Below, piece by piece: positions 1 to 64,000 of a stretch of DNA of 64,000 bases. The DNA comes from Hoeflea sp. BAL378 (lineage in GTDB: Bacteria; Pseudomonadota; Alphaproteobacteria; Rhizobiales; Rhizobiaceae), in contig NZ_JRJG01000044.1 in assembly GCF_000759435.1 (NCBI RefSeq), positions 1 to 64,000 on the forward strand, given 5' to 3'. The position numbers and the translations under genes were made by a program. Under the pieces are notes generated by a model. The model worked only from the letters and a program-made list of their open reading frames with translations. It was not told where the DNA came from and searched no databases. Position 1 is the first letter of the stretch; the number at the start of each line of letters is the position of its first letter.

Positions 1-144
1 GCCTGACACAGCCGCCGCGTCATGGTTTGTGTTGCTTGTTCCGGCCCGCTAGCGCAGGGTGCGCAGGAGATTCTCGCAAGACCTGCGCATGCCCGACGGA
101 CCGCGCCGGCCGCCTCCCCCTCACACCCGAACTGGACCCTCTCC

Positions 145-309
145 ATGATCCGCTTCAAGTCCATCCCGGACGAAAAACCGGCCGCCAAGCCTGCCGAAAA
201 GACAGCCGAAAAGCCGGCCAAGGCCAAGGCAAAGACACCCGCCCCGGCCAAAACGCCCCGGAAAGACCTGCTCGATCTCGAGCAGGACGAGGATGGCGGC
301 AAGGACTGA
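145..309 (+). CDS. small basic Lys/Ala/Pro-rich hypothetical protein
   Basis: This 54-residue ORF begins with MIRFKSIPDEK and continues as a low-complexity run of Lys, Ala, Pro and Glu (repeated KPAEK and AKAKT units) before an acidic tail. It has no cysteines, no signal peptide and no membrane segment, and looks intrinsically disordered. An upstream in-frame ATG at 22 would add 41 residues unlike the rest, so the ATG at 145 is preferred, although no clear Shine-Dalgarno sequence precedes it. I do not recognise the family. It is convergent with aspS and separated from it by a hairpin. It may be a real small protein or a fortuitous ORF. Confidence 0.45.
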   Translation: MIRFKSIPDEKPAAKPAEKTAEKPAKAKAKTPAPAKTPRKDLLDLEQDEDGGKD

Positions 310-340
310 CACCGGCCCGCCCCAACCTTATCCGCAATCA

Positions 341-380
341 AAAAAACGCTCGGGAGCAAGAAGGTTGCCCGGGCGTTTTG
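341..380. terminator. bidirectional Rho-independent terminator between convergent genes
   Basis: An A-run (341-346) precedes arm CGCTCGGG (347-354), which pairs with CCCGGGCG (368-375) with one G-T wobble and is followed by TTTT (376-379). The layout can terminate the small plus-strand gene and aspS on the minus strand. Confidence 0.65.
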
Positions 381-412
381 ACAATTTGAATCCGGTTGCC
401 CGGGTCTCAGGC

Positions 413-2200
413 CTATTCAGGCTTGGCCGGGATGGCGCGCAGCGAGAGTTCGCGCATCTGCGCAGGCGTGGCCGGGCTCGGCGCGCCCATCAGCAGGTCC
501 TGGGCCTGCTGGTTCATCGGAAACAGCGCCACTTCGCGCAGGTTCTTGGCGCCGACGATCAGCATGATGACGCGGTCCACGCCCGCCGCCATGCCGCCGT
601 GGGGCGGCGCGCCGTACTGGAAGGCGCGGTAGAGGCCGCCGAAGCGCTCCTCGACATCGGCCTGGCTCAGCCCGACCTTCTCGAAGGCCTTGACCATCAG
701 GTCCGGCGACTGGTTCCGGATCGAGCCGGAGGCGATCTCGAAGCCGTTGCAGACCAGATCGTACTGGTAGGCCTTGATGGTGAGCGGATCCTGGCTCTCG
801 AGCGCCTCCATTCCGCCCTGGGGCATGGAGAACGGGTTGTGGGCGAACTCGACCTTCTTGGCCTCCTCGTCCCATTCGTAGAACGGGAAGTCGACGATCC
901 AGCAGAGCTCGAAGCGGTCGCGGTCGACGAGGTTCAGCTCCTCGCCGGCGCGGGTGCGCGCGTCGCCCGCGAACTTGGCGAACTTGGCGGGGTCGCCGGC
1001 GGCGAAGAAGCAGGCGTCGCCGTCATCAAGCCCCATCTGCACGCGGATCGCCTCGGTGCGCTCGGGCCCGATGTTCTTGGCGATGGGGCCCGCGCCTTCC
1101 AGCACGTCGCCTTCCTTGCGCCAGAAGATATAACCGAGCCCCGGCTGGCCCTGCCCCTGCGCCCAGGAGTTCATCCGGTCGCAGAAGGCGCGGGAGCCGC
1201 CTGATTTGGCGGGAATCGCCCAGACCTCGACCTTCGGGTTGTTGGCGATCATGCCGGCGAAGACCTTGAAGCCGGAGCCGGCGAAATGCTCGGTCACGGC
1301 CTGCATCTCGATCGGGTTCCTCAGGTCCGGCTTGTCGGAGCCGTAGGTGCGGATCGCCTGGTCATAGGGAATGCGGCGGAACTTCTGCGTCACCGGCTTG
1401 CCTTCGGCGAACTGTTCGAAGACGCCGCGCATCACCGGCTCCATCGTGTCCCAGACGTCCTCCTGGGTGACGAAGCTCATTTCCAGGTCAAGCTGGTAGA
1501 ATTCACCCGGCAGCCGGTCGGCGCGCGGGTCCTCGTCGCGGAAGCAGGGCGCGATCTGGAAATAGCGGTCGAAGCCCGCCACCATCAGAAGCTGCTTGTA
1601 CTGCTGCGGCGCCTGCGGCAGCGCGTAGAACTGGCCGGGATGGATGCGCGACGGCACCAGGAAGTCGCGCGCGCCCTCGGGCGAGGACGCGGTCAGGATC
1701 GGCGTCGCGTATTCGGCGAAGCCGATCTCGGTCATGCGGCGGCGCATGTCGGCGATCACCTTGGTGCGGGTGACGATGTTGCGGTGCAGGGTCTCGCGGC
1801 GCAGGTCGAGGAAGCGGTATTTCAGCCGCACGTCCTCGGGATAATCGGGCTCGCCGAACACCGGCAGCGGCAATTCCTTGGCGGCCGACAGCACCTCGAT
1901 CTCCTGGGCGAAGACCTCGATCTCGCCGGTGCCGAGATTGGCGTTGATGGTCTCGGGCATGCGCTCCTTGACGACGCCGTCGATGCGGATCACCCATTCG
2001 CCGCGGACCTTCTCGGCGGTCTTGAAGGCGGGCGAATCCGGATCGGCCACCACCTGGGTCAGGCCGTAATGGTCGCGCAGGTCGATGAACAGCAGACCGC
2101 CATGGTCGCGCACACGGTGCACCCAGCCCGAAAGCCTGACAGTGGCGCCTGCATCGCTCTTGCGAAGCGCGGCGCAGGTGTGGGAACGGTAGCGGTGCAT
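413..2200 (-). CDS. aspS: aspartyl-tRNA synthetase (bacterial type)
   Basis: The 595-residue product is the normal length for bacterial AspRS, a class II synthetase that charges tRNA(Asp) in the cytoplasm. The N-terminal OB-fold anticodon domain is followed by the class II core. Visible signatures are KYRFLDLRR, the [10 protein letters not shown] motif 2 block, and [14 protein letters not shown] as motif 3. The flipping-loop sequence reads [11 protein letters not shown]. The start at 2200 ([16 protein letters not shown]) matches known AspRS N-termini; the open frame runs 57 codons further upstream without similarity. Many alphaproteobacteria use a non-discriminating AspRS with GatCAB to make Asn-tRNA(Asn). 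That is family knowledge, not visible here. Confidence 0.97.
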
Positions 2201-2300
2201 GGCATATCCTCGATGGCTGGAACCCGTGGCCAAGATCGGCGGTTCGGCGGGGTGCAAGGGGCACGGATCGCCGCTTCGGCGCACGGTAAAAATCGCGCGG

Positions 2301-2329
2301 AAAAGCGCATGACCCACCCGGTTTGTCAA
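2301..2329 (-). promoter_or_regulatory. candidate aspS sigma-70-type promoter
   Basis: On the minus strand a perfect TTGACA (2329-2324) is followed after 17 nt by GCTTTT (2306-2301), a weak -10 of the kind tolerated in alphaproteobacteria. It lies about 100 nt upstream of the aspS start. Confidence 0.4.
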
Positions 2330-2431
2330 GGCGAAAGGGCGCAACCCGGCTGTGCATTGGCGGGATTTCACCGCGACGGCCCGGCATTTTCGATATAGGG
2401 TCGAGGTCTTGTTTCTCGCATCCGGCCCGTC

Positions 2432-3727
2432 ATGTCCTCGCTTCGTCCGCTCGTGCCCCTCCTGACCACCGCCGGCGTGCTGCTGGCGGGCAACGGGCTA
2501 CAGGGAACGCTGATCACGCTGCGCGGCTCGGCGGAAGGTTTCTCGGCCAGCGTCATCGGCCTGTCCGGCGCCGGATACTATCTGGGATTCATCATCGGCT
2601 GCTGGATGACGCCCTGGCTCTTGCGGACCTCCGGCCACATCCGCGCCTTCGCGGCGATGACGGCGGTGGCGGCCTGCGCCTCGCTCGCCATGGTGCTGGT
2701 GATCGACCCGTTCTTCTGGTTCCTGATGCGGCTCGTCACCGGCATCTGCTTCGCCTCCCTGTTCGCCAATGTCGAAAGCTGGATCAACGCGCAGGTGACC
2801 AACGCCAACCGGGCGCGGACGCTGGCGATCTACCGGTTCGTCGACCTGGGCGCGGTGACGGCGTCGCAGTACCTGCTGCCCGTGGTCGGGATCGACGGCT
2901 TCGAGATCTTCGCGATCATGACCATGCTCATCATCCTGTCGATCGTGCCGGTGTCGCTCGCCGACCGGTCGAACCCGGCCGCGCCTGCGCCGTTCTCCTT
3001 CAGCCCGAAGCGATTGTGGATGGTCTCGCCGCTGGCCTCGGCGGGCGCCATCACGGTGGGGCTGACGACGGCCTCGTTCCGCTCGGTCGGGCCGCTCTAC
3101 GCCGAGGATCTCGGCATGCAGGTGGGCGACATCGCCTCGTTCATGAGCGCGGGCATCATCGGCGGGATCGTGCTGCAGTATCCGCTGGGGTATCTCTCCG
3201 ACATCATCAGCCGCCGCTCGGTGCTGCTGATGGCGACGTCGGGCTCGACCATCTGCGGGTTGTTCATGGTCTGGTTCGCCGGCTCCAACGTGGCGCTCAA
3301 CCTGATCGGCATCTTCCTGTGGGGCGCGTTCACCCTGCCGCTCTACTCGCTCTCGGCGGCGCATGCCAATGACCGGGCGAAGCCGGGGGAATATGTGCAG
3401 ATCGCCTCGGGGCTGATGTTCTTCTGGGCCATCGGCGCCTCCATCGGCCCGCTGCTGTCGGCGGTGCTGGTCGACTGGCTCGGCGCCTCGGCCTTCTTCA
3501 CCTTCATCTGCTCCATGCACGGCGCCTTCGTCGTCTACACCATCGTGCGGATCTTCCGCGGCGGGCCGGACGACCCCGATCGCGGCCGGTTCGCGGGATT
3601 GTTGCGCACCTCGCCGATCTTCGCGCGCATGGCGGCGCAGTCGGTGGATCGCGGCGGCGACAGCGCCGCGGAGGCGGAAGACGCCGATGCACAGCCAGGG
3701 CAAGACAAAGCTCAATTTTCCGGGTAA
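2432..3727 (+). CDS. MFS transporter (YcaD-like)
   Basis: This 431-residue membrane protein has about twelve hydrophobic segments in two six-helix halves, the major facilitator pattern. The layout resembles the E. coli YcaD group: [14 protein letters not shown] in helix 2, [15 protein letters not shown] near helix 4, and [13 protein letters not shown] as the inter-half basic loop between helices 8 and 9. The last 50 residues are a hydrophilic cytoplasmic tail rich in Asp, Ala and Gln. The substrate cannot be read from the sequence. It is divergent from aspS and ends 9 nt before rnd, so the two may be co-transcribed. Confidence 0.85.
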
Positions 3728-3736
3728 AGGCCAAAC

Positions 3737-4888
3737 ATGGACATGATTACAACGACCGAGGCGCTTGCCGCCTTCTGCGCCCGCCTTGCCAGCCACACCT
3801 ATGTCACCGTTGACACCGAGTTCCTGCGCGAGACGACCTACTGGCCCGAACTCTGCCTGATCCAGATGGCGGGGCCGGAGGATGAGGGCATTGTCGACCC
3901 CATGGCCGAAGGCCTTGATCTCAAACCGTTTTTCGACCTGATGGCGGATGCCTCGGTGATCAAGGTGTTTCATGCCGCCCGGCAGGACATCGAAATCATG
4001 GTCAATCGCGGCGACCTGGTTCCGCATCCGATCTTCGACACCCAGGTGGCGGCGATGGTGTGCGGTTTCGGCGAATCGATCTCCTATGACCAGCTCGTGT
4101 CGCGGATCACCGGCGCGCCGATCGACAAATCCTCGCGGTTCACCGACTGGAGCCACCGGCCGCTCTCCGAAAAGCAGCTCGATTACGCGCTGGCCGACGT
4201 CACGCATCTGCGCGACGTCTATCTCGAGCTGGTCGCACGGCTCGAAGCCGAGGGCCGCGGCCACTGGGTGGCCGACGAGATGGCGGTGCTGGAATCGCGC
4301 GCCACTTACGAGATGGATCCCGAGGACGCCTGGAAGCGGCTGAAGATGCGGGTGAAGAAGCCGGTGGAGCTGTGCGTGCTGCAGCATGTAGCGGCCTGGC
4401 GGGAACGCGAGGCGCGCGCGCGCAACGTGCCGCGCGGCCGGGTGATCAAGGACGACGCGATCTACGAGATCGCCCAGCAGCAGCCCAGGGACGCCGAGGC
4501 GCTGGGGCGGCTGAGGACCATCGCGCGCGGCTGGGAGCGCTCGGCCCAGGGCGCCAAGCTGCTCGAGATCGTCAACCAGGCGCTGGCGACGCCCAAGGAG
4601 GACATGCCGCGGCTGCCCCGACACCGGCAGGCGCCGGAGGGCGCGCAGTCCGCGGTGGAGCTGCTGCGGGTGCTGCTCAAGCTGACGGTCGAGAAGGAAA
4701 ACGTCGCCGCCAAGATCATCGCCACCTCGGATGATCTGGAATCGATCGCCATCGACGGCGAGGACGCCGACGTGCCCGCGCTCAAGGGCTGGCGCAGGGA
4801 GTTGTTCGGCGACCGGGCGCTCAAGCTGATCCGCGGCGAGCTGGCGCTCAAGTTCACCGACAAGAAGGTCGACGCGCTGGAGCTGTAG
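3737..4888 (+). CDS. rnd: ribonuclease D
   Basis: A 383-residue 3'-5' exoribonuclease of the DEDDy family that trims tRNA and other stable RNA 3' ends. The catalytic residues are visible: D26 and E28 in VDTEF, D84 in HAARQDIE, and Y150 with D154 in DYALADV. Residues 1-170 form the exonuclease domain; a helical HRDC-type region starts near residue 205, and a second HRDC-like repeat is likely at the C-terminus. Length fits RNase D. AAAGG at 3726-3730 supports the ATG at 3737; an in-frame ATG two codons later is an alternative. Confidence 0.95.
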   Translation: MDMITTTEALAAFCARLASHTYVTVDTEFLRETTYWPELCLIQMAGPEDEGIVDPMAEGLDLKPFFDLMADASVIKVFHAARQDIEIMVNRGDLVPHPIFDTQVAAMVCGFGESISYDQLVSRITGAPIDKSSRFTDWSHRPLSEKQLDYALADVTHLRDVYLELVARLEAEGRGHWVADEMAVLESRATYEMDPEDAWKRLKMRVKKPVELCVLQHVAAWREREARARNVPRGRVIKDDAIYEIAQQQPRDAEALGRLRTIARGWERSAQGAKLLEIVNQALATPKEDMPRLPRHRQAPEGAQSAVELLRVLLKLTVEKENVAAKIIATSDDLESIAIDGEDADVPALKGWRRELFGDRALKLIRGELALKFTDKKVDALEL

Positions 4889-4967
4889 GCGCACCCCTGC
4901 CTTGGCGCCTGGCGCCCAGGCTTCGCGGCCGCTCCTTGAAACCGCGAAGTTAATTCGATCCGGCCCT

Positions 4968-4996
4968 TGCAATCCGGAATCTTCTGTCCCATATTG
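4968..4996 (+). promoter_or_regulatory. candidate promoter of an intergenic transcript
   Basis: TTGCAA (4968-4973), a 17-nt spacer and CATATT (4991-4996) form a plausible sigma-70-type promoter in the 423-bp gap between rnd and tetR. It points toward a terminator 70 nt downstream with no coding sequence between. Confidence 0.35.
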
Positions 4997-5002
4997 GTTT
5001 CA

Positions 5003-5096
5003 ACAAGAGATTTGTCTCCACCCTGACCACGGATGTACTGGCAGGATGTGTTGAGGCAATTTGGGAAGGTCGGTGCGAATTTCGCCCGGCCTTTTT
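5003..5096 (+). ncRNA. candidate small RNA of about 90-95 nt
   Basis: The predicted transcript runs from just after the promoter at 4968-4996 to a strong terminator. No convincing ORF or ribosome-binding site lies inside. The 3' end is a long hairpin. The outer stem AAGGTCGG pairs with CCGGCCTT (one wobble), the inner stem GCGAA pairs with TTCGC, and TTTTT follows (5066-5096). I could not match it to a known alphaproteobacterial sRNA family. Alternatively this is only the 3' UTR terminator of rnd, whose stop lies 177 nt upstream. Confidence 0.3.
5066..5096 (+). terminator. Rho-independent terminator downstream of rnd
   Basis: Arm AAGGTCGG (5066-5073) pairs with CCGGCCTT (5086-5093), with an inner GCGAA/TTCGC stem, and is followed directly by Ts to 5096. 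Confidence 0.7.
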
Positions 5097-5262
5097 CCGT
5101 TTCTGATCCCTATGAGACGCAGAGTGTGGTGCGTGAGAATGCCCGGCGGGGCTGACCGGGCGCGGCAAAGAGCGCCGCTCCGGTTCCCGACTTTCGCACG
5201 GGCCAGCCTCGCCCCGTTCCCCGCAGGAGACCGCCCTGCCCCGGACGACCGCACTTTTCCCC

Positions 5263-5291
5263 TTGCCAACATACCAACCGGTTGGTATTTT
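5263..5291 (+). promoter_or_regulatory. tetR promoter with embedded 18-bp palindromic operator
   Basis: A -35-like TTGCCA (5263-5268) and -10-like TATTTT (5286-5291) are 17 bp apart. The perfect palindrome ATACCAACCGGTTGGTAT (5271-5288) fills the spacer, so a bound repressor would block RNA polymerase. This fits autoregulation by the TetR protein encoded 24 bp downstream, and control of the following genes. Confidence 0.7.
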
Positions 5292-5311
5292 TCCGCCCAA
5301 AGGAAACACCC

Positions 5312-5926
5312 ATGCCGCCTCGCGCCGTCAATGCCCGTATCCGTCTTCTCGAAGCCGCCCGCGATGTCATTCGCGCGAAAGGCTTTGCCGCCACCACCGT
5401 GGACGATCTGTGCAGGCAGGCGGGCGTGACCAAGGGCGCCTTCTTCCACCACTTCAAGAGCAAGGAAGAACTGGGCGTCGCCGCGGCCGATTTCTGGTCG
5501 GAGACCACCTCGGCGCTGTTTGCCGCCGCGCCCTACCACCAGCCGGACGATCCGTTCGACCGGCTGATCGCCTATCTTCAGTTCCGCAAGGAACTGCTCG
5601 CGGGGGACCTCGCCGAGTTCACCTGCCTGGTCGGCACCATGGCGCAGGAGGTCTTTGACAGCGCGCCAGCGATCCGCGAGGCCTGCCACGCCTCGATATC
5701 GGGCCATGCGATGACGCTGGTCCCCGACATCCGCGCGGCGATGGACGCGCGCGGCGTGAGCGGCTTCACGCCGGAGAGCCTGGCGCTGCACACCCAGGCC
5801 GTCCTGCAGGGCGCGTTCATTCTGGCCAAGGCCGGAAACTCGGTGACCCTGGCCCAGGACAGCGTCGATCATCTCATCCGCTACGTATCCATGGTGTTTT
5901 CTCAAGCCGGGAAGGAGAAGAAATGA
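5312..5926 (+). CDS. TetR/AcrR family transcriptional regulator
   Basis: A 204-residue regulator with an N-terminal TetR helix-turn-helix at about residues 10-55; TTVDDLCRQAGVTKGAFFHH is the recognition block. The C-terminal ligand domain has no recognisable specificity. AAAGGAAA at 5299-5306 selects the ATG at 5312; an in-frame TTG at 5282 would lie inside the operator and is rejected. It overlaps the next gene by 4 bp (ATGA), so it heads a unit with VOC, DUF899 and DUF1428 proteins. The operator in its own promoter suggests autorepression. The inducer is unknown. Confidence 0.92.
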   Translation: MPPRAVNARIRLLEAARDVIRAKGFAATTVDDLCRQAGVTKGAFFHHFKSKEELGVAAADFWSETTSALFAAAPYHQPDDPFDRLIAYLQFRKELLAGDLAEFTCLVGTMAQEVFDSAPAIREACHASISGHAMTLVPDIRAAMDARGVSGFTPESLALHTQAVLQGAFILAKAGNSVTLAQDSVDHLIRYVSMVFSQAGKEKK

Positions 5927-6348
5927 GCGCGACATCCGATTACCGAGGGCTGATGCACGGGGTGATCCCCTATGCCACCGTCGACGGCGCCGACAGGGCG
6001 ATCGAGTTCTACCGACGCGCCTTCGGCGCGGTCCTGCATGGCGACATCACCCGCAGCGACGACGGCCGCGTTCTCAATGCCGCCATCGAGATCGACAACG
6101 GCATGTTCATGCTGATGGACCCGTTCCCCGAACATGGCTCCCAGCCTTCGACCGGCAGCAACTTTGTGCTGCAACTGGTCATCAGCGACGGCGATCTCTG
6201 GTGGAACCGCGCGGTCGCGGCGGGATGCGCGGTGGTGTCGCCGTTCAAGCTCGAATTCTGGGGCGACCGTTACGGCCGCGTCCGCGATCCCTTCGGCCTC
6301 GAATGGGCCTTCAACGAACCGGCGCTTGAGAAACAGCAACGCCTGTGA
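5923..6348 (+). CDS. VOC superfamily (PhnB/glyoxalase-like) protein
   Basis: A 141-residue single-module VOC protein. The phrase AIEFYRRAFGA early in the chain and DPFGLEWAF near the end are hallmarks of the PhnB-like glyoxalase/bleomycin-resistance group. Members are small cytosolic metalloenzymes or binding proteins; the substrate is not predictable here. The metal-site ligands usual in catalytic glyoxalases are not obvious, so a catalytic role is uncertain. Translation is coupled to tetR through the ATGA overlap, which points to regulation by that repressor. Confidence 0.88.
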   Translation: MSATSDYRGLMHGVIPYATVDGADRAIEFYRRAFGAVLHGDITRSDDGRVLNAAIEIDNGMFMLMDPFPEHGSQPSTGSNFVLQLVISDGDLWWNRAVAAGCAVVSPFKLEFWGDRYGRVRDPFGLEWAFNEPALEKQQRL

Positions 6349-6394
6349 AACCCTGCCGCCGGCGATGGCGGCCTAGCTGGAGAGGAGCAGCGCA

Positions 6395-7096
6395 ATGAAC
6401 CCGATAGTCGATGAAGCCGCCTGGAGATCCGCCCATGCGGAACTGCTGGCCCGCGAAAAGGAGCTGACACGGGAGCTCGACAGGCTCGCCGCCGAACGGC
6501 GCCGCCTGCCCTGGATGCGGGTGGAGAAGGACTACCGTTTCACCGGGCCCGAGGGCGAGACCGATCTCGAGGGCCTGTTCGAGGGCCGCAGCCAGCTCAT
6601 CATCTATCACCACATGCTCAAGCCCGATGACCCGGCGCCCTGCCCCGGCTGCAGCATGGTCGGCGATCACATGCCGCATCTGGCGCATCTCCATACCCGC
6701 GATGTGACGCTGGCCTTCATCGCGCGGGCGCCGTCGCCGCAGATCGAGGCCTACAAGCGCCGCATGGGCTGGACGATGCCGTTCTACCAGAGCACCGACA
6801 GCTTCGGTCCGGATTTCGGCATCGACGGCGGCTTCGGGCTCAATGTGTTCCTGAACACCGGGCACGGCATCATGCGCACCTATTACACCAGCGGCCGCGG
6901 CGTGGAGAGCCTGGGAACGCCGATGACGCTGCTCGACGTCACGCCCTTTGGCCGCCAGGAGACCTGGGAAGAGTCGCCCGAAGGCGTGCCCCAGGGCGAG
7001 CCCTATAGCTGGTGGCGGCGGCATGACGAATATGATCCGCAGCCCTCCGCCCCGAGCGCCGCCCGGCGCCGGGCGTCGCAGCGGACGCCCGCCTGA
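6395..7096 (+). CDS. DUF899 family thioredoxin-like protein
   Basis: A 233-residue protein of the DUF899 group, which has a thioredoxin-like fold. Diagnostic features are the N-terminal charged helix (EKELTRELDRLAAERRRLPW), the loop CPGCSMVGDHMPHL with a CxxC-like pair near residues 87-90, and the C-terminal SWWRRHDEY block. It may act on small disulfides or peroxides, but no activity is established from the motif alone. AGGAG sits just upstream of the ATG. It is the third gene of the tetR unit. The last 25 residues are low-complexity Ala/Arg/Pro. Confidence 0.88.
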   Translation: MNPIVDEAAWRSAHAELLAREKELTRELDRLAAERRRLPWMRVEKDYRFTGPEGETDLEGLFEGRSQLIIYHHMLKPDDPAPCPGCSMVGDHMPHLAHLHTRDVTLAFIARAPSPQIEAYKRRMGWTMPFYQSTDSFGPDFGIDGGFGLNVFLNTGHGIMRTYYTSGRGVESLGTPMTLLDVTPFGRQETWEESPEGVPQGEPYSWWRRHDEYDPQPSAPSAARRRASQRTPA

Positions 7097-7166
7097 TCCG
7101 CGCCGGGCGGGACCGCCCGGAACCTCGGCAATGACCGTTCAAGCCATAGCAAAAGGGAGATTGATG

Positions 7167-7529
7167 ATGAGCTATGTCCAAGGATTTCTGCTCGCCGTTC
7201 CGAACGAGAACAAGGGCAAATACACCGAACTCGCGGTCACGGCAGCCAAGGTCTTCCGCGACAATGGCGCGCTGTCCGTGGTGGAAACCTGGGGAGAGGA
7301 TGTGCCGGACGGCAAGCTCACCTCGTTTCCGATGGCGGTCAAGCTTGAGGAAGGCGAATCCGTCGTCTTCTCCTGGATCGTCTGGCCCGACAAGGAATCC
7401 TGCACGTCGGGCATGGAGGCTTCCATGAAACAGCTCGACGACATCTTCGGCGCGGAGCAACTGCAGAAGGTGCCGTTTGACGGCAAACGCATGATCTGGG
7501 GCGGCTTCGAGACGATCGTCGAAGCCTGA
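7167..7529 (+). CDS. DUF1428 family protein (YbaA-like)
   Basis: A 120-residue protein beginning MSYVQGFLLAVP and ending with KRMIWGGFETIVEA, both typical of the DUF1428/YbaA family with a dimeric alpha-beta barrel (ferredoxin-like) fold. Function is unknown; relatives often sit beside VOC and DUF899 genes, as here. AGGGAGA ending at 7160 favours the ATG at 7167 over the adjacent one at 7164. It is the last gene of the TetR-controlled unit and is convergent with ppx. Confidence 0.88.
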   Translation: MSYVQGFLLAVPNENKGKYTELAVTAAKVFRDNGALSVVETWGEDVPDGKLTSFPMAVKLEEGESVVFSWIVWPDKESCTSGMEASMKQLDDIFGAEQLQKVPFDGKRMIWGGFETIVEA

Positions 7530-7539
7530 CTGTCGCGAA

Positions 7540-7568
7540 GACGGCCGGGCGGGATCCGCCCCGCCGTC
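7540..7568. terminator. GC-rich hairpin between convergent DUF1428 gene and ppx
   Basis: GACGG (7540-7544) pairs with CCGTC (7564-7568), enclosing a GGGCGG/CCGCCC inner stem. It lacks a T-tract, so termination strength is uncertain. Its 3' edge overlaps the ppx stop codon. Confidence 0.35.
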
Positions 7569-9093
7569 AGCCGACGCGGAAGCCCAGGCGCTTGCCGGTG
7601 AGCTTGGCGAGCTGTTGCAGGCGGCCTTCCAGCCGCTCGCCGACGAAGGCTGCACAGTCGCGCGGCACCACGAGCACCAGATCGACGTCGCCATCGGCGG
7701 GCGTGGCCGGCGCGAAGGCCAGCCGCGGCACGACCCCGGGCATGGAGGCCGAGAACAGGTAGACCACCCGCAGCATGCCGCCCAGGAGCTTGGCGTAGTC
7801 GAGATATTTCTGACCGGCGATCGCGGCCAGCCCGGAGGAGACCCCGTCGTCGTTGAGTCCCTCGAAGCGAAAGTAGTTGGCGAGCGCGATATAGGCGCGA
7901 CCGCTGTGGGTGATGCCGGTAAAGGTGGAGTGGGCGATGATATTGAGCGCCTGCAGGCCACGGTAGTCCGGGTGCGCGCGCCAGGAGATGTCGGCCAGCA
8001 GGCAGGCGGCCTGGCGGTAGCGGGCATCCTCCTCGGTCTCGTTGACGCCGAAGGCCGGGAACATCCGGCCGGTCCAGGCGGCGAGTTCGCGGGCATGCTC
8101 GGGCGAGCGGGCGCGCAGGATCGCCAGTTCGCTCGCGGCCGTGAGCAGCGGATCGCGCGCGGCCTCGGCGCGGCCGAGCAGCGAATAGAGATAGCCTTCG
8201 CGCACCCCGAGCGCCGAAAAGCTCACGCGCCCCGCCTTCATGGCGATCAGCGTCTCCTGCAGCGCCACCGCGCCGTAGGGCAGAAGCCCGCGCCGGCTTC
8301 TGGAAATCGCCTTGATGGCGCTGATCCGCGACTGCTTCATCGCCGAGACCTCGCCCAGGAATTCGATCGCCGGGCCGGCCTCGATCTCGTAGGCCTGCAT
8401 CATGTGCAGCGGATAGTTGCTGATCTCCATGTGCAGCTTGGCGATGTTGCGCCAGGTGCCGCCAACCGCATAGAAGGTCCGCCCCTCGCCGCCCTGCAAC
8501 ACCGGCGATTTCCTCAGCGCCCGGCGGGCGATGGAGCGCGCCCGGGAGATCGAGTTGCCGGACATTTCCGCAAGCCGCAGCCCGCCCAGCGGCAGGGTCT
8601 GGCCGCCGGAATGGTCCGTGCCCCTGACATCGACCAGTTCAAGCGAGCCGCCGCCCAGATCGCCGGCGATGCCGTCGGGCTGGTAATAGCCGGCGATGAT
8701 GCCGAGCGCGGAGAAATGCGCCTCTTCCTCGCCGGTCAGCAGCCTTATGCGGCATCCCAGGATGATTTCCGCCTTCTCGATGAAATCAGCGCCGTTCTCG
8801 GCCTCGCGCGCGGCGGCGGTGGCGAGCACGTGCATTTCCGAGGCGCGCGCCTGCTCGGACAGGGCGCGGAAGCGTGTCAGCGCCGCTAGCGCGCGGGCGA
8901 TGCCGGTCTCGTCCATGCGGCCGGTCGCGGCGAGGCCCTTGCCCAGGCCGCACAGGACCTTCTCGTTGAACAGCACCGACGGCGCGCGGCTCAGCCCCTC
9001 ATAGATCACCAGCCGGACGGAATTGGAGCCGATGTCGATGACGGACACCGGGTGAATCCCCGGCAGTCGTCCCTGAGCTTCCGATTCCACCAT
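7567..9093 (-). CDS. ppx: exopolyphosphatase Ppx/GppA family
   Basis: A 508-residue actin-fold phosphatase that releases phosphate from polyphosphate, or hydrolyses pppGpp. The phosphate-1 loop VIDIGSNSVRLVIYE is at residues 18-32, followed by AREAENG near residue 95 and GDLGGGSLEL as the phosphate-2 loop. The C-terminal half is the helical HD-like domain typical of the long Ppx class. It lies directly downstream of ppk on the same strand, 169 bp away, pairing synthesis with breakdown. Ppx versus GppA specificity cannot be settled from these motifs; the ppk neighbour favours Ppx. Confidence 0.92.
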   Translation of the reverse strand: MVESEAQGRLPGIHPVSVIDIGSNSVRLVIYEGLSRAPSVLFNEKVLCGLGKGLAATGRMDETGIARALAALTRFRALSEQARASEMHVLATAAAREAENGADFIEKAEIILGCRIRLLTGEEEAHFSALGIIAGYYQPDGIAGDLGGGSLELVDVRGTDHSGGQTLPLGGLRLAEMSGNSISRARSIARRALRKSPVLQGGEGRTFYAVGGTWRNIAKLHMEISNYPLHMMQAYEIEAGPAIEFLGEVSAMKQSRISAIKAISRSRRGLLPYGAVALQETLIAMKAGRVSFSALGVREGYLYSLLGRAEAARDPLLTAASELAILRARSPEHARELAAWTGRMFPAFGVNETEEDARYRQAACLLADISWRAHPDYRGLQALNIIAHSTFTGITHSGRAYIALANYFRFEGLNDDGVSSGLAAIAGQKYLDYAKLLGGMLRVVYLFSASMPGVVPRLAFAPATPADGDVDLVLVVPRDCAAFVGERLEGRLQQLAKLTGKRLGFRVG

Positions 9094-9262
9094 ATCTATC
9101 GCGCTTCACGGTTTGCGTGACCCACTCCGCCGCAGCCGCGCCGGATCAGGGACAAGAGGTTTCGAGGCGTTATATATGCAACGCAGGAGAACCGGAACCC
9201 GTTCCGCGCCTGGCCGGGACTCATGGTCATGATCGTCCGCTGCTTCAGGGTCAGGGCCGGAC

Positions 9263-11476
<2,214 letters not shown>

Positions 11477-11534
11477 TCCGCGCTCCGACTGTCCCGTTCC
11501 TGACCCGTCCGTCTATAGCACAACAAAGAAGGAA

Positions 11535-12239
11535 CTATGACACTTCGATGTCGCCTTTTCCGGCATCCATTTCCGCCATCACCTCGGCGGCGAGCGCGCG
11601 GGTGATCTTCGAGCCGCGGGCCAGCGCAAGCTGGTCGATGCGGGTGACGATCGCCCGCGCGGCGGCGAGCGAGCGCTCCATCCGGGCGACCAGCCAGTCG
11701 ATGATCCGGTCGTCGACGGCGACCTGCCGGTCGGCAAACAGCTTGACCATGACCTGGGCCAGAAGCGCCTCGTCGGGTTCGGCGATCTCGACCACGGTGG
11801 CGGCCTTCAGGCGCGAGGCGAGATCGGGCAAGGTGACTTTCCAGGCCGAGGGCCAGAGCCGGGTGGTGATCAGCAGCCAGTTGCCGTGCTCGCGCACGGC
11901 ATTGATGAGATGAAACAGTGCCGTCTCGTCAAACGGCGCGCGGTCGATGTCCTCGATGAGCACCGGACCCAGCGCCGCCATCTCGAGCACCATCGGGTCG
12001 GCGCGCGCGATGTCGACCCTTCGCGCGCCGACGCGGTCGGTCCAGATGCGGGCGAGATGGGATTTGCCCGATCCCGTCGGTCCGGCCAGGATGACCACCG
12101 GCGACGGCCAGTCCGGCCAGCGGTCGATGATCCCGACCGCCGCGCCCAGGCTCTCCGACACGATCAGGTCGTCGCGGCCTGTCGCCGGATCATGATCGAA
12201 TGCGAGCGGCAATTGCCGGGTCAGGGGCTGCTTGTTCAT
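11535..12239 (-). CDS. hdaA: HdaA, DnaA-related regulatory inactivator
   Basis: A 234-residue AAA+ protein resembling DnaA domain III without the DNA-binding domain. It is expected to act with the beta clamp to stimulate ATP hydrolysis by DnaA and so prevent re-initiation. The clamp-binding motif QLPLAFD is at residues 9-15 and Walker A GPTGSGKSH begins at residue 53; VLIEDIDR is the Walker B region. The ATG at 12237-12239 overlaps the stop of the upstream permease gene by one base; a GTG one codon earlier is an alternative. Gene order permease-hdaA-ppk-ppx is widespread in alphaproteobacteria. Confidence 0.92.
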   Translation of the reverse strand: MNKQPLTRQLPLAFDHDPATGRDDLIVSESLGAAVGIIDRWPDWPSPVVILAGPTGSGKSHLARIWTDRVGARRVDIARADPMVLEMAALGPVLIEDIDRAPFDETALFHLINAVREHGNWLLITTRLWPSAWKVTLPDLASRLKAATVVEIAEPDEALLAQVMVKLFADRQVAVDDRIIDWLVARMERSLAAARAIVTRIDQLALARGSKITRALAAEVMAEMDAGKGDIEVS

Positions 12240-13366
12240 CACTCCGGCGCGGCTCCGCCGGAGGGCCCGGGAGCCTGCGCGTCCGGCCCCCGCGTGCCCG
12301 AATAGAGATCGCTGTTGAGGTACCGGTTTATGGCGAACCGGACCAGCACGCCGACCGAGGCGGCCGCGGGCACGGCGATCAGCATGCCGACGAAGCCGAA
12401 CAGCGCGCCGAAGGCGAACAGCGCAAACATCAGCCAGACCGGATGCAGGCCGACCGAGGAGCCGACCAGCCGCGGCTGCAGGATGTTGCCCTCGAAGAAC
12501 TGGCCCACGGCGAAGACGGCGACGACCGCGCCGATCATGACGAAATCGGGCCAGAACTGGACGATGGCGACGATCAGCGCCAGCACCAGCCCGACCAGCG
12601 AGCCGACATAGGGAATGAAGCTGATGAGGCCCGCGAACAGGCCGATCAGCAGGCCGAAATTGAGCCCGACCATCATCAGGCCGACGGCATAGATCAGGCC
12701 GAGGATGATGCAGACGCTGCCCTGGCCGCGCACGAAGCCGGCGATGGTGCGGTCGATCTGGGTGGCAAGCTGGCGCACGGTCGCCAGATGGTCGCGCGGA
12801 ATCCAGCTATCGACCTTGGCGATCATGTTGTCCCAGTCGAGCAGCATGTAAAAGGCCACCACCGGCGTGACCACGAACAGCGCGGCGATGTCGATCAGCG
12901 CCATGCCCGAGTTCCAGATCTGCTGGAAGATGGTGCCGACGAAACCGGCGCCCTCCTTCAGGAGCGCTGCGAAACTGTCCTTGATCTGGCCGAGCTGGCC
13001 GGAGATCCAGTCCGGCAGCAGCGTCCGCTCGGAAGCCAGCAGTTCCTGGAGCTGGGTGATGTAGCCGGGAATGCGCCCGCCCAGGTCGACGGCTTGGGTG
13101 ACGAGGATCGGCACCAGCACCACCAGCGCCACAGCGAAGATCGCCAGGAAGGAGACCAGGATGACCAGCGTCGCCATCAGCCGCGAGAGGCCGCGGCGCT
13201 CGAGCCAGTCGGCCACCGGATCGAGGAAATAGGCCAGCGCCATGCCGGCGATGAACGGCAGCAGGATCGAGCGGAACAACATCAGGAAGCCGACGAACAC
13301 CGCCAGCGCGATCAGCCAGAACAGGATCTGCCGCCGCAGCGCCACCGCATCAAAATGAGTCGCCAT
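12239..13366 (-). CDS. AI-2E family transporter (PerM/TqsA-type permease)
   Basis: A 375-residue integral membrane protein of the AI-2 exporter superfamily. Two N-terminal helices are followed by IAGMALAYFLDPVADWLERRGLSR, a signature of the family. The central soluble helical region precedes a cluster of helices including FGLLIGLFAGLISFIPYVGSLVG and the PRLVGSSVGLHPVWLM motif. The substrate of this branch is not known; autoinducer export should not be assumed. A GAGG five bases upstream supports the ATG at 13366 rather than the GTG two codons earlier. Translationally coupled to hdaA. Confidence 0.9.
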   Translation of the reverse strand: MATHFDAVALRRQILFWLIALAVFVGFLMLFRSILLPFIAGMALAYFLDPVADWLERRGLSRLMATLVILVSFLAIFAVALVVLVPILVTQAVDLGGRIPGYITQLQELLASERTLLPDWISGQLGQIKDSFAALLKEGAGFVGTIFQQIWNSGMALIDIAALFVVTPVVAFYMLLDWDNMIAKVDSWIPRDHLATVRQLATQIDRTIAGFVRGQGSVCIILGLIYAVGLMMVGLNFGLLIGLFAGLISFIPYVGSLVGLVLALIVAIVQFWPDFVMIGAVVAVFAVGQFFEGNILQPRLVGSSVGLHPVWLMFALFAFGALFGFVGMLIAVPAAASVGVLVRFAINRYLNSDLYSGTRGPDAQAPGPSGGAAPE

Positions 13367-13413
13367 GATCACCTCGCTTGGGGCCGCCCTGGAGCCGGCC
13401 GCACCGCATCCTG

Positions 13414-13968
13414 CTAACCGGCCGCGCCCTCGCCCGCCATGTGCCTGAGCCAGGTGACGAGATAGGCGCCCGCCGAGGCTATGGTCAAGCCCGCAACCGC
13501 ATAGAGCATCCCTGCGATGAGGGCGTCAAGCCGGACGATCCCGGCCAGATCGGCGAGCACCAGGATGAGCAGGACGATCTGCAGCAGGGTATTGGCCTTG
13601 GACACCATCAGCGGCCGCATCTCGACCGGATTGTCCATCAGGCTCGACAGCACCACCGCGGCGATGATCATGCCGTCCCGGGAGACCGCCAGAATGACCA
13701 GCCAGGACGGAAGCACGCCGAGCCATCCCAGCATGACGAAGACGCTGACCAGCAGGAACTTGTCGGCCATGGGGTCGAGCCAGGCGCCGAGTTCGGACTT
13801 CTGGTTGAACTGCCGGGCGATCGCCCCGTCGACCGCGTCGGTGACGCCGGCAAGCACGAACAGGAGCAGCGCCGTCATCATGTCGCCGTCGATCATGCAG
13901 TACAGGACCAGCGGGACGATGAGGAAGCGGGCGACCGTGATGTAATTTGGCACTGTCATGGGCGGCAT
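13414..13968 (-). CDS. CDP-alcohol phosphatidyltransferase family protein
   Basis: A 184-residue membrane enzyme with the full family motif DG-x2-AR-x8-G-x3-D-x3-D, seen here in TDAVDGAIARQFNQKSELG followed by AWLDPMADK. Family members transfer a phosphatidyl group from CDP-diacylglycerol to an alcohol such as glycerol-3-phosphate. This is a second member in the window; the one at 34819 looks like the canonical PgsA, so the acceptor here is uncertain. AGGAAG immediately upstream supports MPPMTVPNYIT as N-terminus. It is transcribed with the permease and hdaA and is divergent from purM. Confidence 0.88.
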   Translation of the reverse strand: MPPMTVPNYITVARFLIVPLVLYCMIDGDMMTALLLFVLAGVTDAVDGAIARQFNQKSELGAWLDPMADKFLLVSVFVMLGWLGVLPSWLVILAVSRDGMIIAAVVLSSLMDNPVEMRPLMVSKANTLLQIVLLILVLADLAGIVRLDALIAGMLYAVAGLTIASAGAYLVTWLRHMAGEGAAG

Positions 13969-14162
13969 TTCTTCCTGGCTGGAACCGGATATGGCGTCGG
14001 CGCCGGGGATTTCCAAGTCCGTGCGCCCCCTCTAGCATCGCCGCGTCCGGTTTTCCCGTCAAATGTCGCGCCCGATCGCGTGCTCCGGCTTGCGGAATGG
14101 CCCGCAAAATGCCATCCCCCGCACGAGACAAGCGCCTTTGAACCCGAAGGAAGGGAAGCCCG

Positions 14163-15233
14163 ATGGCGGATCCGAAGAACGGCCTCACCTATGCCCAGGC
14201 CGGCGTCGACATCGATGCCGGCAACGAGATGGTCAACCGCATCAAGCCGTTGGTGCGCTCGACCCGCCGGCCCGGCGCCGACGGCGAGATCGGCGGATTC
14301 GGCGGGCTGTTCGACCTCAAGGCCGCGGGATTCACCGATCCGGTGCTGGTGGCCGCCAATGACGGCGTCGGCACCAAGCTCAAGGTGGCGATCGAGGCGG
14401 GGATGCATGACACGGTCGGCATCGATCTGGTCGCCATGTGCGTCAACGACCTGGTGGTCCAGGGCGCCGAGCCGTTGTTCTTCCTCGATTACTTCGCCAC
14501 CGGCAAACTCGACCCCGAACAGGGTGCGGCCATCGTCGGCGGCATCGCCCAGGGCTGCCTCCAGGCCGGCTGCGCGCTGATCGGCGGGGAAACCGCCGAG
14601 ATGCCCGGCATGTACCGCGACGGCGACTACGACCTCGCCGGCTTCGCCGTGGGTGCTGCCGAACGCGGCCAGCTCCTGCCATCGGGCACGCTGTCGGAGG
14701 GCGACGTGGTGCTGGGGCTCGCCTCCTCGGGCGTCCATTCCAACGGCTATTCGCTGGTGCGCCGCGTCGTCGAGATGAGCGGCCTCGGCTATGATGCGCC
14801 CGCGCCGTTCGATCCGTCGAAGAGCCTGGGCGCGGCGCTGATGGAGCCGACTCGGATCTATGTCAAATCGCTGCTGGCCGTAATCCGCGAGACCGGCGCG
14901 ATCCAGGCACTGGCGCACATCACCGGCGGCGGATTCCCCGAAAACCTGCCGCGCGTGCTGCCCGCTCACCTTGCCGCCGAGATCGAGCTCGACTCCATTT
15001 CCGTACCGAAGGTGTTTTCCTGGATCGCCGGCACCGGCGGGGTGGCGGCCCAGGAAATGCTGCGCACCTTCAACTGCGGCGTCGGCATGATCGCAGTGGT
15101 CAAGGCCGACGAGGCCGACCGGGTGGCGGACGCGCTTGAGGCCCAGGGCGAGAGCGTGATCCGACTCGGGCGGCTGGCCGCGCGCGGCGAAGGCCAGGCG
15201 GGCGTGTCCTACAAGGGGACACTGGCGCTGTGA
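14163..15233 (+). CDS. purM: phosphoribosylformylglycinamidine cyclo-ligase
   Basis: A 356-residue AIR synthetase that converts FGAM to AIR with ATP in step five of purine synthesis. Visible motifs are [15 protein letters not shown] near the start, [12 protein letters not shown], the [23 protein letters not shown] block, and [11 protein letters not shown]. Length is normal. GGAAGGGAAG upstream of the ATG is a good ribosome-binding site. The stop overlaps the purN GTG start by 4 bp, so the two are translationally coupled; purM and purN adjacency is conserved in rhizobia. Confidence 0.97.
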
Positions 15234-15865
15234 GCGCCGCCGAAAGGGTGCCGGTCGCGGTGCTGATCTCCGGGCGCGGATCGAACATGGGCGCGCTGGT
15301 CGCGGCCTCGCAGGAGCCGGATTTTCCCGCCCGCATCGTCTGCGTGATTTCCGACAAGGCCGACGCCGCGGGACTCGCGCACGCCCGCGAACAGGGGATC
15401 GAGGCGGTGGCGGTCCCCCGCCGCGATTATCCTTCCAAGGCCGAGCACGAGGCGGCGGTGATCGCGACGATCGAGGCGTCCGGCGCCAGGATCATCGCGC
15501 TGGCGGGCTACATGCGGCTGCTCTCGGCAGATTTCGTCCGGCGCTATGCGGGCCGGATGATCAACATCCATCCCTCGCTGCTGCCCGCGTTTCCCGGTCT
15601 CGCCACCCATGAGCGGGCGCTGGCCGCCGGATGCCGGGTGCATGGCTGCACCGTCCATTTCGTCACCGAGGGCATGGACGAGGGTCCGATCATCGAGCAG
15701 GAGGCGATACGTGTCGTCCCGGACGACACGGCCGACACGCTCGCCGCCCGCGTGCTCGCGGCCGAGCACCGGATCTATCCCCGGGCGCTCGCCATGCTGG
15801 CGCGCGGCGAGGTCCGCATGGGCAGCGGCGGGCGCACCGTGCACAAGGTCCCGTCCGGCGATTGA
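15230..15865 (+). CDS. purN: phosphoribosylglycinamide formyltransferase
   Basis: A 211-residue GAR transformylase using 10-formyl-tetrahydrofolate in step three of purine synthesis. Key parts are the phosphate loop LISGRGSNM near residue 14, the catalytic region [13 protein letters not shown] (Asn and His), and [16 protein letters not shown] containing the catalytic Asp. It starts at GTG, overlapping purM by 4 bp (GTGA). The length and domain order are those of standard PurN. Confidence 0.97.
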
Positions 15866-15899
15866 TCCAGGACCATTCCGCTGGCCTGCGGATTCCTCA

Positions 15900-15984
15900 A
15901 AAGGTTGTATTTCTGGTTCACGCCACCTTTACTTGTGATCTGTTTCTGGTACTTTGGTTGCGTCACTGCTTTAATACAACCTTT
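15900..15984. repeat. 12-bp perfect inverted repeat with 61-bp AT-rich spacer
   Basis: AAAGGTTGTATT (15900-15911) is repeated inverted as AATACAACCTTT (15973-15984). The arms and spacer are noticeably AT-rich compared with the flanking genes, and weaker symmetry (GGAT ... ATCC) continues outward. It lies in the 276-bp gap between purN and the 90-residue ORF. It could be an operator pair, a leader structure or a small inserted element; no terminator T-tract follows. Confidence 0.6.
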
Positions 15985-16141
15985 GCCTGATCCAAAAGCC
16001 CGATGCCTGCGGGAGGTGATAGCGCGGTTGCCGGCCGGAGCCGGGCGAAATCCTGCCCGATCTCCGACCCGCCCTGCCGTGTGAGCGGTTCCGCAGTCCG
16101 GCATTGCGCTCAGACAGGCCTCGTTCCGAGAGGAGAAGTCC

Positions 16142-16414
16142 ATGTCGCATTTCTCGTCCAAGCCTCCATCCGAAGCAAAACCTGCCCCGACCGGCTTTTT
16201 CCGCGGCGGCCTGATGCCCGCGGCGCCGCTCGACCATGCGTCGCTGATCGTTTTCGACATCCGTTCGCTCAAGCTCAGCGTCGCCGAAGGCCGCGAGATC
16301 GAGGGCGAACTGCGCGAGGCGCTGTTCAAGATGCTGGCCTCGCGCAAGAAGGGGCGCGCCGACCTCAGCGCCGCCGATATCGGCGGTACGGTCCTGGGCA
16401 TCGCCATCGAGTGA
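16142..16414 (+). CDS. 90-residue protein of unknown family, first gene of cupin/aminotransferase unit
   Basis: The protein has a flexible Ser/Pro/Lys-rich N-terminus (about residues 1-25), then a mixed hydrophobic-amphipathic region with a likely helix around GREIEGELREALFKMLAS, and ends LGIAIE. It contains no Cys, Asn, Gln, Tyr or Trp. It has no signal peptide or membrane span. AGGAG at 16131-16135, six bases before the ATG, is an excellent ribosome-binding site and argues that the gene is real. I do not recognise it. Its position before an oxygenase and a PLP enzyme allows a role as substrate peptide or accessory protein, but that is inference. Confidence 0.7.
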   Translation: MSHFSSKPPSEAKPAPTGFFRGGLMPAAPLDHASLIVFDIRSLKLSVAEGREIEGELREALFKMLASRKKGRADLSAADIGGTVLGIAIE

Positions 16415-16642
16415 CCCGGTGACCGGGCGTTGGTGCGGCGACCGGATGCGCGCACCCTGGGAACGGCCCCCGTCCCGGCGAGGCCTCGACCGGGGAGCAC
16501 GCCCGGTCTTCCGGACCGGTGCGTCGGACCTGACGCATCGCGCCGCTCTGGCCCCGCCCCGCAGCCCCTGCCCGACCGCGTGCCTCCGGCCTTGCCGGGC
16601 CAAGCATGCCGTGTCTGAAACCATCCTTCTGGAGGGATCGCC

Positions 16643-17644
16643 ATGAGCGAAGCCGCCGTCAAGCAGCCGTCCGACGACTGGACCGAATGGGCGGCGCACA
16701 ACCTGGCGATGGGCGTAGCCGCAGCCGACATCGCCGCCGAACTCGGCAAGGCCGGCCTGTCCGCGCCGGAGGCGCAGCGCCTGATTGCCGGCATCGAAAG
16801 CAGCCCGGTGTTCCGCGCGGCGCGGCGGCTGGGCGGCGAGGTGCGCAAATGGACCGTGCTCACGGACACGCTGCTGGCGCTCGAGGGCCTGACCCATGAC
16901 TACGACCGCGTGCCGCGCGTGTCGGGCCTGTCGTCCGAGGCGTTCCTGCGCGAGTACTACGCGCTCAACCGGCCGGTGATCCTCGAGGACGTGGTGGACG
17001 CTTGGCCCGCCCTGGGAAAATGGGACCTCGACTTCCTGGCCCGGCATTTCGGCCAGTGCCCGATCACCTACCAGCACGGCCGCTCGAAGAGCGACCACCG
17101 CGATTCCTTCGTCGATCACAGCACGCGGGCGACGCTGTCGGGCTATATCGACCTGATCCGGGACGGGGCCGAGACCAATGACTATTACCTCATCGCCCAT
17201 GACAGGATCCTCGACCGGCCGGACTTCAAGCCGCTGCTCAACGACATTGTCTTCGACCCGCGCTATTTCGATCCCGTCTCCCGGCCCGGGCGGGTGTTCT
17301 TCTGGCTCGGCCCGAAGGGAACGCTGACGCCGATGCACCGGGACCTGGGCAATGTGTTCTTCGCCCAGGTGATGGGGCGCAAGCGGGTGACGCTGATCCC
17401 GTCCAAGCAAATGCACAAGGTTTACAACCAGACCGGCTATCACAGCGAGATCGACTTCGAGAAGGATGACCTGTCGGACTACCCGCTGCTCGAGGGCGCG
17501 CATATCGTCGAGGAGGTGATCGCGCCCGGCGAACTCTTGTTCATCTCGATCGGCTGGTGGCATGCGGTCAAATCGCTCGATGTCAGCATCACCGTGACCG
17601 GCAACAATTTCCGCTTCCCCAACGTGTTTTCGGAGATCTTCTAG
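16643..17644 (+). CDS. cupin_8/JmjC-type Fe(II)/2-oxoglutarate oxygenase, FIH-like
   Basis: A 333-residue protein with an approximately 90-residue helical N-terminal extension followed by a cupin-like JmjC domain. The Fe ligands are visible as H232 and D234 in TPMHRDLGN, with distal H307 in GWWHAVKSLDV. K247 in GRKRVTLIP lies 15 residues after the first His, the spacing of the 2-oxoglutarate-binding Lys in human FIH, and the NVFFAQVMGRKR stretch resembles FIH. Such enzymes hydroxylate side chains of proteins or peptides, or small molecules; the substrate here is unknown. GGAGG seven bases before ATG supports the start. The next gene begins two bases after its stop. Confidence 0.88.
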   Translation: MSEAAVKQPSDDWTEWAAHNLAMGVAAADIAAELGKAGLSAPEAQRLIAGIESSPVFRAARRLGGEVRKWTVLTDTLLALEGLTHDYDRVPRVSGLSSEAFLREYYALNRPVILEDVVDAWPALGKWDLDFLARHFGQCPITYQHGRSKSDHRDSFVDHSTRATLSGYIDLIRDGAETNDYYLIAHDRILDRPDFKPLLNDIVFDPRYFDPVSRPGRVFFWLGPKGTLTPMHRDLGNVFFAQVMGRKRVTLIPSKQMHKVYNQTGYHSEIDFEKDDLSDYPLLEGAHIVEEVIAPGELLFISIGWWHAVKSLDVSITVTGNNFRFPNVFSEIF

Positions 17645-17646
17645 AC

Positions 17647-18903
17647 TTGGCCGACAGGGTCCGTCCGGATCGGGAGGACCGGGAGCCAAAGCTCGATGTC
17701 GGCCGGTCCTCGGCCCTGCTCAAGCGCCTGCGGCAGAGCGAGGCGCTGCTCGCCGCCCGGCCGGGGATGTATTTCACCGGCTATGAGCGGATCGGCGGCA
17801 ATCCGGTGTTCATCGACCGGGCCGAGGGCGCCCGGCTGCGCGACATCGACGGCAATATCTACACCGATTACCTGCTCGGCTTCGGCTCCGTGGTGCTGGG
17901 CCATGGCCATCCGGAGGTGAACCGGGCGGTCATGGCGGCGCTCGGGCGCGGCGTCAATCCAACGCTGCTCGATGTCGCCCATCTCGATCTCGCCGAGCGC
18001 ATCGTCGGGCTGGTGCCCTCGGCCGATCTCGTCACCTTTCTCAAGACCGGGTCGGACGCCGTCGACGCCGCGGTCCGCCTCGCCCGGGCCGTGACCGGAC
18101 GGTCGCATGTGCTGCATTACGGCCATCACGGATGGCACGACTGGTGCTCCGCCTCTCCAGGCGTGCCCGACGCCGCGCGGTCGCTGCTGCACCGGTTCGC
18201 CTACAACGACCTGGACAGCGTGCGCGCCCTGTTTGACGCCCACCCGGGCGAGATCGCCTGCGTGGTGATGATGCCCTATGAGCTCGAGCCGCCGCAGCCG
18301 GGCTACCTCACGGCCATGAAGCAGCTCACGCATCAGAACCGCGCGCTGTTCATCCTCGACGAGGTGCGATCGGGGTTCCGCATCGGGCTCGGCGGGGCGC
18401 AGGGCGCATTCGGCGTCGCCCCCGACATCTCGGCCTTCGGCAAGGCGATGGCCAACGGCCATGCGATCTCGGCGCTGGCCGGGCGGCGCGAGATCATGGC
18501 GAGGATCCTCGAGCTCGGGCTGACGGTCACCTATTTCCGCTCCCCCGACGCGATGGCCGCCTCGCTCGCCACGATAGGGATCCTCGAGCGCGAGGATGTG
18601 CCGGCACGGCTGAAGAGGCTGGGCCGGCGGCTGATGGACGGCCTCGACCAGGCCGCGCTGAAAGCCCGCGTCCCGGCCCGCTCCGTGGGCCTCGAGGCGA
18701 CGCCGTTCCTCCGCTTCGAGCACGAGCGGGAGGCCGAGCGCGACCGGGCGCTGCGGCTGTTCTGCAACGGCATGCTGGCGCGCGGGCATTTGATGACGCC
18801 GGCGCATCACTGGTTCCTCTGCGCCGCCATGACCGAGGACGACATCGACCGGACCGTCCGGGCCGCCGAACGCACGCTGGCGGACATCGCAGCCGCGATC
18901 TGA
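17647..18903 (+). CDS. class III PLP aminotransferase (glutamate-1-semialdehyde aminomutase-like)
   Basis: A 419-residue fold-type I PLP enzyme of the class III group. GSDAVDAAVRLARAVTGR contains the phosphate-binding region, HHGWHDW is the family HGxHD motif, D238 in FILDEVRSGFR binds the pyridine nitrogen, and K266 in SAFGKAMANG is the expected Schiff-base lysine. The usual EPV segment reads MPYELEPP, so the active site differs from hemL. The start is taken as TTG at 17647, two bases after the oxygenase stop; the next in-frame ATG would remove about 40 residues. The substrate is unknown. It is almost certainly co-transcribed with the oxygenase. Confidence 0.85.
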   Translation: MADRVRPDREDREPKLDVGRSSALLKRLRQSEALLAARPGMYFTGYERIGGNPVFIDRAEGARLRDIDGNIYTDYLLGFGSVVLGHGHPEVNRAVMAALGRGVNPTLLDVAHLDLAERIVGLVPSADLVTFLKTGSDAVDAAVRLARAVTGRSHVLHYGHHGWHDWCSASPGVPDAARSLLHRFAYNDLDSVRALFDAHPGEIACVVMMPYELEPPQPGYLTAMKQLTHQNRALFILDEVRSGFRIGLGGAQGAFGVAPDISAFGKAMANGHAISALAGRREIMARILELGLTVTYFRSPDAMAASLATIGILEREDVPARLKRLGRRLMDGLDQAALKARVPARSVGLEATPFLRFEHEREAERDRALRLFCNGMLARGHLMTPAHHWFLCAAMTEDDIDRTVRAAERTLADIAAAI

Positions 18904-19089
18904 CGGCGCCGATGGAGGCCCCGTCCGACAATCTTGACCTTTGCCTCGGATCTTGACTTTATGGCAGGCTCCGTCGAGTCGATGGCTTGGCGGCATCAGG
19001 GCACAATATTACGCCGGACCGGTGACTTATGCCGCTTTGCTGAGGCAGCCCATCGCCCGTCCGGCCCCAAATGATTGATTGGAGACGCC

Positions 19090-20361
19090 ATGCCTTCTCT
19101 CCACGGACTGCTCGACAAAGCCATCAGCAACGGCCGATTGACGGTCACCGACGCCAGGGGCCAGACCCGCGTCTACGGCGGCAAGGGACCGGGTCCGGAA
19201 GCCGCCATCCGCTTCACCACGCCGTCGGTGGCGCGCAAGATCTTCCTCAATCCCGAGCTCAAGGCGGCGGAAGCCTATATGGACGGCGAACTGGTGATGA
19301 GCGAGGGCTCGATCCACGACCTGATCCGGCTGTTCTTCGCCAACAAGCACCAGTTCGACCTCACCCCCAGCCAGATCTTCTGGCGCGGCGTCGCCCGCGG
19401 GCTCAGGCGCTTCCAGCAGAACAATGCGCTGTCGCGGGCGCGGGGCAATGTGCAGGCGCATTACGACATCGGCGAAGAGATCTACCGGCTGTTTCTCGAC
19501 GCCGACATGCAATATTCCTGCGCCTATTTTCCCGAAGGCACCGAGACGCTGGAACAGGCGCAGACGCTGAAGAAGCGTCATCTCGCCGCCAAGCTGCAAC
19601 TGGCCGACGGCCAGAGGCTGCTCGACATCGGCTGCGGATGGGGCGGGCTCGGGCTCTATCTGGCCCATCTCGCCGACATCGAGGTGGTGGGCGTGACGCT
19701 GTCGGAACGGCAGCTTGCCGTGGCCCGGCGCAGGGCCGAGATCCTCGGCGTCAGCGACCGGGTGAAATTCGAGCTGATCGACTACCGCGAGGTTGAGGGC
19801 AAGTTCGACCGCATCGTCTCGGTGGGCATGCTCGAACATGTCGGCGTGCACTATCTCACCCCCTATTTCCTCACCGTGCGCGACCGGCTCTCGCCCGACG
19901 GCGTGGCGCTGATCCATTCGATCTCGTCCAAGGCGCCGCCCGGGGTCACCGGGCCGTTCCTGCGCAAGTACATCTTCCCCGGCGGCTACGCGCCGTCGCT
20001 GTCGGAAGCGGTCTCGGCGATCGAACTGTCGGGGCTTTGGATCCTCGACTGCGAGATCTGGCGCTGCCACTACGGCCACACGCTCCGCCACTGGCGCGAC
20101 CGTTTCGACGCCAACCGGGCGCGGGCCGCCGAGGTGATGGACGAGCGCTTCTGCCGGATGTGGGAGCTGTATCTGTCGATGTGCGAATGCGCCTTCATGC
20201 AGGGCGCGAGCAACGTGTTCCAGATCCAGCTCGGCCGCGAGCGCGACGTGGTGCCGCTCACCCGCGACTACATCGCGATCGAGGAAGCCCGCATCGCCGA
20301 GCGCGAGACCCAATTCCTCGACCGCGTGGTGGCGAGCGCCAAACAGGCGCTGGAGGAATGA
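19090..20361 (+). CDS. cfa: cyclopropane-fatty-acyl-phospholipid synthase
   Basis: A 423-residue SAM-dependent enzyme that adds a methylene bridge to unsaturated acyl chains of membrane phospholipids. The SAM motif LLDIGCGWGGLGLYL starts at residue 177, preceded by VQAHYDIG and the MQYSCAYF cysteine loop (C144); FPGGYAPSL and RWRDRF-like blocks follow. Length fits the CFA family. GGAG eight bases upstream of the ATG supports the start. The gene is monocistronic, with a hairpin immediately after the stop. Confidence 0.96.
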   Translation: MPSLHGLLDKAISNGRLTVTDARGQTRVYGGKGPGPEAAIRFTTPSVARKIFLNPELKAAEAYMDGELVMSEGSIHDLIRLFFANKHQFDLTPSQIFWRGVARGLRRFQQNNALSRARGNVQAHYDIGEEIYRLFLDADMQYSCAYFPEGTETLEQAQTLKKRHLAAKLQLADGQRLLDIGCGWGGLGLYLAHLADIEVVGVTLSERQLAVARRRAEILGVSDRVKFELIDYREVEGKFDRIVSVGMLEHVGVHYLTPYFLTVRDRLSPDGVALIHSISSKAPPGVTGPFLRKYIFPGGYAPSLSEAVSAIELSGLWILDCEIWRCHYGHTLRHWRDRFDANRARAAEVMDERFCRMWELYLSMCECAFMQGASNVFQIQLGRERDVVPLTRDYIAIEEARIAERETQFLDRVVASAKQALEE

Positions 20362-20366
20362 CAAAA

Positions 20367-20389
20367 GCCCGGACGCTGGGCGCCCGGGC
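20367..20389 (-). terminator. hairpin copy 1 (GCCCGGACGC arm), terminator-like on minus strand
   Basis: GCCCGGACGC (20367-20376) and GCGCCCGGGC (20380-20389) form a 10-bp stem with one A-C mismatch and a 3-nt loop. On the minus strand it is followed by TTTT, so it could end minus-strand transcripts coming from ohr. It starts 5 nt after the cfa stop. A copy with identical arms is at 20613-20635. Confidence 0.5.
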
Positions 20390-20453
20390 CGAGAGTGCTG
20401 ACAACCCCGCAGCTTCGTCCACTTGTCGTTTTGTGGTGGCTGTCCCTCGAAAC

Positions 20454-20567
20454 CCGTCATGCCGGACTTGATCCGGCATCCAGCGCGATCAAGTCCTTGA
20501 TCGCGAAAGACTCTTTCACGGCGCCGACGCGCCGTGGCTGGATTCCGGCTCAAGGCCGGAATGACGG
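20454..20567. repeat. about 114-bp imperfect palindromic repeat element
   Basis: The ends are complementary: CCGTCATGCCGG at the left and CCGGAATGACGG at the right, with internal CATCCAG/CTGGATT symmetry. This is the form of dispersed palindromic intergenic repeats common in alphaproteobacterial genomes. A further copy of the arm (CCGTCATTCCGG) lies at 20579-20590. No ORF is present. The rest of the 323-bp cfa-ohr gap contains two flanking hairpins and nothing else recognised. Confidence 0.7.
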
Positions 20568-20612
20568 AGGACATGGCCCCGTCATTCCGGGATGATTTTG
20601 TCGACAAGCTGA

Positions 20613-20635
20613 GCCCGGACGCGGCGCGCCCGGGC
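20613..20635. repeat. hairpin copy 2, same arms as 20367-20389
   Basis: GCCCGGACGC (20613-20622) and GCGCCCGGGC (20626-20635) are identical, mismatch included, to the arms of the hairpin just after cfa; only the 3-nt loop differs (GGC versus TGG). It lies 50 bp beyond the ohr stop. Confidence 0.6.
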
Positions 20636-20684
20636 TTGGGTCTGTCAGAAGCGGGCCAGTTTTGGCCTTGCCCGATGCCTGAAC

Positions 20685-21107
20685 TCAGGCGAGCTCGGGC
20701 GTGATCTTGAGCGTGCCGGATGTGGCGTGCGAATAGGGGCAGACCTTGTGGCCGCCGGCGATCAGGTCTTCCGCCACGTCCTTGTCGATCCCCGGCAGGT
20801 CCACCTTGATCTTGACGTCGAGGCCGAAGCCCGTGTCCTCGCGCGGGCCGATGCCGACGGTGACGGTGACATTGGCGTCGTCGGGCACCTTCACCTTCTT
20901 CTGGCCGGCATAGAACTTGAGCGCGCCCAGGAAACAGGCGGCGTAGCCGGTGGCGAACAACTGCTCCGGGTTCACGCCGCCGCCAGGTCCGCCCATTTCG
21001 GTGGGAACGGCGAGGTTGACGTCGAGGGCGCCGTCATGGGTCTTGGAATGGCCATCGCGGCCTCCGGTGGCGGTGGCGGATGCGCTGTAGACAATCTTGG
21101 TCGGCAT
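20685..21107 (-). CDS. ohr: organic hydroperoxide resistance protein
   Basis: A 140-residue thiol peroxidase of the Ohr subfamily (OsmC superfamily) that reduces organic hydroperoxides. The catalytic cysteines are C58 in GYAACFLGALK and C123 in KVCPYSHAT, the arrangement that separates Ohr from OsmC. Length is standard. It is divergent from an OhrR-type MarR repressor with two matching operators between the genes, so induction by organic peroxide is expected. Confidence 0.97.
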   Translation of the reverse strand: MPTKIVYSASATATGGRDGHSKTHDGALDVNLAVPTEMGGPGGGVNPEQLFATGYAACFLGALKFYAGQKKVKVPDDANVTVTVGIGPREDTGFGLDVKIKVDLPGIDKDVAEDLIAGGHKVCPYSHATSGTLKITPELA

Positions 21108-21123
21108 GATATATTCCTTTCGT

Positions 21124-21136
21124 ACGATTTAATCGT
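21124..21136. promoter_or_regulatory. OhrR operator 1 (ohr-proximal)
   Basis: ACGATTTAATCGT is a perfect 6-1-6 palindrome. It lies just downstream of the predicted ohr -10 and close to the expected transcription start, and shares the core CGATT-N-AATCG with the operator at 21179-21191. Confidence 0.65.
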
Positions 21137-21143
21137 GTACGAT

Positions 21144-21172
21144 ATTAATCACCACCCCGGCGCCAAAGTCAA
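21144..21172 (-). promoter_or_regulatory. ohr promoter
   Basis: On the minus strand TTGACT (21172-21167) and ATTAAT (21149-21144) are separated by 17 bp, a good sigma-70-type match. Operator 1 lies immediately downstream. Confidence 0.55.
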
Positions 21173-21176
21173 CCGC

Positions 21177-21205
21177 TTGCGATTGAATCGCGCACACACT
21201 AATTT
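21177..21205 (+). promoter_or_regulatory. ohrR promoter with overlapping OhrR operator 2
   Basis: TTGCGA (21177-21182), 17 bp, TAATTT (21200-21205). The palindrome GCGATTGAATCGC (21179-21191) overlaps the -35 and has the same CGATT-N-AATCG core as operator 1; the centres are 55 bp apart. Confidence 0.55.
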
Positions 21206-21228
21206 GATCGCAGAATGGAGACGAGATC

Positions 21229-21699
21229 ATGACAAGGCAGGCAGGAGCGGACATGCGCGGCATCGACGTCGATTCGATGCTGTGTTTCGATCTCTATTCA
21301 ACCCACCATGCGGTGGGGCAGATCTACACCCCCCTGCTGACCCCGCTCGGCCTCACCTACCCGCAATACCTCGTGCTGGTGGTGCTGTGGCGCAGCGACG
21401 ATCTGGTCGTCGGCGAGATCGGCGAAAGGCTGCATCTGGAATCCTCGACGCTCACGCCGCTGATCAAGCGGCTGGAGGGCCAGGGCCTGGTCAGGCGGAC
21501 CCGCGACGCCCGGGACGAGCGCAAGGTGCGCGTCACGCTGACGCCCGAAGGCAGGGCGCTGCGGCAGCAGGCGAGCCATATTCCCGGCTGCATCATGGCG
21601 GCCTTCGGCCTGCCTCTGGACGAACTGATCGCCCTGCACACCACACTGGGCCGGGTGCGCGCCTCGGTGCTCGCCCGCGCCGCGGCGGACGGGGCATAA
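21229..21699 (+). CDS. ohrR: OhrR, MarR-family organic peroxide sensor/repressor
   Basis: A 156-residue MarR regulator. The N-terminal redox cysteine (C19) is in LCFDLYSTHHAVGQIYTPLL, and LTYPQYLVLVVLW supplies the conserved OhrR tyrosine. The winged helix follows, with LESSTLTPLIKRLEGQGLVRR as recognition helix and DERKVRVTLTPEG as wing. A second Cys (in IPGCIM) could form the inter-subunit disulfide of two-Cys OhrRs. GGAG at 21217-21220 supports ATG 21229, but AGGAG before an in-frame ATG at 21253 makes that start possible. Divergent from ohr. Confidence 0.95.
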   Translation: MTRQAGADMRGIDVDSMLCFDLYSTHHAVGQIYTPLLTPLGLTYPQYLVLVVLWRSDDLVVGEIGERLHLESSTLTPLIKRLEGQGLVRRTRDARDERKVRVTLTPEGRALRQQASHIPGCIMAAFGLPLDELIALHTTLGRVRASVLARAAADGA

Positions 21700-21737
21700 C
21701 CCCCACCCGGATCGCCTGCGCTTCGCTTGTCTCTCCG

Positions 21738-21832
21738 ACCTCCCCTCAAGGGGGAGGTAGGGCATCGCGCCTGGCGGCGGCATGGAACCCGACCGCGGTG
21801 CCTTGCGTCCCCCTCCCCCTTGAGGGGAGGGG
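21738..21832. repeat. paired CCTCCCC/GGGGAGG hairpin repeat
   Basis: Two short hairpins, one around CCTCCCCTCAAGGGGGAGG (21739-21757) and a near-inverse one around CCCCTCCCCCTTGAGGGG (21810-21827), are separated by about 50 bp. They form a C/G-tract repeat of a type dispersed in rhizobial intergenic DNA. The remainder of the 286-bp ohrR-oxidoreductase gap holds nothing recognised. Confidence 0.55.
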
Positions 21833-21985
21833 TCAGGGGTGGGGGTGCGCGGCCCCGCGATGAAAGAGGCAAAACCCTAAAGCCACCGCACCCGATGAGA
21901 GATAGACAGGGAATCGCCTCAGGCCCCGAACCGAGGCATGACGCGCTCACGCGAACCCGTGCGAACAACGCGCCATACGACGAAA

Positions 21986-24124
21986 CTAAACCTTCCGCAC
22001 CCACACCCGCGTGTCGTGAAACGCCGCGCCGCCGTAGGGGGCGCAGGAATCGGCGCCGGTGAGCGTGTTGATCCCCTCCCCGTCCTCGAAGGCGGAGTTC
22101 GGCCAGAGGCCCTCGTGGATGACCACGCCGCGGCGCTGGCCGGCGTCGAGCCGGGCGTGCATGGCGACCTCGCCGCGCAGGTTGCCGAGCCGCACCCGGT
22201 CGCCTTCGGCAATCCCGAGCGCCGCAGCGTCGTCGGGATGCATCATCAGGTCCGGCCGGACCTCCTTGGCCCGCGACGAGGCGGTTTCGGCAAAGCTGGA
22301 GTTGAGGAACGAGCGCGACGGCGAGGTGGCCAGCCGGAACGGGTGCTCCGCATCGGCGCTTTCGATCAGGTCGACATGATCGGGGAACTCCGGCAGCTTC
22401 TCCACCGGGCCCTGCGGCCCCATGCGCCTGGGCGGCCTGTTGGCGGCCGGGGTCCCGGTCCAGTCGGGCCGGAAGCGGAATTTGCCGTCCTTGTGGGCAA
22501 AGCCCTTGAGGAAATGCGCGGTCTCGAAATCGGGTTGCAGGTCGGCCCATTTGTCGGCCCGGAAGGTGTCGAAATCCCCCAGCCCCCGCTTTCCGAGCAT
22601 ATAGTCGATGTGCTCCCGCTCGGTCAGGCCGAAGCCTTCGCGGTCGCCGACGCCCAGGCGCCTGCCCAGTTCCTCGACCACATAATGGTTGGGCATCGGG
22701 CCCTCGGGCGGATCGACCAGCTTCGGGCCGAGCATGATGTGCTGGTGGCCGCCGCCGCGGTAGATGTCGTCATGCTCGAGGAACATGGTGGCGGGCAGCA
22801 CCACGTCGGCGAGCCGCGCCGTGTCGGTCATGAACTGCTCGTGGACGGCGAGGAACAGGTCCTCGCGCCTGAGCCCCTCGACCACCTTGCGCTGCTCCGG
22901 CGCGACATTGGCGGGATTGGTGTTCTGCACCAGCATGGCGGTGACCGGCGGCCCGCCATTCAGCGCCTCGGCCTCCCCGGTCAGCACCCGGCCGATGCGC
23001 GACTGGTCGAGCCAGCGCAGGCCGGGATCGTAATATTTGCGGCCCTCGACCAGGGATTTGTCCAGCCGGAAAATATCGGAGTTGGAATGGAACGCGCCGC
23101 CACCCTCATGCTGGTAGCAGCCGGTGACGACCGCGAGCGACAGCGCCGCATGCATGTTGGCCGCGCCATTGCGCTGGCGGGTGAAACCGTAGCCAAGCCG
23201 GAAGAATGTCTTCTTCGTGGTGCCCACCAGCCGGGCGAAGGCCTCGATCTCGGCCGCGGGCACGCCGGAGATGGCTTCCGCCCATTGCGGCGTCCGCGCC
23301 TCCAGATGTGATTCAAGTCCCGCGGGGTCGTCGCTGAATTTGCTGAGATAATCGCGATCGGCGAGGCCCTCGCGAAACAGCACATGCATCACCGCGCAGG
23401 CAAACGCGCCGTCGGTGCCGGGCCTGAGCAGGATCTTGATGTCGGCCTGCTTCATGGTCGGATTGTCGTAGATGTCGATCACCGCGATCTTGGCGCCGCG
23501 TTCCTTGCGGGCGCGGATGGCGTGGGTCATGACATTGACCTGGGTCGAAACCGCGTTGGTGCCCCAGATCACCACGCAGTCGGACTTGGCCATCTCGCGC
23601 GGATCGGGCCCGCGCAGCGCGCCCGTGCCCATGGTGAAGCCGGTCCAGGCCAGGTTGGTGCAGAAACTGTCGAACTGGTTGGAATAGCCCTTGGCATGGC
23701 GCAGGCGGTTGATGCCGTCGCGCTGCACCAGGCCCATGGTGCCGGCATAATAGTTGAGCCAGACGGTTTCCGGGCCGAACCGGGCCTCGGCCCGCTCGAA
23801 CCTTTCGGCGATCAGGTCGAGCGCCGCCCCGAAGCTCGCCTCCTTCCACTGCCCCTCGCCTTTCGCGCCGGCGCGGATCAGCGGCTTCAGGAGCCGGTCC
23901 GGATGGTGGATGCGCTCGGCATAGCGCGCCACCTTGGCGCAGATCACGCCGGCGGTGTAGCTGTTGCCCGGATCGCCGCGCACCCGGCCGATGCGGTTTC
24001 CCGCCAGAAGTTCCACCTCCAGCGCGCAGGTGGACGGGCAGTCATGCGGACAGGCGGAATGGCCGATGGCGGTGGCGGGGCCGGATGCGAGGGCGCCGGA
24101 CTTAAGGGGGGTCGCGTCGTTCAT
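21986..24124 (-). CDS. molybdopterin-dependent oxidoreductase with N-terminal [4Fe-4S] site
   Basis: A 712-residue DMSO-reductase-superfamily protein. The N-terminal cluster ligands are C25, C29, C33 and C62 (SACPHDCPSTC then GVICAKV). Mo-bis-MGD domain blocks follow, including DCVVIWGTNAVSTQVNVM and DIYDNPTMKQADI, with the C-terminal beta-barrel dinucleotide-binding domain from about residue 590. There is no twin-arginine signal, so it is probably cytoplasmic. The substrate is unknown; it is not a clear formate dehydrogenase or nitrate reductase. The ATG at 24124 is chosen because 12 upstream codons carry no similarity. moaD and moaE for cofactor synthesis are elsewhere in this window. Confidence 0.88.
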   Translation of the reverse strand: MNDATPLKSGALASGPATAIGHSACPHDCPSTCALEVELLAGNRIGRVRGDPGNSYTAGVICAKVARYAERIHHPDRLLKPLIRAGAKGEGQWKEASFGAALDLIAERFERAEARFGPETVWLNYYAGTMGLVQRDGINRLRHAKGYSNQFDSFCTNLAWTGFTMGTGALRGPDPREMAKSDCVVIWGTNAVSTQVNVMTHAIRARKERGAKIAVIDIYDNPTMKQADIKILLRPGTDGAFACAVMHVLFREGLADRDYLSKFSDDPAGLESHLEARTPQWAEAISGVPAAEIEAFARLVGTTKKTFFRLGYGFTRQRNGAANMHAALSLAVVTGCYQHEGGGAFHSNSDIFRLDKSLVEGRKYYDPGLRWLDQSRIGRVLTGEAEALNGGPPVTAMLVQNTNPANVAPEQRKVVEGLRREDLFLAVHEQFMTDTARLADVVLPATMFLEHDDIYRGGGHQHIMLGPKLVDPPEGPMPNHYVVEELGRRLGVGDREGFGLTEREHIDYMLGKRGLGDFDTFRADKWADLQPDFETAHFLKGFAHKDGKFRFRPDWTGTPAANRPPRRMGPQGPVEKLPEFPDHVDLIESADAEHPFRLATSPSRSFLNSSFAETASSRAKEVRPDLMMHPDDAAALGIAEGDRVRLGNLRGEVAMHARLDAGQRRGVVIHEGLWPNSAFEDGEGINTLTGADSCAPYGGAAFHDTRVWVRKV

Positions 24125-24209
24125 GCTTTCTCTATAAGAGAATTCGCAACGATGCGCCACGCCGCGCGTGCCGCCATCGGATCAAAACAGGGACAGATCG
24201 CGCCAGACG

Positions 24210-25061
24210 ATGAATTACCGTCACCTCTACCATGCGGGCAATTCCGCCGATGTGCTCAAGCACGCGGTTCTGGCCCGGATCATTGCCTATCTTCAGCGCA
24301 AGGATCCGGCGTTCCGGGTGATCGACACCCATGCGGGCATCGGCAGCTATGACCTGTCTTCGACGGAGGCGCAGAAGACCGGGGAATGGCGCGACGGCGT
24401 CGGCCGGGTGATGGCGGCGCAGATGTCGCCGCAGCTTGCGGAGTTTCTGGCGCCCTGGATCGGGACGGTGAAGGCGCTCAATCCCGAGGGCGGCCTGCGC
24501 CACTATCCCGGCTCGCCGCAACTGACGCGGCTGCTCCTGCGCAAGCAGGACCGGCTGACCGCGATCGAACTGCACCCGGACGACGCGCGCCGGCTCAAGG
24601 CGCTGTTCGAGGGCGATTACCAGGTCCGGGTGATCGAGCTCGACGGATGGCTGGCCCTCGGCGGCCACCTGCCGCCCAAGGAAAAGCGCGGCCTGGTGCT
24701 GATCGACCCGCCCTTCGAGCTCGACGGCGAATTCGACCGGATGATCGACGGTCTGGCCCGCGCGACCCGGCGCTTTGCCGGCGGCACCTACCTGCTGTGG
24801 CATCCGATCAAGGCCGGAAGCCCCCTCGCCGGCTTCGACAAGAAGCTGGTCGCGCTCGGCCGGCCGCGCACGCTCTCGGTGCGGATGCTGGTGCGGGCCA
24901 ACGTAAATGCGCCGGGCCTGAACGGCTCCGGGCTGGTGATCATCAATCCGCCCTTCACGCTGGAGGCGGACCTGAAAGCCGTCCTGCCCGAGCTCACCCG
25001 CCTGCTGGCGCAGGGCCCCGGCGCGGGGTGCGAGGTCCGCATGCTGGTTGGCGAGAGCTGA
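24210..25061 (+). CDS. rlmJ: 23S rRNA (adenine(2030)-N6)-methyltransferase
   Basis: A 283-residue RlmJ (YhiR) methyltransferase modifying A2030 of 23S rRNA with SAM. The start MNYRHLYHAGNSADVLKHAVL is strongly conserved in the family, followed by VIDTHAGIGSYDL as the SAM loop and LIDPPFELDGEF as the catalytic DPPF/Y motif. The reading frame extends 14 codons upstream, but similarity begins at the ATG at 24210. It is divergent from the molybdoenzyme and convergent with the diguanylate cyclase gene. Confidence 0.95.
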   Translation: MNYRHLYHAGNSADVLKHAVLARIIAYLQRKDPAFRVIDTHAGIGSYDLSSTEAQKTGEWRDGVGRVMAAQMSPQLAEFLAPWIGTVKALNPEGGLRHYPGSPQLTRLLLRKQDRLTAIELHPDDARRLKALFEGDYQVRVIELDGWLALGGHLPPKEKRGLVLIDPPFELDGEFDRMIDGLARATRRFAGGTYLLWHPIKAGSPLAGFDKKLVALGRPRTLSVRMLVRANVNAPGLNGSGLVIINPPFTLEADLKAVLPELTRLLAQGPGAGCEVRMLVGES

Positions 25062-25140
25062 GAGAAGGCTCCGCCCGGCCCGGACCGCGCCGATGGGTCG
25101 ATCCGCGGTTCCGGACGCTGTGCCGTGACCGGGTCGGCCG

Positions 25141-26610
25141 TCAGGCGGCGCGCCAGGTCGGATCGGGGCGCAGCCGCGGCCCGCCGGCCCGCGAGACCCG
25201 GTTCCGCCCGGACCTTTTCGCGACATACAGCGCCGCATCGGCCGCCTTGACGAGGGCCTTGGGCGTCGCCCCGTGCGGCAGCCGGCCGGCGCAGCCGATG
25301 CTGACGGTGAGCTGAATGGCGTCGCCGTCATCGCAGGCGATCGATGCCTCCTCGACGACCACGCGCAAACGCTCCGCCAGTGACAGGGCGGCCTCCTCGC
25401 CGGTGTCGGGAAGAATGATGCCGAACTCCTCCCCGCCGTAGCGGGTCACGACATCGCCGGGGCGGGTCGCCTGTTCGAAAAGGTCTGCGACCAACCGAAG
25501 TACCCGGTCACCCGCCTGGTGTCCGTAGGTGTCGTTGATCCGCTTGAAGTGGTCGATGTCGACCATCAGCAGCGACACCGGCCTGCCGTGGCGGTCGGCG
25601 CCGGTGAACTCCGCCTCGAGTCGCTCGTCGAAGGCCGCGCGGTTGAGCGCGCCGGTCAGGCCGTCATGGGTGGAGCGCTTTTCGAGCTCCCGGTAGAGCT
25701 TGTCGAGGGTCGCGGAAGCCTGGTTGATTGCGGCCGCGAGCTGCCCGAGCTCGTCGAGGCTGTTACGAAGCCTGACCCGGTGGGAGAAATCCTTCTGGCC
25801 GAGCTTGCCGGCGGCGATGCGGAGCTGCTCGATGGGCTGCAGCACCGAATGGCCCACGGTGCTGCCCATGGCGATCAGCACGCACACGCCGACAAGGATG
25901 GCGATGACGAGGGCGGTGAGGCTCTCCTTGCCGGCGGTCTGCGCCGACAGCAGCCGTTGCTGCTGGTCCGCCAGCGAGTAGGTCTGGAACCGGTTGATGA
26001 CGCTGTAGATGGGATCGATGCCGAGATAGGCGCGTTTGGAGGCTTCGAAGGATTCGGCCGTGCCCGGCTCATAGCGGAACATCTCGTCCATCTTCGCCTT
26101 GACGCTTCGCCAGGCGCTGTTGGCTTCGGACAGCGACACCGCGCCCCGGGATGATGGGGTCAACGACATCCCCAGCGGCGTGGAAGCGAGGTCCTGGAAA
26201 TGCATGTCCACCTGAGCGGCCAGTTCCCTGTAGCGCTCCCGCGCGGTCCGGTCCCCCTCGACCGCGAAGCGGAAGCCGGCGCGGTCGATTTCGCGCAGAT
26301 CCCGTTGCAGGAACAGGATCGGCAGCGTTTCAAGGCGCGTTTCCTCGACGCTGGTCTCATAGTTCTGCAGGATCGCCCGGCCGGAGGCGACCGCGATCGC
26401 CGCCATCACCAGGAGGCCGAGGACCGACAGGCCGAAGGCGAACTGGAAGCGGACATGGATCGACCGGTGCAGCGGATAGACGATCCGCGACAGGAGCCGC
26501 CGCAGCGCGCCCCTGCGCGTCCGGCGGGCGCCGGACGCATGCGGGTCGGAGCCCTCCCTTGCCGCGGCGGACTGCGGTTTGAAGCGGCGAAGCAGCGATA
26601 TGTGTCTCAA
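25141..26610 (-). CDS. membrane-bound diguanylate cyclase (HAMP-GGDEF)
   Basis: A 489-residue inner-membrane enzyme making cyclic-di-GMP. A first transmembrane helix (LSVLGLLVMAAIAVASG) is followed by a periplasmic four-helix-like sensor of about 150 residues, a second helix (LVIAILVGVCVLIAMG), a HAMP linker and a C-terminal GGDEF domain. The active motif is GGEEF, and RPGD five residues before it forms the product-inhibition I-site, so the enzyme is probably active and feedback-controlled. The likely start is TTG at 26610 because GAGGG precedes it by six bases; the open frame continues upstream without domain signal. The periplasmic ligand is unknown. Confidence 0.88.
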   Translation of the reverse strand: MRHISLLRRFKPQSAAAREGSDPHASGARRTRRGALRRLLSRIVYPLHRSIHVRFQFAFGLSVLGLLVMAAIAVASGRAILQNYETSVEETRLETLPILFLQRDLREIDRAGFRFAVEGDRTARERYRELAAQVDMHFQDLASTPLGMSLTPSSRGAVSLSEANSAWRSVKAKMDEMFRYEPGTAESFEASKRAYLGIDPIYSVINRFQTYSLADQQQRLLSAQTAGKESLTALVIAILVGVCVLIAMGSTVGHSVLQPIEQLRIAAGKLGQKDFSHRVRLRNSLDELGQLAAAINQASATLDKLYRELEKRSTHDGLTGALNRAAFDERLEAEFTGADRHGRPVSLLMVDIDHFKRINDTYGHQAGDRVLRLVADLFEQATRPGDVVTRYGGEEFGIILPDTGEEAALSLAERLRVVVEEASIACDDGDAIQLTVSIGCAGRLPHGATPKALVKAADAALYVAKRSGRNRVSRAGGPRLRPDPTWRAA

Positions 26611-26839
26611 CGGCGTCCCTCGGGTCGGCCATGAAGAAGGCCGATTTGCGAGATTCTCCCACAAAAGGCTTTCGGCCAAAAAAACCGCTAAAGTCGCATT
26701 TGAGTCAAATTGGATCCACCGGACAGGCCGCTCCCACCCGCATCCGCGCAGCAAGCGGAGGCCGGGCGCTGCTTCGCCCTTGCCCAAGGGCACGGGCACG
26801 CCTTATACCGTGACTCGCATCCTGTTTGGAGAACCGTCC

Positions 26840-27262
26840 ATGACCATGAAAAGCTTGTTCCTCGCAGTCACAACGGCCTTCAGCATGTCGCTCGCGAGCT
26901 ATGCGGGCCCCGCATTGGCTTTCACCGGTGGCAATTTCCCCTCCTGCGACGCGCCGCAGGTGCTGTCCTACATCCAGAAGCGGTTCGTCTGGACCGACAC
27001 GCATCTGCTCAAGCGCGGCCTGGCCATCGACAGCATCACACGGACGCAGCGCAACCGGGTGAAATACGGAGACCAGTACTGGTCGATCCCCAGGCTCTAT
27101 TGCCACGGCACCGCGCACATGAATGACGGCCACAAGCGCACGATCTGGTGGCTGATCGAGGGCGGCATGGGCTTCGCCGGTCTCGGCGACAATCTGGAGT
27201 TCTGCATCGACGGGCTCGATCCGTTCAAGGTGCATGGCGCCTGGTGCCGCTCGGTTCGCTGA
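26840..27262 (+). CDS. secreted four-cysteine hypothetical protein
   Basis: A 140-residue protein with a clear Sec signal peptide (MTMKSLFLAVTTAFSMSLAS then YAGPALA, cleavage expected before FTGG). The mature 113-residue chain has four cysteines (C36, C88, C122, C136), consistent with two disulfides in the periplasm. GGAG precedes the ATG at 26840; MKSLF two codons later is an alternative start. I do not recognise the family. The stop is 9 bp before the RNase T2 start, so the two are probably one transcript and may work together. Confidence 0.82.
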   Translation: MTMKSLFLAVTTAFSMSLASYAGPALAFTGGNFPSCDAPQVLSYIQKRFVWTDTHLLKRGLAIDSITRTQRNRVKYGDQYWSIPRLYCHGTAHMNDGHKRTIWWLIEGGMGFAGLGDNLEFCIDGLDPFKVHGAWCRSVR

Positions 27263-27271
27263 CCGGGCTCG

Positions 27272-27982
27272 ATGTCCGCCCCGTCGCCCACCCGGCTGCT
27301 GACGGCTCTGGCCCTGCTGGCGCTTGTCGCCGGGTGCACGGACGAGGCCACGCCCGAGGCCCGGGCCGGCACCGCCGGCGCTGAACAGGTTGCAGCCGAC
27401 CTGCCCCTGGGCACGGGATTCGATTTCTACGTGCTGGCGCTGTCGTGGTCGCCCGCCTATTGCGCGCTCGAGGGCGCCAACGCCAACCCGCAGCAATGCG
27501 CCGAGGACCGCGATCTCGGATTCGTGGTGCACGGGCTGTGGCCGCAATTCGAGAGCGGCTATCCCGAATTCTGCCCCAGCCGCCAGCCCGACCGCGTTCC
27601 CGCCGATCTCGGCCGGGCCTACATGGACATCGTGCCGACGCTCGGCCTGATCGGGCACCAGTGGCGCAAGCACGGCTCCTGTTCGGGCCTCTCCCAGGAG
27701 GATTATTTCCGCGTGCTGCGCGCTGCACGCTCGAGGATCGTCCTGCCGCCCGAGTTCGCGGCCGAAAACTTGCCGGCACGGATTGACGCAAGGGCGGCGG
27801 AAGATGCATTCATTGCCGCCAATCCCGGCATGGCGCGCGACGGAATTGCGGTCGCGTGCGAGCGCGGGATGTTGCGTGAAGTCCGAATCTGCCTGACCCC
27901 CTCCCTGGGCCTGCGTGCGTGCCGGGAAGTCGACAAGGCCGGCTGCAGCATCGCCAATCTGGAAGTTCCCGAACCGGACTGA
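27272..27982 (+). CDS. ribonuclease T2 family lipoprotein
   Basis: A 236-residue RNase T2. The N-terminus carries a lipoprotein signal with lipobox LVAGC (lipidated C22). Both catalytic segments are intact: CAS-I FVVHGLWPQ with H87, and CAS-II GHQWRKHGSCS with H129 and H134. Members cleave single-stranded RNA endonucleolytically, usually in the periplasm or outside the cell. Several paired cysteines support an oxidised environment. The gene follows a secreted four-Cys protein by 9 bp and has no strong ribosome-binding site, which suggests coupling. Confidence 0.93.
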   Translation: MSAPSPTRLLTALALLALVAGCTDEATPEARAGTAGAEQVAADLPLGTGFDFYVLALSWSPAYCALEGANANPQQCAEDRDLGFVVHGLWPQFESGYPEFCPSRQPDRVPADLGRAYMDIVPTLGLIGHQWRKHGSCSGLSQEDYFRVLRAARSRIVLPPEFAAENLPARIDARAAEDAFIAANPGMARDGIAVACERGMLREVRICLTPSLGLRACREVDKAGCSIANLEVPEPD

Positions 27983-28023
27983 CCGGGTTCGGCGCTTCTG
28001 CTCCACGACGAAAGAAAAGATCC

Positions 28024-28617
28024 ATGAAAATACTCTACTCCCCCGCTTCGCCCTATTCCGCCAAGGTGCGGATGGCGGCGAAATCCGCAGGCATCGACGC
28101 CGAGGGCGTGGTCACCGACACCAATGCGGCGCCGGCGGAACTGGTCGACAACAATCCGCTGGGCAAGATCCCGGTGCTGATCACCGATGAGGGGCAGTCG
28201 GTCTATGACAGCCGCGCCATCATGCAGTTCCTCGACCGGTCGGGCGCCAGGCGCCTCTACCCGCGCAATGCCGCCAAGCGCACGGAAGTCGAGGTGCTGG
28301 AAGCGCTGTGCGACGGCATCTGCGACTGCCTGCTGGCAGTCATCTATGAGCGCCGCTTCCGGCCCGAGGACAAGGTTCACCAGGAGTGGATCGACAAGCA
28401 GTGGACGAAGGTCACGCGCGGGCTCGACCATCTGGAGGCGAACATGCCGCGCAGCACCAAGACGCTCAACGGCGGACACCTGGCGCTCGCCGCGATGACC
28501 GGCTACCTGGCGCTGCGCTTTCCCGGCAAGTGGGAGCGCGGGCGGCCCAAGCTCAAGCGCTGGAGCGCGAAATTCGCCGCGAGCTTCCCCGATCTTGACG
28601 CGATGCGGCCCCGGTAG
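28024..28617 (+). CDS. glutathione S-transferase family protein
   Basis: A 197-residue GST. The N-terminal thioredoxin-like domain begins MKILYSPASPYSAKVRMAAK, with a Ser-rich active-site loop and the cis-Pro region GKIPVLI, then SVYDSRAIMQFLD for gamma-glutamyl recognition. The C-terminal all-helical domain follows. The substrate is unknown. Its stop overlaps the GTG start of dgkA by one base, so the two are likely co-translated, although no functional link is obvious. Confidence 0.9.
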   Translation: MKILYSPASPYSAKVRMAAKSAGIDAEGVVTDTNAAPAELVDNNPLGKIPVLITDEGQSVYDSRAIMQFLDRSGARRLYPRNAAKRTEVEVLEALCDGICDCLLAVIYERRFRPEDKVHQEWIDKQWTKVTRGLDHLEANMPRSTKTLNGGHLALAAMTGYLALRFPGKWERGRPKLKRWSAKFAASFPDLDAMRPR

Positions 28618-29000
28618 TGATCCAGCGGCCACCCAAACAGGAGGGTATCGGCCACATCTTCGCCGCCGCGCGCTATTCGCTGGGCGGGGTCAGGCGGCTG
28701 TGGCGAGAGACCGCGTTCCAGCACGAGACGCTGGCCTTCGCGGTGATCATCTGTCTCTTCCTGCTGGCGGGGACGCCCCTGTGGGGCTTTGCCGGTTCTA
28801 TCCTGCTCTATCTGCTGACCGCCGCGATCGAGGCGCTCAACACCGCGGTGGAGGAGCTGACCGATCACGCCTCGCCGCATTACTCCAAGATGGCCGAGCA
28901 CGCCAAGGATCTCGGATCCTTCGCGGTGTTCTGCCTGCTTCTCGCCAACGGAGTCTGGGCGGCTTTCGTTCTGGCCTCCGTGTGGGGCTGGGCCAGCTAG
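28617..29000 (+). CDS. dgkA: diacylglycerol kinase (DgkA type)
   Basis: A 127-residue membrane protein with three hydrophobic helices, matching the small trimeric bacterial DgkA that phosphorylates diacylglycerol and recycles it into phospholipid synthesis. The active-site motif EALNTAVEELTD is present with both glutamates, and AFQHETLAFA matches the N-terminal conserved region. It starts at GTG overlapping the GST stop (TAGTG). A perfect terminator hairpin follows within 5 bp of the stop. Confidence 0.93.
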   Translation: MIQRPPKQEGIGHIFAAARYSLGGVRRLWRETAFQHETLAFAVIICLFLLAGTPLWGFAGSILLYLLTAAIEALNTAVEELTDHASPHYSKMAEHAKDLGSFAVFCLLLANGVWAAFVLASVWGWAS

Positions 29001-29005
29001 CAAAA

Positions 29006-29031
29006 AGCCCGGACGGTTTCCCGTCCGGGCT
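29006..29031. terminator. bidirectional Rho-independent terminator (dgkA / omp25-like gene)
   Basis: A perfect 11-bp stem, AGCCCGGACGG (29006-29016) with CCGTCCGGGCT (29021-29031), loop TTTC. The five As at 29002-29006 give a T-run on the minus strand, so it is strongest for the outer-membrane protein gene. Confidence 0.85.
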
Positions 29032-29062
29032 CTTATCTACAGTTCCTGTCGCGAAGTCGCGA

Positions 29063-29698
29063 TTAGAACTTCATGCCGATACCGAGACGGACCGAATGGT
29101 CGTCGAAGCCGGTCGACACGTTGGTGCCGCCGAGATTGTAGTCCTTCGACTGATAGTCGGTGTAACGGTATTCAAGCCGCGTGGTGATCTTCTCGGTCAC
29201 GAAGGCTTCGGCGCCCGCACCGGCGGTCCAGCCGAAGTGGGTGTTGCTGTCCGAACCGACCGCATTGCTGAGCTCGGCCTTGGTGGCTGCGACACCGCCG
29301 GTTGCGTAGATCAGGAACGGATTGACATCCATGCCCAGACGCGCGCGGAGCGAGCCGTTGAAGCCCTGTTCGCCGGTCGTGGTGCCGGACGTCACGTCTG
29401 CACCGGAATAACCGACGTCAGCTTCAACACCATAGACGATGTTGTCGGACTGCCAGTTGTAACCACCGTAGACGCCGCCGCCGAAGCCGTCGGCATTGCC
29501 GGCAGGCGCGTCGAATTCGCCCCACTTGTATTCGCCGTAGCCACCGAGGTAACCGCCCGACCACACATAGGTCTGCGGCAGGACTTCAGCGACCGGAGGT
29601 TCGGGAGGCTGCTCCATGATCGCGTCCGCGGCCAGCACGGGACCGGCGAGCGGCATGCAAAGGGCTGCGGCCAGCAGTGCCAGTTTACGAGTACGCAT
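29063..29698 (-). CDS. Omp25/Omp31-family outer membrane beta-barrel protein
   Basis: A 211-residue protein with a signal peptide (MRTRKLALLAAALCMPLAGP then VLAADA) and an eight-stranded barrel pattern typical of the rhizobial Omp25/31 family: YVWSGGYLGGYGEYKWG at the start, repeated aromatic-Gly hairpins, TTRLEYRYTDY, and a terminal Phe in HSVRLGIGMKF for BAM recognition. AGGAG lies upstream of the ATG at 29698; an upstream in-frame start adding ten residues is unlikely. It is probably abundant at the cell surface. Confidence 0.92.
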   Translation of the reverse strand: MRTRKLALLAAALCMPLAGPVLAADAIMEQPPEPPVAEVLPQTYVWSGGYLGGYGEYKWGEFDAPAGNADGFGGGVYGGYNWQSDNIVYGVEADVGYSGADVTSGTTTGEQGFNGSLRARLGMDVNPFLIYATGGVAATKAELSNAVGSDSNTHFGWTAGAGAEAFVTEKITTRLEYRYTDYQSKDYNLGGTNVSTGFDDHSVRLGIGMKF

Positions 29699-30057
29699 AT
29701 TATTCTCCTTGTTAGCTTCAGCCCTCACAACACAGAGAGCGTGAAATTGTTCCGGCCCTTCACAACTCAGAGGACCTGAATCTCAAGACGGTTGGGAAGC
29801 CCGCTTTCGACATGGCCAAAGATGGACACCGAATGCGGCGCCCGCGAAGCCGAAATGTGGAAACACAGCGGCAGAAAAAGGGCAGCCCCCGCTGTTGCGG
29901 AATGGCAACAAATTCGCAGGCTTCCCCGTGTTTGCCCGGTCTATGTCCGGTTTGGACCCGCAGTGCGCGGGCGTTCCATTGCGTTCGCGGGCCTGCTGCC
30001 TATATGGCAGGGCGACCGCACCATCCGAAATAAGACCGAGAGAGTTGATTCCCACGC
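29699..30057. other. 359-bp divergent intergenic region, omp25-like gene / CaCA exchanger
   Basis: It should hold the promoters of both divergent genes, but no clear -35/-10 pair stands out. A 13-bp direct repeat, TCACAACACAGAG (29726-29738) and TCACAACTCAGAG (29760-29772), 12 of 13 identical and 34 bp apart, lies in the 5' region of the omp gene. The short open frames seen here lack ribosome-binding sites and are not called. Confidence 0.5.
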
Positions 30058-30996
30058 ATGTTGAGCATTGTGACCCTTATCGCGGGCCTGGTCGTCCTTG
30101 TCCTTGCAGGTGACTATCTGGTGCGCGGCGCTGTCGCGCTCGCGGAAAAACTCTCCATCGATCCGCTGATCATAGGCCTCACCATCGTGGCGTTCGGCAC
30201 CTCGGCGCCGGAGCTGTTCGTGTCGTTCCAGGCTGCCCTGGACGGCGTCTCCGGCATCGCCGTGGGCAATATCATCGGCTCCAACATCGCCAATGTGCTG
30301 CTGGTGCTCGGCGCCCCGGCGCTGCTGATGAGCGTGAGCTGCCGCGAGAACGGTCTCGGCGTGTCGCTGGTGGTGATGATGGTCATCACCGTCACGCTGA
30401 TGGCGATGATGTGGTTCGAGCCCCTGAGCCGGCTCGACGGCGTGATCCTGCTTCTCATGCTCGCGGGCTATCTCGGCTGGCAGATCCGGGCGGCGCGCCG
30501 GCACCAGATGGCGAGTGTCCCCGACTATCACGACGAAGTCGCGGACGTGCCGCGGGAGACCTGGAAGACGGCGGCCTTCCTCATCGGCGGGCTGATCGGG
30601 CTTCCCATCGGCGCCTGGCTCACCGTGGAGAGCGCCTCGCACATCGCGCGCATGCTCGGCGCCTCCGACACCGTCATCGGCCTGACCATCGTCGCCGTCG
30701 GCACCTCGCTGCCGGAGCTGGTGACCTCGATGATGGCCGCCTGGCGCAAATCCGGCGCGGTGATGATCGGCAATGTCGTCGGCTCCAACATCTTCAACAT
30801 CGGCCTGATCCTGGGCGGCACCTCGGTGATCCTGCCGCTGGACGTGGATGCCCGCATCGTCAGCATCGACATGTGGGTGATGCTGGCCGCCGCCATCCTG
30901 GTCGTGGCGCTGGCGCACTGGAACGTGCCGATCAAAAAGCTGGGCGGCCTGGCTATGCTTGCGGCGTTCTCGGTCTATATCTTCTCGGTGTTCTAA
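30058..30996 (+). CDS. calcium/sodium antiporter, CaCA family (YrbG-like)
   Basis: A 312-residue membrane protein with about ten helices in two inverted halves. Each half has an alpha-repeat: TIVAFGTSAPELFVS with GNIIGSNIANVL, and TIVAVGTSLPELVTS with GNVVGSNIFNIG, carrying the acidic ion-binding residues. It exchanges Na+ or H+ for Ca2+ across the inner membrane in characterised relatives; the ion pair here is not proven. The central hydrophilic loop (about residues 140-170) is short, as in YrbG. Confidence 0.93.
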   Translation: MLSIVTLIAGLVVLVLAGDYLVRGAVALAEKLSIDPLIIGLTIVAFGTSAPELFVSFQAALDGVSGIAVGNIIGSNIANVLLVLGAPALLMSVSCRENGLGVSLVVMMVITVTLMAMMWFEPLSRLDGVILLLMLAGYLGWQIRAARRHQMASVPDYHDEVADVPRETWKTAAFLIGGLIGLPIGAWLTVESASHIARMLGASDTVIGLTIVAVGTSLPELVTSMMAAWRKSGAVMIGNVVGSNIFNIGLILGGTSVILPLDVDARIVSIDMWVMLAAAILVVALAHWNVPIKKLGGLAMLAAFSVYIFSVF

Positions 30997-31045
30997 GAGG
31001 AAACCGCCGCCATCCCGGTGGCGGACAGGGGCCGGGGAAAACAGC

Positions 31046-31807
31046 ATGCCTGACAAGGGGACGGTACTGGTGACGGGCGCGGGCCGCCGCATCGGCAAGG
31101 CCATCGCGCTCGATCTCGGCGCCCAAGGCTACCGCGTCGCCGTCCACGCTAACCGCAGCCGCGCGGAAGCCGAGGCGGTGGCCGGCACGATCCGCGATGC
31201 GGGCGGGACGGCGGAGGTGTTTCTCGCCGACCTTTCCGACAGTGCCGCGGTGCGCACGCTCCATGCCGAGGTGTCGGCCCGGCTCGACGCTCCCGGCATC
31301 ATCGTCAACAACGCCTCGATCTTTGAGGACGACGACGTGCGCGACTTCGACGAGGCGGCGTTCGACAGGCATTTCGCCCTCCATCTCAAGGCGCCGGCGA
31401 TCCTGGCCGAGGCCATGGCCAGGAGCCTGGGCGGCGACAGCGACGGGCTGATCGTCAACATCATCGACCAGCGTGTGTGGCGGCTGACGCCGCGCTATTT
31501 CTCCTACACTTTGTCGAAATCGGCGCTGTGGACGGCGACACGCACCATGGCGCTGGCGCTGGCGCCGCGCATCCGCGTCAACGCCATCGGCCCCGGCCCG
31601 ACGCTCGCCAACGAGCGCCAGAACGCCCAGGACTTCGCCCGGCAGGCGCAAGCGGTGCCGCTCAGGCACGGGCCGGAGCTCGCCGAATTCGGCGCGACCA
31701 TCCGCTACCTGCACCAGGCCCGCTCGGTCACCGGGCAGATGATCGCGCTCGACGGCGGCCAGCACCTGGCGTGGCAGACGCCGGATGTGGTCGGCGTCGG
31801 CGAATAG
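31046..31807 (+). CDS. SDR-family pteridine/dihydrofolate reductase-like (FolM/PTR1-like)
   Basis: A 253-residue short-chain dehydrogenase. The cofactor loop TGAGRRIGKAIA begins at residue 10, and R37 in HANRSR suggests NADPH. The catalytic Tyr-Lys pair is Y154 and K158 (SYTLSK). The usual Ser is absent; D141 lies 13 residues before the Tyr, exactly as in pteridine reductase PTR1 and FolM. This points to reduction of a pterin such as dihydromonapterin or dihydrofolate rather than a typical alcohol. It ends with the standard ALDGGQHL motif. Confidence 0.85.
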   Translation: MPDKGTVLVTGAGRRIGKAIALDLGAQGYRVAVHANRSRAEAEAVAGTIRDAGGTAEVFLADLSDSAAVRTLHAEVSARLDAPGIIVNNASIFEDDDVRDFDEAAFDRHFALHLKAPAILAEAMARSLGGDSDGLIVNIIDQRVWRLTPRYFSYTLSKSALWTATRTMALALAPRIRVNAIGPGPTLANERQNAQDFARQAQAVPLRHGPELAEFGATIRYLHQARSVTGQMIALDGGQHLAWQTPDVVGVGE

Positions 31808-31855
31808 GCCCCGCTTCGGCGCGAACGGCACGGGGGCGGACGCGGCGCGGCCGGA

Positions 31856-32374
31856 TCAGGCCCTGTTCGCCCGGCGCGCCCGCTCGATGTCGGTCATGCC
31901 ATCATGGTCGCCCATCTCGCGCGCCGGGACATCGTCCCACCAGTCGTCGCGCAAGGGCTTGCGGTCGGGATTGACCGGATAATAGATCCGGTTCTCGGCC
32001 TTGCTGGTCTCGCCCACCACCAGCAGGCGCACCTCGGCGTCGGAATTGTTGAGAAAGCTGTGGGACTGGCCGGTGCCCGCCGGGAAGCCGACCGAATCGC
32101 CCGGCTTGAGCCGGTGCAGCACGCCGTCGAGCCAGGCATCCGGCGCGCCTTCGAGGACATAGACGAATTCTTCCTCATGGCTTTCCGCATGGGGAAAGGA
32201 GGTGCGGCGGCCGGGCGGCAGCCGGACGTGGTGAATGCCGAGCCGGTCAAGGCCGAAATGCCGGCCGAGCGCCGCGCCGATGCCCAGCAGTTCGTCGTCG
32301 TCGCGGTAATGCGCGGTGTCGGGACCCTCGACCTCGGACCAGTGGGCGATGCAGGCGGGACGGTTGGTGGGCAT
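31856..32374 (-). CDS. cupin domain protein
   Basis: A 172-residue single-domain cupin. GIHHVRLPPGRRTSFPHAESHEEEFVYVLEG matches cupin motif 1 with His and Glu metal ligands, and PGDSVGFPAGTGQSHSFLN matches motif 2. A charged C-terminal tail follows. The enzyme or binding function is unknown; sugar isomerase-type and dioxygenase-type cupins share these motifs. AGGAG ten bases before the ATG at 32374 selects the start over upstream in-frame codons. It is convergent with the SDR gene and divergent from uvrC. Confidence 0.87.
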   Translation of the reverse strand: MPTNRPACIAHWSEVEGPDTAHYRDDDELLGIGAALGRHFGLDRLGIHHVRLPPGRRTSFPHAESHEEEFVYVLEGAPDAWLDGVLHRLKPGDSVGFPAGTGQSHSFLNNSDAEVRLLVVGETSKAENRIYYPVNPDRKPLRDDWWDDVPAREMGDHDGMTDIERARRANRA

Positions 32375-32614
32375 GGCGGTGTCTCCTGTTTCCGGACGGC
32401 TCCGGCCGCGACTGTGGGGCATGGCGAGATCCATGCCGGGCAAAGCGGCTTGGCGCAATGAGCCTTACAGGAACGTCCTGACGGTTTTTGACAGCAGCCC
32501 GATATAGGAGCGGCCGGTGGCCTGCTTGATAAAACCGGCCGTTCCCTCCAGATAACGGCAAGACACGACACCGCCTCTTGCCCGCACCGGGCCGGAGCCT
32601 GATAAGATCCCGGA

Positions 32615-34702
32615 ATGACTCGCGAGACCGACTCCACTCCCAAAATCGCCAAAGCCGCCCTCCAGTCCGATGGCGGCGTGATCTATGCGGAAACCGACGG
32701 CGACGAGGACGACACGGCCGAGGTCGACGCCCCCCTGCCCGTCGATGTCGCCAATGTCGCGGGCATCGAGTGGAACGAGAGCCCGGGACTGGCCGCGGGG
32801 ATGAAGGGCGCCGAAGTCATCCAGGCCTTCGTGAGGCACCTGCCCAACCAGCCCGGCGTCTACCGGATGATGAACGAGGCCGGCGACGTGCTCTATGTCG
32901 GCAAGGCGCGAAGTCTCAAGAAGCGGGTGACGAACTACGCGCAGGGCCGCGGCCATTCCAATCGCATCACTCGGATGATCGCGCAGACGGTCAACATGGA
33001 ATTCGTCACCACGCGCACCGAGACCGAGGCGCTGCTGCTCGAGGCGAACCTGATCAAGCGGCTGAAGCCGCGCTTCAACGTGCTGATGCGCGACGACAAG
33101 TCGTTCCCCTATATCCTGATCACCGGCGACCATGAGGCCCCGGCGATCTTCAAGCATCGCGGCGCGCGATCGCGCAAGGGCGCCTATTTCGGCCCCTTCG
33201 CCTCGGCCGGCGCCGTCGGGCGGACCATCAACGCGCTGCAGCGGGCATTCCTGCTCAGGACCTGCACCGACAGCGTCTACGAAAGCCGGACGCGGCCGTG
33301 CCTGCTCTACCAGATCAAGCGCTGCTCCGGCCCCTGCACCGGCGAGATCGACGCCGAGGGTTACGGCCGGCTCGTGGGCGAGGCCAAGGATTTCCTCTCC
33401 GGCCGCAGCCAGGCGGTGAAGTCGCACCTGTCGGCGGCGATGCAGGAGGCCTCCGAGGATCTCGATTTCGAGCGCGCTGCGGTCTACCGGGACCGGCTCT
33501 CGGCGCTCAGCCATGTGCAGAGCCACCAGGGCATCAACCCGCGCACGGTGGAAGAGGCTGACGTCTTCGCCATCCACCACGACGCGGGCATGGCCTGCAT
33601 CCAGGTGTTCTTCTTCCGCACCGGGCAGAACTGGGGCAACCGCGCCTATTTCCCCAAGGCCGATCCCTCGCTCGCCGCGGGCGAGATCCTCGGCGCCTTC
33701 ATCGGCCAGTTCTACGACGACAAGCCGACGCCGCGGATGATCCTTGTCTCGGACGATTTCGAGGACCGGGAACTGCTGGCCGAGGCGCTCGGCGTGCGCA
33801 TGGAGCGCAAGGTCTCGATCACCGTGCCGCAGCGCGGGGAGAAGCGCGAACTGGTCGAGCAGGTGCTCAACAATGCCCGCGAGGCCCATGGCCGCAACCT
33901 GGCCGAGACCGCCTCGCAGACGCGGCTGCTGCAGGGGTTGGCCGAAACCTTCAACCTGGCGCATCCGCCCCGCCGCATCGAGGTCTACGACAACTCGCAC
34001 ATCATGGGCACCAACGCGGTGGGCGGGATGATCGTCGCCGGTCCCGAAGGGTTCGTGAAGAACCAGTACCGCAAGTTCAACATCAAATCGACCGAGATCA
34101 CTCCGGGCGACGACTTCGGCATGATGCGCGAGGTGATGCAGCGGCGCTTCTCGCGGCTGATCAAGGAGCATGGCGACGGACCGGTCAAGCCCGAGGAAGC
34201 ATCGGGCGACGATGCCGACTCCATTGCGCCGGCCGGCATGCCGGCCTGGCCCGACCTGGTGCTGATCGACGGCGGCAAGGGCCAGATGAGCGCGGTCAGG
34301 GCCATCTTCGAGGAGCTCGGCATCGCCGACAAGATCACCGCCATCGGCGTCGCCAAGGGCATGGACCGCGAGGCCGGGCGCGAACGGTTCTTCGTCGAGG
34401 GCAAGCCCGATTTCACCCTGCCGCCGCGCGATCCGGTCCTGTATTTCGTCCAGCGGTTGCGCGACGAGGCGCACCGCTTCGCCATCGGCTCGCACCGGGC
34501 GCGGCGCAAGAAGGAGCTGGTCGCCAATCCGCTCGACGAGATCGCCGGCATCGGGCCTTCCCGCAAGCGGGCGCTGCTGCACCATTTCGGCACCGCCAAG
34601 GCCGTGTCGCGCGCGGGCGTCGACGACCTGATGACCGTGGAGGGCATTTCCGAGACGGTGGCCGAACTGATCTACAATCATTTTCACGAGGAAAACCGGT
34701 AG
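32615..34702 (+). CDS. uvrC: excinuclease ABC subunit C
   Basis: A 695-residue nuclease that makes both incisions in nucleotide-excision repair with UvrAB. After an acidic N-terminal extension of about 65 residues come the GIY-YIG nuclease domain (PGVYRM ... [14 protein letters not shown]), the UVR UvrB-binding motif near residue 275, the RNase H-like 5' nuclease domain ([20 protein letters not shown]), and C-terminal helix-hairpin-helix motifs ([17 protein letters not shown]). N-terminal extensions are usual in rhizobial UvrC. pgsA follows after 116 bp. Confidence 0.96.
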
Positions 34703-34818
34703 GGCCTGCCGGATTCCGATCATATTTGCGGCATTTGCGCGCGAAGCTGTGGAGCAGCGGTTGACCTTGAGGGTCGCTCCCGCGCATCTTGCGCGAAATC
34801 CGGACAACGGGGTGATCC

Positions 34819-35403
34819 ATGGCGTCGCACGCGCTCAACATACCGAACATGCTGACCTACGGGCGGATTGTCGCCGTCCCGTTGATTGTGCTGTGCTTTT
34901 TCATCGAAGGCCGGCTGCATGGCTCGGATTTCGCGCGCTGGGCGGCGCTGGCGATCTTCGTCGTCGCGTCGGTGACCGATTTCTTCGACGGCTATCTGGC
35001 CCGGATCTGGGACCAGACCTCCAATATCGGCCGCATGCTCGACCCGATCGCCGACAAGCTGCTGGTCTCCTCGATCCTGCTGCTGATCGCCGCCGACGGC
35101 ACCATCGCCGGCTGGTCGATCTGGGCGGCGATCATCATCCTGTGCCGCGAGATCCTGGTCTCCGGCCTGCGCGAATATCTGGCGGCGCTGAAGGTCTCAG
35201 TGCCGGTGACGCGGATCGCCAAATGGAAGACGACGCTGCAGATGATCGCGCTCGGCTTCCTGCTCGCCGGTCCCGCCGGCGACAAGGTGCTGCCCTACAC
35301 GACCGAAATCGGCATCGGCATGCTCTGGCTTGCTGCGCTGATCACGATTTACACCGGCTACGACTATTTCCGGGCCGGACTCAGACATGTGGTGGACGAA
35401 TGA
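34819..35403 (+). CDS. pgsA: CDP-diacylglycerol-glycerol-3-phosphate 3-phosphatidyltransferase
   Basis: A 194-residue inner-membrane enzyme that makes phosphatidylglycerol-phosphate, the first step to PG and cardiolipin. It starts NIPNMLTYGRI, typical of PgsA. The catalytic motif is TDFFDGYLARIWDQTSNIG then RMLDPIADKL, matching DG-x2-AR-x8-G-x3-D-x3-D. CREILVSGLREYLA is another PgsA block. Order uvrC-pgsA-moaD-moaE is conserved in rhizobia. The stop overlaps the moaD ATG (ATGA). Confidence 0.95.
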   Translation: MASHALNIPNMLTYGRIVAVPLIVLCFFIEGRLHGSDFARWAALAIFVVASVTDFFDGYLARIWDQTSNIGRMLDPIADKLLVSSILLLIAADGTIAGWSIWAAIIILCREILVSGLREYLAALKVSVPVTRIAKWKTTLQMIALGFLLAGPAGDKVLPYTTEIGIGMLWLAALITIYTGYDYFRAGLRHVVDE

Positions 35404-35657
35404 GCGTGAGACTTGTCTATTTCGCCTGGGTGCGCGAGCGCATCGGCAAGGGTTCGGAGGAGATCGAGCTTCCCGACACCGTGAAAACCGTGGGCGAGCT
35501 GATCGCCCATCTCGCCACCCTCGGCGAGGAATACGAGGCGGCCTTCCAGGTGCCCGGCGTGATCCGCGCGGCGCTTGACGAGGAACATGCCGATCATGAC
35601 GAAGCCATTGGCGGCACGCGCGAAATCGCGCTGTTTCCGCCGATGACGGGAGGCTGA
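35400..35657 (+). CDS. moaD: molybdopterin synthase small subunit
   Basis: An 85-residue ubiquitin-like sulfur carrier. It ends FPPMTGG, the Gly-Gly tail that becomes the thiocarboxylate donor to MoaE. VRLVYFAWVRERIG at the start matches MoaD. Its ATG overlaps the pgsA stop by 4 bp and moaE begins one base after its stop, giving a coupled set. The product supplies the pterin cofactor used by molybdoenzymes such as the one at 21986. Confidence 0.95.
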   Translation: MSVRLVYFAWVRERIGKGSEEIELPDTVKTVGELIAHLATLGEEYEAAFQVPGVIRAALDEEHADHDEAIGGTREIALFPPMTGG

Positions 35658-35658
35658 G

Positions 35659-36174
35659 ATGAGCGCCGGCCCACAGTCGCCGGACAGGACCGCGCAGGCG
35701 GTCACCGTGCGCATCCAGCCGCAGGATTTCGACATCGCCGCGGAAATCGGGGCGCTCACCGCCGGCCGCGCCGACATCGGCGCGGTGGTGAGCTTCACCG
35801 GCCTCTGCCGCGACGAGGGCGGGCGGCTCGCAGCCCTCGAGCTCGAGCATTATCCCGGCATGGCCGAGCGCGCCATCACGACAATCGCCGAGCAGGCGGT
35901 GGCGCGCTTCAAGCTCAATGGCATCACCGCGATCCACCGCCACGGGGCGATCGAGCCGGGCGGCAACATCGTGCTGGTGGTCGCCACCGCCCCGCACCGC
36001 CAGGCCGCCTTCGACGGCGCCTCGTTCCTGATGGACTACCTCAAGACCGACGCCCCCTTCTGGAAGAAGGAACATCTGAAGGACGGCGGCGCCGGCGAAT
36101 GGGTCTCGGCCAAGGACGCCGACGACAAGGCCAAGGCGAAATGGACCGAGGCGCGCGGGCAGAGCGCCCAGTGA
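35659..36174 (+). CDS. moaE: molybdopterin synthase catalytic subunit
   Basis: A 171-residue MoaE that converts cyclic pyranopterin monophosphate to molybdopterin using MoaD thiocarboxylate. Conserved blocks are [41 protein letters not shown] and [12 protein letters not shown] with the catalytic lysines. A short extra N-terminus (about 18 residues) precedes the family start. Its stop overlaps the ung GTG by 4 bp. Confidence 0.95.
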
Positions 36175-36860
36175 GTGCGGCGGTCAGGCTCGAGGAGAGC
36201 TGGAAGGCGGCGCTTTCGGACGAGTTCGCGAGCCCCTACATGGCCGAGCTCAAATCCTTCCTGACATCCGAGATCGCCGCGGGAAAGCAGGTCTTTCCGA
36301 AAGGACCGGACTACTTCGCCGCCCTGGATCTGACGCCGCTCGACCGGGTCAAGGTGGTGATCCTCGGCCAGGATCCCTATCACGGCGACGGACAGGCGCA
36401 CGGGCTGTGCTTTTCGGTGCAGCCGGGCGTGCGCGTCCCGCCCTCGCTCAAGAACATCTACAAGGAACTGGAGACGGACCTCAGCATCCCGCAGGCCCGG
36501 CACGGCAATCTCGAGAGCTGGGCGCGGCAGGGCGTGCTGCTGCTCAACGCCGTGCTGACGGTGGAGCGCGGGCTCGCCGCCTCCCATCGCGGCCGCGGCT
36601 GGGAGCGGTTCACTGACGCGGTGATCGAGAGGGTCAACGCGCTGCCGCATCCGGTGGTGTTCCTGCTCTGGGGCTCTCACGCGCAGAAGAAGGCGGCGTT
36701 CGTCGACACGGGCCGCCATCTCGTGCTCAAGGCCCCCCACCCCTCGCCGCTTTCCGCCCACACCGGATTTCTCGGCTGTCGGCATTTCTCCAAGGCCAAT
36801 GCGTTTCTGGAAAAGAACGGCATGACGCCGATCGACTGGCGCCTGCCTGAGATGCCTTGA
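36171..36860 (+). CDS. ung: uracil-DNA glycosylase (family 1)
   Basis: A 229-residue enzyme that removes uracil from DNA. The water-activating loop [18 protein letters not shown] contains the catalytic Asp, and [14 protein letters not shown] is the leucine-intercalation loop with the catalytic His. [13 protein letters not shown] is the uracil-binding Asn segment. The GTG start at 36171 overlaps moaE (GTGA) and gives [11 protein letters not shown], a normal Ung N-terminus; longer in-frame starts fall inside moaE. Convergent with the AraC gene. Confidence 0.96.
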
Positions 36861-36924
36861 TTGCCAGCCGAGGCAGCTCAGCGGCACATCGCGCGACAGG
36901 GATCAGTCCAGCTCCCGGCGCTCG

Positions 36925-37986
36925 CTACGGCCCTCGCTGCTCCGGACTGCCCTGCCGATAGGCGGCGGGCGAGCAGCCATAGACACGCTGGAATTCCCGG
37001 TAGAAATTGGACCGCGTCAGAAAACCGGATTTGACCATGATCGTGGCGACACTGTCGTCACAACTGCGCAGCAGCTCGGCCGCATGCGCCAATCTCAGCC
37101 CATTCACATATTGCGACACATTCATGGCCTTGCTCTCGTTGATGGCATTGGACAATCTGCGCACCGGCACAGACAGGCGCCTGGCCAATCTCTGCGCGGA
37201 GAGATCCGGATCGAGATAGAGCTTCGTCGTGGTCAAAAGCTCATAGGCAGCGGCTTCGAGTTTGGCGGCTTCGCCATCGACGGATACGGGACGGGACCTG
37301 CCGGGGATCTTCTTGAGGAAACGTGGCAGAACAAACAGCACTCCGAGAAGAGCCAGGATGATCAGAATGCTGCCATAGGAGATGATAGAGGCGACCTGGC
37401 CGCTCCTGCGCAGTGCAAAGCTCACGGAAATCGCAGCTTCGAGCAAGAGAATAACCGTCAGCAGCGCCGCCGCCCACAGCATCCATCGGTGCACGTTGCG
37501 CACGGCATCAAGGCGGGCATGAATCAGCCGGTCAGGGCCCTGCCACCATCGCCAGACCAGCGCCACCGCATAGAAGAGGTAGCTGCAGACAATCACCATG
37601 TCCGCAAGCCCCAGCCTGAGCGGCAGAAGTTGCAGCCCCAGCAGCACAGCCGCCATGCCGCCCAGATGCCGCACCAGAAGCCCGGGGAACCGCTCCACGG
37701 ATACGGCGAGGGCCATGAAGGGCAAGTACATCATGGGGCCGACGAAGAGCGGCAAGAGCCGTTGAAACGTCACGAGTGTCTCCACCCCGTAGCCGAAGCG
37801 AAGCGCAACGAGCAAGGCCTCCACGCCAAACAGCGCGAAGAGCATGGAGAACAGGATTGCCGTTTGTCTGCGCCCCAGATCCAGTTGCGCGGCCAGCACC
37901 GCAATCACCGCACACAGGAGCGCCGTGAGTAGCGGAAGCGGAAAGGAAAGCAAGGAACCCTGCACCAAGTGTCCTCTTTCTTGCAT
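36925..37986 (-). CDS. membrane-anchored AraC-family transcriptional regulator
   Basis: A 353-residue protein with six or seven hydrophobic helices across residues 10-225 and a cytoplasmic AraC DNA-binding domain at about 245-345. The latter contains LSAQRLARRLSVPVRRLSNAINE (first HTH) and SVATIMVKSGFLTRSNFYREF (second HTH, with the usual AraC signature). The membrane part has no identified ligand site and could sense a membrane or extracellular signal. It is divergent from a secreted alpha/beta hydrolase with 110 bp between, suggesting control of that gene. Codon use looks less GC-biased than neighbouring genes. Confidence 0.9.
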   Translation of the reverse strand: MQERGHLVQGSLLSFPLPLLTALLCAVIAVLAAQLDLGRRQTAILFSMLFALFGVEALLVALRFGYGVETLVTFQRLLPLFVGPMMYLPFMALAVSVERFPGLLVRHLGGMAAVLLGLQLLPLRLGLADMVIVCSYLFYAVALVWRWWQGPDRLIHARLDAVRNVHRWMLWAAALLTVILLLEAAISVSFALRRSGQVASIISYGSILIILALLGVLFVLPRFLKKIPGRSRPVSVDGEAAKLEAAAYELLTTTKLYLDPDLSAQRLARRLSVPVRRLSNAINESKAMNVSQYVNGLRLAHAAELLRSCDDSVATIMVKSGFLTRSNFYREFQRVYGCSPAAYRQGSPEQRGP

Positions 37987-38096
37987 GCGATGTCCTCAAA
38001 CGCGATGAAGGACACCATTTCTGAGCTCAAACCATTGTTACTGATAGGGATTTTTGATGATTTCGGTCGGACCGACACCACCGAAAGGACCTCGCA

Positions 38097-39134
38097 ATGA
38101 ACCGTTTCCTCCAGATCGCAGCCGTCTGCGCCAGCCTGCTGGCTTCTAGCGCGGGCGCACAGGATTATCAAACCGGCCTGGCCGGTCTCAAGGTCGTCGA
38201 CCCCCACGTCGGGCGACCGCTTGCAGGCTATGTCTGGTACCCCACAACCGCAACGGCGGGCGTGGCAACCCATCATGCAAATCCGGTCTGGGCCGGCATC
38301 GAGGCAATCGAGGACGCCGCGATCGCCGAGGGCCGGTTTCCGCTCGTCGTGTTGTCCCACGGGATGTATGGCAATGCCATGAACCAGTCATGGCTGGCCT
38401 CACGCCTGGCCCGGATGGGCTATGTCGTGGCGGCCGTCAACCATCCCGGCACCTCCACCTGGGCCCGCGATGCCGACGATGCCAGACGGTTGTGGGAGCG
38501 GCCCAGGGACCTGTCGCGGCTGATCGACTATATGCTGTCGACATCGGCGCACGCTGCCTCCATCGATCCCGATCGCATCTTCATGGCCGGGCATTCACTG
38601 GGAGGGTTCACCGCCGTTGCGCTCGCGGGCGGGCGCTACGATGGGGAAGCCTTCGACGGCTTTTGCGGCGACCATCCCGGAGAACTGGTCTGCGGCATCT
38701 TCGACGGGTGGAACGTCGGAAAGACGCCCGAGGACCGGGCGGAAATGGCTGCGGACCTCTCCGATCCACGGATCCGGGGCATCGCGGTGTTCGATCTCGG
38801 GGGCACGCAGACCTTCTCGACGGCGAGCCTCGGGCAGATCAAGACGCCGCTTCTGGTGTTCGGCGCGCCGGAGGACATCGACGGGTCGGGGCTCGACCTG
38901 GACGTCGAATCCCGCGCCCTGGTGGCGGCGCTGCCGAAAACCAGCGTCACCTATCTGGAGCCCGCCGACCTCGCCCATTTCGACTTTCTCGGAGAATGCA
39001 CGGCGAACGCAATCGCCATCCTCAAGGACAAGGAACCCGACGACGTCTTTGTCTGCGTCGACGGCACTGACGACAGGCGCGCGCTTCATGACATGATCGC
39101 CGATGCCGTCGCGGCTTTTTTCGCCGGTCAATGA
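38097..39134 (+). CDS. secreted alpha/beta hydrolase (PAF-acetylhydrolase/dienelactone hydrolase-like)
   Basis: A 345-residue protein with a signal peptide (MNRFLQIAAVCASLLASSAG, cleavage near AQDYQT). The nucleophile elbow GHSLGG puts the catalytic Ser at 167. FPLVVLSHGMYGNAMNQ is the oxyanion region; an Asp and the DLAHFDFLGEC His near residue 295 probably complete the triad. The overall layout is like PAF-acetylhydrolase-type esterases. It acts outside the inner membrane on an unknown ester. The divergent membrane AraC protein is its probable regulator. Confidence 0.85.
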   Translation: MNRFLQIAAVCASLLASSAGAQDYQTGLAGLKVVDPHVGRPLAGYVWYPTTATAGVATHHANPVWAGIEAIEDAAIAEGRFPLVVLSHGMYGNAMNQSWLASRLARMGYVVAAVNHPGTSTWARDADDARRLWERPRDLSRLIDYMLSTSAHAASIDPDRIFMAGHSLGGFTAVALAGGRYDGEAFDGFCGDHPGELVCGIFDGWNVGKTPEDRAEMAADLSDPRIRGIAVFDLGGTQTFSTASLGQIKTPLLVFGAPEDIDGSGLDLDVESRALVAALPKTSVTYLEPADLAHFDFLGECTANAIAILKDKEPDDVFVCVDGTDDRRALHDMIADAVAAFFAGQ

Positions 39135-39298
39135 GCTGTCACGGGGGGTGGCGGATGTCAGTGCCGCAGGCACGGTCCTGTCACCCCGCCGACCGGAATG
39201 CCCTGCCGGATTGATCTGCGACAAGTCGGGCCCCGGCAAAGCGTCGTAGGGTCTGCCCGGGTGCGTGGGACCGGCCGAGACGGGATCGGGCGGCGGCC

Positions 39299-40678
39299 AT
39301 GCGGAATTGGCGAAAGGGCTTTGCGGTGACACATATCAAACTTGCCTTCTGGGGCCTGCTGGTCCTCCTTAGCCTTCTCTGGCTCGCGGCCGATCCGGCC
39401 GCCTTCGGGGCGCGCGGCCTGCTCGCCACCCGCGATATGATGATGCAGTACAGCGGTGTGCTGGCGATCGGCTGCATGAGCGTCGCCATGGTTCTGGCGC
39501 TCAGGCCGCGCTGGCCCGAACGCTGGCTGGGCGGGCTCGACAAGATGTACCGGCTGCACAAGTGGCTGGGGATTTCCGCGCTGATCCTGGCCGTGGCGCA
39601 CTGGCTGTGGTCGGAAGCGCCGAAATGGGCCATCGGCCTGGGACTGCTCGAGCGGCCGGAGCGCGGCGAGCGCCACGCCTTCGGCAACCCGGTCGCGCAA
39701 TTCCTCGCCGATCTGCGCGGTCCCGCCGAGGGGCTGGGGGAATGGGCCTTTTACGTGAGCGTGCTGCTGATCGCGGTGGCGCTGATCCCGCGCATTTCCT
39801 ACCGGTGGTTCTTCAAGACGCACCGCTTCCTGGCCGTGGCCTATCTGCTGCTGGTGTTCCACACCGTGGTGCTGGCCAAGTTTCACTACTGGGCGTCGCC
39901 GCTCGGCGTCGTCCTTTCCGTGCTGCTGATCGCGGGAACCTATGCGTCCCTGGTGGTGCTGTTCCGGCGCGTGGCGGTCGGGCGCCGGGTGACGGGCACC
40001 ATCGTCGATCTTATGCATTTTCCCGGCGTGCGGTCGATCGAAAGCCGGATCCGGCTGCAGCCCGGCTGGCCGGGTCATCAGCCCGGCCAATTCGCCTTCG
40101 TCACCTCCGACGCCCAGGAAGGCGCTCATCCCTACACGATCGCCTCGGCCTGGGACCCCGACAATCCGGACATCACTTTCATCGTCAAGGGGCTGGGCGA
40201 TCACACGAGCCGCCTCGCCGAGACGCTGAAGATCGGCCAGGAGGTCGCGGTCGAAGGCCCCTATGGCTGCTTCACCTTCGAGGACGGCGCTCCGCGGCAG
40301 ATCTGGGTCGGCGGCGGCATCGGCATCACGCCCTTCGTGTCGCGGATGAAGCATCTGGCGCAGGCGCGGCAGGACAGGCCGGACGCGCCGCCGCAGGTCG
40401 TCGACCTGTTCCACACCACCGCCGATCTCGACGAGGTCGCGTTGGCGCGGCTTGCCGCCGACGCCGCCCAGGCGGATGTGCGCCTGCATATCCTGGTCGA
40501 CGCCAAGGACGGCATCCTCAACGGCGCCCGCATCCGCGAACAGGTGCCGGACTGGCGCGACGCCAGCCTCTGGTTCTGCGGCCCCGTCGGCTTCGGCGAC
40601 GCGCTCAGGAGCGATTTCGCCGCCCACGGCTTCGACACCCGGAGCCGGTTTCACCAGGAGCTGTTCAGCATGCGGTGA
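39299..40678 (+). CDS. ferric reductase-like transmembrane flavocytochrome
   Basis: A 459-residue protein of the ferric reductase/NADPH-oxidase-like superfamily. Residues 1-230 hold six helices with heme-ligand histidines in RLHKWLGISALILAVAHW and KTHRFLAVAYLLLVFHTV. A ferredoxin-reductase module follows: HPYTIAS for FAD, EGPYGCFTFE, VGGGIGITPFVSRMK for NAD(P)H, and SLWFCGPVGFGDALR at the C-terminus. It should pass electrons from NAD(P)H across the membrane to an external acceptor such as Fe(III) or oxygen. It is convergent with ndk across a strong terminator. Confidence 0.9.
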   Translation: MRNWRKGFAVTHIKLAFWGLLVLLSLLWLAADPAAFGARGLLATRDMMMQYSGVLAIGCMSVAMVLALRPRWPERWLGGLDKMYRLHKWLGISALILAVAHWLWSEAPKWAIGLGLLERPERGERHAFGNPVAQFLADLRGPAEGLGEWAFYVSVLLIAVALIPRISYRWFFKTHRFLAVAYLLLVFHTVVLAKFHYWASPLGVVLSVLLIAGTYASLVVLFRRVAVGRRVTGTIVDLMHFPGVRSIESRIRLQPGWPGHQPGQFAFVTSDAQEGAHPYTIASAWDPDNPDITFIVKGLGDHTSRLAETLKIGQEVAVEGPYGCFTFEDGAPRQIWVGGGIGITPFVSRMKHLAQARQDRPDAPPQVVDLFHTTADLDEVALARLAADAAQADVRLHILVDAKDGILNGARIREQVPDWRDASLWFCGPVGFGDALRSDFAAHGFDTRSRFHQELFSMR

Positions 40679-40703
40679 CGGCGGCTGCAAACGAAGGAAA
40701 CGA

Positions 40704-40735
40704 AAAAGGCGGCCCTCGCGAGAGAGCCGCCTTTT
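40704..40735. terminator. bidirectional Rho-independent terminator (ferric reductase-like gene / ndk)
   Basis: AAAAGGCGGC (40704-40713) pairs perfectly with GCCGCCTTTT (40726-40735). The stem supplies T-runs on both strands and the loop contains CTCGCGAG. Confidence 0.85.
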
Positions 40736-40776
40736 GCATTCCATCAGCGCCGCAGTAAGGGGCGCTAAGAGCCGTT

Positions 40777-41199
40777 TCAGCCGACGATTTCGGTGCCGGA
40801 GAACCAGTAGGCGATTTCCTCGGCGGCGGTTTCCGGCGCGTCCGAGCCGTGCACCGAGTTCTCGCCGATCGACAGGGCGAAGGTCTTGCGGATGGTGCCC
40901 TCGTCGGCGTTGGCCGGGTTGGTGGCGCCCATCAGTTCGCGGTTCTTGAGGATGGCGTTCTCGCCTTCGAGCACCTGGACGACGGTGGGGCCGGAGGTCA
41001 TGCCCTCGACCAGTTCGCCGAAGAAGGGGCGCTCCTTGTGCACGGCGTAGAAGCCTTCAGCCTCGCGCTTGCTCATCCAGACGCGCTTGGAGGCGACGAC
41101 GCGCAGGCCGTTGTCTTCGAATACCTTGGTGATGGCGCCGGTCAGGTTGCGCTTGGTGGCATCGGGCTTGATCATCGAAAAAGTGCGTTCAATCGCCAT
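40777..41199 (-). CDS. ndk: nucleoside diphosphate kinase
   Basis: A 140-residue Ndk that transfers the gamma-phosphate of ATP to nucleoside diphosphates through phospho-His117 in [26 protein letters not shown] is the standard N-terminus, and the [13 protein letters not shown] and [14 protein letters not shown] loops are intact. The frame is open upstream, but the ATG at 41199 is the family start. Single-gene unit. Confidence 0.97.
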
Positions 41200-41456
41200 G
41201 TCTTGTTCCTTCAGCGGTTTGCCCGCGGACAAGCGGGCCATAGGGGTGCAAAAATCCGGGCAGACACAGGTCCTGCCCGGAGTTGCGGCCTAAATAGCCG
41301 CATGCCCTGTCATCCGCAAGGGGCGTCGGGCGGAAGCCGCCGCGGCGAGGCCGGGTCGCACGCCGGGTCGCGGGGCACGGGGCACGGGGCTGGCGGCGCG
41401 GACCGGGACGCGGCGAAACGGTTTGACCATCGGCGGATCCGGTGTAGCATCCCTCC

Positions 41457-42026
41457 ATGTCCAACGCGGTCATCGCATCGGGGGTCGTTGCTGTCGTGGT
41501 GTTCGGGTTCGCACCCCAGAACAATGCGATGCTGGCGGCTGGCGCGCAGCGGACGCTGAAATCGGTCCTCGACTGCCTCGTGGCAAGCCTGTGCGGCTGG
41601 CTGGTCCCGTTCGGCGCAGCACTCGGCATCCTGGCGCTGCTGCCGCCCTGGGCGGCCGGGGCAGCGAGCGTGCTCGCGCTTCTGTTCCTGGCGCTCGCCG
41701 GCCTCGCGCGCTATGCCGCCGACCCGAACGCTCCCGCACGGCCGCGGCGCCGGTCGCTGCCGCCCCCCTTCGAGCAGCTGGGAAGCCCCGAGAGCTGGGC
41801 GGTGGCGCTGTTTCTCGCCGGATCGGCGATCACCGGATCGCTCACGCTCGCAACCGCCTTCGCCGGGCTGACGCTGATGGCGGCCTTCGGGCTCAGCCTC
41901 TGGGCGCTTGCCGGCTGGTCCGGCTGCGGCCATCTGACCTCGGGCTGGCAGCGCCGGCACCTCGACTGGGCGCTCGGCGTGCTGATGTTCGTGGCGGCGA
42001 CGGCCTCGCTGGTGGCGGAGGCCTGA
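41457..42026 (+). CDS. small multi-spanning membrane protein, remotely LysE/RhtB-like
   Basis: A 189-residue, very hydrophobic protein with five or six predicted helices and a basic hydrophilic stretch around residues 88-102 (ARPRRRSLPPP). The N-terminal APQNNAMLAAGAQRTLK resembles the PGPNNLML motif of LysE/RhtB amino-acid exporters, but the PGP is lost. Length is slightly below the usual 200-210. The relation is a reading of pattern, not a firm assignment. No clear ribosome-binding site; it is convergent with the GST gene. Confidence 0.65.
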   Translation: MSNAVIASGVVAVVVFGFAPQNNAMLAAGAQRTLKSVLDCLVASLCGWLVPFGAALGILALLPPWAAGAASVLALLFLALAGLARYAADPNAPARPRRRSLPPPFEQLGSPESWAVALFLAGSAITGSLTLATAFAGLTLMAAFGLSLWALAGWSGCGHLTSGWQRRHLDWALGVLMFVAATASLVAEA

Positions 42027-42041
42027 CGGCGGCCCGGCCGC

Positions 42042-42734
42042 TCAGGCGGCGGCCGGCACCGAGCGTCCGAGACCGTCATGCAGGTCGAGGCAGCGGTTGA
42101 ACCAGTCGGTCACCGCATCGCCCTCTTCCAGCAGCTTCGCGCTCGAGGTCACGCGCACCCATTGCAGCGCGCCGAAGACGATGTAGTCGCAAAACAGCGG
42201 CGAGGATCCGCCGATCCAGGGCTGATGCTTGAGGGTCACGCGCAGCGGCGTCAGCTTGGCCGAGAACCCTTCGATCTCGGCCTCGCGGCGCTCGGTGACC
42301 TGTTCCAGCGTCTTGCCCATGCGCGCCTCGCGGCTCTGCCGGAAATAGGCCTGGTCCTCGGGCGCCAGGATGTCGTGGATGTCCTTGAGCGCGATCACGC
42401 CCAGCGCCGCGTGCAGAACCGACTGGGTCCAGGATTCGACGAAGCGGGCCATCGCCTGCCCGCCCGCGCCGCCAAACAGCGTCGGCCGGTCGGGATAGGC
42501 CTCCTCGAGATAGGTGGCGATGAGAAAGCTGTCGGCCACCACCTGGGAGCCGTCGCGGATCACCGGCACGGTCTTCGAGGCGCCGCCCTCGACTTCGGGC
42601 ACCTTGGTGAAGCAGACATTGCTGCGTTCGAACGGAAGCCCCTTGTGGGCGAGCGCCATGGCCGCCTTCCAGCAATGCGGGCTGAAGGGACGGGTGGGAT
42701 CGGCGCCGACGAGATCGTGAAGGATGATGGTCAT
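42042..42734 (-). CDS. glutathione S-transferase family protein
   Basis: A 230-residue GST-like protein. The thioredoxin domain opens MTIILHDLVGADPTRPFSPHCWKAAMAL; KTVPVIRDG holds the cis-Pro and VADSFLIATYLEE the gamma-Glu-binding site. The C-terminal helical domain includes IGGSSPLFCDYIVFGALQW, which resembles the N-capping motif. A Ser/Cys-containing active loop (SPHC) suggests a beta-etherase- or omega-like GST, unconfirmed. The frame is open far upstream; the ATG at 42734 matches family starts. Confidence 0.88.
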   Translation of the reverse strand: MTIILHDLVGADPTRPFSPHCWKAAMALAHKGLPFERSNVCFTKVPEVEGGASKTVPVIRDGSQVVADSFLIATYLEEAYPDRPTLFGGAGGQAMARFVESWTQSVLHAALGVIALKDIHDILAPEDQAYFRQSREARMGKTLEQVTERREAEIEGFSAKLTPLRVTLKHQPWIGGSSPLFCDYIVFGALQWVRVTSSAKLLEEGDAVTDWFNRCLDLHDGLGRSVPAAA

Positions 42735-43131
42735 GCTGGGGGCTCGCGTTGGAATGATCCGCATTCCTACGTCGGATTTCCGGGCAAGCCAACCGTCTTG
42801 TCGGCCCGGGCCCGCCCTTTGCCGGCGTCCGCGCCGCCGGCTCTTCGTTTGGCGACCCTTGCCGTGATCGCCCTCCCTTGAGCATCGACGCGGCACCGGC
42901 CTGGCACGCGACCCGCGTCATTGAGATCCCGCACCCTTTTGCCTTCGACTTTCGGCGAAATCCGGACCCGTTGACCTGGGACAGAAGCGGTGTTCGACGG
43001 CCAACGACAACCGTTCCTTAACCGTCCGGGCAGAGCGCGGAGAACCATTCTCCCGCGGCCGGCATTGCTTCTGCAGTTCCCCGGCGCGAGGCCGGGAGCG
43101 AAAACACCAAAACCAAGACAGGAGCAGCGTG
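42735..43131. other. 397-bp divergent intergenic region
   Basis: It lies between the GST gene (minus) and the secreted repeat protein (plus). AGGAG at 43120-43124 is the ribosome-binding site of the latter. Open frames here lack start signals and are treated as GC-rich noise. No terminator, repeat or clear promoter was identified. Confidence 0.4.
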
Positions 43132-43818
43132 ATGAAAAACTTCAGGAACAAGATGGTCATCGGCCTCACCGCAGGCGCATTCGCCCTTGCCCTGCCGCTC
43201 GCGGCCCAGGCGCAGCAGGCCGGTGGCGTCAGTGTCGGCGGCGTCAGCGTCGGCGGCAACGGCTCGGGCGGCCTCGGCGCGTCCGCCGATGTCGGCGGTG
43301 TCGGGGCTTCGGCGAGCATCGGCGGCGATTCCGCTGCCGATGTCGACGCCAGCGTCGGCGGCGCGAACGGCGCCAATGCCAGCGCCAGCGTCGGCGGCGG
43401 CTCGACCGCGGATGTCGATGCCGGCATCGGCGGCGCGGGCGGGGCCAATGCCAGCGCCAGCGTCGGAGCCGGCGGCGCCCCCGGCGCCAGCGTCGACGCC
43501 AATGTCGGCAATGTGACCGGCGACGTCGATGTCACCACCGGCAGCAACACCGGCATCGCAGCGGCACTGGGCTTCACCTCGGACGAGGATGATTCCACCG
43601 CCCCGGCGACGCCCGGAACCGGAACGCCGGGAACTGCAACGCCCGGAACCGCGACGCCCGGACTTGACCCTTCCATGACCAGCGCGATCGGCGAACTCAG
43701 CGACGCCGAACTCGCCGCCTACAAGAAGAAGTGCGTCACCATCCTGCGCTCGCCGGCGGACTTCGAAAGTGACCTGGTCGACCTGTGCAAGCTGGTCCGC
43801 GAGGCGGCGTCCCGCTAG
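43132..43818 (+). CDS. secreted Gly/Ala/Ser/Val-rich repeat protein
   Basis: A 228-residue protein with a signal peptide (MKNFRNKMVIGLTAGAFALA then LPLAAQAQ). Residues 25-145 are a low-complexity repeat built of units such as ANASASVGG, ADVDASVGG and SVSVGG-like blocks, alternating small hydrophobic and Gly/Asp residues as in beta-roll or beta-solenoid surface proteins. A PGTATPGTATPG linker follows, then a normal 55-residue C-terminal domain with two cysteines (KKKCVTILRS and VDLCKLVRE). AGGAG seven bases before ATG 43132 supports the start. Family not recognised; a structural or calcium-binding envelope role is possible. Confidence 0.82.
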   Translation: MKNFRNKMVIGLTAGAFALALPLAAQAQQAGGVSVGGVSVGGNGSGGLGASADVGGVGASASIGGDSAADVDASVGGANGANASASVGGGSTADVDAGIGGAGGANASASVGAGGAPGASVDANVGNVTGDVDVTTGSNTGIAAALGFTSDEDDSTAPATPGTGTPGTATPGTATPGLDPSMTSAIGELSDAELAAYKKKCVTILRSPADFESDLVDLCKLVREAASR

Positions 43819-43852
43819 CGCCAGGGCAAATGTCCCGGCGCATCTGACCCCA

Positions 43853-43880
43853 GGCGACCCGGTGCACGGGTCGCCTTTTT
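43853..43880 (+). terminator. Rho-independent terminator of the repeat-protein gene
   Basis: GGCGACCCG (43853-43861), a 5-nt loop and CGGGTCGCC (43867-43875) form a perfect 9-bp stem followed by TTTTT (43876-43880). Confidence 0.9.
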
Positions 43881-43958
43881 CATGCAGCAGTGCCACAGCG
43901 ACCCGTTTTCGCGCTTGGCGGCTTGCAATGCGGCGCGTTTCCGGCCAGAAGCGCAGGC

Positions 43959-45839
43959 ATGCTGACTATCACAGACCTTTCCGCGCGCATCGCAGGGCGC
44001 CTTTTGATCGACAATGCCTCGCTGGCGCTGCCCGTGGGCATCAAGGCCGGGCTCGTGGGCCCCAACGGCGCGGGCAAATCGACGCTGTTCCGGATCATCA
44101 CCGGCGAGATGGCGACCGAGACCGGGCACACCTCGATCCCGAAGAACACCCGCATCGGCCAGGTGGCGCAGGAAGCGCCGGCCGAGGACACAGCTCTCGT
44201 TGAAATCGTGCTGCGCGCCGATCTCGAGCGCACGAAACTGATGAAGGAAGCAGAGACCGCCAAGGATCCGCTCCGCATCGCCGAAATCCAGATGCGGCTT
44301 GTCGACATCGACGCGCACTCGGCTGAAGCCCGCGCGTCCTCGATCCTGGCCGGCCTCGGCTTCGACCAGGAGGCGCAGCAGCGTCCGGCCTCGTCGTTCT
44401 CGGGCGGCTGGCGCATGCGCGTGGCGCTGGCTTCGGTGCTGTTTGCCGAGCCCGACCTGCTGCTGCTCGACGAGCCCACCAACTATCTCGACCTCGAAGG
44501 CACGCTGTGGCTCGAGGAATATATCCGCCGCTACCCGCACACCGTGCTGATCATCAGCCATGACCGGGACCTGCTCAACACCGCCGCCAACGCCATCGTC
44601 CATCTCGACCAGAAGAAGCTCACCTTCTACCGCGGCGGCTTCGACGAGTTCGAGCGGCAGAAGGCCGAGCGCGACGAGCACCAGATGAAGGCGCGCGAGA
44701 AGAACCTCGCCGCCCGCAAGCACATGGAAGCCTTCGTCGAGCGCTTCCGCGCCAAGGCCTCCAAGGCGCGGCAGGCGCAGTCGCGCCTGAAGGCGCTCGA
44801 GCGCATGGGCACGGTCGACGCGGTTGTGGAAAGCAATGTCCGCGGCTTTTCGTTTCCGCGCCCCGACCGCGGCGTCGCCTCGCCGATCATCGCCATCGAG
44901 GACGGATCCGTCGGCTACACGCCCGGCGCGCCGATCCTCAAGAAGCTGGACCTCAGGATCGACGCCGACGACCGCATCGCGCTTCTGGGCTCGAACGGCA
45001 ACGGCAAGTCGACCTTCGCCAAGTTCATCGCCGGGCGGCTCGAGGCCGAAGGCGGGCGGCTCAGGATCGCACCGCAGTTGAAAGTCGGCTTCTTCGCCCA
45101 GCACCAGATGGACGATTTGGTGCCCAACGAATCCGCGGTGGCACATGTCCGCAAGCTGATGCCGGACGCGGCCGAAGCCCGGGTCCGCGCCCGCGTGGCG
45201 CAGATGGGGCTGACGGCCGAGAAGATGAACACGCCCGCCAAGGACCTGTCCGGCGGCGAGAAGGCGCGGCTCCTGATGGGCCTGTCGGCATTCCACGCGC
45301 CCAACCTGATGATCCTCGACGAGCCGACCAACCACCTCGACATCGACAGCCGCGCGGCGCTGATCCGCGCGCTCAACGATTTCCCCGGCGCCGTGATCCT
45401 GATCTCCCATGACCGGCACCTGATCGAGGCCACGGTCGACCGGCTGTGGATCGTCCGCGACGGCACGGTGAGCGCGTTCGACGGCGATCTCGAGGATTAC
45501 CGCCAGGAAGTGGTGGGGTCGTCGGGCAAGGGCAAGAAGTCGTCCGACACTGACGGCGGCTCCAAGGCGGAGAAGCGCAAGCAGGCGGCGCAGGACCGCG
45601 CGAGCCTGGCGCCGCTCAAGAAAAAGATCAGCGATCTCGAATCCTTGGTGGCGCGGCTTACCAAACAGATTCAGTCTCTTGATGCGGAGCTTGCGGATCC
45701 GGCGCAGTTCGCCGACGCGCCCTACAAGATTGCCCAGAAGTCCAAGCAGCGCGCCGAGCGCGCCGCGGAACTGGCCAAGGCCGAGGAAGAATGGGTGGCG
45801 CTCACCAGCCAGGTGGACGACGCCGAGGCGGCCGAATAG
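43959..45839 (+). CDS. ABC-F family ATPase (YheS-like)
   Basis: A 626-residue cytoplasmic protein with two ABC cassettes and no membrane domain. Walker A sequences are GPNGAGKST and GSNGNGKST; the signature motifs are SFSGGWRMRVALA and LSGGEKARLLMG, each followed by LLDEPTNYLDL or ILDEPTNHLDI. The inter-domain P-site linker is around residues 225-300, and a C-terminal coiled coil occupies about 540-620. This matches YheS-type ABC-F translation factors that act at the ribosome. The gene starts after a terminator and stands alone. Confidence 0.92.
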   Translation: MLTITDLSARIAGRLLIDNASLALPVGIKAGLVGPNGAGKSTLFRIITGEMATETGHTSIPKNTRIGQVAQEAPAEDTALVEIVLRADLERTKLMKEAETAKDPLRIAEIQMRLVDIDAHSAEARASSILAGLGFDQEAQQRPASSFSGGWRMRVALASVLFAEPDLLLLDEPTNYLDLEGTLWLEEYIRRYPHTVLIISHDRDLLNTAANAIVHLDQKKLTFYRGGFDEFERQKAERDEHQMKAREKNLAARKHMEAFVERFRAKASKARQAQSRLKALERMGTVDAVVESNVRGFSFPRPDRGVASPIIAIEDGSVGYTPGAPILKKLDLRIDADDRIALLGSNGNGKSTFAKFIAGRLEAEGGRLRIAPQLKVGFFAQHQMDDLVPNESAVAHVRKLMPDAAEARVRARVAQMGLTAEKMNTPAKDLSGGEKARLLMGLSAFHAPNLMILDEPTNHLDIDSRAALIRALNDFPGAVILISHDRHLIEATVDRLWIVRDGTVSAFDGDLEDYRQEVVGSSGKGKKSSDTDGGSKAEKRKQAAQDRASLAPLKKKISDLESLVARLTKQIQSLDAELADPAQFADAPYKIAQKSKQRAERAAELAKAEEEWVALTSQVDDAEAAE

Positions 45840-45955
45840 GCCTTATCGCGGCGCCGATTCACGGCGAATTGATCCCGCCGGAATGACGAATTGATGCATG
45901 TCAATCACCCGGTCCGGTCCTCGTGCTAGCGAGACCCAACCGATTGGATGTTCCC

Positions 45956-47202
45956 ATGCCTCCTTCCAAGACCGATATCGAATCCATTGTCAAAACCGCG
46001 GAAAAGGGCTCGTCCCTGCGCAAATGGCTCATCTGGATTGCGGTCCTGCTCGTGGCCGCCGGCGGGATCTGGAGCTGGCGGGCGTCGGCCTCGCGGCAGA
46101 GCCTGCCCGTCTATGTCACGGAAAGCGTGGGCCAGACCGACATCGTCGTCCAGGTGACCGCGACCGGAACGGTGGAGCCCACTGACCAGGTCGAGATCTC
46201 GAGCGAACTCTCGGGCACGGTCCGCTCGGTGGAGGCCGATTTCAACGACACCGTCACCAAGGGCCAGATCCTGGCGCGGCTCGACACCGACAAGCTCGAG
46301 GCGAATGTCGAGCTCAGCCGGGCCTCGCTCGCCGCGTCACAAGCACGGCTGGCCGAAGCCACCGCAACGCTCGACGAGACCAAGGACAATTACGACCGCG
46401 CGGTCATGCTCGAACAGAAGAAGGTCACCACGCTCGAAGGCCTGCTCAAGGCCAAGGCCGCCCATGACCGCGCCAAGGCCGCGGTCAAGAGCGCGGAGGC
46501 CGACATCCGCGTGTCGGAGGCGAACCTGAAGATCAACGAGGCCAACCTCGCCAAGGCCTGCATCTGTTCCTCGATCGAGGGGGTCGTGCTCGACCGCAAT
46601 GTCGAGGTCGGACAGATCGTCGCCTCCTCGCTGCAGGCGCCGGTGCTGTTCACGCTCGCCGCCGATCTCACCAAGATGGAGCTCAGGGTCGACATCGACG
46701 AGGCCGACATCGGCAAGGTCAAGGTCGGCAACGACGCGATGTTCACAGTGGAGGCCTATCAGGGCCGCAGCTTTCCCGCCGTCATTTCGCAGCTCCGCTA
46801 CGCGCCCAAGACCGTCGACGGGGTTGTCACCTACGAGGCGATCCTGTCGATCGACAATTCCGACATGCTGCTGCGGCCCGGCATGACCGCGACCGCGGAC
46901 ATCAAGGTGGCCGAGGTCAAGGACACGCTGGCGGTCTCGAACGCGGCGCTCAGGTTCTCGCCGCCGGCGACGGCGGAGAACAGCGGCGGCAGCGGGCTCC
47001 TCGGGATGATCTTCCGTCCCCCGACCCGGACTGCGGCCCCCACGCCCAAGGTCAGCGTCGACGGCCACCGCGACATCTGGCTCCTGAAGAACGGCCAGGC
47101 GGTCGCCGTCTCCGTGCTGCCGGGCGAAAGCGACGGATCGAAGACGGCGATCGAAGGCGACGTCACCGAGGGCGATCTGGTGATCACCGATCAGACGGCG
47201 CA

Positions 47203-47206
<4 letters not shown>
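45956..47206 (+). CDS. MacA-like periplasmic adaptor of an ABC export system
   Basis: A 416-residue membrane-fusion protein. One N-terminal transmembrane helix (WLIWIAVLLVAAGGIWSW) anchors it, then a barrel-sandwich/lipoyl half (TGTVEPTDQVEISSELSG), a coiled-coil hairpin (about residues 110-200), and a beta-barrel domain (LRVDIDEADIGKVKVGN). It should bridge the MacB-like transporter to an outer-membrane TolC channel, which is not in this window. The stop overlaps the ATPase gene by 4 bp. The exported substrate is unknown (peptide, macrolide or siderophore in relatives). Confidence 0.9.
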
Positions 47207-47962
<756 letters not shown>

Positions 47963-47973
<11 letters not shown>

Positions 47974-49177
47974 AGCGATCCGGCTGGCGCTGCAGGCCAT
48001 CCTGAGAAACATGTTCCGGTCGTTCCTCACGGTGCTGGGCATCGTCATCGGCGTGGCCGCGGTGATCGCCATGGTGACCGTGGGACAGGGCTCGACCGAC
48101 CAGGTCGAGGCCGATGTCTCCACGCTCGGCACCAACCTCTTGATGATCCGCCCCGGCCAGCCGTCGCAAGGCCCCGGCTCCGGCGTGGGCGGCACCGCGG
48201 CGAGCCTCACGCTCAAGGATGTCGACGCCATCGAGGAGCAGATCCCCAGCGTCATGGTGGCCACGCCCAGCAATTCCCGGGCGATGACGGTGATCTTCGG
48301 CAATGTCAACTATTCGACCACGGTGACGGGGACCGACACGCGCTTCCTCACCGCCCGCGACTGGCCGCTCGAAAGCGGCCGGGCCTTTTACGAAAGCGAG
48401 CTCAGGACCGGCTCCTCGGCCTGCATCCTCGGCAACACGGTGAAGACAAAGCTGTTCGGCGGCAGCGATCCGCTGGGCGCCAGCATCCGCCTCAAGCAGA
48501 TCTCCTGCCGGGTCATCGGCGTGCTGGAAGCCAAGGGCGCCTCGAGCTTCGGCACCGACCAGGACGACATCGTGCTGGTCCCGATCCGCGCCTTCCAGCG
48601 CCGCATCGCCGGCAACCAGGATGTGTCGATGATCTTTGCCTCGATCCGCAACGGCATCTCCACCGACAAGGCCAAGGCCGACATCGAACGGCTGATGCGC
48701 GAGCGCCGGCGCATCGGCCCCTTCGAGGAAGACGATTTCAACGTCTTCGACATGAAGCAGATCTCGTCGATGCTGACCGGCATCACCAGCGTGCTCACCG
48801 GCCTGCTCTCGGCGGTCGCCGCCGTGAGCCTGCTGGTCGGCGGCATCGGCATCATGAACATCATGCTGGTCTCGGTCACCGAGCGCACCCGCGAGATCGG
48901 CATCAGGCTCGCTGTCGGCGCCACCGAGGGCCAGGTGCTGCTGCAGTTCCTGGTCGAATCCATCGTGCTGTCGCTGATCGGCGGGCTGATCGGCATCATG
49001 CTCGGCCTGGCGCTGGGCCTGTTGGGGTCGCGGCTGCTGTCGATCCCCTTCGCTCCCAATCCGAGCCTGATCCTGGCGGCCTTCCTGTTCTCGGCGATGG
49101 TGGGGATCGTGTTCGGCTATTTTCCCGCGCTCCGCGCCGCCCGGATGGATCCGATCGAGGCCCTGCGCCACCAGTAA
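47963..49177 (+). CDS. MacB-like ABC transporter permease
   Basis: A 404-residue FtsX/MacB permease with four transmembrane helices: one near the N-terminus ([18 protein letters not shown]), a periplasmic MacB core domain of about 220 residues, and three C-terminal helices. The conserved [28 protein letters not shown] coupling segment is present, and the chain ends [10 protein letters not shown], typical of the family. The ATG at 47963 lies inside the ATPase gene; longer starts are unlikely. It forms a type VII ABC exporter with the two preceding genes. Confidence 0.93.
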
Positions 49178-49334
49178 AGGTCTTGTGATTTCAGGAAGTT
49201 GCTGGCCAGTCTTGGCGAAATGAATCGCGGACTTGAGAAAAAGAATCCGGCGAGCGCCACCTGCATTGACGCGATCTTGAATAGGCGCCCGAAATCAGGC
49301 TGACGGCTGGCTGTCGCGGCGATAGGATCGTCCC

Positions 49335-50441
49335 ATGCTGTTTGACCTGCCCGACCCCGACACCCTCTACGAAGCGCTTCTGGCGCGCGATCCCTTCTAT
49401 GACGGCCGCGCCTATGTCTGCGTCTCGTCGACCGGGATCTTCTGCCGGCTGACCTGCCCGGCGCGCAAGCCCAAGCGCGAGAACTGCAGCTTCTACGCCA
49501 CGGTGGGAGAATGCATCCAGGCCGGCTACCGCGCCTGCAAGCGGTGCCACCCGCTGGCGCCCGCGGCCGAGGCCGAACCGGCGATCAGGGTGCTGCTCGC
49601 GGCGCTGAGCGAACGCAAGGGGCACCGCTGGAGCGAGCCCGACATCGTCCGGATGGGGCTCGACCCCTCCACCGTGCGCCGCGCCTTCAACCGGCATTTC
49701 GGCATGACGTTCCTCGAGATCGCGCGGCTCGAGCGGCTGCGCAACGGCCATGTGGCGCTGGCAGGCGGCGGCAAGGTGATCGAGGCGCAGATCGATGCGG
49801 GATTCTCCTCGCCCGGCGCCTTCCGCGCTGCCTTCGCGCGGCTGATGGGACAGCCGCCGAAGAGTTTTGCCGCCGACGCGGCCGTCAAGGCGGACTACAT
49901 CGACACGCCGCTCGGCGCGATGATCGCGCTCAGCGACCGGACGCATCTGCATCTTCTCGAATTCGCCGACCGCAAGGCCCTGCCCGCGGAATTGCGGCGG
50001 ATGCACCAGGTGTTCAAGGGCAGGATCGGCATCGGCAGGCTCGGTCCGATGGATCAGCTCGAGGCCGAGCTCGAGGCCTATTTCTCCGGGCGGGACGCGC
50101 GTTTCAGCGTGCCCCTGGCGTTCCATGGCAGCGACTTCACAAAGGCGGTGTGGCGCGCGCTGGTCGACATCCCGGCCGGCGAGACAAGAAGCTACAGCGC
50201 GCTTGCCCGCCAGGTCGGACGGCCTTCGGCGGTCCGGGCGGTGGCGCGCGCAAACGGCGCCAACCAGATCGCGCTGCTGGTGCCCTGCCACCGGGTGCTG
50301 GGCGCCGACGGATCGCTCACCGGCTATGGCGGCGGGCTGTGGCGCAAGCAGAAACTGATCGAGATCGAGCGGAGCCATGCCCGCGCGATCCGGCCCGGCG
50401 CACCCTCGCACGCCGCCCTCGACGGCCAGCGCGCGCCGTAA
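49335..50441 (+). CDS. ada: bifunctional Ada: transcriptional activator and O6-methylguanine-DNA methyltransferase
   Basis: A 368-residue Ada regulator. The N-terminal zinc domain has C37, C41, C68 and C71 (FCRLTC then ACKRCHP), C37 being the expected methylphosphotriester acceptor. A single AraC-type HTH region follows (residues 85-180), then the methyltransferase domain with active C318 in LVPCHRVLG. It repairs alkylated DNA and, once methylated, activates the adaptive response. No AlkB is adjacent. The upstream gap of 157 bp shows no clear ada box. Confidence 0.94.
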   Translation: MLFDLPDPDTLYEALLARDPFYDGRAYVCVSSTGIFCRLTCPARKPKRENCSFYATVGECIQAGYRACKRCHPLAPAAEAEPAIRVLLAALSERKGHRWSEPDIVRMGLDPSTVRRAFNRHFGMTFLEIARLERLRNGHVALAGGGKVIEAQIDAGFSSPGAFRAAFARLMGQPPKSFAADAAVKADYIDTPLGAMIALSDRTHLHLLEFADRKALPAELRRMHQVFKGRIGIGRLGPMDQLEAELEAYFSGRDARFSVPLAFHGSDFTKAVWRALVDIPAGETRSYSALARQVGRPSAVRAVARANGANQIALLVPCHRVLGADGSLTGYGGGLWRKQKLIEIERSHARAIRPGAPSHAALDGQRAP

Positions 50442-50961
50442 GCCCTCGAATTGCCCCGCCCCGCCTTTTCGAGCCGAAGCCACGCGATGCGGGCGCCAAC
50501 GGCCGGGCGCACGGCTGATTCCGTTGTAACGAACCCCCGCAGTGTCGGACTTATATAGAGTTCGATTGACCTGTCGATGCGACCTGTACCGCCGGGACGT
50601 CAAATTCCGAACACTATCGCGCGGAAGACTTATCCAGCACGCGTTCAATGAAATTCTTTCTTCCAGAATAGTGCGAAAATTTTCATCAATACATGCACGA
50701 AACTCAGATTTATGCAATTTCCGGTCAAAACATCTTCAAAGCCGGAGCACCAATCATTTCGCGTAAAAATTAAATACAACAACTCACAGTATTTATATGC
50801 GTTTCGTTAACGATTCAGACACCGGTTTTTGCGATTCTGGTTTCACGTCGAAACGGATTGTGCCAACTGGCGGCGAAACGAGACAGGCGCAATACCCGTG
50901 CTGTGGAGGAAGCATCTCCAGCGATACGGCCTATTTGAAACGAAGTACTGGAGACGACAGA
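50442..50961. other. 520-bp intergenic region with AT-rich island
   Basis: The block from about 50641 to 50820 is near 36 percent GC by direct count (64 of 180), against roughly 65 percent around it. It holds TAAAAATTAAATAC-type A/T runs. Open frames inside it (including an in-frame upstream extension of the chemoreceptor) lack ribosome-binding sites. It probably contains the chemoreceptor promoter, but I cannot place it confidently. Confidence 0.55.
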
Positions 50962-52740
50962 ATGAGCTTCCACAGCATCGTATCATCCGATGACAAGAAT
51001 ATTCTCACTGCCTTGAAAAAATCCCTCGCCGTCATCGAGTTTGACATGTCCGGAAATATCCTGACCGCCAATGACAGTTTCTGTCAGACGCTGGGGTATG
51101 AGCTCTCGGAAATCAAAGGCAAGCATCACCGCATCTTTGTCGATCCGGCTGAAGCCGCCACTCCCGCCTACGCGGAATTCTGGAAGAAGCTGGGCCGCGG
51201 CGAATTCGACAAGGCGCAGTACAAGCGCATCGGCAAGGGCGGCAAGGAAATCTGGATCGAGGCCACGTACAACCCGGTCATGCGCGGCGGCAAGCCTTAC
51301 AAGGTAATCAAGTTCGCCACCGACGTCACCGCCCAGAAGCTCAAGGCCGCCGAGGACAGCGGCAAGCTGGACGCCATCTCCCGCTCCCAGGCCATCATCG
51401 AGTTCCATGTGGACGGGACCATCATCACCGCCAACGAGAACTTCCTTTCAGCGCTCGGCTACAGCGCCGCCGAAGTGAGCGGCAAGCACCACCGCATGTT
51501 CTGCGAAACCGCCTACACCCAGACCGCCGCCTATGCGGACTTCTGGAAGAAGCTCGGATCGGGCGAGTTCGTTTCCGACGAATTCCTGCGCATCGGCAAG
51601 GGCGGGCGCAAGGTCTATATCCAGGCCTCCTACAACCCGATCTTCGATGCGGACGGCAAGGTGTTCAAGGTGGTCAAGTTCGCCACCGACGTGACCGAGC
51701 GCGTGAGCAACGTGGAATCCCTGTCGCACGGGCTCGACCGCCTTGCCGGCGGCGACCTCACCTACCAGATTTCGGAGCCCTTCCAGCCGGCGCTGGAGCC
51801 GCTGCGGGTCAACTTCAACCAGGCCACCCAGGGCCTGTGCGAGGCCATGCAGTCGGTCTCGGAGAATGCCAGGGCGATCTCGTCCGGTTCGGAGGAAATC
51901 CGCATCGCCGCCGATTCGCTCTCCAAGCGGACGGAGAACCAGGCCGCATCGGTCGAGGAAACCGCGGCCGCGCTCGAGGAGATCACCAAGACGGTCGCCT
52001 CCTCCAGCGAGCGGGCGGAAGAAGCCGGCCAGTTGGTCGCCAAGACCAAGAAGGATGCAGAAAACTCGGGCCACGTGGTCGAGAAGGCGGTTGTCGCCAT
52101 GGCCGAGATCGAAAGCTCGTCCAAGGCGATCACCAACATCATCAACGTCATCGACGACATCGCCTTCCAGACCAACCTGCTGGCGCTCAATGCCGGCGTC
52201 GAAGCGGCGCGGGCCGGCGAGGCCGGCCGCGGCTTCGCGGTTGTCGCCCAGGAAGTCCGCGAACTCGCCCAGCGCACCGCGACGGCCGCCAAGGAGATCA
52301 AGGGCCTGATCACCGCCTCCGGCGAGCAGGTCAAGACCGGCGTGGCGCTGGTCGGCGAGACCGGCAAGGCGCTCGTCAGCATTGTCGAGCAGGTCAAGCT
52401 GATCAACGCCAATGTCCAGGCCATCGTCACCGGATCGCGGGAACAGTCCACCGGGCTCAACGAGATCAACATGGCAGTCAACACCATGGACCAGGGCACC
52501 CAGCAGAACGCCGCGATGGTCGAGGAATCGACCGCCGCCAGCCACAGCCTGGCGCAGGAGGCGGCTTCGCTGTTCCATCTGCTCTCGCGCTTCAAGACCA
52601 ACGGCAGCACCGGCCATTCCGCGCCAAGGGCCGTGGCGGCGAATTCGCACGCGGCGCCCCAGCGCGCGGCGCCGGCGCGGCAACGGGCAGCCTTTCACGG
52701 CAACGCCGCCGTCGACACATCGGAATGGGAAGAGTTCTGA
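50962..52740 (+). CDS. soluble methyl-accepting chemotaxis protein with two PAS domains
   Basis: A 592-residue chemoreceptor with no transmembrane segment. Two tandem PAS domains (about residues 20-135 and 140-255) share the [24 protein letters not shown] / [22 protein letters not shown] pattern, implying duplication; each may bind heme or flavin, but no ligand residue is certain. A HAMP-like linker ([18 protein letters not shown]) leads to the signalling domain, whose tip is [20 protein letters not shown]. The chain ends EWEEF, a CheR/CheB-tether-like pentapeptide. GGAG eight bases before ATG 50962 selects the start. Cytoplasmic redox or energy sensing is likely. Confidence 0.93.
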
Positions 52741-52812
52741 TGCCCTGCGCATCCCCCCGGATGCGCCAGGCAGCACGCCCTGCCTGAGCTGATCGGGCGC
52801 CGCGGAATAAAC

Positions 52813-52846
52813 AAAAGCCTTCCGGACCCGGGTCCGGAAGGCTTTT
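52813..52846. terminator. perfectly palindromic bidirectional terminator (chemoreceptor / holC)
   Basis: A 17-bp inverted repeat starting AAAAGCCTTCCGGACCC (52813-52829) pairs with its complement (52830-52846), leaving T-runs at both ends. It lies between convergent genes. Confidence 0.9.
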
Positions 52847-52887
52847 GCGTTGATGGCGGACGGCGACCGGCCCGCCTGCCTGCCCCG

Positions 52888-53337
52888 TCAGGCCTTCTTT
52901 TCCCAGCGCCGGTCCGGGGTCTGCTGCCAGTAGGTCAGCGAATGGCCGCCGGACTTGAGCGTCTTCCACTGGGCGCGGGCGGCCTCGAGCTGAAGCTGGT
53001 CGTGGCCGTCGAACATCATCACCAGCCGCTCGACGCCCTCGAGCGCCGGAATCGCCGCGCCGTCTGCAACGAAGCGGACGCTGGCGCCGTTCGCCGCTTC
53101 GGCTGCGAGCGTCAACAGCACCGGCTGGCGCGCGGCATGCGGCCCGTGCTCCAGGCCATGCGGCAGGAAACTGTCCTCCCGGTAGGTCCACAGGTGGCTG
53201 TCGAGCGCGGCGCAGCGTTCCTCGCTGCCCATGTGCACGGACACGCGCCAGCCGCGATCGAGGCTTTTTTCCAGAAGCGGCGGCAGCGCCTCCTCGAGCC
53301 GGGATTCGGTCAGGTGATAGAACAGGACGTCGGCCAC
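52888..53337 (-). CDS. holC: DNA polymerase III chi subunit
   Basis: A 149-residue HolC-type protein that links the clamp-loader to SSB at the replication fork. Typical features are VLFYHLTESRLEEALPPLLEKSL at the start, the SHLWTYREDSFLPHG motif, and PVLLTL followed by the VERLVMMFDGHD segment. Start is GTG at 53337, 5 bp after the pepA stop; the open frame runs upstream into pepA without similarity. pepA-holC order is widely conserved in proteobacteria. Confidence 0.93.
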   Translation of the reverse strand: MADVLFYHLTESRLEEALPPLLEKSLDRGWRVSVHMGSEERCAALDSHLWTYREDSFLPHGLEHGPHAARQPVLLTLAAEAANGASVRFVADGAAIPALEGVERLVMMFDGHDQLQLEAARAQWKTLKSGGHSLTYWQQTPDRRWEKKA

Positions 53338-53342
53338 CGGGC

Positions 53343-54830
53343 CTAGCTCTCGTAGTTGGCGCGGACCAGCTCGTCGAGCAGCCGCACGCCGAAGCCCGAC
53401 GCCCAGGACTGGTTGACGTCGGTGGAGGGCGAGCCCATGGCGGTGCCGGCAATGTCCAGATGCGCCCAAGGCGTGTCCTTGACGAAGCGCTTGAGGAACT
53501 GGGCGGCAGTGATCGAGCCGGCATAGCGGCCGCCGGTGTTCTTCATGTCGGCGAATTTGGAATCGATCATCTTGTCGTAGTCCGCGCTCAGCGGCAGGCG
53601 CCAGACCCGCTCCTCGGTCACCTCCCCGGCCTTCGTCAACGCCTGCGAGAGAGCGTCGTCGTTGGAGAACAGGCCGGCGTGATGCTGGCCGAGCGCCACC
53701 ATGACCGCGCCCGTGAGCGTCGCCAGATTGATCATCACCGCCGGCTTGAACCGTTCCTGGCAGTAGGTGAGCGCGTCGCACAGCACCAGCCGCCCCTCGG
53801 CGTCGGTGTTGATGATCTCGATGGTCTGGCCCGACATCGAGCGGACAATGTCGCCCGGACGCTGGGCGGCGCCGTCGGGCATGTTCTCGACCAGGCCGAT
53901 GATGCCGATGGCGTTGACCTTGGCCTTGCGCCCGGCCAGCACATGCATCAGGCCGGTGACGGCCGCCGCTCCGCCCATGTCGCCCTTCATGTCCTCCATG
54001 CCGGCCGCGGGCTTGATCGAGATGCCGCCGGTGTCGAAGACCACGCCCTTGCCAACGAAGGCGACCGGCTTGTCCTTGGGCTTGCCGCCCTGCCAGCGCA
54101 TCACCGCCAGGCGCGGCGGCCGGGCCGAGCCGAGCGAGACACCCAGCAGCGCCTCCATCTTGAGCTTCTTCATCTCCTTCTCGGTGAGGATCTCGACCGT
54201 GACGCCCAGGGCTTCGAGGTCCTTGGCGCGGGCGGCGAACTCGACCGGGCCCAGCACATTGGCGGGCTCATTGACCAGGGTGCGGGCGAGCGCCACGCCT
54301 TCGGCCACCACCTGGCGGCTGGCGAAGGCCTTCTTGCAGTCGGCCGCATCGCCGTGCTGGAAGACAACGCTCACCTTGCGGGAGTCGCGCTCCTCATCCT
54401 CGGGCTTCTTGGTCTTGTAGGTGTCGAAGGCATAGGACCGCATCAAGAGCCCGAGCGCCATGTCGGCGGCAGCCTCCGCCGACGGCGCGCCGCCGTCGCC
54501 CAGAAGCACGGTCACCTTCCTGGCCTTGCCGATCAGCGTGAAGATCTTGCCGCCGATCCGCATCCATTCGTACGCGGAGAGCTTGTCCGGCTCGCCGGTG
54601 CCGACCAGCGCGATGCGGTCGGCGGGCGCATCGACCGGGGCGATGACATCGATGGTCGAAAACGACTTGCCGGTGAACTCGGACACCTTGACCGCCTTTT
54701 CAAGCTGGCCCGCCGGATCCGCCGCCTTGACGGCTTGCGAGACCGGCTCGGACACCGAACCCATGGCGACAACCAGTCCTCCTGAGACTTTTGCGGTTTT
54801 GGAAAAACTGATTTCAATGCTGATCGACAT
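53343..54830 (-). CDS. pepA: leucyl aminopeptidase (cytosol aminopeptidase)
   Basis: A 495-residue M17 metallopeptidase removing N-terminal residues. The bimetal site is visible in [18 protein letters not shown] (Lys and Asp), [11 protein letters not shown] and [14 protein letters not shown] (the M17 signature). The N-terminal macro-like domain covers residues 1-165. The ATG at 54830 ([14 protein letters not shown]) is chosen; 67 further open codons upstream have no similarity. The C-terminus ends with RLLDELV. It forms a unit with holC. Confidence 0.96.
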
Positions 54831-55193
54831 GACGACTCCAGTGAAAATGCATGAATTGCGTTGCCGCCGATGTTCTCGTTTTCGCGGCGGAAGGCAAGCG
54901 CCCATGTGCGGACAAAGGCTGCGGACGAAGGCCGAGGCTGCCGGTCGTCCGACCGGAAACGGGACGAGGCGGAGCCGGCACGCCGGTTCGCCAAATCGCC
55001 GCAACCCCGGAAACCGCGGCCAATATTGCATTTGCGCGACATCGCTGCAAGAAACGGTTAACCGTGTTTGTTTGCCACAGATTATCCAATTTGCAGTTTA
55101 GTAAGGCTGGTGCATGGTGGAAATGGTCCAGACAGCAGCTACAGGCGCCAGACGAATCACGGCGCGGTCCGCCAGTTGCCCCGGAAAGGCGCA
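54831..55193. other. 363-bp divergent region between pepA and the lpt operon
   Basis: It must contain promoters for pepA (minus) and lptF (plus). The right part (55055-55105) is AT-richer and a plausible place for the lptF promoter, but no confident -35/-10 pair was found. GGAAAGG at 55182-55188 is the lptF ribosome-binding site. Confidence 0.4.
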
Positions 55194-56393
55194 ATGAAGC
55201 AAATCGAACGTTACATATTGCGCCGCATGAGCATGCTGACCTTCTGGTCGCTGACATCGGTCACTCTGCTGGTGATGACCACGCAGGTGCTGATCCGCGT
55301 CGACGTGCTGACCACCACGGGACAGGCGCTCGGCGCATTCCTGGCGCTTGCGGCCACGCTCATTCCCTCGGTGCTGTCCATCGTGGCGCCCTTCGCCGTG
55401 CTGATCGGGGTCAGCCAGGTGCTGTCGGGCATGAACGCCGACAGCGAGCTCGTGGTGGTGGAGGCCGCCGGCGTCAGGCCGATCACGGTGCTCAAGCCGG
55501 TGCTGATGCTGTCGGTCGCCGGCTCGATCATGGTGATTCTGCTGAGCCATTTCGTCGAGCCGTGGTCGAACCGCAAGCTGTACGACGTGCTGTCCCAGGC
55601 GCAGTCTGATCTGTTTTCGGTCGCGGTCCGCTCGGGCACCTTCATGCAGCTCGAAGACGGGCTCTATGTGCAGGTCAACGAGAAGCTGCCCGGCGGCGAG
55701 ATGGGCGGCATTTTCCTTGCCGATTCCCGCGCCGAGGACAATGAAACCATCTATTACGCCCGCAGCGGCGTGATCCGCAGCGCCGGCGACAAGCGCATTC
55801 TCTTTCTGGTCGACGGCGAACTGCAGCAGCGCAGCCTTTCCAATGACCAGATTTCGGTGGTCACCTTCACCTCCTACGCGCTCGACATGGCGGCCTTCGT
55901 GCCGGCGGGCGAGGCCGCGGTCCGCAGGCCCAAGGAGCACAGCACGGCCTACCTGCTCAATCCCGACCCCGAAGACTACTACGTCAAGAACGCTCCCCAC
56001 GTGATCAAGCAGGTGTTGACCGAACGCTTCTCGACCTGGCTCTACCCGCTGGCCTTCGGCCTGGTCAGCTTCGTCTTCCTCGGCAAGGCCCGCTCCAACA
56101 GGCACGAGCAGTTCCAGAACGGGGCGATCGTGGCGGCGATCACCATCGGCGCGCGCGGCTTCGGCTTCTACAGCGCCGACGAAGCCGGCGGCAGCGGGCT
56201 GATGGAGGTCCTCACCTACGCGGTTCCGGTGGCGATGATCGCGGTCTTCGGCTTCCTGGCGCTGACCGGCAAGACGCTGACGATTCCCAAGGCCTGGGCG
56301 CGGACCAACGACCGGCTGTTCGACTACGTCGCCGCGCAGATCCGGCGACGGCAGAACAGGCCCGGCGTCGCCGGCGACGGGAACTCGGCATGA
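55194..56393 (+). CDS. lptF: LPS export ABC transporter permease LptF
   Basis: A 399-residue inner-membrane protein of the YjgP/YjgQ family, which with LptG and LptB extracts lipopolysaccharide from the inner membrane. MKQIERYILRRMSM at the start, three N-terminal helices, a periplasmic beta-jellyroll (about residues 125-280) and three C-terminal helices match LptF. GGAAAGG precedes the ATG; the longer in-frame ORF is rejected. The stop overlaps lptG (ATGA). Confidence 0.93.
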   Translation: MKQIERYILRRMSMLTFWSLTSVTLLVMTTQVLIRVDVLTTTGQALGAFLALAATLIPSVLSIVAPFAVLIGVSQVLSGMNADSELVVVEAAGVRPITVLKPVLMLSVAGSIMVILLSHFVEPWSNRKLYDVLSQAQSDLFSVAVRSGTFMQLEDGLYVQVNEKLPGGEMGGIFLADSRAEDNETIYYARSGVIRSAGDKRILFLVDGELQQRSLSNDQISVVTFTSYALDMAAFVPAGEAAVRRPKEHSTAYLLNPDPEDYYVKNAPHVIKQVLTERFSTWLYPLAFGLVSFVFLGKARSNRHEQFQNGAIVAAITIGARGFGFYSADEAGGSGLMEVLTYAVPVAMIAVFGFLALTGKTLTIPKAWARTNDRLFDYVAAQIRRRQNRPGVAGDGNSA

Positions 56394-57478
56394 GCTTCCT
56401 TGTCCAGACCCTGTCGCGCTATTTCTTCCGGCGGTACATTGTGACGTTCACAAGCTACTGCCTGGCCATCCTGTTCCTGATCTTCCTGGTGGATTTCAAC
56501 GAATCCGGCCGGCGGATGTCGATGGCGACGGACTACACGATCTCCATCGGCCTCTTGATCTCGCTGCTCAGGGTGCCGACGGTGCTGCAGGCGCTGATCC
56601 CCTTCGTGGTGCTGATCGCCTCGATCGCCACGCTGTTGCAGCTCAACCGCAAATACGAGCTCGTCGTCACCAGGGCTGCGGGCGTCTCGGCCTGGCAGTT
56701 CCTGGCGCCGCTGATCCTCGCCAACCTGCTGATCGGCACGTTCTCCATCACCGCGCTCAACACGCTCGCCGCCAAGGCGCTGCAAAAGGCCGAGGACATC
56801 GTCGTCGAGCGCAATCTCGGCTCGCGGAATTCCAATTCGGCCCCGCCCTGGCTGAGGCAGAGGACCGCGGATGGCGACACCGTGCTCGGCGCGCGCGCCA
56901 CCTCCGACGGCGGCACCAAGCTGTCGGACGCGACCTTCTTCCTGTTTGACGGGGAGCAGCGGATCCGGGAACGGCTGGAGGCCGACAACGCGGTGTTGGG
57001 CGACGGCGTCTGGGAACTGACGGGCGTGAAGCGAATCCGGCGCTCCGAGCCGGTGGAACTTCTCGAAACGGCAACGGTGCCGACCAACCTCAAGGCGGAA
57101 TTCGTTGGCGAATCACTCACTTCCGCCGAGACGGTGCCGTTTTTTGAGCTGAGTGGGAAAATTGCAACGGCCAAGTCTTTCGGGCTTCCGGCCACCAGTT
57201 ACGAGATGCAGTTCCACCGTTTGGTGGCGCAACCGGCGCTTTTGGCGGCGATGACGCTGATAGCCGCAATGGTGTCGCTCAAATTTGTTCGCTTTGGCCA
57301 GTCTTTAACGGCGATCCTGGGTGGAATCCTGGCAGGCTTCGTGCTTTATGTCGTATCCGAACTGATCCAGGCGTTTGCAAATGCCGGGACCATCCCGCCT
57401 GTCGTCGCGGCTTGGCTTCCGGTCTTGGTCGCTTCGGCGTTGGGGACGACAGTGCTTCTCCACAAGGAGGATGGGTAG
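56390..57478 (+). CDS. lptG: LPS export ABC transporter permease LptG
   Basis: A 362-residue paralogue of LptF and its heterodimer partner. It begins LSRYFFRRYIVTFTSYCLAILF, has NRKYELVVTRAAGVSAWQFL as the conserved cytoplasmic coupling loop, a periplasmic jellyroll, and three C-terminal helices (MTLIAAMVSLKF to LVASALGTTVLL). It overlaps lptF by 4 bp and abuts lptD. AAGGAGG within its last codons is the lptD ribosome-binding site. Confidence 0.93.
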   Translation: MSFLVQTLSRYFFRRYIVTFTSYCLAILFLIFLVDFNESGRRMSMATDYTISIGLLISLLRVPTVLQALIPFVVLIASIATLLQLNRKYELVVTRAAGVSAWQFLAPLILANLLIGTFSITALNTLAAKALQKAEDIVVERNLGSRNSNSAPPWLRQRTADGDTVLGARATSDGGTKLSDATFFLFDGEQRIRERLEADNAVLGDGVWELTGVKRIRRSEPVELLETATVPTNLKAEFVGESLTSAETVPFFELSGKIATAKSFGLPATSYEMQFHRLVAQPALLAAMTLIAAMVSLKFVRFGQSLTAILGGILAGFVLYVVSELIQAFANAGTIPPVVAAWLPVLVASALGTTVLLHKEDG

Positions 57479-59824
57479 TTGGCAGGTGTGCGCCGGTCTG
57501 GAGTAATTGCGTTGGCTAGCGCCTTGAGCGCTGGCGTGGCCCTGTGTGCAATTTTTGCCCTTTCAACCCCCGAAGCCTCGGCCCAGGTGGCGATTCCGGG
57601 CAATATCAGCGTGCAGGACGGCCAGAAGATGCTGCTCGCCGCGGACGAACTCATCTACAACAACGACACCGGCGTGGTCGTGGCGTCGGGCAGCGTGCAG
57701 ATCGACTACGGCAATTACAAGCTGGTGGCGGACCGCGTCGAGTACGACCAGACCAGCGGCCGGGTGAAGGCCAGCGGCTCGGTCGAAATGGTCGAGCCGA
57801 CCGGCAACCGGATCTATGCCGACAATCTCGACGTGACCGACACCTTCTCGGACGGGTTCCTCAACGCGCTTAGGATCGAGACGCCGGACAACACCCGCAT
57901 CGCCGCCGAAAGCGCCGAGCGCAGCAGCGCCACGATGACCACGTTCAATAACGGCGTCTACACCGCCTGCGAGCCCTGCGCGGAAAATCCCGACCGGGCG
58001 CCGTTCTGGCAGGTCAAGGCCAGGCGCGTCACCCAGAACGGCGAGACCAAGACGATCCGGATGGAGCACGCGACGTTCGAGCTGTTCGGCATGCCGATCG
58101 CCTACCTTCCCTATCTCGAGGTTCCCGATCACGACGCCAAGCGCAAATCCGGGTTCCTGGCGCCGAGCTACAGCAGCTCCGACGAGTTCGGCCATGGCGT
58201 GAAGGTCCCCTATTACCTCGTCATTTCCCCCTATATGGACGCGACCTTCACAGGCACCGCCTATTCCAAGCAGGGGTTCCTCGGCGAGGCGGAGTTCCGG
58301 CGCAATTTCGCCAATGGCGAGGTCGTTCTGCGCATGGCCGGCATCTCGCAGCGCAAGCCGGAAGAATTCACGCCGCGGACGACCGACGCGCTGGAAACCC
58401 GGCGCGGCATGATCGGCAGCACCGGCCAGTTCCGGATCAATCCGCGCTGGACCTTCGGCTGGGACGCGATGATCCAGTCGGACAACAATTTTTCCCGGAC
58501 CTACGCCATCGACGGCTACAGCGCCAGCACGGTCAGGTCCGAGGTCTATCTGACCGGCCTGTCCAACCGCAGCCTGTTCGACCTCAGGGCCTACCGGTTC
58601 GACATGCAGGAAGCCAACGACCCGAACGACCTGGCGGAACGGCAGCAGGCCGTGGTGCATCCGTCGCTCGACTACCGGCGGACCTTCAGCGATCCGGTCG
58701 CCGGCGGCGAGCTGACGCTCGACGTCAATGGCTATTCGCTCTCCCGCAAGACCAATGAATTCAAGATCCAGACCGGTCCTGACCGCTACAAGGGCTTCGC
58801 CGGCTCCAATTCGCGGCTCAGCGCCGAGCTGGAATGGAAGCGGACGCTGACCGCGATGAACGGGCTCAGGCTGACGCCGATCCTGGCGGCGCGCGGCGAC
58901 ATGAACGCGGTGGATGTCGACACCGCTCCGACCGATTACAACGGCACCTTCGCCGGCAATGGCAGCCACACGCGCGGCATGGTGACCGCGGGTCTCGAAG
59001 CCAGCTATCCGGTGCTGATGACCACCGCCGGTTCGAGCCATGTGCTGGAGCCGATCGCGCAGGTCTTCGTGCGCCCCGACGAGCAACTGGCCGGCGGCAT
59101 TCCCAACGAGGATGCGCAGAGCTTCGTGTTCGACGCGACCTCGCTGTTTGAACGCGACAAGTTCTCCGGCTTCGACCGGGCCGAGGGCGGCGTCCGCGCC
59201 AATGTCGGCATGCGCTACACCGGCAGTTACGACAACGGGTTCCAGACGCAGGCGGTTTTCGGACAGAGCTATCACCTGGCCGGTCTCAATTCCTTCGCCG
59301 CGCCGGATCTGTCGCAGGCGACGCGGAACTCGGGACTCGAGAACGACGTGTCCGATTATGTCGGCATGGCGGGCGTGTCCTACAGGGGCTTCTCGCTGGC
59401 GACCTCGGCCCGCTTCGACAAGGACGATTTCCGCATGGAGCGCACCGACGTGCGCGCCGGGCTGAGCGCAGGACGGCTGTCGACGGCGCTGACCTACAGC
59501 GAGATCAAGGCGCCCCGGCCCAATGTCTTCGCCGAGGACGACCGCCGCGAAGTCACCGCCCTGGCGACGCTCAAGCTGCATGACTACTGGAGCGTGGCGG
59601 GCTCGACGAGCTATGACCTGGTGGACGAGAAGTTCAACCGGCGGGCATTCGGCCTCCTGTACGAGGACGAGTGCTTCGCGTTCTCCTTGGCCTATGAGCA
59701 TACCCGCGACGATGCCAACACCGAAGCCAGGGACTGGAAGATCGGCGCGCGGTTGAGTTTCCGCACGCTGGGCGGTTTCGCGCAGGGCGATGTCTCAAGC
59801 CCGCTGCTCAAGCCGAGCTTCTGA
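57479..59824 (+). CDS. lptD: LPS-assembly protein LptD
   Basis: A 781-residue outer-membrane translocon for LPS. A signal peptide (ALASALSAGVALCAIFALS to EASAQ) is followed by an OstA/jellyroll domain (about residues 45-170, with LLAADELIYNNDTGVVVASG) and a large beta-barrel from about residue 220 to the terminal Phe. CEPCAENP supplies cysteines, but fewer than the four in E. coli. The start is TTG at 57479, directly after the lptG stop, supported by a perfect AAGGAGG eight bases upstream. Confidence 0.94.
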   Translation: MAGVRRSGVIALASALSAGVALCAIFALSTPEASAQVAIPGNISVQDGQKMLLAADELIYNNDTGVVVASGSVQIDYGNYKLVADRVEYDQTSGRVKASGSVEMVEPTGNRIYADNLDVTDTFSDGFLNALRIETPDNTRIAAESAERSSATMTTFNNGVYTACEPCAENPDRAPFWQVKARRVTQNGETKTIRMEHATFELFGMPIAYLPYLEVPDHDAKRKSGFLAPSYSSSDEFGHGVKVPYYLVISPYMDATFTGTAYSKQGFLGEAEFRRNFANGEVVLRMAGISQRKPEEFTPRTTDALETRRGMIGSTGQFRINPRWTFGWDAMIQSDNNFSRTYAIDGYSASTVRSEVYLTGLSNRSLFDLRAYRFDMQEANDPNDLAERQQAVVHPSLDYRRTFSDPVAGGELTLDVNGYSLSRKTNEFKIQTGPDRYKGFAGSNSRLSAELEWKRTLTAMNGLRLTPILAARGDMNAVDVDTAPTDYNGTFAGNGSHTRGMVTAGLEASYPVLMTTAGSSHVLEPIAQVFVRPDEQLAGGIPNEDAQSFVFDATSLFERDKFSGFDRAEGGVRANVGMRYTGSYDNGFQTQAVFGQSYHLAGLNSFAAPDLSQATRNSGLENDVSDYVGMAGVSYRGFSLATSARFDKDDFRMERTDVRAGLSAGRLSTALTYSEIKAPRPNVFAEDDRREVTALATLKLHDYWSVAGSTSYDLVDEKFNRRAFGLLYEDECFAFSLAYEHTRDDANTEARDWKIGARLSFRTLGGFAQGDVSSPLLKPSF

Positions 59825-59960
59825 CGCCAGCAGGCACGACTGAACCGATCCCGGCGCCGCGCCGCCTCGTTTTCGCCGCATGAAGTTGGCATTTACGGGC
59901 GGCTTCGGATTTGCAAAACTGGCCGTGTCGGTTTTTACCGGAATAAGAGGACCTGAACGC

Positions 59961-60902
59961 ATGCACCTTCCCGCGATCTTTCGCTTCCCCGGCTTGCTGA
60001 TGTGTGCGGCTTTGGCGTTTTCGCTGGCGCCGCTCTCGGCGCCGCCCGCCATGGCTGCAAGCGAAATCAAGATCGTGGTGAACAACCAGGCGATCACCAG
60101 CGTCGACATCGCCCGGCGCGTCGCCTTCCTGAAATTGCAGCGCACCGGCGGCAATCTCGGCGAGAAGGCGCGCGAACAGCTCGTCGAGGAGGCGCTCAAG
60201 GGCCAGGAAGCCGCGCGCGTCCGCCTTCTCGCCTCCGACGCCGAGGTCGAAGCCTCGTTCGAGCGCTTCGCAAAGTCCAACAACCTATCCGCCAGCCAGC
60301 TCTCGCAGGTGCTCAACCAGGCTGGCGTGACGCCGAAGCACTTCAAGCGCTACATCCAGGTGCAGATGAGCTGGGGACGGGTGGCGCAGGCGCTCGGCGG
60401 CAGCAGCGGCGGCGGCATGTCGACCCAGGACCTCGTCTCGAAAATGCTCGAGCGCGGCGACGACAAGCCCTCGACCACGGAATACATCCTGCAGCAGGTG
60501 ATTTTCGTGGTTCCCGCCAACAAGCGGTCGAACGCCACCATCAATGCCCGCAAGCGGGAAGCCGACCAGTTGCGCGGACGCTACCAGGGCTGCGACAACG
60601 CCGCCGCCGCGATCGGCAACCTGCGCGACGTCACACTGCGCCAGCTCGGCCGCATCATGCAGCCGCAATTGCCGCCGGACTGGAAGCCGCTGATCGAGAA
60701 GACCAAGGCCGGCGGCGCCACGCCGACGCGGATCACCGAGCGCGGTGTCGAGTTCATCGTCATCTGCTCGGCCAAGACGGTGTCCGACGACAAGGCCGCC
60801 GAGATGGTGTTCCGCTCGGAAAACGACGGCGCCGGGGAATCCGAGGCGGCCAAGAAGCATCTTGCGGAACTGCGCAAGCGCGCCGTCATCGCCAACAAGT
60901 AG
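59961..60902 (+). CDS. SurA-like periplasmic chaperone
   Basis: A 313-residue exported protein with a signal peptide ([20 protein letters not shown] to PPAMAAS). The SurA-N domain follows ([23 protein letters not shown] with a long helical bundle to about residue 165). The C-terminal part ([15 protein letters not shown] onward) has parvulin-like layout, but I see no clear intact PPIase signature, and only one such unit instead of the two in E. coli SurA. It probably helps fold outer-membrane proteins such as LptD. AAGAGG before ATG 59961 selects the start. Position between lptD and pdxA is the conserved surA position. Confidence 0.87.
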
Positions 60903-60915
60903 GACCTCCGCCCAC

Positions 60916-61962
60916 ATGACCGGGAACCGCCGCGCGCTGGCCTTGACCATGGGCGATCCCGCCGGCATCGGCCCGGATCTGGCCCTTCACGCCTGGATCC
61001 ACCGGACCGAACTGGGCCTGCCCCCGTTCTTCCTGATCGGCGACCCGCGCATGCTCGACGCGCGGGCGAAGCTGCTCGGCCTCGATGTACCGCTCACCGA
61101 GGCGTCGCCGGAAGGCGCGGCGGCGGATTTCGGGACGGCCCTGCCGGTCCTCGCCGTGCCGCTCGTCGCGACGGCGGTCGCAGGCACCCCGGATCCGGCC
61201 AATGCCGGCGCGACCGTGGAAGCCATCCGCCGCGCGGTCGACCTGACGCTCGCCGGCCGCGCCCGCGCGGTGGTGACCAATCCGATCGCCAAATCGGTGC
61301 TCTACGCCACGGGCTTTGCCTTTCCGGGACATACGGAATATCTGGCCCATCTCGCCAGAGCGGCGAGCGGATCGCCGCAGGACCCGCCGCTGATGCCGGT
61401 GATGCTGCTCGCCGGTCCGCATCTGCGGGTGGCGCCGGTCACCATCCATATTCCCCTGAGGCAGGTCGCCGACACGCTCAGCCGCGAGGCGATCGTCGCA
61501 ACAGCGCGCATCGTCGCCCGCGACCTGGCTTCCCGCTTCGGCGTCGCCAACCCGCGGATCGCGGTCTCCGGCCTCAATCCCCATGCGGGCGAGGACGGCG
61601 CGCTGGGCTCGGAGGATGCACAGATCATCGTCCCGGCGATCGCAGAGCTGCGCGCGTCGGGCATCAACGCCTTCGGCCCCCTGCCCGCCGACACCATGTT
61701 CCACGCCGAGGCGCGCGCAACCTATGACGCGGCGATCTGCATGTATCACGACCAGGCGCTGATCCCGGCCAAGACGCTCGGGTTTCACGATTCGGTCAAC
61801 GTCACCCTCGGCCTGCCCTTCATCCGCACCTCGCCGGACCACGGCACGGCGTTCTCGCTCGCCGGCAAGGGCACGGCGCGCGCCGACAGCCTGGTGGCCG
61901 CGCTCAAGCTCGCCGACACGATGGCGCGGACCGAAGCCTCCCGCGCCGCGAGTGCGGCGTAA
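60916..61962 (+). CDS. pdxA: 4-hydroxythreonine-4-phosphate dehydrogenase
   Basis: A 348-residue NAD-dependent enzyme of the DXP-dependent pyridoxal phosphate pathway. Markers are [13 protein letters not shown] at the start, [33 protein letters not shown] and [13 protein letters not shown] with the metal-binding histidines. The ATG at 60916 lies 13 bp after the surA-like stop. The stop overlaps the rsmA ATG by one base (TAATG). Confidence 0.96.
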
Positions 61963-62792
61963 TGGCGTCACCCCAGGACGACCTGCCGCCGCTGCGCGAC
62001 GTGGTGGCGGCGCACGGGCTTGCCCCCAAGAAGGCGCTCGGCCAGAACTTCCTGTTCGACCTCAACCTGACGGCGAAGATCGCCCGCTCGGCCGGCCCGC
62101 TCGAAGGCTTCACCGTGTTCGAGATAGGCCCCGGCCCGGGCGGTCTCACGCGCGCACTGCTGGCGCAGGGCGCGTCTCGCGTCGTGGCGATCGAGCGCGA
62201 CCCGCGCTGCCTGCCGATCCTCGAGGAGATTTCCGCGCGCTATCCGGGGCGGCTCGAGATCGTCGAGGGCGATGCGCTGAAGACCGATCTGGCAGTGCTG
62301 GCGCAAGGCGCACCCGCCCGCATCGTCGCCAACCTGCCCTACAATGTCGGCACCCAATTGTTGATCAACTGGCTGACGGCGGACGTGGACAACCCGTTCT
62401 GGACGTCGATGACGCTGATGTTCCAGAAGGAAGTGGGCCAGCGCATCGTCGCGGCTCCAGGGTCGAACCATTACGGCCGGCTGGGCGTGCTCGCCGGCTG
62501 GCTCACGCACAGCGAGATCCTGTTCGACGTGCCGCCGCAGGCCTTCACGCCGCCGCCCAAGGTCATCTCCAGCGTGGTGAGCATCCTGCCGCTCGCCGAA
62601 CGCCTGCCCTGCGATCTGGCGAAGCTCGAGCGCGTCACCCACGCCGCCTTCGGCCAGCGCCGCAAGATGCTGCGCCAGAGCGTGAAGCCGCTCGGCGGCG
62701 AGGCGCTGCTCGCCCGCGTCGGCATCGACCCCACCCGCCGCGCCGAGACGCTGAGCGTCGCCGAATTCTGCGCGCTGGCAGAGGCTCTCTGA
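61962..62792 (+). CDS. rsmA: 16S rRNA (adenine(1518)-N6/adenine(1519)-N6)-dimethyltransferase
   Basis: A 276-residue KsgA-type methyltransferase that dimethylates two adenines near the 3' end of 16S r[16 protein letters not shown], the SAM loop [14 protein letters not shown], and the catalytic [10 protein letters not shown] motif are all intact; the C-terminal helical domain contains [15 protein letters not shown]. Length is standard. It ends the lptF-lptG-lptD-surA-pdxA-rsmA run. Confidence 0.97.
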
Positions 62793-62828
62793 TCCGCCGC
62801 CCGGACCGCCGGGCCGCGGGCCTCGCGC

Positions 62829-63287
62829 TCAGGCCAGCGCCGGGAACACGCCGGTTTTCTTGACCGTTCCATAGACGATGCTGGTGTCGATCGAGGCGAT
62901 GCCGCCGATGGCGTGGATGCGGTTGCGGATGAAATCCTCGTAATGGTCGAGGCCGGACACGACGACGCGCAGAAGGTAATCCGCCGGCCCGGTCATCAGA
63001 TGGCACTCCAGCACCTCGTCGATCGCCCGGATCCTGGCCTCGAACTCCTGGATGTGGCTGCCGGTGTGGCGCTCCAGCCGGATGCGGATGAACACCATCA
63101 TCGGCAGCCCGTAGGCCTTGGCGTCGACATCGACGCTGTAGCCGCGGATCGCGCCGCTGTCCTCGAGATTGCGCAGCCTTCTCAGACAGGGCGACGGCGA
63201 CAGGTTGACCGCCGCGGCGAGATCCTGGTTGGTCATGCGGGCGTTCGTCTGCAGCGTCCGGATGATCTGGCGATCCTTGCTGTCCAT
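62829..63287 (-). CDS. Lrp/AsnC family transcriptional regulator
   Basis: A 152-residue feast/famine regulator. The N-terminal HTH spans TNQDLAAAVNLSPSPCLRRLRNLE and the RAM (ligand-binding) domain follows, with GPADYLLRVVVSGLDHYEDF typical of Lrp. GGAGAG eight bases before the ATG at 63287 selects the start; the longer in-frame ORF is unlikely. It is divergent from a methionine gamma-lyase-like gene, so an amino-acid effector such as methionine and control of that gene are likely. Confidence 0.94.
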   Translation of the reverse strand: MDSKDRQIIRTLQTNARMTNQDLAAAVNLSPSPCLRRLRNLEDSGAIRGYSVDVDAKAYGLPMMVFIRIRLERHTGSHIQEFEARIRAIDEVLECHLMTGPADYLLRVVVSGLDHYEDFIRNRIHAIGGIASIDTSIVYGTVKKTGVFPALA

Positions 63288-63299
63288 TGTCACTCTCCC

Positions 63300-63314
63300 T
63301 GGCAGATTCTGCCA
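63300..63314. promoter_or_regulatory. 15-bp palindrome, probable Lrp-family operator
   Basis: TGGCAGATTCTGCCA is a perfect 7-1-7 palindrome, 13 bp upstream of the lrp-type start and 129 bp upstream of the divergent gamma-lyase gene. The position fits autoregulation and shared control. Confidence 0.5.
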
Positions 63315-63443
63315 ATACGCTTGCCCGTTAGGGCATAAATAGCAATCCGATGCCTTTGAAGATAGGCAATAATGGTGCTGCAGCTCAGCGCGCCGGCTCC
63401 GGATTGATCCGGAGGGAGCCCGCCGCATCGGAAAGGACCCGCC

Positions 63444-64000
63444 ATGACCACCCGCAGCCCCAGTTTCTCCACCCGCGCCATCCACCACGGCTACAATCCG
63501 ATGGACAATGAGGGCGCGCTGACTCCGCCCCTGCATTTGACCTCGACCTTCGCCTTCGAAAGCGCCGAAGCCGGGGGCGAGATGTTCGCGGGCGAGCGGC
63601 CGGGCCATGTCTATTCGCGCATCTCCAATCCGACGCTCGATCTTCTCGAGAAGCGCATCGCCGTGCTGGAAGGCGCCGAGGCGGGCCTGGCGCTGTCCTC
63701 GGGCATGGGCGCGATCGCCGCCACGCTGTGGACGCTGCTGGCGCCGGGCGACGAGGTGATCGTCGACAAGACCCTTTACGGCTGCACCTTCGCCTTCATG
63801 CGCCACGGGCTCGCCAAGTTCGGCATCACCATCACCCATGTCGACATGACCGAGCCGCAAAACCTCGCAGCAGCGATCTCGGAGAAGACGCGGGTGGTCT
63901 ATTTCGAGACGCCCGCGAACCCCAACATGCGGCTGGTCGACATCGCCGCGGTGTCCGAGATCGCGCATGCCGGCGGGGCGACGGTGGTGGTCGACAACAC
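63444..64000 (+). CDS. methionine gamma-lyase-like Cys/Met-metabolism PLP enzyme (3' truncated by window)
   Basis: The first 185 codons of a fold-type I PLP enzyme; the rest lies beyond the window. FSTRAIHHGYNP and YSRISNPTLDLLEKRIAVLEG are family blocks, LALSSGMGAI binds the PLP phosphate, and TLYGCTFAFMRHGL carries the cysteine characteristic of methionine gamma-lyases (C116 in Pseudomonas putida). These split methionine into methanethiol, ammonia and 2-oxobutyrate. AAAGGA upstream of the ATG is a good ribosome-binding site. The window ends at VVVDNT, before the catalytic Lys. Confidence 0.9.
   Translation, partial: MTTRSPSFSTRAIHHGYNPMDNEGALTPPLHLTSTFAFESAEAGGEMFAGERPGHVYSRISNPTLDLLEKRIAVLEGAEAGLALSSGMGAIAATLWTLLAPGDEVIVDKTLYGCTFAFMRHGLAKFGITITHVDMTEPQNLAAAISEKTRVVYFETPANPNMRLVDIAAVSEIAHAGGATVVVDN

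Follow-up and report, generated by a model that had tools for sequence, protein, structure and literature searches.

A three-gene unit between purM/purN and cfa in Hoeflea sp. BAL378 encodes a protein of 90 residues, a JmjC/Cupin_8 oxygenase and a PLP-dependent enzyme. That the small gene is part of the unit is well supported by comparison among relatives, and there is about an even chance that the whole is a minimal RiPP-like cassette for peptide or protein modification, in which the 90-aa protein would be the substrate. The three co-directional ORFs had been picked out in an initial annotation of the window (the whole stretch of 64,000 nucleotides analysed here, from contig NZ_JRJG01000044.1), and they lie where it had placed them, with a gap of 228 bp between the small ORF and the oxygenase gene and of 2 bp between the oxygenase and PLP genes. 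The unit and its two neighbours are as follows.

15230..15865, plus strand: purN, context outside the unit, the conserved upstream neighbour.
16142..16414, plus strand: 90-aa protein, putative precursor or substrate; conserved over residues 33-90 and variable over 1-32, with a low-confidence helix prediction at 47-69.
16643..17644, plus strand: JmjC/Cupin_8 Fe(II)/2OG oxygenase, 333 aa; N-terminal helical domain at about 11-52, without a Pfam match.
17647..18903, plus strand: PLP-dependent enzyme of the class III aminotransferase fold, 418 aa, read from a TTG; PLP Lys266.
19090..20361, plus strand: cfa, cyclopropane-fatty-acid synthase, context outside the unit, the conserved downstream neighbour.

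The association of the small gene with the oxygenase is constant within the genus. An orthologous oxygenase is found in three of 101 genomes searched (the window genome and 100 relatives): the window genome (G000), G005 and G015. The small protein is present in the same three, which are also the only ones returned by a profile search of 18 Hoeflea genomes, and its gene stands beside the orthologous oxygenase in all three genomes that have this enzyme and in none of the 15 other Hoeflea genomes. One of these, G010, has only a Cupin_8 protein 30% identical to the oxygenase, located elsewhere. The unit sits between purN and cfa in each of the three (3/18 Hoeflea genomes), with order and strand unchanged, and the last small gene precedes the oxygenase by 228, 117 and 99 bp. 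In G015 the oxygenase is immediately preceded by three tandem copies of the small gene, which are separated by 152 and 32 bp, the last of them ending 99 bp before the oxygenase. The initial annotation had doubted the linkage of the small gene on account of the 228-bp gap, a doubt that does not survive this comparison, in which the arrangement stays the same and the window has the loosest spacing. It had also proposed checking whether the 90-aa ORF is conserved next to the oxygenase, and the proposal withstood that check, the ORF being kept in 3/3 genomes. Retention upstream of the oxygenase at every locus, together with triplication at one, argues for a working role of the small protein within the unit; by analogy with RiPP precursors encoded in several copies, it is likely a substrate.

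The signals around the genes agree with this layout. The 90-aa ORF of the window starts with ATG and has GAGAGGAGAA upstream, and a GGAG- or GGGAG-type stretch lies 5' of the start in all five small ORFs (one in the window, one in G005 and three in G015). A scan of the 228-bp gap in the window found no terminator-like site, and also no sigma-70-like promoter, for which the scan is ill-suited to a GC-rich genome. The frame of the PLP gene is open already from a GTG at 17557; in 3/3 genomes a start codon follows the oxygenase stop by 2 bp, TTG in the window and G005 (L010) and ATG in G015 (L011), so that the start at 17647 is supported by comparison with both orthologues.

The small ORF is more than a chance reading frame, since its four homologues are 80, 73, 70 and 67% identical to the window copy and nonsynonymous change stays below synonymous change. 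The segments compared are short and the values rough: pN is 0.118 and pS 0.35 between the window and G005 genes, and among the G015 paralogues pN is 0.023-0.046 and pS 0.18-0.34 over residues 33-90, against 0.28-0.40 and 0.55-0.65 over residues 1-32. The five proteins agree at 50 of 90 positions, 11 of them within the first 32 residues and 39 within the last 58. This pattern is that of a protein under purifying selection, strongest at residues 33-90; the N-terminal part seems to drift or diversify while the C-terminal part is strongly constrained. Gene conversion among the G015 copies may add to the likeness of their C-terminal halves, because synonymous divergence is lower there too.

Searches of Pfam, NCBIfam and PDB gave no relative of the small protein, and no carrier-like family matches it. 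Its structure model is weak (pLDDT 54), with one main helix and low-confidence ends, and suggests a protein that is perhaps largely unfolded; a weak one-helix model and the lack of family relatives would be as expected of a precursor. Amino-acid composition is a poorer guide. The absence of Cys, Asn, Gln, Tyr and Trp, stressed in the initial annotation, is true of the window copy, but Asn, Gln or Tyr occurs in each of the other four, so the composition is not conserved and the argument built on it falls; only Cys and Trp are missing from all five. The C-terminal residue is Glu in four copies and Asp in one. Two more specific readings of the protein were tried and dropped. In one, a double-glycine export leader, one of the G015 copies lacks the Gly-Gly at 22-23, and although Gly-Gly at 81-82 is invariant, no C39 peptidase was found in the genome. 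The other, an amino-group carrier protein of the LysW type, was given up because the unit has no ligase gene.

The oxygenase matches Cupin_8 (E=1.2e-34) and JmjC (E=2.6e-5) in Pfam. The residues H232, D234, H307 and K247 reported initially do form an HxD...H iron triad with a 2OG-binding Lys: they are invariant in the three orthologues and align with the His, Asp, His and Lys of JMJD5. The description 'FIH-like' holds for these catalytic residues and less well for the protein as a whole, as the solved structures nearest in sequence are those of JMJD5 (residues 88-318) and the match to FIH is confined to the catalytic core (221-321). The first 100 residues have no Pfam match, and the structure model is weak (pLDDT 40), being confident only at about residues 11-52. 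A target Asn of the FIH type is not conserved among the small proteins, one of five having any Asn; FIH accepts Asp and His too.

The PLP enzyme meets the Pfam Aminotran_3 model with E=1.4e-43 (149.6 bits, cut-off 30.5), which places it in the class III aminotransferase fold, and its Lys266 aligns with the GK-motif Lys of the glutamate-1-semialdehyde aminomutases (GSAM). These and the sugar C-6' aminotransferases are the nearest families. Assignment as a GSAM was rejected on two grounds: the scores against the NCBIfam models HemL and PRK06209 are below their cut-offs (281 of 486 and 243 of 398 bits), and the enzyme is 13-14 residues shorter than GSAM at the loop that follows HGHxD, taken here to be the active-site gating loop. 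Judged from the alignment, the missing loop could admit a larger substrate. The sugar C-6' aminotransferases, which act on small molecules, align without that length difference.

Within Hoeflea the unit is read here as old, vertically inherited and lost several times. Repeated loss is suggested by a fragment of the PLP gene in one genome (G010, a stretch of 93 residues with 67% identity within a 644-bp gap) and by short purN-cfa distances of 134-282 bp, measured from tblastn ends, in 10 of the 15 genomes without the unit. In two more of the 15 the two genes are 591 and 678 bp apart, with no detectable match to the unit between them; in G006 the contig ends 79 bp before cfa. The cfa gene itself is found in 17 of 18 Hoeflea genomes, G013 having no match at the cut-off. 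In a tree of this one gene, which can serve as a guide only, the intact loci and the remnant are spread over three groups, and G014 and G004 have no unit although their cfa is 96 and 91% identical to that of the window species. A recent horizontal island was rejected as an origin, the synonymous divergence of the unit being like that of purM and cfa: dS between the window genome and G005 or G015 is 0.42 or 0.82 for the oxygenase, 0.54 or 0.82 for the PLP gene, 0.49 or 0.73 for purM and 0.51 or 0.78 for cfa.

Outside the genus, searches of plasmids, phages, viral contigs and 397 foreign genomes of the phylum yielded no acceptable relative of the small protein; the samples taken here are not exhaustive, and the one scan of genome contigs detects close relatives only. 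By tblastn there was nothing in plasmids or phages, and none of 64 pattern matches in viral contigs was confirmed. The sole foreign match among 398 phylum genomes (G185, E=0.0098) is by eye an RsmD-like methyltransferase and was dropped as chance. Among 385 genomes of the class, six foreign ones have an oxygenase relative (E<=1e-15), and so do six foreign ones among 398 of the phylum (E<=1e-20), G449 being in both sets; none as close as E<=1e-30 was found among 371 foreign genomes of the order. These distant oxygenases are 27-41% identical, and their flanks hold no tblastn match to the PLP enzyme (E<=0.01) and no accepted match to the small protein, within stretches of mostly about 1.5 kb that would miss a more distant partner gene. 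One relative (L018) is fused to DUF6065 according to Pfam, and L020 and L021 look similar by eye. Searching 199 genomes of the family with the PLP enzyme turned up a single foreign match at E<=1e-75 (G966, 36-37% identical).

Plasmids add further contexts. Weak oxygenase matches were obtained in 39 plasmid records; among the nine inspected, some lie near NRPS genes and one adjoins another 2OG oxygenase gene and a radical SAM gene. In Vibrio europaeus the neighbourhood of the oxygenase relative includes a PLP-dependent aminotransferase two genes away, an Ldh-type oxidoreductase and a phosphopantetheinyl transferase. The PLP enzyme is matched in 89 plasmid records, with 34.7-41.5% identity among the best 30 of the 89, and the four inspected are in other, unrelated contexts.

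Taken as a modification cassette, the unit could work in a simple sequence of steps. We infer the substrate, the target residue, the order of the steps and the installation of an amine by analogy. The substrate would be the 90-aa protein, supplied by one to three gene copies; as it is short, perhaps largely unfolded and triplicated before the oxygenase in one genome, it is most simply the substrate of that enzyme. Residues 33-90, the predicted helix included, probably hold the modified site. The oxygenase would hydroxylate or further oxidise an invariant side chain, for which the candidates, by family, are Arg (R41, R51, R58, R68), Asp (D39, D79) and Lys (K44, K63, K70). The PLP enzyme would then act on the oxidised residue, for example by adding an amine at a carbonyl. 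For maturation and export the cell might rely on enzymes encoded elsewhere, or the modified protein might stay inside it. The most specific form of this scheme, in which two enzymes oxidise and then aminate, the JmjC oxygenase making or setting up a carbonyl and the PLP enzyme installing a primary amine, with no dedicated RRE, protease or transporter, is a speculative and rather doubtful one.

Several observations favour the cassette. The small gene is beside the oxygenase at every locus, has been triplicated at one and is under purifying selection; the 2-bp spacing of the oxygenase and PLP genes is kept in 3/3; the 228-bp gap has no terminator-like site; and both enzyme types have precedents on ribosomal peptides. 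A hallmark of RiPP systems, a short conserved precursor gene beside modifying enzymes, is present at all three loci, one of them with three copies. Other features count against it. As stated initially, no transporter, protease or typical RRE is recognised beside the unit, which speaks against a classical RiPP cluster: purN and cfa flank the unit at all three loci with no protease or transporter seen beside it, Pfam recognises no RRE there, and neither enzyme has a match beyond its catalytic domain. A dedicated protease or transporter is not obligatory for a RiPP cluster. No C39 peptidase was found in the genome, by a search whose control was detected in 8/14, and the TldD/PmbA-type proteins encoded elsewhere in the genome only leave maturation possible. 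The small protein has its conserved part at the C-terminus and its variable part at the N-terminus, the reverse of the usual leader-core layout. In addition, contiguous genes can vanish together without any joint function, and the 27-41% identical oxygenases have no relatives of the small protein or the PLP enzyme in their flanks, some standing beside NRPS genes.

The serious rival to the cassette is a pathway for a free metabolite, in which the oxygenase would hydroxylate a small molecule, the PLP enzyme would transaminate or rearrange it, and the 90-aa protein would be an accessory such as a carrier, scaffold or sensor. Small-molecule substrates in the families nearest the PLP enzyme, plasmid oxygenases near NRPS genes, the Vibrio europaeus cluster with its aminotransferase and phosphopantetheinyl transferase, and the lack of RiPP maturation genes beside the unit all point this way. 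By itself, however, this explanation accounts neither for the triplication of the small gene nor for a constrained small protein before the oxygenase, and the small protein has no carrier-like family match; it is possible, if on the unlikely side. Of the argument in the initial annotation, which had left the choice between protein and metabolite open, the linkage of the small gene stands and the appeal to composition does not. It is improbable that the oxygenase modifies the small protein as a resident cell protein for the sake of regulation, in the manner of JMJD5 and FIH, with the PLP enzyme merely co-transcribed and given to a separate metabolic task: the solved structures closest to the oxygenase are those of protein hydroxylases and the inspected PLP relatives (4 of 89 plasmid records) are in unrelated contexts, but the 2-bp spacing is kept in 3/3 and the whole unit is dispensable and patchy. 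Very improbable indeed is a small gene that is simply an unrelated neighbour of the oxygenase-PLP pair, for which the 228-bp gap and the fact that single deletions would remove all three genes regardless of function could be cited, against gaps of 117 and 99 bp in the relatives, constant order and strand, copies multiplied at exactly that place, and homologues not found away from the unit.

Should the small protein prove to be the substrate, just two enzymes would make up a peptide-modification pathway, and they would offer a compact means of adding new groups to ribosomal proteins; were the oxidise-then-aminate chemistry true, a non-canonical residue would be expected in a 90-aa protein family. 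Hoeflea offers a natural experiment for following it, with three intact loci, of which one carries the small gene in triplicate, repeated losses and one remnant. In the literature searched, outside which most subscription papers lie, no report was found in which a JmjC/Cupin_8 oxygenase and a class III aminotransferase act as a pair on a ribosomal precursor. From the available parts of the sources, each enzyme type already has a ribosomal-peptide precedent, in the Orn hydroxylases BipG and PbsQ and in the daptide aminotransferase, and it is their pairing that goes unreported there.

Among single enzymes, JMJD5 and FIH share with the oxygenase the JmjC fold family, the HxD...H motif and the 2OG Lys, whereas the protein here is bacterial and has a different N-terminal domain. 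The PLP enzyme shares the class III fold and the PLP Lys with GSAM (HemL, PRK06209) and differs by the 13-14 residues missing after HGHxD. Among clusters, methanobactin operons, which encode a ribosomal peptide, resemble the unit in including a transaminase; of three MbnN transaminases, one is of the PF00202 type in the available part of the source (PMC3621798); the unit has no MbnB or MbnC and no MbnA-like Cys-rich precursor, Cys being absent from 5/5 copies. Daptide clusters, as far as the available text describes them, likewise combine a PF00202 aminotransferase and an oxidising enzyme with a precursor peptide, and the aminotransferase acts on the carbonyl left by oxidative decarboxylation of a C-terminal Thr (PMC10036551). 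Here the small protein ends in Glu or Asp, the oxidising enzyme is from another family, and the unit has no alcohol dehydrogenase, RRE-DUF or methyltransferase. Closest on the side of the oxygenase, by description and not by comparison with the BipG or PbsQ sequences, are the biphenomycin-type clusters (BipG/BpmG, PbsQ). In the accessible portions of the two reports, the JmjC enzyme BipG gamma-hydroxylates Orn in a precursor (PMC12707348), and the cupin-like relative PbsQ adds 15.99 Da to Orn9 of precursors, at low conversion and only with arginase present (PMC12257519). That both act on Orn and depend on arginase, with none seen in the unit, counts against the cassette; the FRF core motif of biphenomycin-like precursors is absent from 5/5 small proteins. 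The unit has neither MNIO nor B12-rSAM genes, but a PLP enzyme instead. What it shares with these clusters, so far as the same sources go, is a JmjC/cupin-like oxygenase encoded with short precursor genes, of which pbs has four (PMC12707348, PMC12257519).

The oxygenase is predicted to begin with a small helical domain, and tblastn alignments that start at residues 9-15 suggest that the same domain is also present in the loci L023, L024 and L054.

Window 16673-16798: predicted three-helix N-terminal domain of the oxygenase (residues 11-52), without a Pfam match.

Oxygenase relatives from other Alphaproteobacteria (L018, L020 and L021) have a DUF6065 domain at the N-terminus, assigned by Pfam for L018 and by eye for L020 and L021.

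L018 1471-3186, minus strand: oxygenase relative with N-terminal DUF6065 (Pfam).

The small gene is present in three tandem copies in an uncultured Hoeflea sp. (L011, 6899-7901). The C-terminal halves of these copies have a low dS (0.21-0.45), whereas that of the N-terminal halves is high (1.0-1.5), a difference along the coding sequence that may reflect gene conversion of one part of the genes. In another Hoeflea genome, G010, which lacks the rest of the unit, 93 residues of the PLP gene persist as a remnant between purN and cfa (L034).

L034 3066-3344, minus strand: PLP gene remnant, 67% identical to PLP enzyme residues 326-418.

Cupin-like relatives of the oxygenase also occur on plasmids. 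On a Vibrio europaeus plasmid (L049, 434-6461), the row of genes that includes the relative also encodes a PLP-dependent aminotransferase, an Ldh-type oxidoreductase, an alpha/beta hydrolase and a phosphopantetheinyl transferase. On Sinorhizobium meliloti pAK76 (L015, 4845-11185), the relative stands next to another 2OG-Fe(II) oxygenase, and a radical SAM protein and a flavoprotein are encoded close by.
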